Assembly (NCBI GenBank): GCA_030694265.1
Contig: JAUXYP010000001.1
Coordinates: 186,001-250,000 of the forward strand
Reading direction: 5' to 3'
DNA: 64,000 nucleotides
DNA from: Sulfuricurvum sp.
Lineage (GTDB): Bacteria > Campylobacterota > Campylobacteria > Campylobacterales > Sulfurimonadaceae
Shown here: in pieces, positions 1 through 64,000 of the stretch
Layout of the letters: each line of letters starts with the position of its first letter
Position numbering within the stretch: the first letter of the stretch is position 1
The notes under the pieces: model-generated
The model's database searches: none
What the model was told of the DNA's origin: nothing
What the model saw: only the letters and a program-made list of their open reading frames with translations
Position numbers and translations under genes: made by a program

Positions 1-291
1 AGCTTGGATCTGGTTTTCTTCATCTCCTTGAGTTGAAACGATGACGATGATTGTATCAGGGTGCATACTGCTGATTTGTTTGGTCGCTTCAATCCCGTTC
101 ATGACAGGCATTAAAATATCCATAAAAATTAAATCATAGGCTTCTTTCTGACACGCAATCACGGCTTCGATGCCGTTATTGGCTGTCGAAATTTTCATCT
201 CTTCATTATTTTGTTCACAATATTGCTTGATGTAAGCCTCTAACAGCGTTTGGTTGAGACTCTGGTCATCGACGATAAGTACTTTTTTCAT
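1..291 (-). CDS. Response regulator receiver protein (partial, 3' end outside window)
   Basis: The reverse strand opens at 291 with ATG and reads 97 codons to the window edge with no stop. The protein begins MKKVLIVDDQ, with the acidic pair of a receiver domain at residues 8-9. It carries a phospho-acceptor segment reading FMDILMPVMNG, and the open beta-4 strand (IIVIVST) follows. Whether it is a stand-alone CheY-like protein or has an output domain cannot be seen, because the C-terminus lies outside the window. It is the third gene of a minus-strand operon after the hybrid kinase and the HD-GYP regulator, with only a 7-base gap. That placement makes it a likely phosphorelay partner of the kinase, which is inference. 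Confidence 0.88.
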   Translation of the reverse strand, partial: MKKVLIVDDQSLNQTLLEAYIKQYCEQNNEEMKISTANNGIEAVIACQKEAYDLIFMDILMPVMNGIEATKQISSMHPDTIIVIVSTQGDEENQIQA

Positions 292-298
292 AAATTGA

Positions 299-1387
299 TT
301 AATCCTCATAGAGTGTATAAATGGCATAAACGTCATCGCGTTTTTCAGCGAACATTTTAACAAGTACCGGATCAAAATGGCTTCCTGCATTTTGTAGTAT
401 AAAATCAAGTGCCTCTTCGAACGGCCACGCTTTTTTGTAAGGGCGTACGGAAGTGAGGGCATCGAAAACATCTGCAATAGCGACGATACGGCCATACAGA
501 GGAATATCTTCCCCTATTAATGCTTTTGGATATCCGCTGCCGTCGTATTTTTCATGATGGCTGGCAGCGATGATGTGGCCTGCTTGGAGATAGGGGCTGG
601 TGGAGCCTTTGAGAATATTTGCACCGATAGTAGCGTGCTCACGCATAATTTTCATCTCATCATCGTCGAGTTTTCCGGGTTTTAGAAGGATAGAATCGGG
701 GGTTCCCACTTTGCCGATGTCATGCAAAGGGGCGGCAAAGTGCAAAATGTTTTGTTCTATTACATCGAGGTTGAGGCATCTTGCCATGAGGACGGTATAG
801 CCCGCTACCCGTTTGACATGGTTGGCGGTTTCCTCGTCTTTGTACTCTGCTGTACGGGAGAGTACACGCAGGGTCTCATGCTCTTTTTGCTCCAAGGTAA
901 TGTACGATTCTGTCAATTCATCAATGGTTTTATGGAGGTTGGCAGTGGCTTTGTCCACTTGTGTACGCAGATATTTTTCTTGATCGTTTAAGCGAATAAT
1001 AGCCCTGCGCAGTTTGATGAAATTGCGAACACGGTTAAGGAGAATAGCCTTGTTGATCGGTTTTTTGATGAAATCATTGACGCCTGCGATGAGTGCTGCA
1101 ATTTGAATCGTATCTTGGGCATCGCTGGCGGTGACCATAATGATTGGTGCATCGGGATCAATTCTTTTTATGGCTGTTGTGACTTCTACGCCATTCATTG
1201 CGGGCATTTTATAGTCAACGATTACCATGTCAAAAGGGTGTTTTTGCATATACTCAACCGCAGCAAAAGGATTGGTAAAGTTGACAAACGTTGCATCAAT
1301 CTCCTGTAAATAGGTTTCGACTAAGAGCAGATTCATGTCGTTGTCGTCTATATTGACGATTACAAATGGGTTGTCACCATGTATCAT
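299..1387 (-). CDS. Response regulator with HD-GYP c-di-GMP phosphodiesterase domain (RpfG-like)
   Basis: This 362-residue protein has an N-terminal receiver domain (acidic pair D14/D15, phospho-acceptor D58 in IVDYKMP, conserved lysine K109). A coiled linker at about 130-175 leads to a C-terminal HD-GYP domain. The metal-binding HD pair is H222/D223 in LHDIGK, followed by HHEKYDGSGYP with the GYP signature at 285-287 and a downstream IADVFDALTS motif. HD-GYP proteins of this architecture hydrolyse c-di-GMP in the cytoplasm when phosphorylated. Its start overlaps the stop of the upstream hybrid kinase by four bases (ATGA), so the two are almost certainly co-translated and the kinase is the probable phosphodonor. 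All catalytic motifs look intact. Confidence 0.93.
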   Translation of the reverse strand: MIHGDNPFVIVNIDDNDMNLLLVETYLQEIDATFVNFTNPFAAVEYMQKHPFDMVIVDYKMPAMNGVEVTTAIKRIDPDAPIIMVTASDAQDTIQIAALIAGVNDFIKKPINKAILLNRVRNFIKLRRAIIRLNDQEKYLRTQVDKATANLHKTIDELTESYITLEQKEHETLRVLSRTAEYKDEETANHVKRVAGYTVLMARCLNLDVIEQNILHFAAPLHDIGKVGTPDSILLKPGKLDDDEMKIMREHATIGANILKGSTSPYLQAGHIIAASHHEKYDGSGYPKALIGEDIPLYGRIVAIADVFDALTSVRPYKKAWPFEEALDFILQNAGSHFDPVLVKMFAEKRDDVYAIYTLYED

Positions 1388-4300
1388 GGGAGTTCACTTT
1401 TCATCTGTTTAACCGTTTTTAGGGTTTCTTTTCGCAGCTCTTTGAGGCGTTTAATTTTTTGATCAGGGGTGAGCGTAAGCACATCTTTTTCAAATGCTTC
1501 GCACATGTTTCCCAATATTTCCAGATAGAGATTTCTGGAAATCCCTTTTAGGGAATGTATCGGTATTTTGAGAGCTGTGGCATCATCGTTATGCTCATCA
1601 ATTTGAGTTAAAATGGTTTCCGTATTGCTGATAAATTTTTTAAACAGTTCCATCACAATCTCGTTTGACAATTCAATCTTAGACGCAACAAAGGAGGCCA
1701 AAGATTTATCGGTTTGGTCAGAGGACTGCATGTAAGGAGTAGCGGTTTCTTGTGCAATTGCACGAGAATTAAAATAGGAAGACAACAGTGTTATGAGATC
1801 GGATTTACGCATCGGTTTTACCAAATATCCATCAAGCCCTTGACTCAGATACTGTGTGATGTTGTTGGTGATTGCATCAGCGCTGATACCGATGATAGGG
1901 GTATGAACAACGCCTATTTCTGACTCGTAGAGCAAGATTTGCTGTGTTGCGGTAATCCCATCCATATTGGGCATATTAATGTCCATGAGTACAAGATCAT
2001 AATGCTCTTGCATAAACTTTTTAACCGCTGCATAGCCATCGTGTGCAACATCGTGCTTGATGTGAAGCTTATTGAGAAGTTCTTGGATATAAAGCTGATT
2101 GACTTCATTGTCTTCTGCGACAAGGATACGAAGGCCTTCAAAGGTTACCGAGAGCGGTTCTTCGGATTTTTGGGGAACACGATGATCATCTATCTCCATG
2201 CGATGGGCAATGGTTGACCAACTGATTTCCTCATTTAGATAGGTAACATTATCAGCCGGAAAATCTGAGGGTGAGGAGATGCTGGTCATGGAAGGGATAA
2301 TGAATATTTTTGCATGGGTAAAGTGTTTGATAGTCGTTTGTATCTCATCAATGCTCATCATATCCATAAACAGGATAATGTGTATCGTAGAATCGTCTAG
2401 GAGATCATTTAATGATGAGCTTCGATAGACATGCGAGTCACAACAGGCAAAACGATGTAAATAGCGTTCAACTAAGCTAAAACGGGCAGATGGTTTTGGA
2501 GAGGACAAATATAAGTGGGTTGTATGCACTTGGCATTCATAGTTTGGTTTTGATGCATTAAAAGTAAACTCTAACACTACATTGAAAACGCTTCCAGATC
2601 CATACGTGCTTTTTAACACTATTTTACCGTTCATGGCCGCAACAACCCGCGTCACGATGTTTAGACCCAATCCGGTTCCCCCAAATTCACGGGCAATGGA
2701 GTTGTCGGCTTGGGTGAAGGCTTTGAAAATATCGCTTTTGTGCTCAGGTCGCACACCGATTCCCTCGTCCGCCACTGTGAATCCAATCGTTACTTTATCA
2801 TTGGCAGTTTTAAGATTTTTAATCCGAACATAGACCTTTTTACCGCTTGGGGTGAATTTGATGGCATTACTGATAAGATTGATAAGAACTTGTTTGAGGC
2901 GTAAAAAATCGACATTGACCGAAGTAGGGAGTTTAGGGTCGATAAAGACGAGTAAATCCACTCCTTTTTTATGGGCGAGTGAATAAAATGGATAGATGAT
3001 CGATTCGAGTTCCCCGGTTACATTGATGGGTTCAAGGTTCAGTTCTAGCGTTTCACGGTCAAGCTTCATCACATCCAAAATGTCGTTAATAATTTGACGC
3101 AGCGTCTCTCCGCTGTATTCAAGCGTTTTGAGGTATTTACTCTGTTGTGCATCCAGCGGTGTTTCTCCCAACAATTCGGCAAAGCCTAAAATACCGTTGA
3201 GCGGTGTTCGTATCTCATGGCTCATGGTGGCCAAAAATCGGCTTTCTGCTTCGGATGAGGCTTTGGCCTCACGCAGCGCGCGATTAAGCTGGGTGATGTT
3301 TTCAAAGGAGACGAGATAACAAATCCCCTTGGTAAAAGCATTGTCCTGAATTTTTTCGACATGCACCGAGAAGACATGATGGTTTAAAAAGCGATCTTTC
3401 ATGGCCACTTTTATGAGTTGATGGCGCATTTCGTATAGACGGTCCAAACAGACAATACGCTCACCCTCAGCGATATGAAAAAGATCATCCGCATCCAAAA
3501 ACAGATCGCTGAGATTGGTAAATCCGCACTCTATGGGATCGAAACTTTTGATCCCTAAAAACTCCATAAACCCGCGATTGGATTGGACGACTCCTCTGGA
3601 CTTGTCCACCATACAAATGAGACTTGTTTGGGCATCAAGAACATTTTGAATTTGGCGGCGCTGTTCTTCGATTTCGTATTGCTTTTCGATGAGCGGGGTG
3701 ATGTCATGGCGAATACTAATGTACTCGATGATTTTATCATCGTCATCAACAATGGCAGAAATAGTGGAGTCGACGTAGTAGCTGCTTCCGTCTTTACGTT
3801 TGTTTTTGATGATGCCACGAAATATTTTTTTTGCTTGAATGGTTTGCCACATGTGTTCAAAAAATAGAGGATACGTTTGGGGATGACGAATAATGTTGTG
3901 CGGTTTCCCGATCAGTTCTTCTCTCGAATATCCGGTAATTTCGCAAAACGTATCGTTGACGTAGGTGATGATTCCTTTAGTATCGGCTTTGGAAACGATG
4001 GAGCTGGAATCGATCATTAGTTTGAGTTGGTTGGAGAGACTCTGCTCATGTTTGAGCCGTTTTTTACTGATTTGATAATCGAGATGATGGGTAATTTTGG
4101 AGAGCAGTTTTTCATAACTGTAGGGTCTAACCAATGTACTGTTAGCACCTGCTCGATAAAATTTAGAAGCGAGATGCTCTTCGGACTCATTGAGTAGTAA
4201 TACGATAGGTACTTCCGACAGCTTTAATACACGGACAAAATAGATGAGTTCAAGCGCTTTACTCAGGTTTTGAGGAGTGGTTAAATCAAGCAAGAGTAAA

Positions 4301-4848
4301 TCGGGAGAGGTGCCTTCATTCCATTTTTCTGTAAGCTGGGAATACCCGTTTTGAAAATCGAGTTGATAACCGCGATGGGAGACCAGTTGTTTGAATTTTT
4401 TTTGAGAAAAATCGGTGCCGTCAATCATGGTTACATGATAATTTGCATTGTTTCGGATTGTTTCAAATAAGCGGATAAGTTCCTCTGCAATACCTTCCAG
4501 CGGCTCATTTTTGGAAAGATACTCCAAAATTCCGCTCTCAAAAAGATACTCACGTCGTTGGGCATTCTCATCTGACGTAAAGATGATAACCCCTGCTGCA
4601 TCGGCACGTGTTAAATAGTCTCGGAGTTGAAATTCGTTACACGATTCATAGATTGGATCGATGAGGATAAAATCAAGGTATTGTGCCATGACATTTGCAA
4701 TTTCATCGGATGAGAATGCTTGCAATACCGTACACCCCAATGTACGGAGTTTATTGGCTATATCGTTACTGAGTGCTTCATCTGAATCGATGAGCGCAAT
4801 AGTATAATCACACTTAAAAGAAGGGGTAAAAGCTTTTATACTATTCAT
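1384..4848 (-). CDS. Hybrid sensor histidine kinase with two N-terminal receiver-like domains, PAS, HisKA, HATPase, REC and Hpt
   Basis: This 1154-residue cytoplasmic kinase shows no membrane segment. It starts with two receiver-like domains (candidate acceptors D64 and D188). A PAS domain covers about 278-390 and a second PAS-like region about 400-520. HisKA has its phospho-histidine at H544 (MSHEIRTPLNG). The ATPase domain shows the N-box at N661, DEGIGV at 694-699 and GGTGLGLN at 723-730. A degenerate receiver-like stretch around 775-880 precedes a canonical receiver (acceptor D956, lysine K1011) and a C-terminal Hpt domain (H1098 in IHSLKG). The module order supports a multistep phosphorelay. 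The HD-GYP regulator overlaps its stop by four bases, so output through c-di-GMP breakdown is likely. The input is probably cytoplasmic and unidentified. The tandem N-terminal receivers are unusual. Confidence 0.92.
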   Translation of the reverse strand: MNSIKAFTPSFKCDYTIALIDSDEALSNDIANKLRTLGCTVLQAFSSDEIANVMAQYLDFILIDPIYESCNEFQLRDYLTRADAAGVIIFTSDENAQRREYLFESGILEYLSKNEPLEGIAEELIRLFETIRNNANYHVTMIDGTDFSQKKFKQLVSHRGYQLDFQNGYSQLTEKWNEGTSPDLLLLDLTTPQNLSKALELIYFVRVLKLSEVPIVLLLNESEEHLASKFYRAGANSTLVRPYSYEKLLSKITHHLDYQISKKRLKHEQSLSNQLKLMIDSSSIVSKADTKGIITYVNDTFCEITGYSREELIGKPHNIIRHPQTYPLFFEHMWQTIQAKKIFRGIIKNKRKDGSSYYVDSTISAIVDDDDKIIEYISIRHDITPLIEKQYEIEEQRRQIQNVLDAQTSLICMVDKSRGVVQSNRGFMEFLGIKSFDPIECGFTNLSDLFLDADDLFHIAEGERIVCLDRLYEMRHQLIKVAMKDRFLNHHVFSVHVEKIQDNAFTKGICYLVSFENITQLNRALREAKASSEAESRFLATMSHEIRTPLNGILGFAELLGETPLDAQQSKYLKTLEYSGETLRQIINDILDVMKLDRETLELNLEPINVTGELESIIYPFYSLAHKKGVDLLVFIDPKLPTSVNVDFLRLKQVLINLISNAIKFTPSGKKVYVRIKNLKTANDKVTIGFTVADEGIGVRPEHKSDIFKAFTQADNSIAREFGGTGLGLNIVTRVVAAMNGKIVLKSTYGSGSVFNVVLEFTFNASKPNYECQVHTTHLYLSSPKPSARFSLVERYLHRFACCDSHVYRSSSLNDLLDDSTIHIILFMDMMSIDEIQTTIKHFTHAKIFIIPSMTSISSPSDFPADNVTYLNEEISWSTIAHRMEIDDHRVPQKSEEPLSVTFEGLRILVAEDNEVNQLYIQELLNKLHIKHDVAHDGYAAVKKFMQEHYDLVLMDINMPNMDGITATQQILLYESEIGVVHTPIIGISADAITNNITQYLSQGLDGYLVKPMRKSDLITLLSSYFNSRAIAQETATPYMQSSDQTDKSLASFVASKIELSNEIVMELFKKFISNTETILTQIDEHNDDATALKIPIHSLKGISRNLYLEILGNMCEAFEKDVLTLTPDQKIKRLKELRKETLKTVKQMKSELP

Positions 4849-4897
4849 GCTTTTATTTTAACATTATTTAATAAAATATTCAAGTTTGGTAATTATA

Positions 4898-7201
4898 TTA
4901 AAAAGGACGGATCATTTGTACTATGTGCCCTGTAGTTTTAGGTACACTTTGTACCTCACTGCTTTCGTAGGATAACGTACCGCTTATCTCGGGCGATTTC
5001 ATCACGATCCCCTGAGGGACTTGCACGGAGTGCAGCTGCACCGCCGTTTGTTTGTAGTTTGGCTCACCCGATTTTGGGCAGAAACTGCTTGTCGTGAGTT
5101 GATTGATCAGTTGGGTATTAAAGTGAAATGGGACGAATACATTTCCCTCCCGTACCGTCTGTGTGACTCGAACGACGATGTCATCAACACGTCCGCGAGG
5201 GGAGGATAGGGAAAGGCGATCACCGCTTTTGACCTGCAATGCTGAGGCATCAGCAGGGTTGATATCGACCCACGCTTCGGGAGCAAGATCGTTGAGAATA
5301 TCGATATTTCCTGTTTTAGTACGGGTGTGCCACTGCTCTACGGTGCGTCCTGTGTTGAGGATGATGGGAAATTGTTCTCCTGTGGGTTCTTGCAGGGGTA
5401 TCCACTCTAATGGCAACAGTTTGGCTTTGCCATCGTACGTGCGAAAACCGATATCTGGAGTGTAGAGGCGAGGGGAGCCTAATGGGAACTGTTCGTTGCA
5501 CGGCCACTGGATTCCGCCGTGAAGCTCCATCATCTGATAACTCATCCCTGAATAATCGCACAACTGACCGCGGCTGACACGTTTCCACTCTTCAAACGCA
5601 TCGGAGGGGGTTTTCCAGTTGGGATATATCAGCTCTCGTACACCGTCAAAATAACCGCTAAACTCTAGAAAAATATCAAAATCGCTCTTTGCGATGCCCG
5701 GAGGGCTCACCGCTTTAGAAGCACGGTTGCATCGGCGCTCGCTGTTGGTGTAGCTCCCCTCTTTTTCTCCCCACGTACCTGCTGCGAAGATCACATCGGA
5801 GAGCTGTGCCGTATCGGACATAAAGGCATCTTGAACGACCAGCAATTCGAGTTTGGCTAACGCTTTACGAAGTCGGGTCTGATTGACGAAGCTTACCAGC
5901 GGATTGGTCGCTACGACCCAAAGCGCTTTGATCTCGCCGCGTTCGATAGCTTCGATAATCTCGCCGTATTTGTAGCCGCGTTGCGTAGGGATGAGCTCGA
6001 GTGGAACGTTGATGATGTCGGCATACTCTGATGCCGCTTTTTCATCGCCGTAGTTGCGGTATCCCGGCAGGGATGAGGTAAATCCTGTTTCCCGTGTTCC
6101 CATGGCATTGCACTGACCCGTGATCGAAAACGGTGCGGCTCCCGGTCGACCTATTTGACCAGTAAGCAGATGCAAATTGATGATGGCGCTGACGGTGTCC
6201 GTACCCATGTACGATTGATTGACTCCCATCGTCCATGCACTAAGCACTGCCTGAGATGACGCATATGAGCGTGCGATCTCATAGAGGGTTTTGACGTCGA
6301 TACCGGTGATGTTGGCTACTTCTTGTGGAGGGTAGTTTTGGAGGTGTTTGCGTAAATCTCCTAACCCTGTGACGTTGGCTTTGAGATACTCTGCATTTTC
6401 CCATCCCTGCTCGAGGACGATGTAGGCAAGGCCGTTAAAAAGTGCCAAATCAGTGCGCGGTTTGAGGGGGATGAACATATCGGCCATCTGAGCTGTTTTG
6501 GATTTGCGCGGATCAATGACGATGATTTTGGGTTTGTTAGGATTTTTCTCGATGTGGAGTTTCAAAATCGGATGGTTGTCAGAGATATTGGCACCCACCA
6601 AAACGATGACGTTGGCGTGCTGAAAATCCTCATACGATCCTGTAGGGCCATCAGAACCTAATGACTGTTTGTATCCCATAACGGCAGATGCCATACACAG
6701 CGTCGTGTTACCGTCGTAGTTGTTGGTACGCAAACCCAGTTGGACGAGTTTTCCCAGTGTGTAAAACTCTTCGGTGAGCAGTTGTCCTGTTGAGAGGACA
6801 CCGATAGCTGACGAGCCGTGTTTTTCGCTGATTTCTTTGAATTTTTTGGAGACTTGGGTGAATGCATCTTCCCATGAACTGTTTTGCAGCTTTCCATTTT
6901 TTCGAACCATGGGTGATGGGAGGCGATTGGAGGAGGTGATCATCTCGTGTTCACTCAAACCCTTTGGGCACAGTGTGCCCATGTTGACACTGTGGGCAGA
7001 ATTACCCTTGGTATAGACCGCTTTGCCATTTCTGACACCGATATAAAGACCGCATCCCACACCGCAATAACCGCAGGTGGAGAATACCCATTTGTCTGGT
7101 TTTTTGGCATCGCTGATACGCCCGAACATCGGGTCATCGGCTAGGGCGTATTTAGCGGCTTTGATGTCAAGACCTAAAAAGTTTTTGATGGTATTTATCA
7201 T
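4898..7201 (-). CDS. narB: Assimilatory-type molybdopterin nitrate reductase, catalytic subunit (NarB/NasA-like)
   Basis: This 767-residue Mo-bisMGD oxidoreductase should reduce nitrate to nitrite. The N-terminal [4Fe-4S] ligands are C43, C46, C50 and C78. C169, in TLCMASAVMGY, sits where NapA/NasA/NarB enzymes place the cysteine that ligates molybdenum. A C-terminal molydopterin dinucleotide-binding domain includes ILNTGRTVEQWHT. The N-terminus (MINTIKNFLG) has no twin-arginine signal, so the enzyme should be cytoplasmic, unlike periplasmic NapA. It is the last gene of a minus-strand run after the siroheme methyltransferase, nitrite reductase and DmsBC-like subunit, which identifies the role as nitrate assimilation. 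A clear GGAG ribosome site precedes the start at 7201. A formate dehydrogenase-like reductase is the main alternative, but the neighbours argue against it. Confidence 0.88.
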   Translation of the reverse strand: MINTIKNFLGLDIKAAKYALADDPMFGRISDAKKPDKWVFSTCGYCGVGCGLYIGVRNGKAVYTKGNSAHSVNMGTLCPKGLSEHEMITSSNRLPSPMVRKNGKLQNSSWEDAFTQVSKKFKEISEKHGSSAIGVLSTGQLLTEEFYTLGKLVQLGLRTNNYDGNTTLCMASAVMGYKQSLGSDGPTGSYEDFQHANVIVLVGANISDNHPILKLHIEKNPNKPKIIVIDPRKSKTAQMADMFIPLKPRTDLALFNGLAYIVLEQGWENAEYLKANVTGLGDLRKHLQNYPPQEVANITGIDVKTLYEIARSYASSQAVLSAWTMGVNQSYMGTDTVSAIINLHLLTGQIGRPGAAPFSITGQCNAMGTRETGFTSSLPGYRNYGDEKAASEYADIINVPLELIPTQRGYKYGEIIEAIERGEIKALWVVATNPLVSFVNQTRLRKALAKLELLVVQDAFMSDTAQLSDVIFAAGTWGEKEGSYTNSERRCNRASKAVSPPGIAKSDFDIFLEFSGYFDGVRELIYPNWKTPSDAFEEWKRVSRGQLCDYSGMSYQMMELHGGIQWPCNEQFPLGSPRLYTPDIGFRTYDGKAKLLPLEWIPLQEPTGEQFPIILNTGRTVEQWHTRTKTGNIDILNDLAPEAWVDINPADASALQVKSGDRLSLSSPRGRVDDIVVRVTQTVREGNVFVPFHFNTQLINQLTTSSFCPKSGEPNYKQTAVQLHSVQVPQGIVMKSPEISGTLSYESSEVQSVPKTTGHIVQMIRPF

Positions 7202-7210
7202 GATAGTCTC

Positions 7211-8782
7211 CTAGTGTCTCTGTGCGCCGACGAAAAAACCGCCTGCCATTTGCAGAGGTACCGTTGTCGTATAGAATAAAAATCGATCCATCAGCTCGCT
7301 TAGCACGATCAAGACAAATCCAAGAACGAGAGTGATAATTGCAAGGCTAGTTAATCCTGATGCAATCAGCAAGGTTGAAAGAAGTGGTAACGCTAACGCT
7401 CCAAGACCCAAAGTAATCCAGCGCAGGGTATGAAGTGTAGCAAATAACTCGCGATAAAGTCGGAGTGTTTTCTCCAACTGCGGTGTAGAGGAAGCTTTCA
7501 GTTCATTGTAGGCCCCAAGGGTGAAAAATCCGTGGATAACAGAAAGTATCATGGCACTGCTCAAAAGGGGCGTAGCTGAATCGGTAGTGCCTGAAATAAT
7601 CAATGCCAATGCGACCAAAAACAGTCCGCTGTACGCTGTGGTAAAGAATTTTTGATTGGTAGAAAATCGATCCCACGAAGGACGGGCAGGGATGCGGTAG
7701 ATCATCGCTTGGGCGTGGATGCCGTAGATACCGACCAAGAGCGTTACGAGTTCAAACCCTAAACGAACTGCCGTTGCAATATCGAAAAAGTACAAAGCGA
7801 CGTTGAGTGACATCAATCCTGTAAATGCACCCAAGGCCGCGGCTTCACGACTTAGCCAACTCGTTTTGAGGTTTTTCATCGCTGACAGTGCTTTAAGCGG
7901 CCGTCCCAAATGCAGTGCGGACAAAGGTAATCCCAGTGCGGCAGGGACAAGTGCGAGAAGGGCAAAAATCCATGTGGGTTTAAAAAATCCAAACAGTGAG
8001 AGGATGTCACCGATAAAGAGGGCGCCAAATGCTCCTAGCGACATTTGGGTGAGTACTGTCATAAACACCAGCGGCAGTTCGCCATGTGCGGGTTTGAGAT
8101 GGTGTTCATCGGCTTTTAGCATTTCTAATGGCATATTGTCGGGCAGCGTGAACCTTGTGGTAGAATTGGTGAGGCGTGCATCTGCTAAATGAGGCATATT
8201 GCCTGACGTGTCAATATCGTTTGCCATCCACTCGAGAATATTGACCGCTTCGATCTCAATGGCACCGCTAGGGCACGCTTGAACACATGCTGGGCTTTGG
8301 TCGGCTGCCAGACGTTCGTGGCACATGTGGCATTTGGTGACGATGTGACGCTCTTCGTGGTAGGTCGGAACGCCATACGGGCAATTCCATGTGCAATATT
8401 GGCATCCGATACAGCTGGGATCGTCGTGGAAGACGATACCGTTGTCGAATTTGATATAACTGTTGGTCGGACATCCGATGAGACAGGCGGGATCGACGCA
8501 GTGGTTACAGCTCATGGAGTTAAACAGTAGCAGGGTATCTGGAAAACTTCCCCCCTCCATCTCACCAACACGACGCCATTTTATATCTGCCGGATTGTTG
8601 TTTTGTTCATTGCACGCTACTTCGCAGCAGCGACAGCCGACGCATTTGGTTGCATCGAAGTGGAAGCGGTACTGTTCACCCTCTTGGAGCTTTGGAATAT
8701 CAATGGAGTAATTCCCGCATTGCATCCCTGTATCTGCTTTGTAGCCGATAAATGATTCAAGAGGGGTAGCCGTATCGTTCAT
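7211..8782 (-). CDS. Fused DmsB-DmsC-like subunit: four-cluster ferredoxin domain plus polytopic membrane anchor
   Basis: The 523-residue protein joins two subunits that are separate in DMSO reductase. Residues 1-180 form a DmsB/NrfC-like domain with sixteen cysteines in four groups (C47-C57, C92-C104, C124-C134, C151-C170), enough for four [4Fe-4S] clusters. Residues from about 230 to 520 are strongly hydrophobic, with roughly eight membrane segments resembling the quinol-oxidising DmsC anchor. It lies 9 bases upstream of the nitrate reductase gene and just after the nitrite reductase. The inferred job is to pass electrons from menaquinol to the nitrate reductase, and perhaps to nitrite reductase. 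Neither it nor the reductase has a Tat signal, so the complex should face the cytoplasm. Which partner it serves is inference. Confidence 0.87.
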   Translation of the reverse strand: MNDTATPLESFIGYKADTGMQCGNYSIDIPKLQEGEQYRFHFDATKCVGCRCCEVACNEQNNNPADIKWRRVGEMEGGSFPDTLLLFNSMSCNHCVDPACLIGCPTNSYIKFDNGIVFHDDPSCIGCQYCTWNCPYGVPTYHEERHIVTKCHMCHERLAADQSPACVQACPSGAIEIEAVNILEWMANDIDTSGNMPHLADARLTNSTTRFTLPDNMPLEMLKADEHHLKPAHGELPLVFMTVLTQMSLGAFGALFIGDILSLFGFFKPTWIFALLALVPAALGLPLSALHLGRPLKALSAMKNLKTSWLSREAAALGAFTGLMSLNVALYFFDIATAVRLGFELVTLLVGIYGIHAQAMIYRIPARPSWDRFSTNQKFFTTAYSGLFLVALALIISGTTDSATPLLSSAMILSVIHGFFTLGAYNELKASSTPQLEKTLRLYRELFATLHTLRWITLGLGALALPLLSTLLIASGLTSLAIITLVLGFVLIVLSELMDRFLFYTTTVPLQMAGGFFVGAQRH

Positions 8783-8783
8783 A

Positions 8784-10682
8784 TTATTGTTCGCTACTGA
8801 GTTTTTTCAGCTCGACGACAATCTCAGTAAAAACCACGGATCGTTTGTGAGGGTTTGGCTCTACCATCTTATCGAGTACAGAAGCATAGAGTGAGAGTTC
8901 TGGCTCTTTGTGGCGATAGCTTTTTTTCTCTTCGGCAAGCGGTTCGTCGGTATCGTAAGGGTTAGTACCCGTTACGTTTCGAATGATTTGAGCTCCAAAC
9001 TCGAAAATCTCGTCTTGCTCACGGTGTGAACCGCCTTGTTTTTTGAGGTTAAAGGAGAGCATGGCATCGTGAGTGTTTTGCAAACGCATCAAACGATTCC
9101 AGCGCATCAAAAAACCGATGGCGTGGTTGGTATAGCGTACCTTTAAACGGGCGATGAATTTTTCTAAACTCTCTTTGCCAATACGGTGGTCACGATATTG
9201 GCGCATGAGTTCGGCCACATATTCACGCGCGTGCTCGAGAACGATCCCTTTTAGGAGAAGATGACCTTCACCGCCTTCACCGCTGAGTGTTCCGCCGATG
9301 AAGATGTCAACGCCTAAAACAGTAACACCGTTATGAGGAGTCTTGCATCCTACAAAACCTAAATCTCCTGCACCATGGATACCGCACCCTTTGACACATG
9401 CAGACCAGTAAAAACGTATTTTTGCATCTTGGATAGGAACCTCACGTGCTAAATATTCTCCCATCTCTATGGCATCAGGTTTGTTAGGAATTACCCCAAA
9501 CGGACAGTGCTCTGTCCCTGCACACGCGATGAGGTTCGCCATATACGGTGAGGGACGATTCGGGTATTTAACAAACAGAGGTGATTCTAGTGCAGTTTGT
9601 TCATCCCTAACACCTGTGATGATGAGGTTTTGCTCGATGGTAAAACGTAATGCTCCGTTTTGTGCGGCGGCAACTTCTGCGGCATCGCTCAAATCGCTCC
9701 CACTGAATACACCGCTAGGGACAGCTGCTGTGAGCGCAAACGAACCATCTTTGAGGCCGATTTTACCGTAATGGTCTCCTCCCTCACTGGCACATAGGGT
9801 TTCGCCGCTAGTATGCATTGCAAACCCTAGTTGTACTTCTATGGCATTACGAAACTCGCTCATTCCCACGGCATCTATCAGAAATTTAAGACGGTTTTTG
9901 TTGCGGTTATCACGAAATCCATAGGTTTTAAAGAGACTTGCAACGGCGACAAAGACGGCTTTAGCCTGGGACGGTAAGACAAACATATCCGCATCCTGTG
10001 CCAAAAATCCGACACGCCCTCCTAAATAGAGGTTAAATCCATACACACCGTCTTTTTGAGCAAGAGCAAGGGCAAAATCCTGACCAAAAATATTACAACG
10101 ATTGGAGAGTGAACCGCTGATGCCGATGTTAAATTTGCGCGGTAAGGTAGTAATCCAATCGTCATTTTTCAAAAATACGGCTTGGATATCGTTCATGATC
10201 TCAACACAGGGGATGATATTGTCCATTGCTAATCCATCGAGAGGATCGATGAGGACATTACGAAAATTATCGACACCTGTTTGGTAGCTGGTGAGTCCCA
10301 CGCTCTCTAACAGTGCGAGTGCTTCGGGCAACTCCTCTATGGTGATGTAGCGCAGTTCGATTTGCATGCGTGTGGTAATATCAATGTAATCTTTCCCAAA
10401 GCGTTTTGCGACATCAGCCAGAACTCGTGCTTGGTCAACACTCAACATTCCACCCGCCACGCGAACACGAATCATAAAACGTCCTGGGGTAGCAGGACGA
10501 TCAAAGACACCGAAGCTTTTGAGGACAAAATCTTTGTCTTCTTCGGTGATGGAATCGTACCCTGTTTTAGAATAACCTATCAGTCTTTCCCATGCTTCTT
10601 TGGCACTAAAGGTCTCTTTGATCGTCTCAACTTTATGGCGCTTAGCGCTTCGTGTTTCATTAGCCTGCATAAGCGATGTCAT
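8784..10682 (-). CDS. nirA: Siroheme [4Fe-4S] nitrite reductase (NirA-like)
   Basis: This 632-residue protein belongs to the ferredoxin-type nitrite/sulfite reductase family. Two ferrodoxin-like half-domains (start near residue 62, PATPGRFMIRVR, and again near 270-300) flank siroheme-binding domains. The coupled siroheme/cluster cysteines are C387 and C393 (CAGTEHC) and C429 and C433 (CVKGC), the family pattern. The reaction is six-electron reduction of nitrite to ammonium in the cytoplasm. Sulfite reductase is an alternative on motif grounds alone, but the adjoining nitrate reductase and the absence of sulfate-assimilation genes favour nitrite. The start overlaps the end of the methyltransferase gene by 23 bases; an in-frame ATG four codons in is also possible. 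One base separates its stop from the DmsBC-like gene. Confidence 0.88.
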   Translation of the reverse strand: MTSLMQANETRSAKRHKVETIKETFSAKEAWERLIGYSKTGYDSITEEDKDFVLKSFGVFDRPATPGRFMIRVRVAGGMLSVDQARVLADVAKRFGKDYIDITTRMQIELRYITIEELPEALALLESVGLTSYQTGVDNFRNVLIDPLDGLAMDNIIPCVEIMNDIQAVFLKNDDWITTLPRKFNIGISGSLSNRCNIFGQDFALALAQKDGVYGFNLYLGGRVGFLAQDADMFVLPSQAKAVFVAVASLFKTYGFRDNRNKNRLKFLIDAVGMSEFRNAIEVQLGFAMHTSGETLCASEGGDHYGKIGLKDGSFALTAAVPSGVFSGSDLSDAAEVAAAQNGALRFTIEQNLIITGVRDEQTALESPLFVKYPNRPSPYMANLIACAGTEHCPFGVIPNKPDAIEMGEYLAREVPIQDAKIRFYWSACVKGCGIHGAGDLGFVGCKTPHNGVTVLGVDIFIGGTLSGEGGEGHLLLKGIVLEHAREYVAELMRQYRDHRIGKESLEKFIARLKVRYTNHAIGFLMRWNRLMRLQNTHDAMLSFNLKKQGGSHREQDEIFEFGAQIIRNVTGTNPYDTDEPLAEEKKSYRHKEPELSLYASVLDKMVEPNPHKRSVVFTEIVVELKKLSSEQ

Positions 10683-11439
10683 GGGCGGTCTCCTTGATCT
10701 CGTGGATGTATTTTGGTAGTTGTGACTCGAGTGTTACCACATCGCCAAAAATCATAATGGCGGGTTTGGGTGCTTTTTTGGCGGCACGCACAAGGTCGCC
10801 CAGTGTCGTAATGATGGTGCTTTGGTTTGCACTGGTTGCATTGGAAACAATGGCGACGCTCAATGCAGGATTGATCCCCTGTTGCAAGGCTTCTGCCGTG
10901 ATTTGTTCTGCACGACTAAGTCCCATCAGGACGATCGTCGTATGGCTCGCCATCCCCAAAAGCGGTATCCAGCTCAAATTCACACGATCGCCTGCCAGAT
11001 GTGCGGATACGACGGACATTCCCGTCGCATAGCCGCGTGCTGTCGGAGCAATACCTGCTGAGAGTGGACCGCTAAGGGCAGAAGAAATACCGGGGATTAC
11101 TTCAGTGTGAATCCCGTGTTCCATGGCATAGATCGCTTCTTCGGTTCCACGTCCAAAGATGTATGGATCGCCGCATTTAAGACGTCCAACACACAATCCC
11201 TGAATCGCATAGGAAGTAATGAGTCCATTAATCTCATCTTGGGTTGAGCTATGACACCCTTTTTCCTTACCGACGAATACTACTTTGGTTGATGTTGGAA
11301 TTAAATCGATTATCTCTTGGGTGAGCAAATGATCGATGAGTGCTACATCGAGTTTTTGGATGGTCTTGAGTGCTTTAAGGGTGAGTAAATCGGCATCACC
11401 GGGTCCACATCCGATCAAGTAAAGAGAGCCATTCATCAT
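10660..11439 (-). CDS. cobA: Uroporphyrinogen-III C-methyltransferase (siroheme synthesis)
   Basis: The 259-residue protein is a tetrapyrrole (corrin/porphyrin) methylase. The N-terminal GCGPGD loop (10-15) and the GDPYIFGRG and VIPGISS motifs mark the SAM-dependent enzyme that makes precorrin-2 from uroporphyrinogen III. It is the first gene of the nitrate assimilation operon and overlaps nirA, consistent with supplying siroheme to that nitrite reductase. Length and motifs fit single-domain CobA/SUMT rather than the trifunctional CysG; the missing dehydrogenase/ferrochelatase activity is encoded divergently at 11553. An AAGGAA ribosome site precedes the ATG. Confidence 0.93.
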   Translation of the reverse strand: MMNGSLYLIGCGPGDADLLTLKALKTIQKLDVALIDHLLTQEIIDLIPTSTKVVFVGKEKGCHSSTQDEINGLITSYAIQGLCVGRLKCGDPYIFGRGTEEAIYAMEHGIHTEVIPGISSALSGPLSAGIAPTARGYATGMSVVSAHLAGDRVNLSWIPLLGMASHTTIVLMGLSRAEQITAEALQQGINPALSVAIVSNATSANQSTIITTLGDLVRAAKKAPKPAIMIFGDVVTLESQLPKYIHEIKETAHDIAYAG

Positions 11440-11552
11440 TATTTCCTTTTAGGACTTTTTTATATGGAAATGATAGTGTAAAATGTGGGAGCAAATTGCG
11501 ATAAGGTGATTAATTTTTAAGCACTTATATTGATTAAAGAATAGGATGGTTT
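11440..11552. promoter_or_regulatory. Divergent intergenic region between the two siroheme genes
   Basis: These 113 AT-rich bases must hold the promoters of both the leftward nitrate-assimilation operon and the rightward precorrin-2 dehydrogenase gene. Ribosome sites are visible next to each start (AAGGAA leftward, AGGATGG rightward). A TATAAA element on the minus strand near 11470 could be the operon -10. I could not identify an operator with confidence. Confidence 0.45.
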
Positions 11553-12110
11553 ATGGCACTTTTTCCCATGTTCGTGGATTTAAAAGATAGAGATATTGTT
11601 GTGATCGGTGCAGGTGAGGTTGCTTTGCGTAAAATCGAGCAGCTTGTGAAGTTTTTGCCCAAGCTAACTGTTATTGCGCCGTTGATTCACGAAGAGATCA
11701 AAATATTGAGTGAGACTCATGCGATTACTCTTGTGAAGCGAGAATACGAAATTAAAGATTGTGACAATCGTTTTTTAGTGATCGGTGCGTTGGATGATCT
11801 GGGTGAGCAGGAAAAAATTTATGCGGCATGTATGAGTACTAAAACACCGGTCAACTGTGTCGATTCGCCACTGCTATGTTCATTTATCTTTCCGGCGTTG
11901 ATTGTGCAGGGGGATTTATGTGTGGGAATAAATACGTCGGGCAAGGCGCCGGCGGTAAGCTCGGCATTGCGTCAATTTTTGACTAAGCTCATCCCAGAGG
12001 GGGTTCATGATCTTATAGAACGTGTACACACTATTCGTCAAAATGAGAAGGTAGGGAAAGTACGGCAGGAGAAGATTATCACGATTTGTCGTGATTTTTT
12101 TAAGCAATAG
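11553..12110 (+). CDS. Precorrin-2 dehydrogenase / sirohydrochlorin ferrochelatase (CysG N-domain, Met8p-like)
   Basis: The 185-residue protein begins with a Rossmann NAD-binding fold (VVIGAGEVALRK at 16-27) and continues with the CysG N-domain pattern, including FIFPALIVQGDLCVGINTSG and the APAVSSALRQ segment. It oxidises precorrin-2 to sirohydrochlorin and may insert iron, completing siroheme synthesis. It faces the cobA-nirA operon across a short divergent promoter region, so the two halves of the siroheme pathway are probably co-regulated. Its last 11 bases overlap the 3' end of the convergent superoxide dismutase gene. It lacks the methyltransferase domain of full-length CysG, which is supplied by the gene at 10660. 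Confidence 0.9.
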   Translation: MALFPMFVDLKDRDIVVIGAGEVALRKIEQLVKFLPKLTVIAPLIHEEIKILSETHAITLVKREYEIKDCDNRFLVIGALDDLGEQEKIYAACMSTKTPVNCVDSPLLCSFIFPALIVQGDLCVGINTSGKAPAVSSALRQFLTKLIPEGVHDLIERVHTIRQNEKVGKVRQEKIITICRDFFKQ

Positions 12111-12795
12111 CACCTATTCTGGTGTTAACTACATTCCAATTGATATTTTTGAAGAAAGTTTCTACGTATCCTTTTGCGTTAGCGCCAAAATCCATTTGAT
12201 ACGAGTGCTCGTACATGTCTAATGCAAGGATGATTTTTGAATCCCAAAGTGCGTGCATATGATCCCATGCCCAAACGTTTTCAAGACGTTTAAGCCGCTC
12301 ATTGTAAACGAGAAATGCCCATCCTGATCCACCGCTTAGTGAGAGTGCCATTTTTTTAAACTCATTTTCCCATTCTATGATGGTTCGAAACGAAGCAGTA
12401 ATCATTTCGGTGGTTTTTGCATCCATCGCGCCCGATGCGCCCAATGCGTCAAAATAGTACTCATGCAAAATCATGGAATTTAGGGCAACCATTTGCTCAC
12501 GTTTGAGGGAACCTACTTCAAAAGGGTTGGCCGAATTAGCAAGAGCGACTATTTTTTCTTCTATCACACGGGCACGTTTTACCGCACCTGCATAATTGTT
12601 GTCATGATGAGAAGTAATCATTTTTTCGGAGAGTCCATCGAGATTTTTTGGATCAAATGGAAGCGCTTTGGGAACCAGAAATTCGCTGTGAACAGCTCTT
12701 GGTGCAGGCATTGAAGCCGTATCAGCTGTTGTTACTGCACCCAGACTGCTGGCAAGGGTTGCGGCGCTTAATGCCATAAAATCTCTTCTTTCCAT
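12100..12795 (-). CDS. Tat-exported iron/manganese superoxide dismutase family protein
   Basis: The 231-residue protein starts MERRDFMALSAATLASS, a twin-arginine signal, so the folded enzyme should be exported. Metal ligands of Fe/Mn SODs align at H63, H111, D193 and H197 (the last two in LDMYEHSYQMDFG), and SGGSGWAFLV is the family glycine-rich strand. Residues that normally line the substrate gateway differ: aligned without gaps to a typical SOD, the positions of E. coli His30 and Tyr34 are N67 and A71, and the helix glutamine (Gln69) is S107. Those assignments are my manual alignment. Superoxide dismutation outside the cytoplasm is the likely role, but altered activity is possible. Its 3' end overlaps the siroheme gene by 11 bases. 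Confidence 0.8.
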   Translation of the reverse strand: MERRDFMALSAATLASSLGAVTTADTASMPAPRAVHSEFLVPKALPFDPKNLDGLSEKMITSHHDNNYAGAVKRARVIEEKIVALANSANPFEVGSLKREQMVALNSMILHEYYFDALGASGAMDAKTTEMITASFRTIIEWENEFKKMALSLSGGSGWAFLVYNERLKRLENVWAWDHMHALWDSKIILALDMYEHSYQMDFGANAKGYVETFFKNINWNVVNTRIGAIA

Positions 12796-12805
12796 CGAGT
12801 AATCC

Positions 12806-14440
12806 TTAACTTTTTAAAATCGCAGGAGAAGGTTCTCCGTAAAAATACCCTTGTAAATGGCTCAATGGGAGACCTTTAAGGTAGTTGTTGACACTGTCAT
12901 TGTGGACAAACTCAGCAATAGTTTTGATGTTGAGCTGACTTGCAAAATCGATGATTGTTTTGGTAATGATTTGTGAGGTTGTGTCGGTATCGATATTGCG
13001 GATGATAGAACCGTCGATTTTGATGTAGTCAATATCGAGTTTGGTGATATACACAAAGTTGGAATACCCAGCACCAAAATCATCGATTGCGATTTCGACA
13101 CCGTACTCTTTTACCTGACTGATAAAATCACTGATAATTTCATAGTTTTCAATTCCCTCAGATTCCAGAATTTCAAAAATAATGCGATCGCTATAAGGAC
13201 AATCTTTAATCTTATTAATAATGTAAGCATTGACGAACGTATCATTAATGTCTTCGATCGATAGGTTAATGGAGCATTGCAGTTCTGGATGATGTGCCAT
13301 TTCTTCAATGACTTTATCCAGCATAATGGTGGTTATATGATGATAGAGCCTGACTTTTTTGGAGATTTCTAAAAATTGGATGGGAGGGATCACCGTGCCA
13401 TCTTTTTCGATGATGCGTACTAACGCCTCGTATTTTTCTACCTGATGCGTTTTTGCATTAACAATGGGTTGATAAAAAGGGACGACTCTATTTTCATCAA
13501 TGGCATCTCGTAGCCGTTTAATCCATGATAAATTGTTTTCATAATCCTCTTTAATATGGAGAGATTCATCGTAATATAGATAATTTTTACGTCTTTTTTT
13601 GGCCAGTTTGAGTGCCATATCGGAGTGCGCCACAACATCTTTTTTATAGGCTATTTGTTCGTTATCTGAAGCGCATCCTGCGATACCAATGGTAACGTTT
13701 AAACTGATTTTTTGATCTGCTGCGGTGAATATTTTATTATTAAGGGTAGCAGAGAGATCGGTAATGCACTCGAATATCTCTGCTTTAGTGCATGAACTTT
13801 GGATGAGGATCATGTATTCATCCACGGGAAGTTTGTAGACGGTTGCGTTTTTCATACTTTTTGCATAGCTAACCAACTCGTTACCAAAAGAGAGGAGAAG
13901 CTGATCGGCTATTTTATGCCCGTAAAAGGTATTGACCTCTTTGAAGCCGTCTATATTAATCAAAATAAGATTGAAGGGAGAATCAATATCCTCGATATCA
14001 CCTAACAGTTTGGTTCGATTCGGAAGATTTGTTAGGGGATCGTATTTGGATTCTAAAAGCTCTTTGTTGAGTTTATGCAGTGCGCTCATATCGCGGATAC
14101 TGACAAGAATACTGTACATATTTTTCATATTATCGTACAAAGCTTGAACGTTTTTTGAGATGTGGACGACGGAACCGTCTTTTCGTTTGAAAATGGTCTC
14201 TTGATCGTTACAATGGCCACACTCTTGTACGGTTGTCATACAGCCGCCAAGAATACTCATATCCCCTAAATGATCAGTGATGGAGGTTCCGTACAACTCA
14301 CTCGCGGCATAGCCCAAGAGTTTACAAAATGCGGGATTAACGTATTGAATAATCATATTGGTATCAATGGTAAACATCCCGTCTGGGAAATGTTCAAGAA
14401 TGTCTTGCAGCTGAGAATTCTGAACGCTATAATTATCCAT
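12806..14440 (-). CDS. PAS-GGDEF(degenerate)-EAL protein, probable c-di-GMP phosphodiesterase
   Basis: The 544-residue soluble protein has a PAS domain (about 10-120), a GGDEF-type domain (about 130-290) and an EAL domain (about 310-540). The GGDEF active loop reads PVDEY at 205-209, so cyclase activity is probably lost. The EAL domain looks complete: E338 in YEALVR, N392, E426, D453/D454 in AIDDFGAGYS, K474 and E510. It should therefore hydrolyse c-di-GMP, with the degenerate domain perhaps acting as a GTP sensor, as known for some dual-domain proteins. No membrane segment is seen, so the PAS input is cytoplasmic. It ends 10 bases before the start of the SOD gene on the same strand, so the two may be co-transcribed. 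Confidence 0.9.
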   Translation of the reverse strand: MDNYSVQNSQLQDILEHFPDGMFTIDTNMIIQYVNPAFCKLLGYAASELYGTSITDHLGDMSILGGCMTTVQECGHCNDQETIFKRKDGSVVHISKNVQALYDNMKNMYSILVSIRDMSALHKLNKELLESKYDPLTNLPNRTKLLGDIEDIDSPFNLILINIDGFKEVNTFYGHKIADQLLLSFGNELVSYAKSMKNATVYKLPVDEYMILIQSSCTKAEIFECITDLSATLNNKIFTAADQKISLNVTIGIAGCASDNEQIAYKKDVVAHSDMALKLAKKRRKNYLYYDESLHIKEDYENNLSWIKRLRDAIDENRVVPFYQPIVNAKTHQVEKYEALVRIIEKDGTVIPPIQFLEISKKVRLYHHITTIMLDKVIEEMAHHPELQCSINLSIEDINDTFVNAYIINKIKDCPYSDRIIFEILESEGIENYEIISDFISQVKEYGVEIAIDDFGAGYSNFVYITKLDIDYIKIDGSIIRNIDTDTTSQIITKTIIDFASQLNIKTIAEFVHNDSVNNYLKGLPLSHLQGYFYGEPSPAILKS

Positions 14441-14572
14441 TAATTATCCTAGTAAACCTATGTATACCAGCATAATAGGGATTATCGCTTTAAAATAATA
14501 TAAAATTATGACATGAAAAGAGAGGATGATGTAAAATTGTCAAATAATCCCATCAAAAGAGGATATTACGCT

Positions 14573-17158
14573 ATGAATCTTCCTGCATTATTTTTAGCAT
14601 TTGGAACCTCGAATGATGGGTTGAATGATGATGAAGTTCAATATCGTCATGTGCGGTATGGCTTAAATACACTTCCTAAGATATCAACAAAACCTTGGTA
14701 TGCTAAATTAACCGCCCAATTTACCCATTTTTTTGCCCTTTTGTTGTGGGTTGCGGCTGGTATCAGTTTTATAACCGCTTTAGTTGATCCCTCTTCAAAT
14801 ATGCTTCCTATCGGGTGGGCTATTGTCATCGTTATAGGGTTAAATGGGGTCTTTGGTTTTTATCAGGAGTTTCGTACGGAAAAGAGCTTGGAAGCACTGC
14901 GCAACATGCTCCCCTCAAAAGCGATGGTATGCCGTGCTGGGATTGAGCAGATGGTTTTGGCAGAGGAACTTGTCCCAGGTGACATCATAGTGCTGAAGGA
15001 GGGGGATAAAGTTCCCTCGGATGTTTACGTGATACAAGCCTTTGATTTGTGGCTCAATGAGAGCACTTTGAGCGGTGAGAGTGAACTCGTTTCTGCGGAT
15101 GCAGTAGGATCAGATAATGCTAAAACTATTCTATACTCAGGAACCTATGTTGTCAAAGGTGAGGCCAGAGGTTTGGTATTTGCCACGGGAAAAGAGAGCC
15201 GATACGGAACGATTGCCGCATTGACGCAGAGGGTGGATGCGGGAGAGAGTCATCTGCAAAAAGAGATTTCTCATATCTCCAAAGTCGTCGCTTTGAGTTC
15301 GGCCGTTCTTGCCGGAAGTTTGATCGTTATTGCGATGGGATCCGGAGGATTTGAACTGTGGAAAACCTTTTTGTTTGCATTGGGTGTTCTCGTGGCGTTG
15401 ATCCCTGAGGGGCTGTTGCCTACGGTGACGTTGGCATTGGCATTTGGAGCACAGCGCATGGCCTCCAAGGGTTTTTTAGTCAATGGTTTGGCGGTCATCG
15501 AAAATCTAGGGGCTGTGACGGTGATTGCGACCGATAAAACAGGGACGATTACCCAAAACAAGATGGAAGTGGCCGCATGGGAAGAGGAGACAGCACAAGC
15601 TCCTTCTCAAGAGCTGCTCAATGCGACGATTTTGTGTAACCGTGCTGATTTTATGAATGGAGATCCCATAGAGCAAGCGCTTGTGACATTTGCCAACGGC
15701 TATACAGACGTTGTTTCAAAACGCCGTGAATATCCGATTACAGGCGAATATCCGTTTGATTATCATCTAAAACGGATGAGTACGGTTCATAGGAGTGAAG
15801 ATGGCGTGGTCCTCTTTTGTAAGGGGGCAACCGAAGTGGTGTTGGAACTGTGCCGTGATGTTTATACCCCTGCGGGAAAACTTGATTTGACAAGGGATGA
15901 ACGTACCAAGCTGATGGAAAAACACGATCGCATGGCGGCGCAGGGGTATCGGGTTCTGGCTTTCGCCAAACGAGAGTATACGGCGGCTCCCGCTACGAGG
16001 CAAGAAGCGGAGGAGGGTTTAACCTTCATTGGTTTTATTGCTGTGGCAGATCCGTTGCGTGACGATATTATAAATGCTGTTGATTTGTGTCATAAGGCGG
16101 GAATACGGGTCATGATGATTACGGGTGATCACCCTCTAACCGCCGCAGCAATCGGGATAAAATCGGGGATTATTAGGGAAGAGACTCAGGTAAACACGGG
16201 GGAATATTTGGAAACCCTTCCTCCCTCAGCCATTAAACATCTGTTACGTAAAAACCACGTTTTCGCACGCGTCTCTCCCGAACAAAAACTGACATTGGTG
16301 ACGTTGCTCAAAGAGATGGGGGAGACGGTAGCGGTAACGGGGGATGGAGTCAATGATGCTCCAGCCCTCAAACGTGCCGATGTTGGGATTGCTATGGGTT
16401 CAGGAACCGATGTGGCAAAACAAGCCGCTGATGCCATCTTGATGGACGATCATTTTGCAACGATTGTCAAAGGGATAGAGGAGGGGCGTGCAGTGTATGA
16501 AAACATACGGCGGTTTATCACCTATATGCTCGCGAGTAATCTGCCTGAAGCGGTTCCGTATGTTTTGTTTTTTTGGCTTGGTATCCCTTTGGCTCTCCCC
16601 GTTGCATTGGTACTGGCGATTGATTTGGGGACAGATATCATGCCGGGGTTGGCATTGGGGGTAGAATCGCCGCACAAGGGTCTTATGAATCAAGGTCCGC
16701 GAAGTCGAAAGGAGCGTATCCTGACGATGGGGGTGTATTTCAGAGCTTTCGGATTTTTGGGACTTATCACGGCAGTGTTATCGATGGGGCTTTTTTGGTT
16801 CTATCTCAAAGCGCATGGCTGGAACGGTGAATCTTTAGAGTGGACCGATCCGTTGTATCTGCAAGCGACGACCTTGACGTTTACAGCGATTATTTTTGGA
16901 CAGATTGCAAACGGCCTTTCGTGTCGAAGTTCAAGAGAGTCTTTGTGGAGTATCGGGTGGTGGAATAACCGCTATTATTGGATGGGTGTTGCAGTGGAAC
17001 TGATGCTTTTGGGAGCGCTCATTGTCTTTGCACCCCTCAGTGATATTTTCGCAACGGCACCGTTTGATCCAGTTTATTGGTGGGCCGTGGTAGCTATTAC
17101 GGTGATTGTGTTGTTGGCAGAAGAGGGGAGGAAGGGATTTGTACGGCGTTATTTATGA
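14573..17158 (+). CDS. P-type cation-transporting ATPase (type II, IIC-like signatures)
   Basis: Counting from an upstream in-frame ATG at 14513 gives 881 residues; I prefer the ATG at codon 21 (14573), which has AGAGGA nine bases upstream, while 14513 has no visible ribosome site. In that 881 numbering the landmarks are the actuator loop LSGES at 186-190, PEGLL at 298-302 in helix M4, the phosphorylated D341 in DKTGT, and the hinge TGDGVNDAPAL. Helix M6 reads DLGTDIMPGLALGVE, close to the Na,K-ATPase class rather than the SERCA class. The protein should pump a cation across the inner membrane at the cost of ATP; which ion cannot be told from sequence alone. It is monocistronic as far as can be seen. 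Confidence 0.87.
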   Translation: MNLPALFLAFGTSNDGLNDDEVQYRHVRYGLNTLPKISTKPWYAKLTAQFTHFFALLLWVAAGISFITALVDPSSNMLPIGWAIVIVIGLNGVFGFYQEFRTEKSLEALRNMLPSKAMVCRAGIEQMVLAEELVPGDIIVLKEGDKVPSDVYVIQAFDLWLNESTLSGESELVSADAVGSDNAKTILYSGTYVVKGEARGLVFATGKESRYGTIAALTQRVDAGESHLQKEISHISKVVALSSAVLAGSLIVIAMGSGGFELWKTFLFALGVLVALIPEGLLPTVTLALAFGAQRMASKGFLVNGLAVIENLGAVTVIATDKTGTITQNKMEVAAWEEETAQAPSQELLNATILCNRADFMNGDPIEQALVTFANGYTDVVSKRREYPITGEYPFDYHLKRMSTVHRSEDGVVLFCKGATEVVLELCRDVYTPAGKLDLTRDERTKLMEKHDRMAAQGYRVLAFAKREYTAAPATRQEAEEGLTFIGFIAVADPLRDDIINAVDLCHKAGIRVMMITGDHPLTAAAIGIKSGIIREETQVNTGEYLETLPPSAIKHLLRKNHVFARVSPEQKLTLVTLLKEMGETVAVTGDGVNDAPALKRADVGIAMGSGTDVAKQAADAILMDDHFATIVKGIEEGRAVYENIRRFITYMLASNLPEAVPYVLFFWLGIPLALPVALVLAIDLGTDIMPGLALGVESPHKGLMNQGPRSRKERILTMGVYFRAFGFLGLITAVLSMGLFWFYLKAHGWNGESLEWTDPLYLQATTLTFTAIIFGQIANGLSCRSSRESLWSIGWWNNRYYWMGVAVELMLLGALIVFAPLSDIFATAPFDPVYWWAVVAITVIVLLAEEGRKGFVRRYL

Positions 17159-17194
17159 GTTTAATTTTTGAAGTGTCCCCTAAGTTCCAAACGC

Positions 17195-17200
17195 TAAAAT
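17195..17200 (+). promoter_or_regulatory. Candidate -10 element six bases before the NYN-like gene start
   Basis: TAAAAT, within GCTAAAAT, ends six bases upstream of the ATG at 17207. Transcription would then begin at or beside the start codon, and no Shine-Dalgarno sequence is visible. This suggests a leaderless or near-leaderless mRNA. No -35 is evident, which is common for housekeeping promoters in this phylum. Confidence 0.45.
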
Positions 17201-17206
17201 GCGCCT

Positions 17207-17932
17207 ATGCAAAAAATCATTATTAATCAAAAATATTACGGCACCATCGAATTAGACAACAGCGATGAGGCTGCACGCGTCTTTTCCAAAGTTAAAAATG
17301 CATTCGGATCAGGCAAGACGATGGAAATCGCCCTTCTTTTCCCTCATTATAAACTCAAAGCGCTGGGCAGCTATCAAAAGGGCGGTGCACGGCAGGAATT
17401 ACTTGACATCGAGCTGTACATTGCTCTGGGAGCTATTTTGCGATTCGATACTTCCGATGCGCTGAAGCTCAAGAACTCGATTGAGCTGACCAACGATATC
17501 GCCCATAACCACTATAATATCTCTAAGCGTTTGACGTTGATCAATAAACCAAAAGTGACGCATTCAAAAGAACATTATCTCTTCTGGGACATCGAGAATT
17601 TCTCGAATATTGGATCGATGTTCAACGACGTGATTGAAAAATATGATATTCCTGACAATCGGATTTATGTGGTTGCCAATCCCGATTCTCTTTATTTGTT
17701 TAGAGCCGAATGGGAAGCGGATTTGTACGATTATAAAAAGACGCTCAACTCGTTTAATTTTACCAAATGTGATCATGGAAAAAATGTGGCGGATGATGTG
17801 CTGTTAGCGAGCTTCAAAGGACTCTCCTTGCGCAATGCCAATGTCTATCTCATGACGTTTGACCGTGAGCTCAAAGAGCGATTTACTGAGGCTACGCATG
17901 TCAGCAATAACCTTTTTATATTGGAAAAATAA
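17207..17932 (+). CDS. NYN/PIN-like domain protein of unknown function
   Basis: The 241-residue protein has an N-terminal half I do not recognise and a C-terminal half (about 122-240) resembling NYN domains, the PIN-fold nucleases. The acidic residues expected of that fold are present: D128 and N131 in FWDIENF, D196/D197 in NVADDVLLASF and D219 in LMTFDREL. Such proteins often cleave RNA, but no substrate can be inferred. No membrane segment or signal is seen. It stands between the cation ATPase and tex, 18 bases before the latter, so it may be co-transcribed with Tex, an RNA-binding transcription factor. The fold call is by motif only. Confidence 0.7.
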   Translation: MQKIIINQKYYGTIELDNSDEAARVFSKVKNAFGSGKTMEIALLFPHYKLKALGSYQKGGARQELLDIELYIALGAILRFDTSDALKLKNSIELTNDIAHNHYNISKRLTLINKPKVTHSKEHYLFWDIENFSNIGSMFNDVIEKYDIPDNRIYVVANPDSLYLFRAEWEADLYDYKKTLNSFNFTKCDHGKNVADDVLLASFKGLSLRNANVYLMTFDRELKERFTEATHVSNNLFILEK

Positions 17933-17950
17933 ACTCAATTTAGGAACCTA

Positions 17951-20065
17951 ATGACCCCTCTTATCACTTTACTGCACGAAAAAACCGGCATATCCAAAAC
18001 CAACATCGAATCGATCTTAAAACTCCTCGATGAAGGATCAACGATCCCCTTTATCGCCCGCTACCGCAAAGAGATGACGGGCGGTGCTACGGACGAACAG
18101 TTACGAGCGTTTGAAACCGTTTATGCCTACTCGAAAAAGCTGTTGGAGCGCAAAGAGGAGGTGATGCGTCTGATAGAGGAGCGGGGAACATTGACGAGTG
18201 ACCTGCAAGCACGTATCAAAGATGCTCAGACACTGCAAGTGCTCGAAGATATTTATCGCCCATTCAAAGAGAAAAAAAACACCCGTGCGGCATCGGCAAT
18301 CGCGGCAGGGCTGGAGCCGTTGGCCAATATCTTGGAAAGCGGCCGATTGGAAACGACCGAGTTTAAACGCAAAGCGCAGGAGTTTGTCAAAGGTTCTGTT
18401 GAGAGTGTGAACGATGCGATTAAAGGGGCACAGGATATTCTCGCAGAGCTGTACAGCGATGATCCAAAAGAGCGGGATTATTGGCGAAAACAGCTGGAAG
18501 GGTATTCCTCTTTTGAGATCAAAGCGGCTAAGGGACTCAAAGAAGAGGGGTTATTCGCGAAGCTCGCTGGCAAATCGGAGCGTATCGGTTCGATCCCATC
18601 TCACCGTTATCTCGCCATTATGCGAGGTGTGAGTGAAAAAGAACTGACGGTTAAAATAACGCATGAGATGGATCGTGTTGAAAATGCCATTAAACAGTAC
18701 CGAATACCGAGAAATGCTGCCAGCAGTCGAGAACTGTTGTTAGAAGCATATCTGGACGGATTCAAACGGCTGTTATTTCCCTCGCTTGAGCGTGAAATAC
18801 ATGGCATTATCAAAGAGCGCTCAGACCTCCAAGCCATCCGTACGTTTGGCAAAAACCTCACACAGCTGTTAGGTTCACCTCCCGTTACCAAACGGGTGAT
18901 ATTGGGGGCGGATCCTGCGTATCGTACGGGATGCAAGCTCGCGGTTGTGGATGAACATGGAACGTATCTCGCGCACGCAGTGATCTATCCGACTCCTCCG
19001 GTGAGTGATTATGCGGCATCGGCAAAGGTGATCAAAGAGTTAGCTCAAAAATACACTATCACAGGTGTCGCAATCGGAAATGGAACGGCTTCGAGAGAGA
19101 CACAGGAGTTTTTTGCACAGGTGAATAAAGAGGAGGGACTTAACCTCTCTTATACGGTGGTCTCGGAAGCGGGAGCATCGGTCTATTCTGCCTCAAAAAT
19201 CGCTCAAGAAGAGTACCCGAATCTGGATGTAACGATTCGTGGGGCGATTTCGATTGCTCAGCGTTTGCGTGATCCTATGGCAGCCTTGGTAAAAATCGAT
19301 CCAAAATCACTGGGAATTGGGCAGTATCAGCACGATGTTGATCAAAAACTTTTGGAAAAAAAGCTCAATGAGGTGACTGAAGATTTGGTGAATCGTATCG
19401 GCGTTGATCCTAACAGCGCTTCGGTTTCGCTTCTATCGTATGTGGCAGGGGTGGGCTCAAAGTTGGCAAAGGCAATCGTAGATTACCGTGAAACAAATGG
19501 TGCATTCAAAAGTAAAAGTGAATTGCTCAAAGTCAAAGGATTGGGGGCAAAAGCGTATGAGCAGTGCGCAGGGTTCTTTCGCATACGTGAGGGGAAAAGT
19601 ATCCTTGATAACACCGGCGTTCATCCTGAGAGTTACGATGTGGCACAAACGCTTTCACGTGAGTATGATCTCTCTTCACTTAGCCAAGCTAATATAGGTG
19701 AGATTGCCCAAAAATTAGGGGTAGGGGAAGCAACACTTGGCGATATCGTTACTGAATTGCGAAAACCCGGATTTGACCCCAGAGAAACACTGCCACCGAT
19801 TATGTTTCGCTCTGATCTCACCGATATCAAAGAACTCAAAGAGGGGTCTATTGTGTCAGGGGTTGTACGTAACATCGCTGATTTCGGTGCGTTTGTGGAT
19901 ATTGGGCTCAAAAACGACGGATTGATTCACATTTCACAGATGTCCCAAAAACGTATTTCCCATCCGCTGGAAGTGTTGAGTGTCAATCAGCAGCTTTCCC
20001 GTATCCGTGTAATTGAAGTGGATGTGCAAAAAGGGAAAGTGGCACTGAGCCTTAAAGAAGAGTAA
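17951..20065 (+). CDS. tex: Tex, S1-domain RNA-binding transcription accessory protein
   Basis: The 704-residue protein matches Tex along its whole length. It has a helical N-terminus with STIPFIARYRKEMTGG, a YqgF/RNase H-like domain near 315-440 (ILGADPAYRTGCKLAVVDE), helix-hairpin-helix motifs near 495-550 (YVAGVGSKLAKAIVDY, KVKGLGAKAYEQCAG) and a C-terminal S1 domain from about 632 (SGVVRNIADFGAFVDIG). Tex binds RNA and influences transcription and gene expression broadly. It is somewhat shorter than the E. coli protein (about 770 residues). It ends seven bases from the convergent kinase/phosphatase gene, with a hairpin spanning both ends. Confidence 0.94.
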   Translation: MTPLITLLHEKTGISKTNIESILKLLDEGSTIPFIARYRKEMTGGATDEQLRAFETVYAYSKKLLERKEEVMRLIEERGTLTSDLQARIKDAQTLQVLEDIYRPFKEKKNTRAASAIAAGLEPLANILESGRLETTEFKRKAQEFVKGSVESVNDAIKGAQDILAELYSDDPKERDYWRKQLEGYSSFEIKAAKGLKEEGLFAKLAGKSERIGSIPSHRYLAIMRGVSEKELTVKITHEMDRVENAIKQYRIPRNAASSRELLLEAYLDGFKRLLFPSLEREIHGIIKERSDLQAIRTFGKNLTQLLGSPPVTKRVILGADPAYRTGCKLAVVDEHGTYLAHAVIYPTPPVSDYAASAKVIKELAQKYTITGVAIGNGTASRETQEFFAQVNKEEGLNLSYTVVSEAGASVYSASKIAQEEYPNLDVTIRGAISIAQRLRDPMAALVKIDPKSLGIGQYQHDVDQKLLEKKLNEVTEDLVNRIGVDPNSASVSLLSYVAGVGSKLAKAIVDYRETNGAFKSKSELLKVKGLGAKAYEQCAGFFRIREGKSILDNTGVHPESYDVAQTLSREYDLSSLSQANIGEIAQKLGVGEATLGDIVTELRKPGFDPRETLPPIMFRSDLTDIKELKEGSIVSGVVRNIADFGAFVDIGLKNDGLIHISQMSQKRISHPLEVLSVNQQLSRIRVIEVDVQKGKVALSLKEE

Positions 20066-20073
20066 GCTCTTCT
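20056..20073. terminator. Hairpin spanning the convergent ends of tex and the PP2C-kinase gene
   Basis: A perfect 7-base-pair stem (AGAAGAG at 20056-20062, CTCTTCT at 20067-20073) has a four-base loop that contains the tex stop codon. It is symmetric and sits where two convergent genes meet, so it could act in both directions. Neither side is followed by a strong T run, so intrinsic termination is only tentative. Confidence 0.35.
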
Positions 20074-21712
20074 ATTTGGATAATAGTAGAATGAGGGTTA
20101 GGGCCTGCGTCAGCAGTAAGATCAAAAATCCAGTTTTATAAAACGTCAGTGGTGAGCGCTCGATGAGCGGGACGCCCTTGGTAAAAAACGGTTTGACCCG
20201 TTCGGGTGATTTTAGTTCATACAAAAACTCGGAGTAGTGTACGTACCGCTCATCGGGATTAATCGCGATGGCACGCATGATGATCGAATCCAGCCACGCG
20301 GGAATGTTGCTGTTAAGTTTAATGCAGCGTTTTGGACTTTTGAACGTCGGTGTTTGAAACGGCTCAATTTCACCATAAGGAAGTGTTCCCGTGAGTGCCC
20401 AATACAGCGTTATCCCGATAGAAAATATTTCGCTAGATTCATTAATAACCCCGCCCTTAAAACGCTCAGGTGCTAGATAGCTAGGTGTTCCCGCGCGCGA
20501 GTTGAGTGAAAATATCTCGACGATGGAGCCAAAATCGACCATTTTAAAATCCACTCCTGCTTCTCCCACTTTTTTAGTGACAATGATATTTTCCGGCTTG
20601 ATATCTCCGTGTACTAACCCTAACTGCAGTAAGTGAGCCTCAGCATCGTGCAATAATTTTCCAAGCTCAATCGCACTGTCTATGGAGAGAGGACGGTTAA
20701 TCAAAAACTCTCTTAGGTTGATCCCCTCTACGAGTTCCATCATGTAATACCGCATGGTACGATTCTCAGGAACCCATGCGTGACCAAAGGCATTGTGGCT
20801 GATTTGTTTGGCATACCACGCTTCACGGACGAATTCATCGAGAGCTTGCTCATCATCTGCAGCCATCGGAAATTTCATTACAAATATGTCATTGTCTTTT
20901 GAGACTTTCCAGATACGTTTGTGTTCCATCATAGGGCTGATTAGAGTGTATCCGTCGATAATTTCACCCTCATTGAGCGTTTGAGGAATAGGGAGTTGGA
21001 TGTTCTTGATGGCATGGAGCGGATCAAGTGCTTCTATGCGAAAAATCTGAAGACTCATGTCGTCACGATTCTCGTCTTTGGCATTTTGGGCGATGTGCTG
21101 GATGATACTTTTTGCCCCCAAACCTTTTTGTAAGAGCACCGTTAAATCATTTTCTTCGATGAGATTGTAAACACCGTCACTGCAAAGAACAACAGTTTCG
21201 CCGACTGAAATCGGGATGGAGGTAATGATTAATTCTACATTTTCACTTAAACCACACGCTTTGGTTAGGACATGGGACATGTGCTCATCGTCCATCGTAT
21301 GATCGGTGGTGAGCTGTTTGAGCTCACCGTCAAGTGTCAGGAGATAAACACGTGAATCTCCGAGATTGAGGGTATAGAGGGTGTCTCCCTCAATGATTGC
21401 GAGGCAAAGAGTCGTGAGCAGTTCGATACGCTCGTATTGCGTCATTGACTCAGTAAAAAGGAGATTATTGATATGGCGGGTGAATACTTCCATTGTTTTG
21501 GGGACAGTCCATGTTTTGGGTCGCGCTTTGAACTGATCGATGAAAAATTTTACACATTGACGTGCGGCAGTACCGCCTCGGCGTGCGCTTCCGACGCCGT
21601 CACATAAAACACTGACTAATAAGGTGTTGTCGATGATGCTGAATGCACAGGCATCATCCCCTTCATAGTTTGGTTTTGGGAGAATGAATTCGGAAGATTG
21701 AAGTTGTAACAT
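20072..21712 (-). CDS. PP2C phosphatase-Ser/Thr protein kinase fusion with C-terminal membrane anchor
   Basis: The 546-residue protein carries a PP2C-type phosphatase domain (about 1-225; metal-site motifs EGDD at 17-20, CDGVG at 37-41, LGDSR at 117-121, CSDG at 177-180, RDD at 216-218). A Hanks-type kinase domain follows (about 254-510; K280, E297, HGDIKPEN at 368-375, DFG at 393-395, APE at 414-416). A single hydrophobic helix at about 525-545 anchors it with both domains in the cytoplasm. The gene begins one base after the narK stop (TAA then ATG), so the pair is co-translated. Similar fusions occur beside nitrate transporters in other proteobacteria, as I recall; reversible phosphorylation tied to nitrate uptake is the inferred role. 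All catalytic residues look intact. Confidence 0.9.
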   Translation of the reverse strand: MLQLQSSEFILPKPNYEGDDACAFSIIDNTLLVSVLCDGVGSARRGGTAARQCVKFFIDQFKARPKTWTVPKTMEVFTRHINNLLFTESMTQYERIELLTTLCLAIIEGDTLYTLNLGDSRVYLLTLDGELKQLTTDHTMDDEHMSHVLTKACGLSENVELIITSIPISVGETVVLCSDGVYNLIEENDLTVLLQKGLGAKSIIQHIAQNAKDENRDDMSLQIFRIEALDPLHAIKNIQLPIPQTLNEGEIIDGYTLISPMMEHKRIWKVSKDNDIFVMKFPMAADDEQALDEFVREAWYAKQISHNAFGHAWVPENRTMRYYMMELVEGINLREFLINRPLSIDSAIELGKLLHDAEAHLLQLGLVHGDIKPENIIVTKKVGEAGVDFKMVDFGSIVEIFSLNSRAGTPSYLAPERFKGGVINESSEIFSIGITLYWALTGTLPYGEIEPFQTPTFKSPKRCIKLNSNIPAWLDSIIMRAIAINPDERYVHYSEFLYELKSPERVKPFFTKGVPLIERSPLTFYKTGFLILLLTQALTLILLLSK

Positions 21713-22990
21713 TTATATTTTTGCTCCTGATGCTGCGCCCCATGTGGTTCTCCAGCGTGTTTTAACCAAACTGATTCCTGAAAGTGCGACGATAACCATG
21801 GTGGCAAAAATCAAAAATCCGGCAGTATAGCCATCAAAGGCTCCCTGTGACCATCCGAAAGTTTTGATTAGAGCCGTACCGCCCAATCCGCCTGCCATAC
21901 CGATGAGACCCGTCATAACGCCGATGTCTTTGCCAAAACGTTGTGGGACGAGCTGGAAGACCGCACCGTTTGCCATCCCGAGGTTTGCCATGATCAAAAA
22001 CATCACCAAAATAGCGGCCCAAAACGGTAGTGTGATAAAGGCACTAAGGCTGGAGAATACGACGATCATGCTGAAAAAGACGTAAAGTGATTTGACACCG
22101 CCCATCTTATCCGCAACTGCACCGCCAACAGGACGCAGCATCGCCCCTGCAAAGATACACAGTGCACCGAAATATCCCGCGACAACTTTGACATTGCTCT
22201 CGTTCATAATATCACTTCCAAACGCAGACATATCGGCTTGGTAGGTGTTCATCAAATAGACTTTCATGTAGTTCGCAAATCCTATGAATCCACCGAAAGA
22301 GACCGCATAAAAGAGGTTGAACCACCATGTGTCACGATCACGCATAAGTTTGAGATAATCGCCCAATTTTTTAGGATTTGGTTTGTACACGTTAGCAGGA
22401 GCATCTTTTGCCATAAACATATACGCAATGAGGACAATCAATGAAAGAACGCCGCCAACCAAGAAAACAGAAGGCCATCCCCATAGCTCCGCGATCTTAG
22501 GAGCAAAGAGAAAGTCAATCACCACACCGATGTTACCGGCACCCGCGATACCTAATACCGTCCCCTGAAGGCGTGGCGGATACCATTGACCCGCTTGTGG
22601 GAGAGCAACGGCAAACGAGGCACCGGCGAAACCAAGACCTAACGCTACAACTAACAGCTGATTGTAGGTAATCGACTCAGCACTCATGTACGCCAAAAAG
22701 AGGGTGGCTATAACAATAATCTGTGCTGCGACAGCTGTTTTTTTAGGTCCGATTTTATCCACAAAAATCCCTAATACTAAGCGTAAGATGGCTCCGGCCA
22801 AAACTGGGATAGCAAGAAGTGTAGCTTGCTGATCGTCACTCATGGTAAATCCGCGAGAGGAGAGGCTCTCTCCAATCTCAGTCGCCAGAGGTCCCAGCAT
22901 CGTCCACATCATAAAACTAAAGTCAAAATACAAGAAGGCGGAAAACAGCGTCGGCCAGTGTCCCTCTTTTTTTAAATCGGCGAATTTCAT
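21713..22990 (-). CDS. narK: NarK/NasA-type MFS nitrate/nitrite transporter
   Basis: The 425-residue protein has about twelve membrane helices and the nitrate/nitrite-porter hallmarks: the first helix with FSFMMWTMLGPLA, a GAGNIGVVIDF segment, the loop PVGGAVADKMGG and a glycine-rich GMAGGLGGT stretch. It should import nitrate (proton symport or nitrite antiport) for the assimilatory reductase encoded at 4898. An AGGAG site precedes the ATG. It is translationally adjacent to the PP2C-kinase fusion. Length fits the single-unit NarK class, not the NarK1-NarK2 fusion. Confidence 0.92.
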   Translation of the reverse strand: MKFADLKKEGHWPTLFSAFLYFDFSFMMWTMLGPLATEIGESLSSRGFTMSDDQQATLLAIPVLAGAILRLVLGIFVDKIGPKKTAVAAQIIVIATLFLAYMSAESITYNQLLVVALGLGFAGASFAVALPQAGQWYPPRLQGTVLGIAGAGNIGVVIDFLFAPKIAELWGWPSVFLVGGVLSLIVLIAYMFMAKDAPANVYKPNPKKLGDYLKLMRDRDTWWFNLFYAVSFGGFIGFANYMKVYLMNTYQADMSAFGSDIMNESNVKVVAGYFGALCIFAGAMLRPVGGAVADKMGGVKSLYVFFSMIVVFSSLSAFITLPFWAAILVMFLIMANLGMANGAVFQLVPQRFGKDIGVMTGLIGMAGGLGGTALIKTFGWSQGAFDGYTAGFLIFATMVIVALSGISLVKTRWRTTWGAASGAKI

Positions 22991-23143
22991 TCGTACTCCT
23001 ATTCGGATATTTTTATCCCAAAAGTGTACAGCATCGCACAGTTCTTTCTAGCCAATCAATTGTTCATATTTTAATCATATAGGGTCATTTATAAAGGTTT
23101 ACCAATATCAGATATAATACTCCTACTATATAAAAGGATAAAT
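22991..23143. promoter_or_regulatory. Divergent promoter region for narK (left) and the glycine-zipper gene (right)
   Basis: This is the longest gene-free gap in the window (153 bases). The rightward promoter has a perfect TATAAT at 23113-23118 and an AAAGGA ribosome site just before the ATG at 23144. Leftward, AGGAG lies five bases before the narK start and several TAAAAT-like elements are possible -10s. I checked one GG/GC pair for a sigma-54 fit and its spacing was wrong. No clear operator was seen. Confidence 0.55.
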
Positions 23144-23461
23144 ATGAAAACAATAACATTAGCAATGGTTACTTTAGCAATGGCAGCATCTGTAAATGCT
23201 GGAAATGTAGATGGCAGTGCCGTACTTGGCAGTATGGTAGGGGCTGGCGTTGGATCCGCTGTCGGTTCATCAATCGGCGGAAAAGAAGGGGCAATCATCG
23301 GTGGCGGTGCCGGTGGTGCTTTGGGTGCGGCTGTGGGCAGTACTAAAGAGTCATCATCTCGAACCGTAACGCGTGAGAGAGTGATTTACGTCGATGATCG
23401 CCATCATGATAATGGCAAGCACAAGGGACACTATAAACACCACGGGCATGACCGAGATTAA
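23144..23461 (+). CDS. Small exported glycine-zipper protein with histidine-rich tail
   Basis: The 105-residue product begins with a typical signal peptide (MKTITLAMVTLAMAASVNA, cleavage after residue 19). It continues with a glycine-zipper region at about 26-66, rich in GxxxG spacing (GSMVGAGVGSAVGSSIGG, then GGGAGGALGAAVG). The tail from about 80 is charged and contains many histidines (DDRHHDNGKHKGHYKHHGHD). Glycine-zipper proteins of this size usually sit in the outer membrane or periplasm. The histidines could bind metal, which is inference. A perfect -10 and an AAAGGA ribosome site support expression. No specific function is assigned. It converges with the diguanylate cyclase gene. Confidence 0.85.
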   Translation: MKTITLAMVTLAMAASVNAGNVDGSAVLGSMVGAGVGSAVGSSIGGKEGAIIGGGAGGALGAAVGSTKESSSRTVTRERVIYVDDRHHDNGKHKGHYKHHGHDRD

Positions 23462-23466
23462 GAGTT

Positions 23467-24408
23467 TTATTCTTCGGTATTAATAGTAAATACTTGATTC
23501 TTACTTTTATTTTTAGCTTCGTAAAGTGCTCTGTCAGCTCTTCGTAAAGAGGTTTCGAACTCTTTACCGGTGAGCTTGGACACACCAATACTCACCGTAA
23601 TATGTATTTCATTATTTTCATAAAAAAGTCGTGCTTTGTCGATGTTTTCACGGATTTTTTCGGCGATGGATTGAGCCACATTCAGCGTAGAACGATTCAG
23701 GACTATAATAAATTCATCTCCTCCAAAACGATAGGCTTTATCGCTGCTTCGAATCAAAGAAGCTATCATTCGTGCTACAAAGACGAGGGTCTTGTCTCCG
23801 GCTAAATGCGAATTTGTATCATTGATGGCTTTGAAATTATCCATGTCTATCATGAGCAAATAGCACTCTGGAACACCGTTGTTTTGTAAATTTTCTGTAA
23901 TGGATACCAAATCTTTGAACAGTTCTTTACGATTGTAAAACTTTGTGAGAGGATCGATTCGGTTCTCTTCGGTGAGGTGGTCAATGCGACTTGTCAGATT
24001 CTTGATTTGATCGTGTGCTTTGAGCAGTGCGCTAGACATGTCTGCATCCAACTGGGCGAGGTTTTCAACAATTTTGATACAATTATTGCTGAGATAATCG
24101 TCAGTGTAGCCATGAGAGGGTACCAAACGTTGGGTATGTTCATGCATTACTTTACTGATTTCTTGATTGCTTTGCATAAATGATTCAAGTGCTAATTGGG
24201 CAATTTCCAGATATTTGGTCACATCATTGGAAATTGTTTCTTGGAAGTGTGTTTCATGTCTCAGTTCATCAGAGGCTTGATTCTCAAGCAACTCGTTAAA
24301 TTCACTTTGATAGTGATTGGGTAGCGGAGAGAGTGCTTTAGAGCGTAAACTAGCCAGTACTTGGTGGCACAGTTCCCAACTCTTAGTGTTAAACTCTTGC
24401 TTATCCAT
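23467..24408 (-). CDS. Soluble diguanylate cyclase (GGDEF)
   Basis: The 313-residue protein has a helical N-terminal half of unknown type (1-135) with a short coiled linker (136-150), then a GGDEF domain. The active loop is GGDEF at 229-233, and the product-inhibition RxxD site (RSSD) is at 220-223. DPLTKFYNRKEL marks the domain start. It should make c-di-GMP and be feedback inhibited. No membrane segment is seen, so the input is cytoplasmic. It stands 53 bases from the DTW-protein gene on the same strand. Confidence 0.92.
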   Translation of the reverse strand: MDKQEFNTKSWELCHQVLASLRSKALSPLPNHYQSEFNELLENQASDELRHETHFQETISNDVTKYLEIAQLALESFMQSNQEISKVMHEHTQRLVPSHGYTDDYLSNNCIKIVENLAQLDADMSSALLKAHDQIKNLTSRIDHLTEENRIDPLTKFYNRKELFKDLVSITENLQNNGVPECYLLMIDMDNFKAINDTNSHLAGDKTLVFVARMIASLIRSSDKAYRFGGDEFIIVLNRSTLNVAQSIAEKIRENIDKARLFYENNEIHITVSIGVSKLTGKEFETSLRRADRALYEAKNKSKNQVFTINTEE

Positions 24409-24461
24409 TGCTCTTAATCCTAAAACAAATCTTTATAAAACAGTATAGCTTATTAAATTGG

Positions 24462-25130
24462 TTAATTGTCTCTTGTTCTGAATCTTTTAGTACTTTTATA
24501 AGCATTTGTGGTTTTAGAGATACACTGGATTTGATAGTCCACCATGGATAAAAAAGGATCTAAAAAAGAGTCCAGTGCGCATTGCTCGATTGTTTCAATT
24601 TCATGCGCGGTGAGTAATTCTAATATAGTGAGGGTTGATTCCATCGTGGAGAGGCAAAACTCTTTGGGCTGCTCTTTGATTTGAAATTGGGATGTTTTGG
24701 AATGGGTGAAACTCAGTTTTGGCAAGCATTGCAGATTTTGACTCAAGCGCAGTATTTTCATCGAACATGGCCAGGTAGAATCGATGATGAAAATGATTAA
24801 TTGGCGATTTTTAAGTTCGATTTTTTGTGTGTTGAGATGAATGCTCTCTTCCCCGGGATAGAGAACATAACAGCAATTATGAGGATTATCAATGAGTGCA
24901 TTAATGGCTTTATGATCGCTAAAATCAACATCAATATATAGTTCTGAATTTGGAAGAGAGAGATGGGTCAGTCTGCCGGTACCGTTTTTGGTCTTTTTAA
25001 ACTCTTTGGGGTGCATCAGGATAACAAATTTCGTATTGGTTGAGATAGGGTTTACGGATGCGCACATGCACAGATTCATAGGGCGATAACAGTGATAGCA
25101 TGTGGCTCTCGTTTCTATTATGGGTTCCAC
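24462..25130 (-). CDS. DTW-domain protein, probable tRNA-uridine aminocarboxypropyltransferase
   Basis: The 222-residue protein has an N-terminal zinc-knuckle-like cluster (CYHCYRPMNLCMC at 11-23), the LMHPKEFKKTKNGTGRL segment and the family signature DSTWPCSMKIL. DTW proteins such as TapT install the acp3U modification in tRNA using SAM. The family match is clear; the exact target nucleotide is not visible. It lies between two diguanylate cyclase genes on the same strand with no evident functional link to them. Confidence 0.85.
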   Translation of the reverse strand: MEPIIETRATCYHCYRPMNLCMCASVNPISTNTKFVILMHPKEFKKTKNGTGRLTHLSLPNSELYIDVDFSDHKAINALIDNPHNCCYVLYPGEESIHLNTQKIELKNRQLIIFIIDSTWPCSMKILRLSQNLQCLPKLSFTHSKTSQFQIKEQPKEFCLSTMESTLTILELLTAHEIETIEQCALDSFLDPFLSMVDYQIQCISKTTNAYKSTKRFRTRDN

Positions 25131-25163
25131 AATTTCTCTTGAATTTTTTTGACAGTATACCGC

Positions 25164-26447
25164 TTACTCTTTTGTTTTTTCCACTTCCATGATTTTATTT
25201 CGGCCAAGACGTTTGGCATCATACAATGCGACATCCGAACATTTAAGTACTTCTTGAACATTTGTTGCCTGTTTATGGTCGGGATGATAGAGTCCGCCGC
25301 TTATGGTTAAGTGTATGGTGTACTCATTATGAGAAAAAAGATGTTCTTGAATTTTAAGGCGTATTTTATCGGTTCTATTGAGAGCTTCTTCTTGCGTAAT
25401 ACGGTTGAATAAAATAACAAACTCTTCACCCCCTGAACGGTAAACACTGTCTTCTTCACGTACATTATCGGTGAGTATTTTAGCTATTTCACGTAAAACA
25501 AAATCCCCTGCATCATGGCCGTAATCATCATTGATTTTTTTGAACCAATCGATATCGAGTATTGCTACGGCAAATGGAGCATGGTGCTCTTGATGATGGA
25601 TCAGGAGGCGTTCAAGATCCTTTTCTAAATTTAAGCGATTTTTGAGTCCTGTGAGGGGGTCGTGAGATGCCATATGCAAAAGTTTTAGATTGGCCTGCTC
25701 AAGGCTAAGTGTTCGAATCTTAACTTGTTGTTTGAGGTTTTTCTGATTCCACGATACTTCTTCAAAAAGCTTTTGGATATTATGTGTTATGGGTTGAAAA
25801 ATAAAGATCATTTCAAGCAGTAACGCGAAGAGAATCAAAATCCAAGCGGTCATTGCGATATTACGTATGATCCCAATATTTTCTTCCCCTTCTTTTTGAT
25901 ACTGCAAGACAGCATCCATAAGATCAGGTAATAATGTATTTGAAAGTGAAAGTATCTGAGGCAACAGCTCTAACGCTTCAGATTTTGACGTTGATTGTAA
26001 TAGTTTTTCATTTAATAGAAGGTAGGTATCAACTCTGCGTTTAAGATTGGTGTCGCCAAAATAATATTCTCGTATCGGCTGTGAAAGTTCCACATGTCTC
26101 GAGTTATCTAAATTTCCTGACGAAAGGGCATTATTATTGGAACGCATTTGATGCATTGCCGTTTGAAGGGTTGATATAAATTCATCATGTTGAATGTTAG
26201 AAAGATTTTTGGAGTCATAAGTTATCAGATAATATTGCTGTGCCAAGGAGGCTATACGTTGGGAGAGCATTCTCTGTTTTCCGGAGAGATTGATAATATA
26301 AGCGGTTGATTCACTGGATTTAAGCCCTATATAAAGAGAAAAGAATGCCACGGTTGCAAGAAGAGCGATGATCAACACGGCGACTCTATTTTGTTTTGTA
26401 AACTTGTGAGAAAGTGACTCTTGCTGTATCGATTCAGACATTTTCAA
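25164..26447 (-). CDS. Membrane diguanylate cyclase with PilJ-type (type IV pili methyl-accepting) sensor
   Basis: The 427-residue protein has two membrane helices (about 22-42 and 195-218) bounding a periplasmic helical sensor. That region contains INLSGKQRMLSQRIASLAQQY, typical of the PilJ/NarX-like four-helix sensor. A coiled linker leads to a GGDEF domain with GGEEF at 339-343 and an RxxD inhibition site at 330-333. It should synthesise c-di-GMP in response to a periplasmic ligand. The sensor family includes nitrate/nitrite sensors, but no ligand can be claimed here. It is 75 bases from the next cyclase gene upstream on the strand. Confidence 0.9.
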   Translation of the reverse strand: MKMSESIQQESLSHKFTKQNRVAVLIIALLATVAFFSLYIGLKSSESTAYIINLSGKQRMLSQRIASLAQQYYLITYDSKNLSNIQHDEFISTLQTAMHQMRSNNNALSSGNLDNSRHVELSQPIREYYFGDTNLKRRVDTYLLLNEKLLQSTSKSEALELLPQILSLSNTLLPDLMDAVLQYQKEGEENIGIIRNIAMTAWILILFALLLEMIFIFQPITHNIQKLFEEVSWNQKNLKQQVKIRTLSLEQANLKLLHMASHDPLTGLKNRLNLEKDLERLLIHHQEHHAPFAVAILDIDWFKKINDDYGHDAGDFVLREIAKILTDNVREEDSVYRSGGEEFVILFNRITQEEALNRTDKIRLKIQEHLFSHNEYTIHLTISGGLYHPDHKQATNVQEVLKCSDVALYDAKRLGRNKIMEVEKTKE

Positions 26448-26522
26448 CCTCCAATCTTAAATCAGGACAACTTCATATTATGACTGCTTATATTATAGCC
26501 ACATTGCTTATGGGAACTAAAG

Positions 26523-27785
26523 CTAGAGAATGATGATACGGTTTCTACCTTCATTTTTTGCTTTATACAAGGCCATGTCTGCCGATGCAATGAGATTTTC
26601 ACTCTTGTTTTTTTCATTTGGAATAATAGATGAAATCCCGTAACTCATGGTAATTTCTCCTACTTTTCCCCAGTTAGAATCAAAGTTATCAAAATTTTTA
26701 AGATTATTTTGGATTTTAATACACAACTCTTTGGCATCATTAGTATTCGTATCATACAAAATGATTACAAACTCTTCACCGCCATATCTGGCGATGAAAT
26801 CACTGCTTCTGTTTAGCGAATTTTTCATGATAGTAGAAAGCTCTTTAAGTACATTGTCTCCTGCTGTATGCCCGTGAGTATCATTTATCTGTTTAAAGTG
26901 ATCGATGTCACATATAATTACAGAAATTTCAATGCGGTTACGCTGTGCAAGCTGGTATATCTCATTAAAATAGTTTTCAAACGCGCGTCTATTGGACAAT
27001 TGTGTTAGTGGATCGGTGAGGGTTAATTCTTTTAATTCTCGATTTGCATTTTGGAGTTCTTGAGTTCTTTCCTGAATTTTTAGTTCCAAAGAGTGATTGA
27101 TACTATCGAGTATGGCGGAGTGAGTATGTATTTTTTCAACCATGGTTATGATCGCATTGTGAATGATCCCGACTTCATCGGTTCGGGGTGATTGTTGCAT
27201 TGGGAAATTATTGAGAGCAGGATCGTATTGTAAAACATTACGGGTGAGTTCTTCTAAAAATCGAAATTCTCGCTTGAGAAAAATAAGAAATAATGCAAGC
27301 AGCACAAGGGTAATACTAAAAATCTTATAGGTGGTTATTTGATTCTTTTTTAACATCATTTGATATTCATGGTCATCAAAATGGGCATTTGCCGTTGCAA
27401 GTATCTCACCGGTGATGGGATCGATGATTGATTTAGTGGAGGAATCGATTGCGCAGCAGTTTTTGTTCATTATTTTATTGGGATCTTTAAAATAACGGTA
27501 AATGGTCTTTCCATCTGATGCCGTTAATATAAGCCCTTCCATGTCGCTATTTTGGTTAACGATTTGATCTAGGTATTCTTTATTGGCATCGTTGAGACCC
27601 AAGGATAAATTGAGGCCAAGAACAGGAGCAATAGTGTTAAGTAATAAGGTATTTTTGTCTTTTTTAGACGAGAGGAATTGTTCGCTGATGTGCTGTGTGA
27701 TCTCATAGCGCTGCAAACCGACCAAAAACAGCGTAAAAAAGATAACACTGAAAATAATTTTAATTTCTATGCGGATAGTGCCCAT
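26523..27785 (-). CDS. YfiN/TpbB-like membrane diguanylate cyclase
   Basis: The 420-residue protein has an N-terminal helix (about 7-24), a periplasmic domain of some 125 residues, a second helix (about 153-170), a HAMP-like and coiled region, and a GGDEF domain. The active loop is GGEEF at 335-339 and the RxxD site (RSSD) is at 326-329. Length and layout match YfiN, whose periplasmic domain is repressed by YfiR. The YfiR-like gene lies directly upstream with its stop overlapping this start by one base (TAATG), a strong hint of a functional pair. The cyclase assignment is firm; the YfiR link is inference from order and layout. Confidence 0.9.
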   Translation of the reverse strand: MGTIRIEIKIIFSVIFFTLFLVGLQRYEITQHISEQFLSSKKDKNTLLLNTIAPVLGLNLSLGLNDANKEYLDQIVNQNSDMEGLILTASDGKTIYRYFKDPNKIMNKNCCAIDSSTKSIIDPITGEILATANAHFDDHEYQMMLKKNQITTYKIFSITLVLLALFLIFLKREFRFLEELTRNVLQYDPALNNFPMQQSPRTDEVGIIHNAIITMVEKIHTHSAILDSINHSLELKIQERTQELQNANRELKELTLTDPLTQLSNRRAFENYFNEIYQLAQRNRIEISVIICDIDHFKQINDTHGHTAGDNVLKELSTIMKNSLNRSSDFIARYGGEEFVIILYDTNTNDAKELCIKIQNNLKNFDNFDSNWGKVGEITMSYGISSIIPNEKNKSENLIASADMALYKAKNEGRNRIIIL

Positions 27786-28339
27786 TATTTTTCACCTTCA
27801 TTTAGGTATATTTTTGAAATTCTGATTAATAGATTGTCAACATCAATCCCGTTTTTACGAAGTGCGTTGATATTGAGATAGGGGGTTACTTTTCTCCCAA
27901 AAAAGAGGGAAGTTTCAACGCCGTTTGCGAGATATATCGGATCATAGGACATACTAATAGCTGTATGAGTATGGGTGTATTGAAGTGCTTTTTCGATGTT
28001 GTTTTCATTGCTTGAGAGTAAAAATACGAGCTGGCTTTTTTGGCATTTTTCAATCGTTGAATAGCTAGTATTGGTCAGTTTTAGCGGGTGGTTATTGATT
28101 CCGTTGGGATACGCATCATGCAGTTTGTCGATCAATGACAGGGCAATTCGTTCATCGATTTTGTCATTGACGATACACAGCTCAATGTTTTCTTTTATCC
28201 GTTCTTTTTGACTGCTCATCAAAACCATGCGGGGAATAATTTTTGAAAAAAGGGTGAGAGCTTCATCATCATAAATGGATGCGCCAAGAGTGGCAGAATA
28301 GATCAGTGTCATTATAAAAAATCGTGTGAATAATGACAA
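27785..28339 (-). CDS. YfiR-like (DUF4154-type) periplasmic protein
   Basis: The 184-residue product starts with a signal peptide (MSLFTRFFIMTLIYSATLGAS). The body resembles YfiR: a conserved cysteine after the second strand (IELCIVND), a CQKSQLVFLLS segment, and the C-terminal motif TPYLNINALRKNGIDVDNLLIRIS, close to the family pattern of INxxAxxxxGLxxSSxLL. YfiR binds and inhibits the periplasmic domain of the cyclase YfiN. Here the cyclase gene overlaps the stop by one base and a TonB-dependent receptor is divergent. The family call rests on motif memory. Confidence 0.72.
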   Translation of the reverse strand: MSLFTRFFIMTLIYSATLGASIYDDEALTLFSKIIPRMVLMSSQKERIKENIELCIVNDKIDERIALSLIDKLHDAYPNGINNHPLKLTNTSYSTIEKCQKSQLVFLLSSNENNIEKALQYTHTHTAISMSYDPIYLANGVETSLFFGRKVTPYLNINALRKNGIDVDNLLIRISKIYLNEGEK

Positions 28340-28440
28340 AAAATTATCCCTTTTAAATTTTTAAAATGAGTAATACAAGATGTTTAGTATATCATACTTC
28401 CAAATAAAGTAAATAATCTTAAATTATGTGAGTAATAGTT

Positions 28441-30570
28441 ATGTATAAAAGTGTTTTACTGCACAGTGTTATTTCGTCCATGCTGTGTTTAACGTATGCA
28501 AATGATGTGGATTCTAGCAATGAATTAGATTCACTGTTGGGAAGCATGAGTGAGCTGGCAACCAAAAATTCGCTTAATGTCGATTATTTACCCTCGGTCG
28601 TTACGGTGATCGATGCACAGACGTATCGTGATGCCGGTATCCAAACGATAGCCGAAGCGTTGGACATGCTGCCGGGTATTCAAATGCAACTCAGTCCGAT
28701 GGGATACACTACTGCCGCAGTGCGTGGGTTAAAGATGACCAATGGATATCTCTCCGATAAGATGAAAATTTTGATCGATGGAGTCGTCATCAACAATGAA
28801 GTCACGGGAAGCAGCAGTTTTTACATGGATTTTCCGATGCAGTTGGTCGAGAGAATCGAAGTGTTGCGCGGGCCGAATTCTACACTTTACGGTGCGGGGG
28901 CGTTTTACGGAACGGTCAATATAATCACCAAGCTGGGAAGCGATAAAAAAGAAAATCAGCTTTTTACAGGAGTGGGGAGTTATCAATACCGTACTGCTGG
29001 GGTCAATATCAATACAGCTCATGGTAATTGGAAACTGTTCGCTGATGGATATTACAAGTCCAATAACAAAGCGTTGGATATCAAAGACAGCCAACAAGAT
29101 ACGCAAGAAGCAATGCAGGATTTTTCGGTTGGGCTGAAGGCTACGAATGGAGGATTGGAGTTTCTTGCACGCTTAAAGCAAAGCAGTTATGGAAACTTTT
29201 ACAGTTTTGAGGGGGAGATGGACCCCATTCCCGGAAAAGAGCAAGGTCATGATAGCAGCTATTTTTTCTCGCAGCTTTCGTATAAAACAGCCTTTGATGA
29301 CTATAAATTGGAAACAAAAGCCAATTTTTCGCACAGAGAGTCCGATATCAAAGCCAATATCTATTCTCAGGCACATAGTAACGATTCCGATTTTTTTCCT
29401 AAGGTCGGTATAACGGCGCAAGAGGGTTTTTATACGCATGAGCAAACAGCCGAAGAGAATTTAGAAGCAGAAGCGATACTGACACTGCCAAAGATTAAAT
29501 CCAATGATATTTTATTGGGAGCAGGAGTACGTCAGGTAAATATCACTCAAGATGAGTTTTACAGCAGTGTTGAAAATCTTATTGCACAAAATCGCGTTGC
29601 AATTCTTGCTAATGGCAATTATAATGATTTTAGATACAACGAGTGGAGAGAACCTGCATACTGGGCGAATCCTACGACGACTTTGTTGCCGGATAATATG
29701 GACAGAACGATCGGGTATGCCTATGTGCAAGACCTCGTATCGGTTACGGATAATGTGGATTTGGTGCTGGGGCTTCGTGCGGATGATTATTCGGATTATG
29801 GTGTGCAGTTAAGCAAGCGAGCAGGATTAATATATCGAGCCAGTGATACTACTATCCTCAAGCTTCTCTATGGGTCGGCATTTCGTGTTCCGACGCTCAT
29901 TGAGGCGTATCAAAATGGTCATATTGATACCCGTGCGGGAGACAGTACGATTAAACCTGAAGAGACCGATACCTATGAAATGGTAGGGATTTATACCCCT
30001 AATTTCAATCATAAGTTTTCGTTGGATCTATTTTACTCAATATTGAAGAATACGATTGATATTGAAGAGTTTGGAGATACCATTCCTGGATATCAAAATA
30101 TGAAACAGCGCTATTCAAAAGGGGTCGAGTTTGAATATTTTTACCGTACGGCACAACAGCACAATTTTTATTTTAACGGAACCTATGTTTATGCCGAATA
30201 CACGGTTCCGCCAGAAGATAGACCTATCGTATTGGTTGATTACAGCATGCCCGATATATCAAAAGTGATGCTCAAAGCGATGTATGTCTACCGCCCGACT
30301 GAGTATCTATCATTTGGGACAACATGGCGCTATTTTTCCGAAACAACCCCTACCCGAATATCTTGGGTCGATAACGATTCAACCGTCAATAAAACGCAAA
30401 TTTTTGATCAAACGGCAACCTATCGTTTTTCGTCTAACAGTGAGATGCGATTAACCGTTAAAAATCTGTTTAACACTGAAGTACGCCTTCCTAGCTATTA
30501 CTATGTCGTCAATGGAGGGATTGAGAGAGAAGGGCGAAATTTCTTTTTAAGTTACATCTATAAATTTTAA
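28441..30570 (+). CDS. TonB-dependent outer-membrane receptor
   Basis: The 709-residue protein has a signal peptide (about 1-20) and a plug domain at about 50-165 with LPSVVTVIDAQTYRDAGI, EALDMLPGIQM, IEVLRGPNSTLYGAGAFYGTVNIIT. A long beta-barrel follows and ends in an aromatic residue (YKF), as outer-membrane barrels do. It should import a scarce substrate such as a ferric siderophore, cobalamin or another chelate; the ligand cannot be read. It is divergent from the YfiR-like gene across 101 bases. Receptor, YfiR-like and cyclase genes together are seen in other proteobacteria, so signalling rather than pure transport is possible. Confidence 0.92.
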   Translation: MYKSVLLHSVISSMLCLTYANDVDSSNELDSLLGSMSELATKNSLNVDYLPSVVTVIDAQTYRDAGIQTIAEALDMLPGIQMQLSPMGYTTAAVRGLKMTNGYLSDKMKILIDGVVINNEVTGSSSFYMDFPMQLVERIEVLRGPNSTLYGAGAFYGTVNIITKLGSDKKENQLFTGVGSYQYRTAGVNINTAHGNWKLFADGYYKSNNKALDIKDSQQDTQEAMQDFSVGLKATNGGLEFLARLKQSSYGNFYSFEGEMDPIPGKEQGHDSSYFFSQLSYKTAFDDYKLETKANFSHRESDIKANIYSQAHSNDSDFFPKVGITAQEGFYTHEQTAEENLEAEAILTLPKIKSNDILLGAGVRQVNITQDEFYSSVENLIAQNRVAILANGNYNDFRYNEWREPAYWANPTTTLLPDNMDRTIGYAYVQDLVSVTDNVDLVLGLRADDYSDYGVQLSKRAGLIYRASDTTILKLLYGSAFRVPTLIEAYQNGHIDTRAGDSTIKPEETDTYEMVGIYTPNFNHKFSLDLFYSILKNTIDIEEFGDTIPGYQNMKQRYSKGVEFEYFYRTAQQHNFYFNGTYVYAEYTVPPEDRPIVLVDYSMPDISKVMLKAMYVYRPTEYLSFGTTWRYFSETTPTRISWVDNDSTVNKTQIFDQTATYRFSSNSEMRLTVKNLFNTEVRLPSYYYVVNGGIEREGRNFFLSYIYKF

Positions 30571-30575
30571 GTCCA

Positions 30576-31784
30576 TTACTCATGCCGGAGGGCATCGATA
30601 GGGTTGAGCCGTGCCGCTTTTCGCGCCGGGAAGTAGCCGAATAGAATCCCTACCATCGTCGAGAATAAAAAGGCGATGATAACGATCGAGGTATTGAAAA
30701 CAAATGGAAGATCAAAAAAGAGATTGATTCCTACCCCAGCACCGATTCCCAATGCCATCCCGATGATACCCCCCAACGATGAGAGAACGACCGCTTCGAC
30801 TAAAAATTGCAGCAATACTTCACGTTCCAATGCTCCGATAGCTAAACGGATTCCGATTTCACGAGTGCGTTCGGTGACGGAGACGAGCATAATATTCATA
30901 ATCCCAATCCCCCCTACAAGTAGACTGATGGCCGCGACGGCACCCAATAGCAGAGTGAGCATTTTAGTCGTAGATGAGAGCGTTTGGATCACTTCACGCA
31001 GATCTCGAACATTGAAATCATCTTCATCGCCTGTACGAATATGGCGGCGTTCGCGCATGAGAGAGATGATAGACGTTTTCATATTCTCAATTGCAGATGG
31101 ATTTTTGGTTGAGACTAAAATGGCGGATATTTCCTGATTTCCGCTTATACGACGTTGAAACATTCGTATGGGAACAACAATGAGATCGTCTTGGTCCATT
31201 CCAAACATCGAAGCACCTTTGGAGTGAAGCAATCCAATCACTTGACATGAAAAGTTACCTAAGCGGATGGAAGCATCCAGTGGTGTTTGGGTGCCAAAGA
31301 GTTCTTTACGAACCGTTTCACCAATGATGCAGACAGCTTTTCCCCCTTTGAGCTCAGCATTCGTAAAATTTCGCCCTTCCTCAAACTGCCAATCTTTAAC
31401 GGAAAAATAATCGTTATCACTTCCGTCAATGGAGGTAGAGTAGTTATGGTTTCCATAAACGACTTGCATTCCTTTGGACGATACGGGAGCGACCCCCTTT
31501 AGCCCTATGATCTCACGCGATATTGCGGTGAGATCGTCGTGGATAAATCGTTTTGCTACGGTGTCACCACCGGGACCGTGACGATCTTGTCCCGGTCGAA
31601 TCACGATCATATTACTGCCTAGTTTGGAGATACTCTGGGTGACATAGGCCGTTGTCGCATCACCAAGCATGACCATAGCAATGACGGAAGCCACTCCGAT
31701 AACAATGCCCAATGTTGTAAGAAATGAGCGCATAGCACTGCGACGAATCTCACGAAGCGCAAGGATAAAAGCATTCCAAATCAT
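30576..31784 (-). CDS. MacB-type ABC transporter permease subunit
   Basis: The 402-residue protein has the MacB permease layout: an N-terminal helix with RRSAMRSFLTTLGIVIGVASVIAM, a large periplasmic domain (about 50-270), and three C-terminal helices (FtsX-like) with GIGIMNIMLVSVTERTREIGIR. With the ATPase at 31781 it forms a split version of E. coli MacB, which fuses both parts. It is the last gene of the minus-strand export operon, its start overlapping the ATPase stop by four bases. The likely role is mechanotransmission to push periplasmic substrates (peptides, toxins, lipids) through MacA and the TolC-like protein. Confidence 0.92.
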   Translation of the reverse strand: MIWNAFILALREIRRSAMRSFLTTLGIVIGVASVIAMVMLGDATTAYVTQSISKLGSNMIVIRPGQDRHGPGGDTVAKRFIHDDLTAISREIIGLKGVAPVSSKGMQVVYGNHNYSTSIDGSDNDYFSVKDWQFEEGRNFTNAELKGGKAVCIIGETVRKELFGTQTPLDASIRLGNFSCQVIGLLHSKGASMFGMDQDDLIVVPIRMFQRRISGNQEISAILVSTKNPSAIENMKTSIISLMRERRHIRTGDEDDFNVRDLREVIQTLSSTTKMLTLLLGAVAAISLLVGGIGIMNIMLVSVTERTREIGIRLAIGALEREVLLQFLVEAVVLSSLGGIIGMALGIGAGVGINLFFDLPFVFNTSIVIIAFLFSTMVGILFGYFPARKAARLNPIDALRHE

Positions 31785-32491
31785 AGAATGCCTCTTGGTT
31801 CGTTCGGAGAATCAATGCACCCATCGCGAAAATGGATAATACGTGAAGCATATTCTGCCATGTCATTTTCATGTGTAACCATAATAATAGTGATTCCCTT
31901 CTCCCGATTGAAGGAACGAAGGAGTTCCATGATCTCGATACTTTTGTGCGTATCAAGGTTCCCGGTGGGTTCATCTGCGAGAAGTACGAGAGGCTTGGTG
32001 ACGATGGCGCGCGCGATCGCAACGCGCTGCTGCTGTCCACCTGAGAGTTCACCCGGAGTATGGTGAGCCACGTCTTCAAGGCCAACATTTTTGAGTGCTT
32101 CCATAGCCATGGCACGGCGTTCATGGGAGGGGACACCTCGATAAAGCAGGGGAAGTTCAACATTTTCGAGTGCAGATGTTTTTCCCAGCAGATTGAACCC
32201 CTGAAAAATAAAACCGATGTAGTTGCGTCGAAGCAGCGCCCGCTGATCACGGCTGAGATTTCCTACCTTAATTCCTTCAAAAAGGTACTCACCCTCAGTA
32301 GGGACATCAAGGCAGCCTATGATGTTCATGGCTGTCGATTTTCCCGATCCGCTTGGACCCATGATGGCGACAAACTCTCCTTTTTGTATCGTGAGATCAA
32401 CGCCTTGAAGAGCGTATGCGGCGGCATTGCCTTGACCATAGTATTTTTTGACTCCTTTGAGTTCAATAACAGGTGCAGAAGAATTGATCAT
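31781..32491 (-). CDS. MacB/LolD-type ABC transporter ATPase
   Basis: The 236-residue protein has Walker A (GPSGSGKST at 45-53), the Q-loop (FIFQGFNLL), the ABC signature (LSGGQQQRVAIARAI), Walker B (LLADEPTGNLD) and the switch histidine (IIMVTHEND). It belongs to the MacB/LolD family that works with FtsX-like permeases. Four-base overlaps on both sides tie it to the MacA and permease genes. Confidence 0.94.
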   Translation of the reverse strand: MINSSAPVIELKGVKKYYGQGNAAAYALQGVDLTIQKGEFVAIMGPSGSGKSTAMNIIGCLDVPTEGEYLFEGIKVGNLSRDQRALLRRNYIGFIFQGFNLLGKTSALENVELPLLYRGVPSHERRAMAMEALKNVGLEDVAHHTPGELSGGQQQRVAIARAIVTKPLVLLADEPTGNLDTHKSIEIMELLRSFNREKGITIIMVTHENDMAEYASRIIHFRDGCIDSPNEPRGIL

Positions 32492-33708
32492 GGCTGTTCG
32501 TCTATGCCTGTGATGAGCAGATCACCCATTTTGAGTGATGAGGCTGTCACCACGCTGGATACACCGTCTGTTTTTCCTATTTGGACTTTTACTTTGGTAG
32601 GCGTTCCATTTTTTAGTATCCAGACACGTTCGCCTTTGTCTGTTTCCTCAATCGCATGCTTTTTCTTCTTTTGGGTATCATCATTACTGATGGGAGGGCT
32701 AAAGCGTAATGCGGCATTAGGAACAACGGTAACATTTTTAAGGGTATCTGTGATGATGGAAGCACTGGCAGTCATCCCTGGACGAAGCTGGAGATCGGTG
32801 TTGTCTACTTGAACAACGGCTTCATAGGTGACGACACCGTTTACCACGGCAGAATTGAGACGCAGTTGGATTATTTTTCCCTCAAACTCACGGTTGGGGT
32901 AAGCATCTACGCTAAAGCGCACTTCTTGCCCCTCTTTTACTCCGCCGATATCCGCTTCATCGACACTGACAATCGCTTTCATCTTGGTGAGGTCTTCGGC
33001 AAGGGTGAATAATATAGGGGTTTGCATGGATGCTACAACGGTTTGTCCGGGTTCCACTTTTCGGGCGAGGACGATTCCCTCTATAGGAGAAACAACGACT
33101 GCTTTGCGAAGATTATCTTGATCACTTTTGAGTTGCGCGGTCGATTGTGCTACTTGCGCTTTGGCGGCGGCAAGGGATGCTTTGGCTTGGAGGAAGAGTG
33201 TGGCAGAGGACTGCATCTCTTTGCGTGAGGGATAATTTCCCCCTGTAGACGTGTACATGGTGTGGGCACGTTCATCTTCAACTGCTGCGTTGTCCACGGC
33301 CGCTTTGGCGCTTTGTTCATTCGCCTGCGATTTCATCAATATGGCTTGTGAACTGGTTACGGCAGCTGTGAGTTTTGTGATGTCCAGCCGTGCGAGGATT
33401 TGCCCGTTATGGACGCGGTCATTATAATCGACCAGCACGTCATCAACCGTTCCTGAGACTTCGATCCCAACATCTATCGTGTTGGTGGGTTCGAGATTTC
33501 CGGTAGCCGAAACACTCGTTGTCAGGTCTTGTACTTTGAGGGGAACCGTGATGTAGGCTGTTTTTTCTTCCGCCGTATATTCGAGTGTGTAGAAGGATGC
33601 GGCGGCAATGATAACGAGTAAAACTGCACCTACAAGGATCTTTTTCCACCGTTTTGGGGATTGTTCTGTCGTAAGTCCGAGTGTGGCTTCGATGGTATCG
33701 GGTGTCAT
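32488..33708 (-). CDS. MacA-like periplasmic adaptor (membrane fusion protein)
   Basis: The 406-residue protein has one N-terminal helix (about 24-43), a lipoyl-like region split by a long helical hairpin (about 110-190; many Ala, Gln and Lys residues), and beta-barrel segments including VVSPIEGIVLARKVEPGQTV. This is the classical adaptor fold of the HlyD/MacA family linking an inner-membrane pump to an outer-membrane duct. The helix anchor suggests an inner-membrane, periplasm-facing protein. It overlaps both neighbours by four bases. Confidence 0.92.
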   Translation of the reverse strand: MTPDTIEATLGLTTEQSPKRWKKILVGAVLLVIIAAASFYTLEYTAEEKTAYITVPLKVQDLTTSVSATGNLEPTNTIDVGIEVSGTVDDVLVDYNDRVHNGQILARLDITKLTAAVTSSQAILMKSQANEQSAKAAVDNAAVEDERAHTMYTSTGGNYPSRKEMQSSATLFLQAKASLAAAKAQVAQSTAQLKSDQDNLRKAVVVSPIEGIVLARKVEPGQTVVASMQTPILFTLAEDLTKMKAIVSVDEADIGGVKEGQEVRFSVDAYPNREFEGKIIQLRLNSAVVNGVVTYEAVVQVDNTDLQLRPGMTASASIITDTLKNVTVVPNAALRFSPPISNDDTQKKKKHAIEETDKGERVWILKNGTPTKVKVQIGKTDGVSSVVTASSLKMGDLLITGIDEQP

Positions 33709-34943
33709 AGTTTGGACTCCTGTGAATGTCGCATGTGATAATGAAGTACGGATAGCTGAATTTGAATATTGATCTCGTTGATTTTAATCTCGAGTTCTTC
33801 GATGGAACGGGTATTTTGGAGTGTTTGCAAGTCATAGCCCGCTTTGTATCCCGCTTGAACCGCTGCCTTTGTAGTACCCAGCAGCTCATCATAGTATCTG
33901 AGATTCTCTTGGGTAATAGCAATCGTACGTTTATAACTCTCAATAAGGGCTACTGTTTGATCGTAAAGAGCATCCATTTGGCGTTTGGTATCAGCAGTTT
34001 GGGCCTGTTGTTTTAAATAGAGGGCCTGTGCCTCCTGAGAAGTGGCAGAACCGTTGTAGGCCAAGGGCATCGAGATTTGCAGTCCTGCATCGTAAAAGTT
34101 TCCGTGATAATCAGAAGAAGCTGTCGTCAGTGAATCAAACCTCTGATATCCGGTATCGGCGATGAGAGTGAGTTTGGGTAAATAAGAGCTTTTGATTTGG
34201 CCGTACTGTTGGGCAGCACTGTTGCTAAGAGCTTGGGAAGTGCGAATATTCCAGCCCTCTTCTAAAAAAGTTTCTTTTTGCGTGAGGGTATAGGTCGGAA
34301 TGGCAATGGAATCGATTGAGATATCAGACAGTTTGGCAGCTTCGAATTTTTGTTGAGCGAGTGCATAGCGCAAGGAAGTGTTGTTTTTAAGTTCGCTGCT
34401 TTGATTCATCAGCGCATTATTGAGAAAGGTAATGTCGATATCTCCCGCTTCATACTGTTTGCGTTTGAGAAAAATTTCGATTTGGGTATTTTTGAGTCTA
34501 AGATCACTTTGTTGTAAAGCAATGGCATTTTTACGATACGTTAAAACGGCATTAACGAGCTGTTGACTGACGGTTGCAATTTCTTTGCCAAGAGCCAGTG
34601 TATTCGCCTCTTTTTTTGAATGGGCATACTCAATGGCATACGTGATTCCTCCTGAGCGAAAGAGATCCTGCGCAATACCGGCTGAGAGGCTTTGACGGGT
34701 GTCTTTGGCGCCATAAGAGGCTGATTTTTCATACATACTGGATGCTTTTAGATTGATCGGAGAGAGCCAATCATAATGCAGTTTTTCATAATTTGCATCA
34801 ATCTCATGCTGCTGATACTCATAATAACGCTGTTTTTGAGGAGAGAGCAATGATCCAATCTCCCCATACACCGAGGTAACGGCTAAGATTGAGTAGAGGG
34901 TGCCAAAAATGTAGTTTAATTTCATAGTTTGATTGTAGTGCAA
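33705..34943 (-). CDS. TolC-family outer-membrane efflux protein
   Basis: The 412-residue protein has a signal peptide near 8-27 (LNYIFGTLYSILAVTSVYG) and two repeated helical regions typical of the OEP family, including LSNSAAQQYGQIKSSYLPKLTLIADTGYQ and SMPLAYNG. It should form the outer-membrane duct of the adjoining MacA/MacB pump. It is the first gene of that operon. Alternative starts five residues in are possible, which would bring the signal peptide closer to the N-terminus. Sequence homology within this family is low, so the call rests on layout plus context. Confidence 0.87.
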   Translation of the reverse strand: MHYNQTMKLNYIFGTLYSILAVTSVYGEIGSLLSPQKQRYYEYQQHEIDANYEKLHYDWLSPINLKASSMYEKSASYGAKDTRQSLSAGIAQDLFRSGGITYAIEYAHSKKEANTLALGKEIATVSQQLVNAVLTYRKNAIALQQSDLRLKNTQIEIFLKRKQYEAGDIDITFLNNALMNQSSELKNNTSLRYALAQQKFEAAKLSDISIDSIAIPTYTLTQKETFLEEGWNIRTSQALSNSAAQQYGQIKSSYLPKLTLIADTGYQRFDSLTTASSDYHGNFYDAGLQISMPLAYNGSATSQEAQALYLKQQAQTADTKRQMDALYDQTVALIESYKRTIAITQENLRYYDELLGTTKAAVQAGYKAGYDLQTLQNTRSIEELEIKINEINIQIQLSVLHYHMRHSQESKL

Positions 34944-34987
34944 TTTTCATTAATGATGGTAAAATTCCCCTTTATTAAAGGATTTTC

Positions 34988-36232
34988 ATGTTGTCAGCGA
35001 TTGTAGGACTCTATACTTTTTATATTTTGATGCGTTTGTATGTGAGCGTCATGCAAGTAGGATTTATTAATCAGGTAAAACGAAAAAAAGCGGTGCTGTT
35101 AGGGGAGAGCGAATACCTCGATGCTGCCAATTATGCCGTAGCCAAAGAGAAACTGTCGATGCTTGAAGCGATGGTGGAATACGCACTTTTCTTTGTATGG
35201 ATGGGGGGGATGCTGGCGTGGTTCGATGAGGCACTCATGATGCAGTCCCCTTTGCTTCATACCATTTACGCGGTCCTTGGCCTGATTTTGATCAATAGTA
35301 CGGTTATGCTTCCGTTTGGATGGTATGCCAAATTTAGAATCGATGCTCAATACGGGTTCAACCGTTCTAGTGCAGGTCAATATATCAAAGACACCCTCAT
35401 TGGAACATTATTGACGATTATCATCGGAGGTTTGATCGTTTGGGCTATTTCGGCAATTATCAACGCAAGCCAGTTGTGGTGGCTGTGGAGCTTTTGTTTT
35501 ATTTTTGGTGTCGTTGTGATGATGAATATGTTTTTTCCTACGATTCGGGCGCTGTTTTTTGATAAAGTGACTCCTTTGGATAACCCGGAACTCCAAGAGC
35601 AGATTGCCTCATTGATGGAGAAAACAGGCTTTGTAAGCAGCGGCGTATTTGTGAGTGATGCGAGCAAGCGTGATGCGAGACTAAACGCCTATTTCGGTGG
35701 TTTAGGAAAAACAAAACGGGTGGTATTGTTTGATACCCTGCTGCAAAAATTGACTCCGCAAGAACTGATTGCTGTTTTAGGGCATGAACTGGGCCATTTT
35801 GCTCACGGTGACTTATATAAGAATATTGCGATGGTCGGGGTGATGTTATTTGGGATGTTTGCAGCATTTGGGAATCTTCCACCATCGCTTTATTTTCAAC
35901 TTGGTGTTTCACCGTCCCCTCATATCATGATGATGTTGTTTATTCTTCTTATGCCGATGGTGAGTTTTGTGATGATGCCGCTTATGGGACTTATAAGCCG
36001 TCATAACGAGTATGAAGCGGATAAAAAGGGTTCAGAGCTTGGAGGAGCAGTGCATTTGATCTCAGCTCTGACAAAATTGGTGAGCGAAAATAAAAGCTTT
36101 CCTCTCTCACACCCTCTCTACCGCTTTTTTCATACAACGCATCCACCGGTGATTGAGCGTCTACGTGCTTTGGGATCGGATGTGGTTGCAGACGTAATGG
36201 AAGATTTTGTTGATCCATGCCCAGTACTCTAA
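34988..36232 (+). CDS. M48 family (Ste24-type) membrane zinc metalloprotease
   Basis: The 414-residue protein has several membrane helices and the zinc motif HELGH (H266, E267, H270), with the third ligand in ISRHNEYEADKKG near residue 343. Length and helix content match the Ste24/CAAX prenyl protease 1 branch rather than the shorter HtpX. In bacteria such proteins probably degrade damaged membrane proteins; prenyl processing is unlikely. An AAAGGA ribosome site is seen. The end overlaps prmC by 16 bases. Confidence 0.92.
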   Translation: MLSAIVGLYTFYILMRLYVSVMQVGFINQVKRKKAVLLGESEYLDAANYAVAKEKLSMLEAMVEYALFFVWMGGMLAWFDEALMMQSPLLHTIYAVLGLILINSTVMLPFGWYAKFRIDAQYGFNRSSAGQYIKDTLIGTLLTIIIGGLIVWAISAIINASQLWWLWSFCFIFGVVVMMNMFFPTIRALFFDKVTPLDNPELQEQIASLMEKTGFVSSGVFVSDASKRDARLNAYFGGLGKTKRVVLFDTLLQKLTPQELIAVLGHELGHFAHGDLYKNIAMVGVMLFGMFAAFGNLPPSLYFQLGVSPSPHIMMMLFILLMPMVSFVMMPLMGLISRHNEYEADKKGSELGGAVHLISALTKLVSENKSFPLSHPLYRFFHTTHPPVIERLRALGSDVVADVMEDFVDPCPVL

Positions 36233-37050
36233 AAGAACTGCATAACGAGATCACGGTAAAACTTACCGGTGTTGTCGAATCTCCGCGCCGTGAAGCAGAG
36301 TTATTACTGATTGCCTATCTACAGAAAGATCAACTTTATTTTATCACCCATCAAGAGAGCTTGATGGACGAATACGAACCTCGTCTTTTGGAGTGGATTG
36401 AGCGTCGAATGCGCAATGAACCGTTGGAATATTTGACAAATCGTGTAAGCTTTTACAGCAGAGAGTTTTACATTGACGAGGGAGCGCTTATTCCCCGTCC
36501 GGAAACGGAGCTGTTGATTGACGAAATCTTGGCGCGTGTCAATACTGATACATCGTTGACATTCGTCGAAGTGGGGGCTGGAAGCGGTATTATCTCTATA
36601 CTGCTCGCTCTACATTTGCCCAATGCCCGTTTTATTGCCGTGGACATCTCTGTAAGAGCACTGGACGTTGCTCGCCGCAATATTGCAACATTTGGTCTGG
36701 ATGATCGCATTGAACTGCGTGAGGGTGATTTACTGGGCTGTGTGGATGAGAGAATCGATTTTCTCGTTTCTAATCCTCCTTATATCGCTTGCGATGCGTC
36801 TTTGGAGCATAATTTGTCGTATGAACCCCAAAATGCTCTTTTTGGCGGAACGATAGGTGATGAGATAATTCAAAGACTGTTGGATGAAGTCTATGCCAGA
36901 CACATTCCTATCTTTGTCTGTGAAATGGGATATGACCAGCAAGCAAAAGTGCAGGAATATCTAAAAACTTTTGCGGTACAATCATTGGAATTTTACAAAG
37001 ATTTGGCTTCGTTTGATCGGGGATTTATTTTAAAGGCAAACCATGAATAG
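36217..37050 (+). CDS. prmC: Peptide chain release factor N5-glutamine methyltransferase
   Basis: The 277-residue protein has a helical N-terminal domain (about 1-75) and a Rossmann methyltransferase domain with VEVGAGSGIISILLAL as the SAM loop and the catalytic NPPY (VSNPPYIA). It methylates the GGQ glutamine of RF1/RF2. The start overlaps the protease gene and the end overlaps the following membrane protein gene by eight bases. Confidence 0.94.
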   Translation: MPSTLKELHNEITVKLTGVVESPRREAELLLIAYLQKDQLYFITHQESLMDEYEPRLLEWIERRMRNEPLEYLTNRVSFYSREFYIDEGALIPRPETELLIDEILARVNTDTSLTFVEVGAGSGIISILLALHLPNARFIAVDISVRALDVARRNIATFGLDDRIELREGDLLGCVDERIDFLVSNPPYIACDASLEHNLSYEPQNALFGGTIGDEIIQRLLDEVYARHIPIFVCEMGYDQQAKVQEYLKTFAVQSLEFYKDLASFDRGFILKANHE

Positions 37051-37525
37051 AAAAGCCCTAGTTGATATTTTTTACCTCCTTACGATTGCGATGACGGCAG
37101 GTGCTGTTCTGATTTTGGGAGCTTTTGTGGCAGCAGTGGTGTTTCACTCCGAACTGTATTTGAGCATACCATTGCTTTCACGCTACGAAGAGGGAAAAAT
37201 TATGGGGGAAATCTTCCGCCGTTTTACCTACTGGAGCTATATCATGGCTATTATTATCGTGGGGTATGAAATTGCACGTTTTAAAGCGATGCAAATCGAT
37301 ACCGTTTCGATTATGGCCTCTTTTGGCTCTGTTGGTACATTGCTTCTTTTCAGTGGTGTTTACAGTCCTAAAATGTTGGAATTTCAACAGCTTGGTGAAG
37401 CTGCAATGATGAATAATTCGTTTGAATCGTTGCACAAAGCAAGTGAAATTGATTTTAAAATCATGTTAGTAATGTTACTCGTTTTATTTAGTCGTCGAGC
37501 ATATTTATTGGTGGTTAAACGATGA
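37043..37525 (+). CDS. DUF4149-like integral membrane protein
   Basis: The 160-residue product has four predicted helices (about 8-33, 60-80, 95-115, 138-155) and the AGAVLILGAFVAAVVFH and GEIFRRFTYWSYIMA segments of small DUF4149-like proteins. Function is unknown. It overlaps prmC by eight bases and the MlaF-like gene by four, so it may be linked to lipid transport, but that is only context. Confidence 0.75.
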   Translation: MNRKALVDIFYLLTIAMTAGAVLILGAFVAAVVFHSELYLSIPLLSRYEEGKIMGEIFRRFTYWSYIMAIIIVGYEIARFKAMQIDTVSIMASFGSVGTLLLFSGVYSPKMLEFQQLGEAAMMNNSFESLHKASEIDFKIMLVMLLVLFSRRAYLLVVKR

Positions 37526-38274
37526 TCCGATTTGAAAATGTAACCAAAAGTTTTGGAAAACGAGAAATTTTACGTGGAGTAAATCTCGAAATAGAGCAGG
37601 GTAAAACAACGGTTATTTTCGGAATATCAGGCGGTGGTAAATCGACAATTATCAAACATATGGTAGGATTGCTCAAACCTGACAGTGGTATCATAAGCTA
37701 CAAAGGGACCCGTATGGATCATGCTGATGAGGCGACATTGCGAGAAATACGTAAAAAAATCGGCTTCCTTTTTCAAAGCGGCGCGTTATTTGACAGTATG
37801 AATATCGGAGAGAACGTCGCTTTTCCGATGCAGGAACATCAACACCTGAGTCCAAAAGAACTCGAATATAAAATTGATGAGAAACTGACCATGGTTGGAC
37901 TCGATCCAAAAATCGTCAAATCATTGTATCCGGAAGAACTCAGTGGCGGGATGCGCAAGCGTGTAGGATTGGCTCGTACGCTCGCATTGGAACCGGAGAT
38001 CATTTTATACGATGAACCGACCTCAGGGCTTGACCCCGTCACGAGTGACTTTATCACTCAGATGATCTGCCGTCTTCGCGACGAGATGGGGATGACCTCA
38101 GTCCTTATCAGCCATGACATTGCCGAGAGCTTCAAAGCAGGAGACAATTACGCAATGTTATTTGATGGGGTGATCGTCGCAGCCGGTGATAAAGAGACCT
38201 TTCGTAACTCACCCAACGAAGTCGTTCAGCAGTTTATTAATGCACGTTCAAATGGACCGATAGCATTTCATTAA
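37522..38274 (+). CDS. mlaF: MlaF-type ABC ATPase (phospholipid asymmetry transport)
   Basis: The 250-residue ATPase has Walker A (GISGGGKST), a Q-loop with FLFQSGALFDSMNIGENVAFP, the signature LSGGMRKRVGLARTLA, Walker B (ILYDEPTSGLDP) and switch histidine (LISHDI). The SGALFDSM segment and LSGGMRKR signature are characteristic of MlaF. The MlaE permease and MlaD are not in this window. It should power lipid traffic between inner and outer membranes. Confidence 0.9.
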   Translation: MIRFENVTKSFGKREILRGVNLEIEQGKTTVIFGISGGGKSTIIKHMVGLLKPDSGIISYKGTRMDHADEATLREIRKKIGFLFQSGALFDSMNIGENVAFPMQEHQHLSPKELEYKIDEKLTMVGLDPKIVKSLYPEELSGGMRKRVGLARTLALEPEIILYDEPTSGLDPVTSDFITQMICRLRDEMGMTSVLISHDIAESFKAGDNYAMLFDGVIVAAGDKETFRNSPNEVVQQFINARSNGPIAFH

Positions 38275-38277
38275 AGC

Positions 38278-38568
38278 TTATCTCCCACCAAACTTCTTCG
38301 CCCACCACTCTTGCGGAGTGATGGTTTTATCTTTTAAAAAATTCTCATCAAAATTATATTCGTATTTGGAGCAGTATTCGAGGATAATGGCATAGGCTTC
38401 ATTGATCTGTGTGCTCATAGTATGAGCGGTTTGCAAATCATCGGGGTGTTTGTCGGGATGCCATTGTTTCATCATCATTTTATAGCGGGATTTTATCTCA
38501 GAGAGGGTGACCCGGTCACTTAGGCCAAGGAGCGTTTTGGCCTTTATGAGCGTGTCAAAGGAGAGCAT
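38278..38568 (-). CDS. Small J-domain (DnaJ-like) protein
   Basis: The 96-residue protein is essentially one J domain: TLLGLSDRVTLSEIKSRYK, then the HPD tripeptide in WHPDKHPDD, then helix III. The C-terminal tail (about 70-96) is short, with no zinc or glycine/phenylalanine region. It should stimulate an Hsp70 ATPase, possibly for a specialised task. It follows ftsZ by 12 bases on the same strand and may be the last gene of that operon. Confidence 0.87.
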   Translation of the reverse strand: MLSFDTLIKAKTLLGLSDRVTLSEIKSRYKMMMKQWHPDKHPDDLQTAHTMSTQINEAYAIILEYCSKYEYNFDENFLKDKTITPQEWWAKKFGGR

Positions 38569-38580
38569 GGAATCGGGTAG

Positions 38581-39711
38581 TTAGTCTTTTTGCTGACGCA
38601 TAAATGTTGGTACATCTAGGAAGTCTTCGCTGTAGTCACCGTTTGCTACCATAGCCTGAGCACGAACCACTACACGTGGTTTCGCAGAAGATGCTTCTTT
38701 GTTTTCAAATTCACAGTTATTGATACCCATAGAAGCTTTTTTCTCAAAACCCGTAGCTACGAGTGTGATACGGATAAAATCAAGGGCAAGATTTTCATCG
38801 GTTGTTGTACCAAAGATAACTTCAGCACTTTCATCCACACTTTTTTGAACGACTTCCATAGCCGCGCTGAGTTCCATAAATGGAAACTCAGGGTGCATGT
38901 TGAAGTGTACTAATACACCAAGTGCTCCGTTAATAGACATATTGTCTAACAATGGAGACTCAATTGCATTTTTGATCGCTTCGTATGCTGCGTTATCCCC
39001 TTTGTACTCGCCAACACCCATTAGGGCAAGTCCACGGTGACTCATAACGGTACGCAAGTCCGCGAAGTCAAGATTGATATCATTTTCGCCACTGGCCAAA
39101 ATAACACCTGATGTGCCGCTAACAGCGCGAGCAAGTACGCTGTCAACAATTTTAAAGCTGTCTTTGATCCCTAGCTTTGGATCAATAATAGAGAGCAATT
39201 TATCGTTTGGAATAACAACGATGGAATCGGATTCATTTTTTAGTTCTTCGAGACCTTCTTCAGCAAGCTTCAGACGTTTGCGTCCCTCAAATGAGAACGG
39301 CTTCGTAACAACCGCGATCGTCAATGCACCAACTTCTTTGGCAATCTTAGCGATAATAGGCGCAGCACCTGTTCCTGTACCACCACCCAAACCAGCAGCA
39401 ACAAAAACGATATCCGCACCCTCAAGAGCACGACGTAAATCTTCATAACTCTCAATGGCTGATTCTTTACCGATTTCAGGCTTCATTCCGGCACCCAACC
39501 CTTTGGTTAGTTTGGCACCCAATTGAATCTTGATTGCAGCTGACCCTTGTTCTAAGACTTGTGCATCCGTATTTGCGATAATGAGTTCAATTCCAGGAAT
39601 TTCCTCTTTAAGCATATAGCCGATCATATTTCCGCCGCCGCCACCAACACCGACTGCTACAATCCGTGCTCCTGTTAACGTAGATGATTCATTGATTGAA
39701 AATGGTTCCAT
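38581..39711 (-). CDS. ftsZ: Cell division GTPase FtsZ
   Basis: The 376-residue protein has the tubulin-like GTP-binding loop GGGTGTG at 109-115, the NTDAQ segment at 47-51 and the T7 synergy loop with NDINLDFADLR. The C-terminus (LDVPTFMRQQ) is the short peptide that binds FtsA. It polymerises into the cytokinetic ring. It is 18 bases after ftsA with its ribosome site in the gap. Length is normal for the family. Confidence 0.98.
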   Translation of the reverse strand: MEPFSINESSTLTGARIVAVGVGGGGGNMIGYMLKEEIPGIELIIANTDAQVLEQGSAAIKIQLGAKLTKGLGAGMKPEIGKESAIESYEDLRRALEGADIVFVAAGLGGGTGTGAAPIIAKIAKEVGALTIAVVTKPFSFEGRKRLKLAEEGLEELKNESDSIVVIPNDKLLSIIDPKLGIKDSFKIVDSVLARAVSGTSGVILASGENDINLDFADLRTVMSHRGLALMGVGEYKGDNAAYEAIKNAIESPLLDNMSINGALGVLVHFNMHPEFPFMELSAAMEVVQKSVDESAEVIFGTTTDENLALDFIRITLVATGFEKKASMGINNCEFENKEASSAKPRVVVRAQAMVANGDYSEDFLDVPTFMRQQKD

Positions 39712-39729
39712 ACTTGCTCCTTGATATGT

Positions 39730-41151
39730 TTAAAATAATTGGGTTGCCCAATTCCAAAACTTGGAAAACGGGTTGGGTTGTTCGTCGTGATTATGTGGAT
39801 TTGAACCGATATTGACCATCTGCGAAGAGTCTGTTTTAGCTTTCACATCACTTTTTGGTACGCTCTTCTTTGAAATTGTGGAAGAAGTTGCCGATGGGAA
39901 AGCGGTTGATTCCAAATCCTCCATATCTTCTTCCATAATAGGCGCTTCATAGTGAATGGCTTCTTCGCTAGCATGACGCATTCGTTTATTGACATCAATC
40001 TCATACGGTGTATATCCGCCCGCAGAGTATTTTATAAGGCCAACAGCACCTGAATACGAAGGGTCACGAAGAGTATCGAACAATCCTCCCATATCAGATG
40101 GCTTAGCAAGACGTACGGGCATATTATCGAGAATGGCAACGGCAAGCTCACGTAGGCCTTCGATTTTCGTAAAGCCTCCGGTGAGTACTATTCCTGCGCC
40201 CATATGGTCTTTAAGACCGCTTTTCTCAATGGATTGTGCGATGATCATCAGGGTCTCTTCAACACGTGCGTATATGACGTTATGAACCACTTCGAGAGAT
40301 ACTTCATGCGTAGACGTTTCATCACCGATAACCGGAAGTTCGATAAGATCGTTGCTAGGAGCATAGAGTGAACCGTAGTTCATTTTGACATTATCAGCGG
40401 TTTGTAACGGCGTGTGCAGTGCCATGGATAAATCGTTGGTGATGTGGTTAGAACCCACACCTAGGAAATCGTTGTAGCGGATCGCATGCCCAGAATGGAT
40501 AACGATATTGCTCGTATTTCCACCCATATCGACAACTGCGGCACCCAACTCTTTTTCATCCAAATTCAAAACGGCAATCGCGGATGCATAGCCGCTGAGT
40601 ACAATGCTCTCGACATCAACGCCGGCAGCTTTGACTGCTTTGCGCAAATTATTAAGATTTGATTTTTGAGTCGTGATGATATGCGTTTCTACTTCTAAAC
40701 GCGCAGCATTCATCCCAAGTGGATCTTCGATAAAGTCCTGATCGTCTACTTTGAAATTATAAGGCAGGGCGTGAAGTACTTCAAACTCATTAGGAATATT
40801 GGCATTGTACAAAGAGGTGTGCATAACACGATTGATCTCTTTGAGCGTTATCTCTCTGTTGGGAACATTAACGATTCCACTGGAATTAATACTCTTGGTA
40901 TAGGCACCGGAGATGGTAACGATAGCACTTTTTATATCCGTGCCGGCAACCCGTCGTGCATCATTAAGCGCGGCTTTTATAGATTTAGAAGCAAGCTCAA
41001 TATTGGTGATGCTTCCTTTACGAAGACCCTGTGCTTTAGAAATACCTGCACCAATAATCTGAGCGCTGTTGTCATCATCTATTTCGGCGATTATGGCACA
41101 AACTTTTGTCGAACCGATATCGATGGCTAAAACCGTTCGTTTCAAAATCAA
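39730..41151 (-). CDS. ftsA: Cell division protein FtsA
   Basis: The 473-residue actin-like ATPase shows phosphate 1 motif LAIDIGSTKVCAIIAE, the SHS2 1C domain with the IVTISGAYTKSINSSG segment, phosphate 2 (AAVVDMGGNTSNIVIH) and the adenosine motif (GAGIVLTGGFTKIEGL). The tail is rich in Ser/Asn and ends NPFSKFWNWATQLF, an amphipathic membrane-targeting helix. It tethers FtsZ to the membrane. It overlaps the upstream foldase gene by four bases. Confidence 0.97.
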   Translation of the reverse strand: MILKRTVLAIDIGSTKVCAIIAEIDDDNSAQIIGAGISKAQGLRKGSITNIELASKSIKAALNDARRVAGTDIKSAIVTISGAYTKSINSSGIVNVPNREITLKEINRVMHTSLYNANIPNEFEVLHALPYNFKVDDQDFIEDPLGMNAARLEVETHIITTQKSNLNNLRKAVKAAGVDVESIVLSGYASAIAVLNLDEKELGAAVVDMGGNTSNIVIHSGHAIRYNDFLGVGSNHITNDLSMALHTPLQTADNVKMNYGSLYAPSNDLIELPVIGDETSTHEVSLEVVHNVIYARVEETLMIIAQSIEKSGLKDHMGAGIVLTGGFTKIEGLRELAVAILDNMPVRLAKPSDMGGLFDTLRDPSYSGAVGLIKYSAGGYTPYEIDVNKRMRHASEEAIHYEAPIMEEDMEDLESTAFPSATSSTISKKSVPKSDVKAKTDSSQMVNIGSNPHNHDEQPNPFSKFWNWATQLF

Positions 41152-42482
41152 ATCCCCTCTGCATAGATTTTTATTGGATACTTACTCTCAAGCATTTTCA
41201 TAAGCTTTTGATTGAGTAAATTTCCTTTTAGCTTCATCGCGGTGTTCTCTTCAGCTACTGCCTTATCTTGTAGCAACTTTTGTTCCAAAACGTTATAGAG
41301 AATGACGTTTCCGCTTTTTAAAGTTAAAAACCCTTGTTTTTGTTTGGAAGCAAACAATTTCTCAGTAAATTCAGTCGATTCTTCAGCTGATAATCCGCCA
41401 AGAGGGGTACTTTGCGTATGCATAATGAAATCACTCACGGTACCGCTAAATGTTTTATAACTGTTTTGCGCTAACTCTTGGAGTTTGCTTTTTTTCATTT
41501 CATTCAGGTAAAGCGCGTTAGCTTCCTGTTTTGCTTCTTCATAGGTTTTTTTACTTGCCGGATTTAAAGCATTCAATTTAATAACAATGAATTCATCACC
41601 CACTTTTCGTGGTTTCAAGAAAGGCTTATCCGTAGTTAATGCTGAGATCTCTTGGAACAACTCCGGGGCAAAAAGATTGTTTTGAGAGGTAACGGTTGCT
41701 TTGCTGACGTTTACCGAAGGATCTAACGTCCCTTTTTTGAAGTCTATGTAACGACGAAGGGCATCGTTTTGGGTAGCTTGGTTACCCATATGGATGATAG
41801 AGAGATCATACGAGGCTTCTTTTTTAAACTCATTTTGATGTTTTTCCCAGAATGCTTTGAGTCCTGTTTCATCAGTGGCAAGGGCAATCATAGTCGGAGT
41901 CAAGAGTTTGTACTCAATCTTATCCGCAACACCCTGTGCTGATGCAATAGCATTGTTTTCTAATGTTCTTGCTTCTGGTGTGAAAAGGTAGAGTGTTTTT
42001 TGAATCAGAAGTTCTTTGCGCATTCCTGTTTCATACTCTTTGATCGTAAGGCGATTTTGACGCAACACTTCTGCATACACTTGCTTGTCAAATGAACCGG
42101 CTTTAGAAAAAGCTTTTTGATTTTTTATGATATTAAAGAGCTCTTGATCACTTACGGTGATATTGTAGCTTTGGGCAAGATTGAGTATCAATGCTTGATC
42201 TACCAAACTTTTAAGTGCTTGACGCTGCAGTCCAAACTGTTGTGCTTGCTTTTCGTCCAGTTTACCTTGGAAAAGTTGATTGTATTGGTTGAAAAGATTG
42301 GAGTAGGTTTTCTGAAGTTCTTCTGCAGTGATGGATACATCGCCAACTTTTGCAACGGCACTTGCTTTGTCTCCATAACTGTATTGACCCCATCCAACAA
42401 ATCCAGCCCCAATAAAGGCGATTGTCGAAATCCAAATCGTAATAACGAGATATTTTCGGTGGTGTTGCATCCAAGTAATCAT
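41148..42482 (-). CDS. SurA/PpiD-like periplasmic foldase (peptidyl-prolyl isomerase family)
   Basis: I start this protein at 42482 (MITWMQHHRK), which has AAAGG upstream; a longer in-frame start at 42572 lacks a ribosome site and would put 30 odd residues before the membrane helix. A single helix (about residues 10-30) anchors it. The SurA/PpiD N-terminal chaperone pattern follows (VAKVGDVSITAEELQKTYSNLFNQY), with LKSLVDQALILNLAQSYNITVSDQELFNII. A parvulin-like region is in the middle but its active-site residues are not obvious. The likely role is folding of secreted or outer-membrane proteins. It is the first gene of the run with ftsA and ftsZ. Confidence 0.83.
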   Translation of the reverse strand: MITWMQHHRKYLVITIWISTIAFIGAGFVGWGQYSYGDKASAVAKVGDVSITAEELQKTYSNLFNQYNQLFQGKLDEKQAQQFGLQRQALKSLVDQALILNLAQSYNITVSDQELFNIIKNQKAFSKAGSFDKQVYAEVLRQNRLTIKEYETGMRKELLIQKTLYLFTPEARTLENNAIASAQGVADKIEYKLLTPTMIALATDETGLKAFWEKHQNEFKKEASYDLSIIHMGNQATQNDALRRYIDFKKGTLDPSVNVSKATVTSQNNLFAPELFQEISALTTDKPFLKPRKVGDEFIVIKLNALNPASKKTYEEAKQEANALYLNEMKKSKLQELAQNSYKTFSGTVSDFIMHTQSTPLGGLSAEESTEFTEKLFASKQKQGFLTLKSGNVILYNVLEQKLLQDKAVAEENTAMKLKGNLLNQKLMKMLESKYPIKIYAEGI

Positions 42483-42595
42483 AATTATGTGGGCCTTTAA
42501 TTCATTTATGGTGTAAAATTTGGATATTTTATTGCTTTTACCATTAAACTTCGATGAATATTGAAGAGCCATAACGGTTGTTAGTGAATTAAAGC

Positions 42596-42601
42596 TAAAA
42601 T
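42596..42601 (+). promoter_or_regulatory. Candidate -10 element for bioA
   Basis: TAAAAT within GCTAAAAT lies 21 bases upstream of the bioA ATG, followed by an AAAGGG ribosome site. The same GCTAAAAT or GCTATAAT sequence recurs before several other genes in the window. Confidence 0.45.
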
Positions 42602-42622
42602 TTGTAGATTAAAGGGCTAAAT

Positions 42623-43924
42623 ATGACCAATGAATTGATTTCGAAGCGAGATATGAATGTTTTGTGGCATCCGTGCACGCAGATGAAAGATCATGAAACC
42701 TTTCCCATTATCCCTATTTCAAAAGGAAAGGGTGTTTATTTAGAAGATTTTGAAGGTAATCACTATGTTGATGGTATTAGCAGCTGGTGGGTCAATCTAT
42801 TTGGCCATGCGAATCCGTATATAAACGGCAAAATTAAAGAGCAGCTGGATAGGTTAGAACATGTAATTTTGGCTGGATTTACCCATGAAGGAATTGTTAA
42901 ACTTTCCGAGAGATTGGTGGCATTGGCACCTGAGGGCTTGACACGCTGTTTTTATGCGGATAATGGTTCCAGTGCTGTTGAAGTTGCCCTTAAAATGAGT
43001 TATCACGCCCATCGTAACCGTGGAGAGAATAGAGGACTTTTTGTTTCCTTAACGAACAGTTATCACGGTGAAACTCTGGGAGCTCTTTCGATTGGGGATG
43101 TTGCCCTTTACAAAGAGACGTATGAACCGTTGTTGATTCGCTCTATTCAGACGCAAACTCCTCGTGATCAATCGCTGGAAGCAGCCCATGAAGCCATTGC
43201 AAGTTTTGAACAATTATTAAAAGAGAAAAATCAGGAAATAGCAGCGCTGATTGTCGAACCGTTAGTACAAGGGGCAGGGGGAATGGTGATGTATCATCCC
43301 CATTATTTAACCCAAGCCAAACGTTTATGCAGTGAGTATGGAATTCATTTTATTGCCGATGAGATCATGGTCGGATTTGGGAGAACGGGGACGATGTTCG
43401 CCTGTGAACAAGCGGCTATAACACCTGACTTTTTAATCCTCTCAAAAGGGCTTACCGGCGGCTATTTGCCTTTGTCGGTTGTTATGACTACGGAAGCGAT
43501 TTATGGAGAGTTTTATTGTGATTACAATCCATATCGCTCTTTTTTACACTCACACAGTTATACGGGGAATGCGTTGGCCTGCGCAGCTGCTAACGCGACG
43601 CTGGATTTGTTTGAAAAAGATAAAGTGATTGAAGCCAATCATCGGCTCTCATCAGCAATGAATGAGGGACTAAAACGATTTGTAACGCGTAAAGAAGTTA
43701 AAGAAACGCGTCAATGCGGGATGATCGGCGTTATAGAGTTACAAGGGTTTGATTCTGAAAAGCGGATTGGTGTAAAAATCCATCGTCATTGTCTGGCGAA
43801 CGGAATATTGATACGCCCATTAGGGAATGTAATTTACGTAATGCCCCCTTATGTTATTACGGTAGCAGAATTGGGGCGTATTTTTGATGCTATAGAGAGC
43901 GCTTTAAACGAGTTGACGTTATAA
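42623..43924 (+). CDS. bioA: Adenosylmethionine-8-amino-7-oxononanoate aminotransferase (biotin synthesis)
   Basis: The 433-residue PLP enzyme starts with the BioA-typical LWHPCTQMKD segment (residues 14-23) and has YVDGISSWWVNLFGH, the PLP-phosphate site, ADEIMVGFGRTGTMFACE and the Schiff-base lysine in LSKGLTGGYLPLS. HSHSYTGNALACAAA is also family specific. It transfers the amino group of SAM to make diaminopelargonate. No other biotin gene is here. It separates the ftsA/ftsZ run from rsmH. Confidence 0.95.
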   Translation: MTNELISKRDMNVLWHPCTQMKDHETFPIIPISKGKGVYLEDFEGNHYVDGISSWWVNLFGHANPYINGKIKEQLDRLEHVILAGFTHEGIVKLSERLVALAPEGLTRCFYADNGSSAVEVALKMSYHAHRNRGENRGLFVSLTNSYHGETLGALSIGDVALYKETYEPLLIRSIQTQTPRDQSLEAAHEAIASFEQLLKEKNQEIAALIVEPLVQGAGGMVMYHPHYLTQAKRLCSEYGIHFIADEIMVGFGRTGTMFACEQAAITPDFLILSKGLTGGYLPLSVVMTTEAIYGEFYCDYNPYRSFLHSHSYTGNALACAAANATLDLFEKDKVIEANHRLSSAMNEGLKRFVTRKEVKETRQCGMIGVIELQGFDSEKRIGVKIHRHCLANGILIRPLGNVIYVMPPYVITVAELGRIFDAIESALNELTL

Positions 43925-43953
43925 TACGAGCAATAAAACCTGAAGGTAAATCT

Positions 43954-44874
43954 GTGCAAAAATCCCCTCATATTCCTGTTTTGTATCGTGAAGTCATAGA
44001 AGCATTTAGTGCGTGTGATGAGGGGATAATTATTGATTGTACACTCGGCTATGGCGGACATACCTCTTTGTTATTGGATGCTAATGTAAAGCGTCGTTTA
44101 ATAGGTATTGATCAAGATCCTACAGCGATTGCATTTTCAAGCCAGCGTTTGGAGTTCTATGGAGATCGTGTTAGCATTCGACAGGGGCGTTTTTCGCAAG
44201 TTGCTCAGACACTTTTGAATGAGTATACGGATCAAGTTTGCGGAATTTTGGCCGATATAGGAGTATCATCGCTTCAGCTTGATGTGAGAGAACGGGGATT
44301 TTCATACGAAAGCGATACGCTTGATATGCGAATGAATCCTGATGCATCTTTGTGTGCTAGCGAAGTAGTGAATGAGTATTCGCACACTGCACTTGAACAT
44401 ATTTTGCGCGAATACGGTGAAGTAACCAATGCAAAAAAAGTGGCGGAAACGATTGTACAACGACGACCGTTTGAGTCAGCGAAACAGCTCTCCGGCGCTA
44501 TTTTTCATTTGATGCCCAAGGGAAAAAAGATTCATCCCTCCACGTTGGTGATGCAAGCGATTCGCATCGAAGTCAACGATGAACTGGGTGAGCTGACCCG
44601 ATTACTGGATGCTATTGAAAAGGGACCTCAGAAACGTTTACGTGTAGCCATTATCACGTTTCATTCGTTGGAAGATCGGATTGTAAAGCAGCGTTTTTCA
44701 ACATGGTCTAAAAACTGTATTTGCCCCGATGACGCTATGCGATGTACGTGCGGTAATAATAATGCGATAGGCAAAGTGATCACCAAGAAGCCTTTAAGTG
44801 CTCAAGAGGATGAACTGCGTTCAAATTCACGAAGCCGAAGTGCTAAAATGCGAATTTTTGAGATAAACAGATAG
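43954..44874 (+). CDS. rsmH: 16S rRNA (cytosine-1402-N4)-methyltransferase
   Basis: The 306-residue protein starts with GTG at 43954 (GAAGG ribosome site nine bases upstream) and has HIPVLYREV, the SAM motif IDCTLGYGGHTSLLL, GILADIGVSSLQLDVRERGFS and VAIITFHSLEDRIVK. It methylates C1402 of 16S rRNA. In most bacteria it heads the division and cell wall cluster, and an FtsL-like gene follows here too. Confidence 0.96.
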   Translation: MQKSPHIPVLYREVIEAFSACDEGIIIDCTLGYGGHTSLLLDANVKRRLIGIDQDPTAIAFSSQRLEFYGDRVSIRQGRFSQVAQTLLNEYTDQVCGILADIGVSSLQLDVRERGFSYESDTLDMRMNPDASLCASEVVNEYSHTALEHILREYGEVTNAKKVAETIVQRRPFESAKQLSGAIFHLMPKGKKIHPSTLVMQAIRIEVNDELGELTRLLDAIEKGPQKRLRVAIITFHSLEDRIVKQRFSTWSKNCICPDDAMRCTCGNNNAIGKVITKKPLSAQEDELRSNSRSRSAKMRIFEINR

Positions 44875-44883
44875 GTTTTATGA

Positions 44884-45162
44884 ATGAGTGATAAATACGA
44901 TATTTTAGAAGCGACTCAGGAGATCATCGTACCTGATGATACGATGGGGATTCATTTTTTACGTAATGTATTTGTCGGAATATTTTTAGTTCTGATTTTT
45001 GTTTTTCCGAAAATTTTTATCCAAACGCAAATTTATTTTAAAAGTCGGGAAATTTCAACGCTCAATCGTGAACACGATGCGCTAAAAGAGGAAAACCGTA
45101 TCATCCACTCCAAAGTGGAAACGATGCTCTATAAAAGTAAAATTCTCGATACATTGTATTAG
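44884..45162 (+). CDS. Small FtsL-like membrane protein with coiled coil
   Basis: The 92-residue protein has a short cytoplasmic head (1-25), one membrane helix (about 28-48, FVGIFLVLIFVFPKIFIQ) and a periplasmic coiled coil (SREISTLNREHDALKEENRII). That is the FtsL/DivIC plan, and the position directly after rsmH is the usual place of ftsL. Sequence conservation in FtsL is too low to prove identity. A GCTAAAAT element at 44842-44849, inside the rsmH end, could be its own promoter. Confidence 0.65.
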   Translation: MSDKYDILEATQEIIVPDDTMGIHFLRNVFVGIFLVLIFVFPKIFIQTQIYFKSREISTLNREHDALKEENRIIHSKVETMLYKSKILDTLY

Positions 45163-45188
45163 CCCTAAAGGAATAAGATTTCTGATGG

Positions 45189-45194
45189 TATAAT
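45189..45194 (+). promoter_or_regulatory. Perfect -10 (TATAAT) before the 45233 gene
   Basis: TATAAT stands 38 bases before the preferred ATG at 45233, so transcription would begin near 45200 and leave room for GGAGG at 45214-45218. An ATG at 45212 would have only about ten bases of leader and no ribosome site. Confidence 0.6.
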
Positions 45195-45232
45195 CCCCCT
45201 TTACTTTTCTCATGGAGGATAGCAACGCCGTT

Positions 45233-45637
45233 ATGTTTAAAGCACTTTTCCTATGCGTGACTTTCCTCTCTTTACAAGCAGCGCCTTGGCGAGAAATGAA
45301 AACCTTTAATGTAGAAAAAGATCAGCTAATAAAAATAATGGTTAAAAGCGAAGGTCAAGAACGACTGCTCTCTTGGCGATGGACGCTTTATACGGATAAA
45401 GCGCTAATCGTCCATGAAAACTTTGATCGATTTGTTGGACAGCATGTCTTGTATGCCGGATACACGAATCAAAGTTTTCGAAAACAGTTTCTTCCGGCAG
45501 TTAAAAGCGAACGTGATGCTGTGTATGCTATTGTTGTTTTCAAAAAGTTTGATGAAGGTGCCAAAAAAGCACAGTTCGATCTCTTGTTGTTTGATAAAGA
45601 GAAGCGGGTTGTGTTGGATTATTTAACGGAGAAATAA
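45233..45637 (+). CDS. Small exported protein of unknown function
   Basis: I prefer the ATG at 45233 to the in-frame one at 45212: it begins with a signal peptide (MFKALFLCVTFLSLQAA) and follows a GGAGG site. The mature part is about 117 residues, charged, with segments RLLSWRWTLYTDKALIVHENFD and FDLLLFDKEKRVVLDYL suggesting a beta-rich fold. I do not recognise the family. The same slot before the polyprenyl synthase gene in Campylobacter holds a predicted exported protein, as I recall, so it may be conserved in the phylum. It ends eight bases before the next gene. Confidence 0.78.
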   Translation: MFKALFLCVTFLSLQAAPWREMKTFNVEKDQLIKIMVKSEGQERLLSWRWTLYTDKALIVHENFDRFVGQHVLYAGYTNQSFRKQFLPAVKSERDAVYAIVVFKKFDEGAKKAQFDLLLFDKEKRVVLDYLTEK

Positions 45638-45645
45638 ATTACGTG

Positions 45646-46536
45646 ATGTTTGAACGTGTCGAAACCATTATTCGCAATCTCGTAGAGGAAGTTGACTTCC
45701 CACAAGCAACAGAGCTGTTTTCAAAACTCTCTGGGGGGAAACGTTTACGAGCACGATTGATCCTTACAATTGCTCCCACCCATCCGGATGCACCGAAATT
45801 GGGAGCGATTGTGGAACTGATCCATGCCGCAAGTTTACTGCATGACGACGTGATTGACGAGGCAATGCTTCGTCGAGGTGTTGAGTCCGTGAATGCTACG
45901 CATGGCAGTAAAATTGCCATTATGCTAGGGGATATTCTTTATTCTAAAGCCTTTAGTGCCTTGACTGCGTTTGATCCTGAAGTTGCCCGAATCATTGCCC
46001 AATCGGTTACACAGCTCTCGGTCGGAGAAATGATGGATGTTGAGATGGCGGGGGAGTTTAATTTTGACCGTGACCTTTATCTCAAAATGCTTTATTTAAA
46101 AACAGCAACGCTTATTGAATCTTGCGCCTATTGTGCCGCGTTACTTGAGGGGAAAGATCCAAAAGCATACGGTGTCTACGGTAAAAATTTGGGATTGGCA
46201 TTTCAAATCGTGGATGATATTTTGGACATTATTGGGGATGAAGAAACCCTTGGAAAGCCTGCATTGAATGATTTTGTGGAAGGGAAGACAACGCTTCCCT
46301 ACATTGATTTACATGATGTTTTGGATGATTCGGACAAGGTAAAATTGATCGGATGTCATGGTCGGGTGTTAGAATCCCAAGAGAAACAGTGGCTATCCAA
46401 TGCAATGAAAGAACATGGAATCATAGAGCGCTCATATCTAAGAGCGCAAGAACTTTGTGATGAAGCATTGAGTGTTATCGGTGATGAGGATGCTTTACGT
46501 GCCATTATCACAACCGTGATTCAAAGAAGTCATTAA
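45646..46536 (+). CDS. Trans-polyprenyl diphosphate synthase (octaprenyl-type)
   Basis: The 296-residue protein (GTG at 45643 or ATG at 45646; the ribosome site GGAG fits either) has the first aspartate-rich motif LLHDDVIDEAMLRR and the second DDILDIIGDEE. The GGKRLRARL segment binds isopentenyl diphosphate. It elongates allylic diphosphates, probably to make the menaquinone side chain. It is the first of the isoprenoid/haem/quinone genes in this run. A residue or two of chain length cannot be told from motifs. Confidence 0.92.
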   Translation: MFERVETIIRNLVEEVDFPQATELFSKLSGGKRLRARLILTIAPTHPDAPKLGAIVELIHAASLLHDDVIDEAMLRRGVESVNATHGSKIAIMLGDILYSKAFSALTAFDPEVARIIAQSVTQLSVGEMMDVEMAGEFNFDRDLYLKMLYLKTATLIESCAYCAALLEGKDPKAYGVYGKNLGLAFQIVDDILDIIGDEETLGKPALNDFVEGKTTLPYIDLHDVLDDSDKVKLIGCHGRVLESQEKQWLSNAMKEHGIIERSYLRAQELCDEALSVIGDEDALRAIITTVIQRSH

Positions 46537-47819
46537 TGCATTATCTCGTCATAAGTTTTTCGCATAAAAATTCAACACTCTCTCAGCGTGAGAAATTGGC
46601 ATTTGTAAACGATGCGGCAAAAATTGCGATGATGGAAAAAATCAATCATCATCCTCATATCAGCGAATCGATGATCCTGTCGACATGCAATAGAATCGAG
46701 ATATTTTGCAGTTGCAGTCATATTCAAGAAGCAAGTGATTATCTTCTCTCTCTCCTCTCAGAACACTCCCGTTTTGCATTAGATGAGCTGAAAATGCGCG
46801 GAGATATTCTGGATGATTACGGTGCAATTCACCACTTGTTTAGTGTTGCTAGCTCCCTTGACTCTATGGTGGTAGGAGAAACGCAAATAGCCGGGCAGAT
46901 CAAAGATGCATTTAAATTGTCATTTGAACACGCATTTTGCGGACTTAAAATCTCAAGAGCCATGCAATTTGCCCAAAAATGTGCGGCTGAAATACGCAAT
47001 GTAACTGAGATTTCATCAAAACCTGTCTCGGTTGCAAGCGTTGCCGTGAGTAAAGCACGCGAATGTTGCGGATCGCTCAATGGCATGCGAGCTCTTGTTA
47101 TCGGATCGGGAGAGATGTCGGTTATCACATGTAAGCATCTGAATGCGCAAGGTGTCGATGTTACGATTATGAATCGGACGTTTAGCAAAGCCGTAGAAAT
47201 TGCAGATGAATGCAATGCAAAGGTTCGATCATTTGAAGAGCTTTCGATTGCGGTTAATGAATATCCGCTTCTCTTTACAGCAACAGGGGCTATTACCCCT
47301 ATTATTGATGAAGAGATGATTGAAACTTGCTCATTTGATCGTTATTGGTTTGATATGGCGGTTCCTAGAGATATAGAGTATGAAAATGGATCGTTTGGGA
47401 TTCATGTGTATCGTATTGATGATCTCAAAGAGATTGTGTCGACCAATATAGCGTTGCGCGAAGATGAAGCGCGCACTTCATTTGTCGTTATAGGTCGTCA
47501 AAGTGCCGCTTTTTTTGAATGGCTCAAAGCGTTAACCATTGAGCCGTTGATTAAAACAATGTATGAATCGGCTTACAGTTGTGCACTTACAGAAACACAG
47601 AGAGTTATGGAAAAGGGCTTTATTCCAAAAGAGTATGAAGCTGCTGTTCAAAAAGCGACTGAACAAGCCCTAAAGCGTTTTTTACACCCTTTTTCGCAGC
47701 GGATGCGTGATGCCTCCGATCCCCTTAGAGCAGATTCATTGATAGGGGCGATGAGCTTCTTAATGAATCAAAATGATGACCAAACTCCACCAACCCAAAA
47801 ATCTTATAAAGGTTCCTAA
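46536..47819 (+). CDS. hemA: Glutamyl-tRNA reductase
   Basis: The 427-residue enzyme has the catalytic cysteine C51 in STCNRIEIF, the [19 protein letters not shown] segment, an NADPH Rossmann motif ([10 protein letters not shown]) and the C-terminal dimerisation helix. It makes glutamate-1-semialdehyde, the first step of tetrapyrrole synthesis. The start overlaps the polyprenyl synthase stop by one base and the stop overlaps proS by one base. It supplies haem and siroheme, linking it to the siroheme genes at 10660. Confidence 0.97.
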
Positions 47820-49522
47820 TGCGTTTTTCCAAAGCTTATATTCCTACTACCAAAGAGTCCCCAAAAGATGCGCTGCTTCCTAGTCATATTTATCTCTCAC
47901 GCGGAGGATTTGTGACGCAAGTTGCGAGCGGTTTGTACAATTTTCTCCCTCTTGGAAAGCGTGTTTTGCGTAAAATCGAGACGATCATCAATGAAGAAAT
48001 GGATCGGGTGGGAGCCTTGGAAGTTGATCTAAGCTTTGTTACGCCAGCAGAGTTGTGGCAGGAGAGCGGACGTATTGAGAAATTCGGTAAAGAGCTGTTA
48101 CGTTTTCGTGACCGTAAAGACAATCTTTTTGTTTTGGGGCCGACACACGAAGAGATGATGGTCAGCATCGTTCGCAACCGTGTAACGAGTTATAAACAAC
48201 TCCCTATTAATCTCTATCAGATCAAAACCAAGTTTCGTGATGAAGCGCGTCCCCGTTTTGGGCTTATGCGCGGACGTGAGTTTGTGATGAAAGACGGGTA
48301 CAGTTTTCACTCCTCTACAGAAGACTTGGATCGCGAGTTTGATGCGATGGAAGCATCTTACAAGCGTATCTTAGAGCGTTTAGGTCTTGATTTTCGTATT
48401 GTAGAAGCAGACAGCGGAGCTATCGGTGGCACGGGTTCAAAAGAACTTATGGTCTTGGCGCAAAGCGGTGAAGATACTCTTGCGGTATGTGATACGTGTG
48501 AATACGGTGCGAATGTGGAGGCAGCACGTCGTGCACCACGTAAAAGTATCCCTGAGGCACCAAGCGCTGATTTTGCCCGTTTTAAAACACCCAATATTAA
48601 ATCAATCGAGGATTTAAGCCAATTTTTTAAAGTTGATCCCTATTACACACTTAAAGCGGTTATCAAACGTGCGATGTACATCGAGGGAAGTGAATTGGTT
48701 TGTTTCTTTATTCGTGGATGTGATGAACTTCAAGAGGTCAAAGCACGTAACAGTGTTGGGGCTATTGATTTGGTTGATGCGAGCGAAGCGGAGCTAGTCG
48801 AAATTGGATTGGTTCCCGGTTTTGTCGGACCGCTTGATCAGGATAAAATTCGTTTGGTTATGGACAACGATACAAAAAATGCAACGACAATGATTTGCGG
48901 TGCGAACGAGTCTGATTACCACTTTGTGGGCGTTGATCTAAGCGTTATGAATGAAGCCGTGTTTGCCGATCTCGTCGAAGTGCAAGAGGGGGATGGATGT
49001 CCTCATTGTGATGGAAAGCTGACGCATACCAAAGGGATCGAAGTAGGGCATATCTTTAAACTCGGCACGACGTACTCCGCGCCGCTAAAAGCTGAATATC
49101 TCGATGAAAACGGACGTTCTACTCCGTTTATCATGGGTACGTACGGGATGGGCGTGAGCCGACTCGTTGCTGCGGTAATTGAACAGCATCATGACGACAA
49201 AGGGTGTATATGGACGCACGCAACGGCTCCATACATGGTCGACGTTATGATCTCTAATATCAAAGAAGAAGCACATGTAGCGTATGCAGAAACCTTGTAT
49301 GAATCGTTAGGAAAAGCAGGTATCGAAACCATTTTGGATGATCGTAAAGAGCGTTTTGGCTTTAAAATGTCCGATGCAGAGCTGATTGGTTTCCCGTATA
49401 CCGTTATTATCGGTAAAGAGATGGAAAACAATCAAGTTCAAATCATGATTCGTAAGACACGTGAGATACTGACGGTGAATGCCGATGAAGTACTTTCAAA
49501 ACTGAAGGAACTGATCGGATGA
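47819..49522 (+). CDS. proS: Prolyl-tRNA synthetase
   Basis: The 567-residue class II synthetase has motif 2 ([21 protein letters not shown]), a YbaK-like editing insertion (about 230-380) and motif 3 ([18 protein letters not shown]), followed by an anticodon-binding domain. This is the bacterial long form with the cis editing domain. It overlaps hemA by one base and fxsA by four. Confidence 0.97.
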
Positions 49523-49935
49523 TCTATTTTCTGATTTACCTGTTTTTAGAGGTAATGATTACGGTAGAAGTGGCTTCTCGTATCGGAGGATTCGCAATGT
49601 TCTCAGAGATTATGGTGAGCGCACTGATCGGTATGGCGATCCTCTTTAATTTTAGAACAACTTTACTCTCCAACGTAATGGAACTCAAAGAACGACGTAT
49701 CAGCGCAAACGGTTTCTACAAGCGCAATCTTTTCTCTTTATTGGGGGCGATATTGCTGATTTTGCCGGGTATTTTTACCGATATAATGGCGGTAATCATA
49801 CACATAGTGTTATTGGGTTCACTCATCATTAGCCGTTTTATGCCAAAATATCCACAAGAAAACCAATCACACCAACCAAAGGATGACCATGTTATTGATG
49901 CAGAGATTATCAGCGACCCTCCTACTTTGCGCTAA
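49519..49935 (+). CDS. fxsA: FxsA-family membrane protein
   Basis: The 138-residue protein has helices near 2-22, 28-45 and 72-105, with [17 protein letters not shown] and [15 protein letters not shown], the FxsA pattern. FxsA was named for suppression of F exclusion of phage T7; its normal role is unknown. The last part of the gene overlaps the start of the thioredoxin-fold gene in another frame. Confidence 0.87.
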
Positions 49936-50725
49936 CGTATTTGCCGCTAGCGATGCAGAGGTATTAGCATTTTTGAAAAAAGGGATTGCCTCGAATTCGA
50001 ATGTAAGTAATGTAGAACTGGATATTAACAGTAAAAAAGCAGTACCGGGAATGAAGGGATGGCAAGCTTATTTTGTGGCGATTGAAGCTGATGTAAAGCA
50101 AGGTGCTGAAAATCGCCACATTAATCAAAATGGTACCTATTTTGTCAGTGGCGATACGCTGGCAACCGAATTGGTAAACGTCAAAACAGGTGAGCGCTAC
50201 AATGATACGCTCGCTCCTGATTTTCCAACGCAGTTTTATACAAAAAATAATTTGATCAGTGGCAGCGCAAACGCAAAATACAAAGTGGCGATTTTCTCCG
50301 ATCCTTTGTGCCCGTTTTGTCGCCGTTATGTTCCTGAGGCATTATCGTATATGGAAAAATATCCGGCGGTATTCGGGGTTTATTATTTTCATTATCCGCT
50401 ACCTACCCTTCATCCGGCTGCAGTGACGTTGACGAAAGCTGCTATTGCAGCTGAACAAGCAAATATGGATAATGTAGTTTTACGTTTGTACACAGTGGAG
50501 ATTAATGCAAATGAAAAAGACGAAGGTAAAATTTTAGATGCCTTTAACAAAACATTTAAGACAAAACTGGGTCTTGCAGATATACGGCGTCCGTCGGTTA
50601 TCAAACAATTTGAATCAGATCAAAAAGCGGCTCAAAATGCTATGGTTGCAGGAACTCCGACCGTATTTTTTGATGGCAAGAAAGACCAAAGTAAAATCAA
50701 GTACAAAGAAATAAAGGTTAAATAA
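49889..50725 (+). CDS. Exported DsbC/DsbG-like thiol-disulfide protein
   Basis: I choose the ATG at 49889, which has AAGGA five bases upstream; the ATG at 49883 lacks that spacing. The product begins with a signal peptide ([19 protein letters not shown]). The N-terminal domain (about 20-115) is followed by a thioredoxin fold with the redox motif FSDPLCPFCRRYVPEAL, a CPFC active site, and a cis-proline loop near GTPTVFFDG. It should oxidise, reduce or isomerise disulfides in the periplasm, possibly assisting cytochrome maturation. It overlaps fxsA by 47 bases. Confidence 0.86.
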   Translation: MLLMQRLSATLLLCANVFAASDAEVLAFLKKGIASNSNVSNVELDINSKKAVPGMKGWQAYFVAIEADVKQGAENRHINQNGTYFVSGDTLATELVNVKTGERYNDTLAPDFPTQFYTKNNLISGSANAKYKVAIFSDPLCPFCRRYVPEALSYMEKYPAVFGVYYFHYPLPTLHPAAVTLTKAAIAAEQANMDNVVLRLYTVEINANEKDEGKILDAFNKTFKTKLGLADIRRPSVIKQFESDQKAAQNAMVAGTPTVFFDGKKDQSKIKYKEIKVK

Positions 50726-50728
50726 TTG

Positions 50729-51676
50729 ATGAAAAAGCTCACCATTGCAACCCGAGGCAGTAAACTCGCTCTTTGGCAATCCAAATATATCAAGTCAGTG
50801 ATTGAATCAAAGCACAGTGACGTTGAAGTAGAACTCAAAATTATTATTACCTCAGGGGATAAAATTTTAGATGTTCCGTTAGCGAAAATCGGGGGGAAAG
50901 GGCTTTTTCTAAAAGAGATTGAAGAAGCAATGCTTGCGGGTGAAGCACAAATGGCCGTTCATTCACTCAAAGATGTGCCTACCGTGATGCCTCAGGGGTT
51001 ATTACTGGCGGCTATTACGAAACGTGAAGATGTTCGCGACGCCATGTTAAGTGAAAAATACGCGGATATTGATGCTTTGCCTCACGGTGCTGTTGTTGGT
51101 ACCTCGTCACTGCGCCGACGTATGCAGCTTTTGCAAGAGCGTCCTGATTTGGTGATCAAAGATTTACGCGGTAATGTAGATACCCGTATCCGTAAACTCA
51201 AAGAGGGTGAATTCGATGCTATTATCTTGGCAGCTGCTGGGATTAACCGTTTGGGATTGACGGAGAGCGTAGCGCATTTTTATCCGATTTCCATGGATGA
51301 GATGCTTCCGGCGATGGGGCAGGGAGCATTGGGTATTGAGACGGTAAACGAGCCATGGGTTCTTGAGATAGCGAGTATGTTAGAAGACGCTGACAGTCGA
51401 TTGGAAACAACAATAGAGCGCGGATTTGTGGATACATTGCAAGGCGGATGCCAGGTTCCTATTGGTGTGAGTGCACGTGTACAGCCTGATGGAACAGTGG
51501 ATGTTCGAAGTATATTGGGGCTTCCCGATGGCAGTGAAATGATGGGGGAAGAACTGAATGTTGTTCGTGATGCAATAGCGGGTGTAGGTGAAGCCATGGC
51601 GCAACGACTCATCGATCAAGGGGCTATGGAGCTTTTAAGTCGTGCCGAGGCTATGGCTGAGGGCCATAAAGCATGA
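50729..51676 (+). CDS. hemC: Porphobilinogen deaminase (hydroxymethylbilane synthase)
   Basis: Starting from the ATG at 50729 (a TTG three bases earlier is less likely) the protein is 315 residues, with LTIATRGSKLALWQ, KGLFLKEIEEAML, AVHSLKDVPT, TSSLRRRMQLL and the dipyrromethane-attaching cysteine in QGGCQVPIGVSA near residue 245. It condenses four porphobilinogens in haem and siroheme synthesis. It overlaps the decarboxylase gene by four bases (ATGA). Confidence 0.97.
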   Translation: MKKLTIATRGSKLALWQSKYIKSVIESKHSDVEVELKIIITSGDKILDVPLAKIGGKGLFLKEIEEAMLAGEAQMAVHSLKDVPTVMPQGLLLAAITKREDVRDAMLSEKYADIDALPHGAVVGTSSLRRRMQLLQERPDLVIKDLRGNVDTRIRKLKEGEFDAIILAAAGINRLGLTESVAHFYPISMDEMLPAMGQGALGIETVNEPWVLEIASMLEDADSRLETTIERGFVDTLQGGCQVPIGVSARVQPDGTVDVRSILGLPDGSEMMGEELNVVRDAIAGVGEAMAQRLIDQGAMELLSRAEAMAEGHKA

Positions 51677-53493
51677 CATTAGTCAAAACGCTTGAACTGT
51701 TAAAATCACGCGGAGAATTACGTGTGATTGACACCCCTTTGGACATACATCTTGAAATCCCTCACTTAGCGTATGCTGAAGTTAAAAAAGAGGGAGGCGG
51801 TAAAGCATTGCTGTTTACCCATCCTCTTGATGCTAAAAATAACAAAAATTTTACAACACCGGTGGTCATGAATCTTTTTGGCTCGTATGCCCGTACCGAG
51901 TTTTTGTTCGGGCGTGATGTTGAGGGTGTAGCTGTAGAGATAGAGAAACTTTTGCACATGAAACCGCCGCAAAATTTCAAAGAAAAAGTAGGCATGCTGG
52001 GCGATCTTTTCAATATGAAAGATATTTTCCCTAAAAAACTCAAAACGCGCGGCGCCTGTCAAGAGATTATTATGCAAGGGGATGAGATCAACTTGTATGA
52101 TTTACCGATTCTTACCACATGGGAAGAAGATGGCGGTCCTTTTATTACGATGGGACAGGTGTATACGCAGAGCTTAGAGGGAGAAGTTGTTAACCTAGGG
52201 ATGTACCGTCTGCAAGTGTATGATAAAAATCATTTGGGTATGCATTGGCAAATTCATAAAGACTCTTCGCATTTTTTTGATCAGTATCAACGTGCAGGGA
52301 AAAAAATGCCTGTTTCCATCGGTATTGGCGGCGATCCTTTGTATACCTGGTGTGCTACAGCTCCATTACCGTATGGTGTGAATGAATTGCTTTTATACGG
52401 TCTTATTAAAAAAGAGACGGTGAAGCTCGTACAATCCATAACCACTCCGCTATATGTTCCTGAAGACCTTGATTTTGTGATCGAGGGATGGGTGGATCCT
52501 GAAAAAATGATGTTAGAAGGACCTTTTGGGGATCATACCGGTTATTACACATTGGCCGAACACTATCCGGCACTTGAAGTCAGTGCCATCACGAGTCGTA
52601 AAAATCCTCACTATTTAGCAACGGTTGTCGGAAAACCGCCGTTGGAAGACAAGTACATGGGTTGGGCAACAGAACGTGTTTTCTTGCCGTTACTTCAAAC
52701 GAATGCTTCAGATCTGGTGGATTATCATATGCCTGAAAATGGTGTCTTTCACAATCTCATTTTAGCAAAAATGCGTACTCTTTATAAAGGGCACGCGAGA
52801 CAGTTTATGCACCTCTTTTGGGGATCAGGGCAGATGAGTTTTGTAAAACATGCTCTTTTCTTCGGGGAAGATGCCCCTAAACTGACTAACTATGAGGCAT
52901 TAGCAACGTATGCCCTCAATCGTTTCTTGCCAAAATGTATTTTTATCTCTGAGGGAATTACGGATGCATTGGATCACTCCAGCCCTGAGTCACTTGTGGG
53001 CGGAAAACTGGGTATCGATTTGACAGCTTCTTATTCTGTAACTGGACCTGAGGTGGTTGATAGCAGTGAGCTTCTTGGTATGATTCGCCCTTACCTTGGT
53101 GAAATACAGGAAGTCACCCAGTATATGCGTCATACGGCTAACCCCATTACGGTAATAAGTGTTACGAAAAACCGTTCGCTTGCACGTGTGGCTGAAATGC
53201 TCTCATCGTTACAGAGATATTTGAGAATCGTGATCGTGGTTGATGCACACAATAATGACATTCATAATCCGTATATGCTGTTGTGGCGCGTGACGAATAA
53301 TATGGATGCCGGACGCGATATTATGATTCATGGTTCTATGGTTTCTGTAGATGGAACGTGTAAAAACCATTATGACGGTTTTGAGCGCCAATGGCCGGGA
53401 GATGTAAACTGTACTCCTGCTGTTATTGAAAAACTTAAATCGATTTCTCTTTGGGATTTAGACGCTAATTTAGAGAAAAAATATCAACTTTAA
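51673..53493 (+). CDS. UbiD-family decarboxylase, probable menaquinone-synthesis enzyme
   Basis: The 606-residue protein is a UbiD-type prenylated-FMN decarboxylase; landmarks are PILTTWEEDGGPFITMGQV, VSIGIGGDPLYTW, MMLEGPFGDHTGYYT and LGIDLTASY. In Campylobacterota, which make menaquinone by the futalosine route, this long form is the presumed menaquinone decarboxylase. Ubiquinone synthesis is unlikely in this phylum. It is the last gene of the hemA-hemC run and would supply the quinol used by the DmsBC-like subunit. Confidence 0.88.
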   Translation: MTLVKTLELLKSRGELRVIDTPLDIHLEIPHLAYAEVKKEGGGKALLFTHPLDAKNNKNFTTPVVMNLFGSYARTEFLFGRDVEGVAVEIEKLLHMKPPQNFKEKVGMLGDLFNMKDIFPKKLKTRGACQEIIMQGDEINLYDLPILTTWEEDGGPFITMGQVYTQSLEGEVVNLGMYRLQVYDKNHLGMHWQIHKDSSHFFDQYQRAGKKMPVSIGIGGDPLYTWCATAPLPYGVNELLLYGLIKKETVKLVQSITTPLYVPEDLDFVIEGWVDPEKMMLEGPFGDHTGYYTLAEHYPALEVSAITSRKNPHYLATVVGKPPLEDKYMGWATERVFLPLLQTNASDLVDYHMPENGVFHNLILAKMRTLYKGHARQFMHLFWGSGQMSFVKHALFFGEDAPKLTNYEALATYALNRFLPKCIFISEGITDALDHSSPESLVGGKLGIDLTASYSVTGPEVVDSSELLGMIRPYLGEIQEVTQYMRHTANPITVISVTKNRSLARVAEMLSSLQRYLRIVIVVDAHNNDIHNPYMLLWRVTNNMDAGRDIMIHGSMVSVDGTCKNHYDGFERQWPGDVNCTPAVIEKLKSISLWDLDANLEKKYQL

Positions 53494-53607
53494 CCAATCG
53501 CTACAGCATTGTCTGCTTTGAATAGGATGGTGATGTTATTAAGCAATTTATTAGAATTACTGATGTAACATTGATTTACATTTTTTATAACAGGAATTAC
53601 TAATTTA

Positions 53608-53943
53608 ATGAGTAAAATAAATCAATTCATTGCACTTGCATTTTTGTTGGCTGCGTCGGTAGTTAATGCCGCGACGTATAAAGGTCAGAAGGTTTATATT
53701 GAAAGCTGTAAAGGATGCCATGGGGGCGGACAAGAGCTTGCGGCTTCCAAAAATACAAGAACTTGGGAAAAGATTATGGATAAAAAAGGTGAGAAATTGG
53801 CCGATATCCATATGGCTTCTAAAAAAGCGCAAGCTTCTTGGGAATATTTTGGGGATCGTAAATTTACCAAAGACTCTCGGCATCTGGAAGACTTTCTCAC
53901 CGAGTACGCTAGAGACAGCGGTAACGTCCCCGCTTGTAACTAA
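53608..53943 (+). CDS. Small periplasmic monohaem cytochrome c
   Basis: The 111-residue product has a signal peptide (MSKINQFIALAFLLAASVVNA, cleavage about residue 21) and one haem site, CKGCH at 34-38. A methionine in IHMASKK (about residue 70) could be the distal ligand. It should carry electrons in the periplasm. Its partners are unknown. It is monocistronic, in a 114-base gap after the decarboxylase gene, with AGGAA before the ATG. Confidence 0.9.
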   Translation: MSKINQFIALAFLLAASVVNAATYKGQKVYIESCKGCHGGGQELAASKNTRTWEKIMDKKGEKLADIHMASKKAQASWEYFGDRKFTKDSRHLEDFLTEYARDSGNVPACN

Positions 53944-53953
53944 TACAGCAGAC

Positions 53954-53969
53954 TCATCCTTTAGGATGA
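53954..53969 (+). terminator. Probable intrinsic terminator after the cytochrome c gene
   Basis: A 6-base-pair stem (TCATCC, loop TTTA, GGATGA) is followed by TGCTTTTC, an imperfect T run, eleven bases past the cytochrome stop. It would end the monocistronic message before argH. Confidence 0.5.
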
Positions 53970-53994
53970 TGCTTTTCTCTCAACCAAATTGCGC

Positions 53995-54023
53995 TAAAAT
54001 CCTTTAACTTTTTACATTATAAT
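53995..54023 (+). promoter_or_regulatory. Two candidate -10 elements before argH
   Basis: TAAAAT (53995-54000, in GCGCTAAAAT) and TATAAT (54018-54023) both precede the argH start at 54033. The second lies directly before the GGAGA ribosome site, so the first is the more plausible promoter. Confidence 0.4.
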
Positions 54024-54032
54024 GGAGAGATC

Positions 54033-55418
54033 ATGGAAAAAATGTGGTCCGGACGGTTTGCACAGGATGCATCGTCATTATTAGAACACTTTAATGCATC
54101 TATTATGTTTGATCAAAAATTGTACCGTGAGGACATTGAGGGATCGATTGCTCATGCACAAATGTTGTGCACGCAGGGAATATTAACACAGGATGAACTA
54201 ACCTCTATCGAAGAGGGAATGGCGCAGGTTTTAAGCGAGATAGAAGAAGGCCAATTTGAGTGGAAAATTGGGGATGAAGATCTGCACATGGCGATTGAAA
54301 AACGTCTTACGACTATCATCGGGGATGCAGGTAAAAAACTTCACACGGCACGTAGCCGAAATGATCAAGTAGCTTTGGACTTTCGACGTTATGTTTTGCG
54401 TAAAAACAATGAAATCGCCTTTCAGATAAAAACCGTAATGCGGACAATCGTTGATATTGCACGCGAGCATACAACGACACTTTTACCGGGGATGACTCAT
54501 TTGCAGCATGCGCAGCCGATTAATTTTGGATTTCATATGCTCGCATATGCGACGATGCTAAAACGTGATATCGAGCGTTTTGAAAGCTCGTATGAGCGTA
54601 ACAATGTTTCTCCGATCGGGTGTGCTGCACTTGCAGGAACACCGCATAATATTAATCGGGAAATGACCGCTAAGCTGTTAGATTTTGACAGTGTTAGTAT
54701 TAACTGCCTCGATACCGTTAGTGATCGTGATTTTGCTTTGGAGATCCTCTTTAATATTTCAACATTAATGATGCACATTTCGCGCCTTTCAGAGGAGATT
54801 ATCCTCTGGTCAAGTTATGAGTTCCGTTTTGTTGAATTGTCGGATGAGTATTCAACGGGATCATCGATTATGCCTCAAAAGAAAAATCCGGATGTACCAG
54901 AGTTATTACGCGGTAAAACAGGACGTGTTTATGGAAACTTGATGGGGCTTATGACCGTCATGAAAGGGCTTCCGTTGGCGTATAACAAAGATACCCAAGA
55001 GGACAAAGAGGGTGTCTTTGACAGCGTAGAAACAGCAGAGATTTCTTTGGAAATTTTGCGTGAAGCTCTTAAAACAATGACCATTAAAAAAGAGAATATG
55101 GAAAATGCCTGCAAACTTGGTCACTTGAGTGCAACGGATTTGGCCGATTATTTGGTTGAACATTGCGGTGTGCCGTTTCGTGAAGCCCATTTCATTACGG
55201 GTAAAGCAGTTGCCCGTGCGGAAGCATTGGGAATTGATTTGAGTGAAATAGAGTATAAAGAGCTTCATGCTATTGATGAACGAATCAAAGAAAATGTACT
55301 TCGTTATTTGAGCATTGAACACTCAATGAATGCCCGAACATCCCAAGGGGGTACGGCAGAAGTACGTACTTTGGAACAAATTATTTATTTTGACCATTAT
55401 CTACAGGAGACCAAATGA
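54033..55418 (+). CDS. argH: Argininosuccinate lyase
   Basis: The 461-residue lyase has MWSGRFAQD at the start, [29 protein letters not shown] and the superfamily signature [12 protein letters not shown]. It splits argininosuccinate to arginine and fumarate. No other arginine gene is in the window. It overlaps the OsmC-like gene by four bases. Confidence 0.97.
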
Positions 55419-55879
55419 AAATTACCGTAAGCCACCAAGATGCGATGCGTTTTGTTGCCAAAACCGAAAAAAGCAGTTTTATCATTGACTGTCCTCAAAT
55501 CTCCCCGATTGAGTATTTTTTAAGCGGCATTATTGCATGCACTGCAACCGATATCGTTATGCTTCCAAAGCAGCAAGGGTATGAAGTTACGAACTTGCAA
55601 GTAGATGGGGAAGTGGTACGCAATGAAGAAGCTCCGAAAAAGTTTAATTCACTTCATTTGGAATACCGTTTTGATTCAAATGCGGATGATACCCTTGCCG
55701 CACGCTGGGTTATGGCAAGTCTAGAGACATACTGCTCGACCATTAATACTATTCGTGATACTACAGCCATTACCTATACAATCAAACATAATGGCAAAAC
55801 AATTCGTGAAAATGAGACAATGATCAGCGGCGGCGGTAGCGACGTTGATTTTGGATCGCTTCAAGGGTGTAACGCCTAA
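55415..55879 (+). CDS. OsmC/Ohr-family protein
   Basis: The 154-residue protein has the OsmC-fold pattern, with a cysteine in the central helix ([21 protein letters not shown]) and a second in [10 protein letters not shown]. Such pairs reduce organic hydroperoxides in Ohr and OsmC. The spacing fits the family but the N-terminus is short, closer to the YhfA subgroup. It overlaps argH by four bases. Activity is not assured. Confidence 0.82.
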
Positions 55880-55920
55880 AACTCTATCTTTTCATTTTGT
55901 TTTGCAGTAGATGTGTCACC

Positions 55921-55948
55921 TTGAAAATATCTTTGATTATGTTATAAT
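55921..55948 (+). promoter_or_regulatory. Promoter of the globin-coupled cyclase gene
   Basis: TTGAAA at 55921-55926 and a perfect TATAAT at 55943-55948 are 16 bases apart, the best match to a full two-box promoter in the window. An AAGG ribosome site follows before the ATG at 55987. Confidence 0.65.
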
Positions 55949-55986
55949 CTGCGGATATTCGTGATAGTTTAAACGTAAGGCAAACT

Positions 55987-57069
55987 ATGAAACAGACAGA
56001 TCAAACACTACTAGAACAGATGCGTATAAGCGAATTTGATATTTCCAATCGTAAAATGCTTCTTTCGTTAACACAAAAAGATTGTGAGCTATTAAAAGGG
56101 TGTAAAAATTCTATCGAGACAAAGATAGATACACTTGTAGAGGTATTTTATGAATTGCAGACCAGTATTCCTGAAATTGCACTTTTGATCGGCGACGCAG
56201 ATACATTGGCCCGTCTGCAGAGTGCTCAGCGCCATTATGTCCTTGATCTGTTTAGTGGATTGTATGATTTAGAATATGTGAACAACCGCCTACGAATCGG
56301 TCTGGTGCATAAGCGCATCGGAGTGGAGCCGAAACTCTATCTCTCTGCGATGAATACCCTTAAAGGATTGCTTGTAAATACTCTTAGAGAGTCGATAGCA
56401 GATATTACTACAGCTGCAGAGACGCTCGCGGCTCTTGATAAATTATTTTCATTCGATGTAACGCTGGTATTTGAAACCTATATCCGAAGCCTCGTATCTG
56501 AAATCGAATCGTCCAAAGAAAAATCAGAGCAGTACGCAAGTGCACTTGAAGAGAAGGTCAGAGAGCGAACGGCACAGCTAGAAGAACTCTCGCGAGTTGA
56601 CCAACTGACGGGATTACTAAACGTGCGAGGGTTAAATGAGACGCTGACACGGGTACTACGTGCGGCTCAGCGCCGTTCGGAACCTGTGTGTATAGTTTAC
56701 ATCGACATCAATGATTTTAAAATTGTTAATGACACGCATGGACATCAAACTGGTGACGAGATATTGCGGATTGTTGGTGCTTCTATTAAAAAAGTTTCGA
56801 GAGCAGAAGACAGCTGTTTTCGCTACGGCGGAGATGAATTTTGCTTGATCCTTCCTAATTGTACTGAAGTAGAGGCGAGAGAAATTTATACTAACCGGCT
56901 GAGGACTACGATTAACAAGCAGAATGAAAATGTTACTATTAGCGTAGGTGTTCTTCAGGCAGGACCTGATGAATATCCGGAGACTGAAACCTTTATCCAT
57001 CAAGCTGACCAAAATATGTATATAGACAAAAAGGTGCATAAAGCCAAAAAAAAGGCTAAGATACTATAA
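55987..57069 (+). CDS. Globin-coupled diguanylate cyclase (DosC-like oxygen or gas sensor)
   Basis: The 360-residue protein has an N-terminal protoglobin-type sensor (about 15-170) with the proximal histidine H108 in RIGLVHKRIGVEP and helix motifs of globin-coupled sensors (QRHYVLDLFSGLYD). A coiled linker (175-200) leads to a GGDEF domain with GGDEF at 281-285 and an RxxD inhibition site (RAED) at 272-275. It should bind haem and make c-di-GMP according to oxygen or another gas. The distal-pocket residue that would set the gas preference cannot be assigned by eye. Its last six bases overlap the convergent HIT gene. Confidence 0.9.
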   Translation: MKQTDQTLLEQMRISEFDISNRKMLLSLTQKDCELLKGCKNSIETKIDTLVEVFYELQTSIPEIALLIGDADTLARLQSAQRHYVLDLFSGLYDLEYVNNRLRIGLVHKRIGVEPKLYLSAMNTLKGLLVNTLRESIADITTAAETLAALDKLFSFDVTLVFETYIRSLVSEIESSKEKSEQYASALEEKVRERTAQLEELSRVDQLTGLLNVRGLNETLTRVLRAAQRRSEPVCIVYIDINDFKIVNDTHGHQTGDEILRIVGASIKKVSRAEDSCFRYGGDEFCLILPNCTEVEAREIYTNRLRTTINKQNENVTISVGVLQAGPDEYPETETFIHQADQNMYIDKKVHKAKKKAKIL

Positions 57070-57420
57070 AAAATCTTTCGGGTCAGAGTCAGAAAAATGG
57101 CCCCATTTCAGATGGGTTCCCCCCAAGAGATGAAAGTGCAGGTGTTTAACCTCTTGCGCGCCATCTTCCCCAATATTGCTGATGATACGGTACCCGCTTT
57201 CATCAATACCGACTTCTTTAGCCACCTCTTGCATAAAAGTAGACATTTTTCCCATCACTTCACCCGGAACATTATTGAAACTGTCATAATGGGCTTTTGG
57301 AATAATGAGAACATGAACGGGTGCTTTTGGATTGATATCGTGAAACGCATAAAAACCTTCATTTTCAGCAACCATGTTTGAAGGGATTTCTTTCGCTACG
57401 ATTTTACAAAAAATACACAT
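57064..57420 (-). CDS. HIT-family (HinT-like) nucleotide hydrolase
   Basis: The 118-residue protein starts CIFCKIVAKEIPS and has the histidine triad HLHFHLLGG near its C-terminus, typical of HinT, which hydrolyses AMP-linked substrates. A HIT gene next to pheS is also what I recall from Campylobacter. It converges with the cyclase gene (6-base overlap) and diverges from pheS. Confidence 0.94.
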   Translation of the reverse strand: MCIFCKIVAKEIPSNMVAENEGFYAFHDINPKAPVHVLIIPKAHYDSFNNVPGEVMGKMSTFMQEVAKEVGIDESGYRIISNIGEDGAQEVKHLHFHLLGGTHLKWGHFSDSDPKDFL

Positions 57421-57505
57421 ACTAAACCTTTTTTTATCCTCATTGTAGCATACAGATGAAGCCTTGAAGCTTATTGTAAAAGAGATTTGATTACAATTGC
57501 CTAAC

Positions 57506-57511
57506 TATAAT
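57506..57511 (+). promoter_or_regulatory. Perfect -10 (TATAAT) overlapping the upstream ATG of pheS
   Basis: TATAAT at 57506-57511 overlaps an in-frame ATG at 57510. Transcription from it would begin downstream of that ATG, so the real start must be later; the TTG at 57531 with GGAG at 57519-57522 fits. Confidence 0.6.
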
Positions 57512-57530
57512 GAATGATGGAGATTTAGCT

Positions 57531-58523
57531 TTGGAAGAGTGGTACAACGCTATAAAATCGGCCGATACAATTGATAAAATTGAAGAGATTCGTATTTCTG
57601 TCTTTGGCAAAAAAGGGATAATGAACACCGAGTTCGCCCGTATGAAAGATGTTCCCGATGCTGAAAAAGGGATGTTCGCAAAAGAACTCAATATCCATAA
57701 AGAGGGATTAAACGCGTTGCTTTTGGAGCGTAAGCTTGTTTTAGCTCTTGCGCATCTTGAGCAGACGATGAAAGCTGAAGCCATTGACGTAAGTCTTTAT
57801 TCTGCTTCCAGTGAGCGAGGAAGCTTGCATCCGGTCTTGGAAACTATGGACCGTATTGTTGAATATTTTACGGCAATGAATTTTTCAGTTCAAACAGGGC
57901 CTATGGTCGAAGATGATTTTCATAACTTCGAGGCCTTAAATCTTCCTAAATACCATCCGGCACGTGATATGCAAGATACTTTTTATTTCAAAGACGCGAT
58001 GCTGCTGCGTACGCATACGTCGCCCGTACAGATTCGTACGATGTTAAGCACCCAACCGCCGATTCGCATGATCGCACCGGGCGCTGTGTTCCGTCGTGAT
58101 TACGATTTGACACATACCCCTATGTTTCATCAAGTCGAGGGATTGGTAGTAGAAGAAGCGGATAAAGTCTCTTTCTCAAATCTGAAGTACATTCTTGAAG
58201 ATTTTTTGAAAACAATGTTCGGAGATATCGATGTTCGTTTTCGTCCGAGCTTTTTTCCTTTCACAGAGCCATCGGCTGAAGTGGATATTAGCTGTATTTT
58301 TTGTGCAGGTGAGGGATGCCGTGTCTGTTCGAAGACAGGTTGGTTAGAAGTTTTAGGATGCGGTATCGTCGATCCGAACGTCTTTAAAGCAGTGGGTTAT
58401 GAAAATGTCAGCGGTTATGCTTTCGGCCTTGGGGTTGAACGTTTTGCGATGCTGATACATCGTATTGGAGATTTGAGATCTCTATTTGAGGGTGATGTTA
58501 GATTATTGGAGCAGTTTAGATGA
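57531..58523 (+). CDS. pheS: Phenylalanyl-tRNA synthetase alpha subunit
   Basis: The class II synthetase subunit is 330 residues from the TTG at 57531 (GGAG eight bases upstream), against about 327 in E. coli; an in-frame ATG at 57510 would overlap a -10 box. Landmarks are [18 protein letters not shown] (N-terminal coiled coil), [14 protein letters not shown], motif 2 ([35 protein letters not shown]) and motif 3 ([14 protein letters not shown]). A CxxC-like pair in [12 protein letters not shown] may bind zinc. It overlaps pheT by four bases. Confidence 0.95.
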
Positions 58524-60853
58524 TCGTTACTAAAAATTGGCTAGATGAGTGGATTGATCTAAGCGGGGTTGAAACTCAACTGCTTCTTAAAACATTAAAT
58601 TCAATTGGATTGGAAGTTGATCGTCACGACACTGTCTGTGTACCGGATAAAATTGTAATTGGTTTTGTTGAGAGTTGTGAGCGTCATCCTGATGCAGACA
58701 AACTCAATGTATGTCAAGTAAACACGGGCAATGATGTACGTCAAATCGTTTGCGGCGCATCCAATGTACGTGCCGGTATTCATGTTGCAGTGGCAATGGT
58801 AGATGCTGTTCTCCCGGATGGATTAAAAATCAAAGCAGCAAAATTGCGCGGTGTAGAATCACTGGGTATGATTTGTTCGGCAAAAGAGATCGGGCTGCCT
58901 CCTATGGGCGAGGGGATTATGATACTCGATGAGAGTATCGGAAAGCTTGTTATTGGACAAGAGCTTAATACGTATCCGTCATTTTGTGATGATATTATCG
59001 AGATTGAATTGACTGCTAACCGTGGAGACTGTCTAAGCATTCACGGTATTGCGCGTGACTTGAGTGCTGCTTTTAATAAAGATCTCAAAGAAGTGCGTAA
59101 AAAAGAGGAGCAAGAAGGGCGATTAGGTATCGGGCGTATTCTACAGCTTCAACATACAGAGACATTTGATACGGAACTTCTTTTTGGGGCTGTGGATATC
59201 AAAGAGTTGAGCGTTCCGTTTTTAATAGCACTGCGTATGGCGATTATTGAAGAGAGCTACGAGACAGTCCTTGACGCATTTTTGCAATACACTACCCATA
59301 ATACAGGTGTTATCTTACGAGCTTACCCATTTGCAATGTTAGAAGAGACTCCTAATGCTAAGTCTATTATATCTCTTGCAAAAGATGAGAATGGTTATGC
59401 CTCACTGTATGGCAAAGAAAAACTCTCAGTAATTGGGGTTTCGCAGCAAAAAGAAGCACGTTTTAGTGCAAATGAAGGGCTTGCAATCATCGAGGCCAGC
59501 TACATCCCACCTGAAATTATTTCACAAATGATGGGTGAAACGAAAATTGAGAGCTGTCCTCATTATTATCGTACGTCCAGAGGCAGTGAGCCAAAACTCG
59601 ATGCGGGTATGCGTTTTGCGATGAATTTGTTTGAACAATATTCACAATCCACCATTTATGCCGGTCACTTAGAACTTCAAACCCCTAAAGAAGCACGCGT
59701 CATCACGATGTGTGAAAGCGAATTTGAATCCTTTATCGGGATGAAAGTTGATAAAACAACGTTAACCCATATTCTGAAAAACTTGGGGATGCTTATCAGC
59801 AAGCCTAAGACATCGATTTTTGCGATAACGATACCTCATTTTCGACATGATATTATCAATCGTCAAGACATTATCGAAGAAATAGTGCGTATTGTCGGTA
59901 TTGATAATATCCCTTCAAAGCCTCTTGTTTTTGCAGAGAAGAACCAAAATACAGCAGATTTCGAGGAATATCGTAAAACGCGAATGTACCGACAGCGTGC
60001 AGCACAAAGCGGTTTTTTTGAGAGTGTTCATTTCGTTTTCAATGAGCGTGCTACGTTAGAACGTTTTGGATTTACATGTACCGATGAGAGTAAAGAACTG
60101 CTTAACCCGATCACGGCAACGATGGATACCCTTCGTCCAACATTACTGATGGGATTGTTACTTTCAGCAAGTGCGAATGTCAAAGTAAATCAGAAGAAAA
60201 TTGCCTTATTTGAATGCGGAATGGTTTTTGATACCAATCGTAATGAGAGTAAACGCATTGCTTTTATCATCAGCGGCGCATCTGAGATGGATAAGCTTTC
60301 CAATGCAGGAAAAGCACCAGGTATCGATTTTACGACTTTCACTCAGCGTATTAGTGATATTGCAGGGAGCTTGGAGTTGACCACTCACGCAACTACGCAT
60401 ACCTTGGCTCATCCGTATATGTGTGCCAAAGTAATGATAGCCGGTCGTGAAGTAGGAGAGCTGTTTAGAGTTCATCCTCATGTAGAAGAGGAGCTTGATC
60501 TTGGACATACGTATGTATGTGAACTTGATATGGACTCTCTTCCCTATGGATTGGTTCAAGCTAAACCGTTTTCAAAATACCAGGCATCTTTTAGAGATTT
60601 AAGTATCTTGATTCCAAAATCATTGACGTATGAAGCGATCAAAGAGGTTATAGTCAAGCATGCAAGTCCTGATGTGAAGCGTTTTTATCCGGTAGACCGC
60701 TATGCATCCGAAAGTTTGGGAGATCAAGTGAGTCTAAGTTTGCGTTTTGTATTGCAATCCGAAGATAAGACGCTTGAAGAAGAAGAGATTACAGCGGCAA
60801 TTGAGTGGATATTGACAGGTTTGAAAGAAGAGTTGGGAGTGAGTTTGCGATGA
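58520..60853 (+). CDS. pheT: Phenylalanyl-tRNA synthetase beta subunit
   Basis: The 777-residue subunit has an N-terminal tRNA-binding (EMAP-like) domain (about 38-150, with [12 protein letters not shown] and [11 protein letters not shown]), B3/B4 editing domains in the middle, B5 near 400-470 and a C-terminal ferredoxin-like anticodon domain ([16 protein letters not shown]). It overlaps pheS and aroA by four bases each. Confidence 0.97.
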
Positions 60854-62127
60854 TACGTGCACGTGTTGATGCCGCAGAGTCATTTCGTTTTAAGAGCGAT
60901 GCAATAGCTCCCGATAAATCGATTTCTCACCGGGCAGCCATGTTTGCCATACTAGCAGAAGGCGAAAGCCGAATTGAGAATTTTTTACGGGCAGAAGACA
61001 CCCTCAACACGCTTAAAATTGTAGGACACTTGGGAGCAGATATTCACGATGACGGATTGGTGATTACCATTAAATCTAATGGAATCCAAGAGAGTGCTGA
61101 GATTTTAGACTGCGGTAACTCGGGGACAGGAATGCGTCTTTTTTGTGGGCTTCTCTCCTCAGCACAAGGGCATTTTATCCTTACTGGAGACGAATACCTA
61201 AAACGTCGTCCGATGAAACGGGTCACTCAACCGCTTCGTAATATAGGTGCGAAACTTGATGGACGTCACAATGGTGATCTTGCCCCTCTTTCAATACGCG
61301 GTTCATCCCTTCAAGCATTTAGTTATGAGTCTAACATTGCTTCAGCACAAGTGAAAAGTGCCATGATTTTGGCCGCATTGCGCTCTGATGGAGTATGTAC
61401 TTATTATGAGCCTGAACTTAGCCGTGACCATACGGAACGGATGTTAAAGGGGATGGGTGCCCATATTGAAGTGGATGGTTTAATCACGAAAATTTGGCCG
61501 CTGCAAGCTGCCTTGTCTCCTTTGAACATACGTGTTCCTGCCGATCCTTCCAGTGCCTTTTTCTTTGCTGTTGCTGCAGCCATTACCCCAAATGCAAGTG
61601 CAGTTTTGGAGGGGGTAACTCTTAATCCTACGCGCATAGAGGCGTTTAAAGTACTTGAAAAAATGGGTGCAGATATCACTTATGATATCACGGACGAACG
61701 GTATGAACCTATCGGTACGATTACGGTTAAGTATGCTCCACTCAAAGCGGTCGTTGTAGAGAAAAATATTTCATGGCTTATTGATGAACTACCGGCACTG
61801 TCCATTGCTATGGCGTGTGCGCAGGGTCAGAGTGTTATTAAAAATGCAGAAGAGTTACGGGTTAAAGAGTCTGATCGTATTAAAACCGTTGTGGACAATC
61901 TCAATCTTTGCGGGATTACTACCGAAGAATACCCTGATGGATATGCCGTGAATGGTGGAATTTTACGTCAAGCATGTGTTAACAGCTATGGAGATCATCG
62001 TATTGCTATGAGCTTTTTAGTGGCGGGTTTACGATGCGGGATGGAGGTTGAAGATATTGAATGTATCAATACTTCATTTCCTAACTTTTTTGATCTATTA
62101 GGACAATGCACCAAGGTAACACGATGA
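60850..62127 (+). CDS. aroA: 5-enolpyruvylshikimate-3-phosphate synthase
   Basis: I start at the ATG at 60850, which overlaps the pheT stop (ATGA); a GTG 45 bases earlier is in frame but unlikely. The 425-residue enzyme has [45 protein letters not shown] and VKESDRI. It makes EPSP in the shikimate pathway. It overlaps ispH by four bases. Confidence 0.96.
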
Positions 62128-62957
62128 AAATACAATTAGCAGAGAATTACGGATTTTGTTTTGGCGTTAAACGCGCCATTAAAATTGCGGAAGAAAATCG
62201 TAACTCTGCAACCTACGGACCGCTTATTCATAATGCCAATGAAATAGATCGTCTTAAGCGTGATTTTAATGTAGCATTGAGTGAGAATTTGGAAAGTTTT
62301 CATGCCGGCGATACGGCAGTTATTCGTACTCATGGTATTCCAAAAGAGGAACTTTCTCTCTTGCATGAGCGTCAAGTAAATGTGATTGATGCAACCTGCC
62401 CGTATGTTACGAAGCCTCAGCAAATTTGCGAAGAGATGAGTGAACAAGGATACGATATCCTCATTTTCGGAGATGAATCGCATCCTGAAATCAAAGGGGT
62501 AAAAAGCTACGCAACCGGAAAAGCGTATGTGGTCAATTCGGTGGAAGAGGTTGATGCACTTCATTTACGTGAAAAAGTGGCCGTTGTTGCTCAAACGACG
62601 CGAAAAATAGAAGAGTATCAGCAAATCGTTGGCAAATTGATGACAACACACAAAGAGGTGAGAGTTTTTAATACAATCTGCAACGCTACATTAGAAAATC
62701 AAGATGCTATCTATAAACTAGCACGTGAAGCGGATGTGATGATTGTGATTGGGGGGAAGAATTCTTCCAATACCAAACAACTTCATTCCATCGCGTTGAG
62801 CGAATGTGCCGACAGCTACTATATCGAAAGCGATGTTGATTTACAAGCACAATGGTTTACGAATAAGACTCTTTGCGGTATCAGTGCGGGCGCTTCTACT
62901 CCCGATTGGATTATTCAAGGGGTAATTGAAAAAATTCAAGCCTTGACGCAGCCTTAA
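62124..62957 (+). CDS. ispH: 4-hydroxy-3-methylbut-2-enyl diphosphate reductase
   Basis: I start at the ATG at 62124 (ATGA overlap with the aroA stop), giving 277 residues; an ATG at 62106 is in frame but less likely. Three cluster cysteines are in GFCFGVKRA (C12), DATCPYV and [11 protein letters not shown], and [11 protein letters not shown] is also conserved. It makes IPP and DMAPP at the last step of the non-mevalonate route. It is followed by rpsA after 73 bases. Confidence 0.96.
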
Positions 62958-62995
62958 TTTCCTCTTTTCTAATCAAAAAAAAAGCATTTTTACGC

Positions 62996-63001
62996 TATAA
63001 T
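62996..63001 (+). promoter_or_regulatory. Perfect -10 (TATAAT) before rpsA
   Basis: TATAAT within GCTATAAT lies 29 bases before the rpsA ATG at 63031; AAGGGA at 63019-63024 is the ribosome site. No good -35 is seen, only A/T runs. S1 messages are usually autoregulated, but no structure was identified here. Confidence 0.6.
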
Positions 63002-63030
63002 CAGCCAATTTTAGTTACAAGGGAATAGGC

Positions 63031-64000
63031 ATGGCTTTCGATAACGAAGCATTTGAAGAAGAAAATTTTGCTGAAATGCTGGAGGCATCGTTCAAAGAGC
63101 AAGAATCCACACGCATTACAGAAGGTGAAGTAGTAGAGATCCAAGAGAGTGATAACCGCGCATTGGTAGGCGTTGGTGAAAAACTTGAGGGTATCCTTTC
63201 ATTGGATGAAATTCGTGATGCAGCAGGCAATCTTCTTTTTAACGTTGGCGATAAAATTACCGTTATGGTAATTGGACATTACAATGAGCGTCCAAAAATT
63301 TCGTACAAAAAAGTACTTGAGCAAGAAAAAACATTGGCATTTATTAATGCTCATAAAGAAGACTTTGAATCGGTTGTAATCGAAGCATTGGTTACTAAGA
63401 AGAACAAAGGCGGCTATCTTCTTGAAGCGGATGATGTTCATTTCTTCCTTCCTCGTTCACTCGCAGCGTTCAAAGACACAGACCAAGTTGTCGGTAAGAC
63501 AATTAAGGCACAAGTGGTCAAAGTTGACCCAGCAGAGGCATCAATCGTTGTTTCTCGTCGTAAACTTTTCAATGATGAACGTAAGCGTAAAAAAGAGGTG
63601 ATCGACGCATTGATGGAAGAGGGTAAAGTTATCCAAGGTACCATCAAAAAGATCACTAGTTACGGTATGTTTGTGGATGCTGGCGGGATTGACGGTTTGG
63701 TTCATTACAATGAAATCAGCTACAAAGGTCCTGTTAACCCGTCTAAGCTTTATAAAGAAGGCGACATCGTTAACGTAAAAGCAATCGCATACGATAAAGA
63801 AAAGCGTCACCTTTCTCTCTCAATCAAAGCGGTTCAATCTGATCCATGGAAAGAAGTGGAAGAAGCATTGGATGAAGGTGATACCATCACTGTTACCGTC
63901 AGCAACATCGAGCCATATGGTGTTTTTGTTGATTTGGGTAATGATATCGAAGGCTTTTTGCACATCTCTGAAATCACATGGGATAAAAACATCAAGCATC
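63031..64000 (+). CDS. rpsA: 30S ribosomal protein S1 (partial, 3' end outside window)
   Basis: The reading frame runs from the ATG at 63031 to the window edge, 323 codons with no stop. The protein begins MAFDNEAFEEENFAEMLEAS and contains successive S1 repeats: EGEVVEIQESDNRALVGVGE, then VIQGTIKKITSYGMFVDAGG and VTVSNIEPYGVFVDLGND. This is ribosomal protein S1, which helps mRNA bind the small subunit. The ispH-rpsA order is as I recall from Campylobacter. Confidence 0.95.
   Translation, partial: MAFDNEAFEEENFAEMLEASFKEQESTRITEGEVVEIQESDNRALVGVGEKLEGILSLDEIRDAAGNLLFNVGDKITVMVIGHYNERPKISYKKVLEQEKTLAFINAHKEDFESVVIEALVTKKNKGGYLLEADDVHFFLPRSLAAFKDTDQVVGKTIKAQVVKVDPAEASIVVSRRKLFNDERKRKKEVIDALMEEGKVIQGTIKKITSYGMFVDAGGIDGLVHYNEISYKGPVNPSKLYKEGDIVNVKAIAYDKEKRHLSLSIKAVQSDPWKEVEEALDEGDTITVTVSNIEPYGVFVDLGNDIEGFLHISEITWDKNIKH

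Follow-up and report, generated by a model that had tools for sequence, protein, structure and literature searches.

The window, that is, the whole 64,000-nucleotide stretch of Sulfuricurvum sp. DNA that was analysed, carries on its reverse strand a gene for a NarK/NasA-type importer and, immediately 3' of it, a gene for a fusion protein in which a PP2C phosphatase domain, a Hanks-type kinase domain and one membrane helix are joined (Table 1). A sequence-only reading of the same DNA had described phosphatase, kinase and membrane anchor in one chain, both enzymes apparently active, with an ATG directly behind the narK stop. Pfam, the catalytic residues and an AlphaFold2 model agree with this anatomy and, as far as residues can indicate it, with the apparent activity; both open reading frames were confirmed, and the junction reads ATA TAA ATG, stop then start, with 0 nt between.

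Table 1. Features of the window discussed in the text (positions in the window)
Feature	Position	Strand	Basis
Molybdopterin nitrate reductase, NasC-like, assimilatory cluster	4898..7201	-	
4Fe-4S / DmsC-like membrane protein in one chain	7211..8782	-	
NirA-like siroheme nitrite reductase	8784..10682	-	
CobA-like tetrapyrrole methyltransferase (siroheme)	10660..11439	-	
PP2C phosphatase + Hanks-type kinase + one C-terminal membrane helix, 546 aa	20072..21712	-	ORF, Pfam, AlphaFold2
Juxtamembrane motif PLIERSPLTF + C-terminal membrane helix (residues 521-545)	20078..20170	-	Alignment, AlphaFold2
Hanks kinase domain, residues about 253-502, without Gly-rich loop	20207..20956	-	Pfam, model, alignment
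Phosphatase domain of PP2C type with complete metal-binding Asp, residues about 1-228	21029..21712	-	Pfam, model, residue alignment
NarK/NasA-type MFS nitrate/nitrite importer, 425 aa, immediately 5' of kinase gene	21713..22990	-	ORF, Pfam, TIGR00886
AGGAG, possible ribosome-binding site of kinase gene, within narK 3' end	21724..21728	-	Sequence
Candidate phosphosite Thr415-Thr416 in NarK C-tail RWRTTWG	21743..21748	-	

The kinase-phosphatase protein and its neighbours

In the fusion protein Pfam PP2C_2 matches residues 19-189 (3e-17) and Pkinase (PF00069) residues 271-490 (5e-22, 79 bits against a cut-off of 31.7). The PP2C catalytic residues are all present (D20, D38/G39, D119, D179 and D217), and the metal-binding Asp residues together with the PP2C fold place the protein in the PP2C/PPM family. 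The kinase residues are complete as well (K280, E297, H368-x-D370, N375, D393-F-G, E416 of APE and R489), which gives the Hanks hallmarks of catalytic Lys, helix-C Glu, HxDxKPEN, DFG, APE and late Arg, and in an alignment of 194 relatives the catalytic residues of both domains are 98-100% conserved. The AlphaFold2 model (mean pLDDT 83) contains PP2C and kinase folds and the C-terminal helix; with Foldseek its kinase part matches PknB/PknA and its phosphatase part PstP/tPphA/Stp. The juxtamembrane motif is conserved, with a family consensus of PLIERxPLxFW. No PASTA domains were found in the protein, whose chain stops after the one helix and which reaches 121 bits with the PknB/PASTA model NF033483, far under its cut-off of 450, and no sensor domain appears in its Pfam and AlphaFold2 anatomy. 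By Pfam, the host genome (2.15 Mb in 23 contigs) encodes three Hanks kinases and a single PP2C_2 domain, that of the fusion protein.

The glycine-rich ATP loop (GxGxxG) was not found in the window protein nor in the relatives inspected, and the Pkinase alignment begins at profile position 21, so kinase activity is not assured. If the missing loop meant an inactive kinase domain, the protein would act chiefly as a phosphatase or serve the importer as a scaffold; this is scarcely credible, however, as K280, E297, D370, N375 and D393 are 99-100% conserved among the 194 relatives, unlike in typical pseudokinases.

The importer matches Pfam MFS_1 (4.6e-39) and scores 249 bits with the NarK model TIGR00886, under the 312-bit cut-off; judged by its sequence it is a divergent, NasA-like relative, and in an alignment it retains both of the arginines that we take to be the substrate arginines of E. 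coli NarK. No terminator-like site was found between narK and the kinase gene, and AGGAG lies 11 nt 5' of the kinase ATG, inside narK. The two genes had also been called co-translated, of which a part stands: the operon arrangement is kept within the genus and AGGAG is present, whereas the zero gap is not kept, the distance ranging from 2 to 127 nt. We infer co-translation from these features.

An assimilatory nitrate cluster (nasC, FeS-DmsC, nirA and cobA; 4898-11439) is located about 9-16 kb from the kinase locus. Its FeS-DmsC-like protein is likely, from its inferred role, the electron donor to the nitrate reductase; this chain recurs between NirA and NasC with the assimilatory cluster across the phylum, which suggests a quinol-linked assimilatory nitrate reductase. 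Near narK, a run of diguanylate cyclases (23467-24408 and 26523-27785) includes a PilJ-type sensor domain fused to GGDEF (25164-26447, reverse strand), and "nitrate- and nitrite-sensing" or PilJ-type proteins flank the kinase also at two other loci, L079 and L077.

Distribution of the kinase among importers and reductases

Among 397 Campylobacterota genomes a close NarK is found in 72 and a close kinase in 71, and all 71 coincide, that is, every genome with an intact close NarK has the kinase (71/71). Fisher's test for this co-occurrence gives 1.5e-78, although the genomes are related, so that neither this value nor the other survey counts stand for independent events. The sole close NarK without a kinase, in G327, is truncated and has two stops. 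At that locus (L057, 9702-10409) the broken narK and the missing kinase look like two parts lost together, and a 545-aa open reading frame nearby, considered as a diverged kinase, is a cytochrome oxidase subunit. G307 was likewise considered as a kinase loss and rejected: its PP2C and kinase domains are intact and narK is intact alongside, and one frame change in the assembled sequence (L056, about 8997-10800), after the kinase domain, removes the membrane helix. The gap between narK and the kinase gene is 60 nt or less in 28/70 genomes and 200 nt or less in 51/70. In 15/70 other genes part the two by 0.9-16 kb and the kinase is still kept, so the link outlives gene separation. Chance adjacency or hitch-hiking is rejected by this retention and by the 71/71 co-occurrence.

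A divergent kinase clade (27-30% identical) occurs in 13 Campylobacterota genomes with no narK adjoining. In all 11 of its loci that were fetched the neighbour is an FNT-family gene, seven by Pfam and the rest by similarity, and cyanase is frequent in these loci, as are nirBD or nirA. The repeated presence of cyanase (cynS) next to FNT-kinase pairs (L059-L069, L076, L237, L249 and others) suggests cyanate as a possible second substrate of the kinase-paired FNT besides nitrite; among PDB structures one such FNT (L059, 10364-11197, reverse strand) is closer to Chlamydomonas LCIA than to either FocA or NirC. In Pseudomonadota both NarK and FNT arrangements are present, on plasmids and chromosomes. 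These include a Methylocystis locus (nirB-nirD-nasC-MFS-kinase), a Pseudomonas fluorescens locus (NarK-kinase-nirB-nasC-cobA), the NarK-kinase arrangement in P. brenneri and others, FNT-kinase pairs in Azospirillum, Acinetobacter and Ideonella, and A. thermophilum, in which NarK and FNT both flank the kinase. PA1782 presumably adjoins nasA (PA1783). The pattern scan of genome contigs served for neighbours only and not for counts, about 27/80 among the matches listed being full-length relatives and the rest ordinary kinases. Two Acidithiobacillus copies of the kinase (L078 and L104) follow glnT/glxBCD-like/folD genes with no importer in view. An importer-kinase fusion in one open reading frame ("Rosetta stone") was looked for and none was found.

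The gammaproteobacterial survey comprised 258 genomes, 88 of them with the kinase, and 1.5 kb was taken as the threshold of adjacency. The kinase lies within this distance of 63/71 strong, assimilatory-type NarK genes and of 20/23 strong matches of one FNT subfamily, and near none of the weak, more distant matches of either family (0/10 for NarK-like and 0/11 for FNT genes), which rejects a pairing with any NarK or any FNT. Eight NarK genes are exceptions, of which two are at a contig end (G527 and G597), two are split over contigs (G494 and G432), one has the kinase 5.3 kb away (G653) and three truly have no adjacent kinase (G566, G616 and G474). Seen from the kinase, 69 of 100 places adjoin NarK, 20 adjoin FNT, 2 have NarK farther off in the locus and 9 show neither importer in the stretch (three at a contig end, two next to nirB/nasC and four alone). 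Among the genomes with copies lacking an importer neighbour (L212, L243, L267 and L276), two also hold a NarK-paired kinase and one an FNT-paired kinase. In 85/89 paired cases the importer is directly upstream of the kinase on the same strand, with a median gap of 59 nt. In a FastTree of 194 kinases, 179 of them with a NarK or FNT label, one change separates the two labels, and in the 16 genomes that have both kinds each kinase adjoins its own importer.

The link of kinase and transporter and the similar neighbours in other bacteria, both put forward in the earlier reading, are strongly supported and general: the pairing was seen in alpha-, beta- and gammaproteobacteria, and a survey of the kind then suggested held in both Campylobacterota (71/71) and Gammaproteobacteria (63/71). 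Loss of the pair from relatives with intact nitrate uptake, named as a possible refutation, was not observed, since an intact close NarK in Campylobacterota always comes with the kinase and the kinase-less relatives with nirA have no close NarK either.

These relatives came from a search of Campylobacterota for NirA, which gave 11 genomes with a strong nirA and neither the NarK-type nor the FNT-type kinase (G302, G238, G306, G248, G198, G396, G334, G176, G044, G271 and G223). Close NarK is absent from all 11, and a distant NarK-like gene (33%) is all that G306 and G248 have; in G306 such genes adjoin a large NarG-type molybdopterin reductase, with no kinase there. An ABC permease adjoining nirA was confirmed by Pfam in 4/11 (G396, G044, G271 and G223), in G396 with an NrtA-like binding protein and an ATPase, and from its sequence G176 likely has one beside nirA too. 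Because the kinase-less nirA genomes have no close NarK and several have an ABC importer instead, the kinase tracks the importer class, not the reductase, and the possibility that it follows the nitrite reductase was rejected.

The same genomes weigh on two other candidate substrates. The target might be a reductase of the same regulon (assimilatory nitrate or nitrite reductase), as nirBD, nasC or nirA is often in the same locus and ammonium inhibits the cyanobacterial nitrate reductase through PII (PMC4390861), but the absence of the kinase from the 11 genomes with a strong nirA match, together with the many FNT-paired loci with no reductase within 6 kb, makes this very unlikely. To PII/GlnB or another general nitrogen regulator as substrate, with narK linked by co-expression only, we give equally little credence, although the host genome has two PII genes and the PP2C PphA dephosphorylates PII in Synechocystis (PMC6213207). 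In that case the kinase should persist in the nirA-positive relatives without a close NarK, which it does not, and the split of the kinases into NarK and FNT clades would be left unexplained. Of the earlier suggestion that NarK or a nitrogen regulator is phosphorylated, the comparison therefore favours the transporter and speaks against a general nitrogen regulator, since genomes that keep the reductase but change the importer class lack the kinase.

The importer as possible substrate

The fusion protein is probably a membrane-tethered write/erase switch that acts on the adjoining importer, as its sequence and gene context suggest; a local importer switch is the best reading because one tethered chain can both add and remove phosphate and is made with the importer. 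The narK operon would supply the protein, which the predicted C-terminal helix would anchor in the inner membrane. Its kinase domain would phosphorylate Ser/Thr on the cytoplasmic face of NarK, with Thr415/Thr416 as candidates, and its own PP2C domain would take the phosphate off again. An internal nitrogen or nitrite signal may set the balance of the two activities; as an external sensor domain is lacking, the signal has to arise in the cytosol or reach the protein via the transporter. By analogy to plant NRT2.1, from which the direction is borrowed, phosphorylation would shut the importer once the cell has enough ammonium or nitrite, and dephosphorylation would turn it on. The sister kinase clade may control FNT-type channels for nitrite, and perhaps cyanate, in the same way.

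Adjacency to a NarK- or FNT-type importer, expected of an importer-dedicated switch, was found across lineages. Counted against it are the few kinase copies that stand alone or beside glnT/glxBCD and the NarK genes without an adjacent kinase, as are the apparent lack of the glycine-rich loop and of a tail motif common to the paired importers. Coupling to the same importer subfamilies is predicted also if the importer is the sensor, its conformation or flux controlling a kinase/phosphatase whose target is a nitrogen regulator or enzyme in the cytosol, and a kinase without a sensor domain could receive its signal in this way; nevertheless, no third partner is conserved beyond the reductases (nirA and nirBD), which vary and which many paired loci lack, and we regard this arrangement as rather unlikely.

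For phosphorylation of the importer itself, conserved Ser/Thr, counted among kinase-paired importers, are suggested as candidate sites. In 50 kinase-paired class A NarKs Thr415 is 94% and Thr416 100% conserved, and the RWRTTWG tail lies outside the region of the window NarK that aligns with E. coli NarK. In class B NarK the conserved residues are of the S202/T203/T216/T217 type and lie between the two halves of the protein; in the kinase-paired FNT they are S24/T28 and T259/T263 near its ends. The conserved Ser/Thr differ between the two NarK classes and FNT; no phosphosite or tail motif shared across the paired importers was found, and conservation of the candidate sites may reflect transport instead.

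Beyond the window, the fusion might be a general post-translational gate of secondary and channel-type nitrate/nitrite (perhaps cyanate) importers in Campylobacterota and Pseudomonadota, with a PII-like role, two lineages for two unrelated folds, and a counterpart in the plant NRT2.1/PP2C switch, a wider proposal in which our doubt slightly outweighs our belief. Control of import is a plausible need because uncontrolled nitrite import is harmful, an FNT nitrite importer harming cells when overproduced (PMC4390861).

Relation to known systems

For most bacterial Ser/Thr kinases many substrates have been proposed, but few are clear. Where a kinase/phosphatase accompanies a single importer in nearly all genomes, and does so in two versions that match two unrelated folds, the hypothesis comes with its substrate named. 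How ammonium shuts off nitrate uptake is already explained for ABC importers, on which PII acts as a brake (PMC6603209), and the cyanobacterial MFS importer NrtP is reported without post-translational regulation, while that of the FNT nitrite importer is left open (PMC4390861). If the proposed switch is true, the fused pair would be the missing brake on nitrate/nitrite import in two major phyla. PA1782 appears among predicted kinases in one paper (PMC8560001), and a PP2C survey notes that Pseudomonadota have PP2C-kinase fusions (PMC12088040). In the open-access literature no paper was found on the importer-kinase pairing or on its absence at ABC loci, though an existing one may be missed. Thus the parts and the fused protein are known from public annotation and the PP2C survey; what is apparently new is that the pairing is systematic, extends to two importer folds and is absent at ABC loci.

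The "Bifunctional protein-serine/threonine kinase/phosphatase" of NCBI (Pseudomonadota) has the same architecture and the same neighbours and belongs to the same family by alignment (26-41% identity), but its name is silent on importer pairing or function. PknB/PrkC/StkP with PstP/Stp, the nearest solved kinase and PP2C folds, likewise form a kinase-phosphatase pair; they are, however, separate proteins, whereas the window protein is fused, has no PASTA domains, carries its helix at the very C-terminus and is linked to an importer. Cyanobacterial PII-NrtABCD is likewise a post-translational ammonium brake on nitrate import (PMC6603209), but PII binds ABC importers, and the fusion kinase is missing from the nirA loci with ABC importers in Campylobacterota. 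In Arabidopsis the PP2C phosphatase CEPH removes the phosphate of Ser501, by which NRT2.1 becomes active (PMC10944928). The plant enzymes are separate proteins, the bacterial switch is proposed from genomic data, and common descent of the switch is not implied. Nevertheless, NRT2.1 is a nitrate importer of the transporter family of NarK with a PP2C as its activator (PMC10944928), so that, if the switch reading holds, the two systems would be similar and bacteria would offer an independent, easily studied parallel to plant NRT2.1/CEPH.
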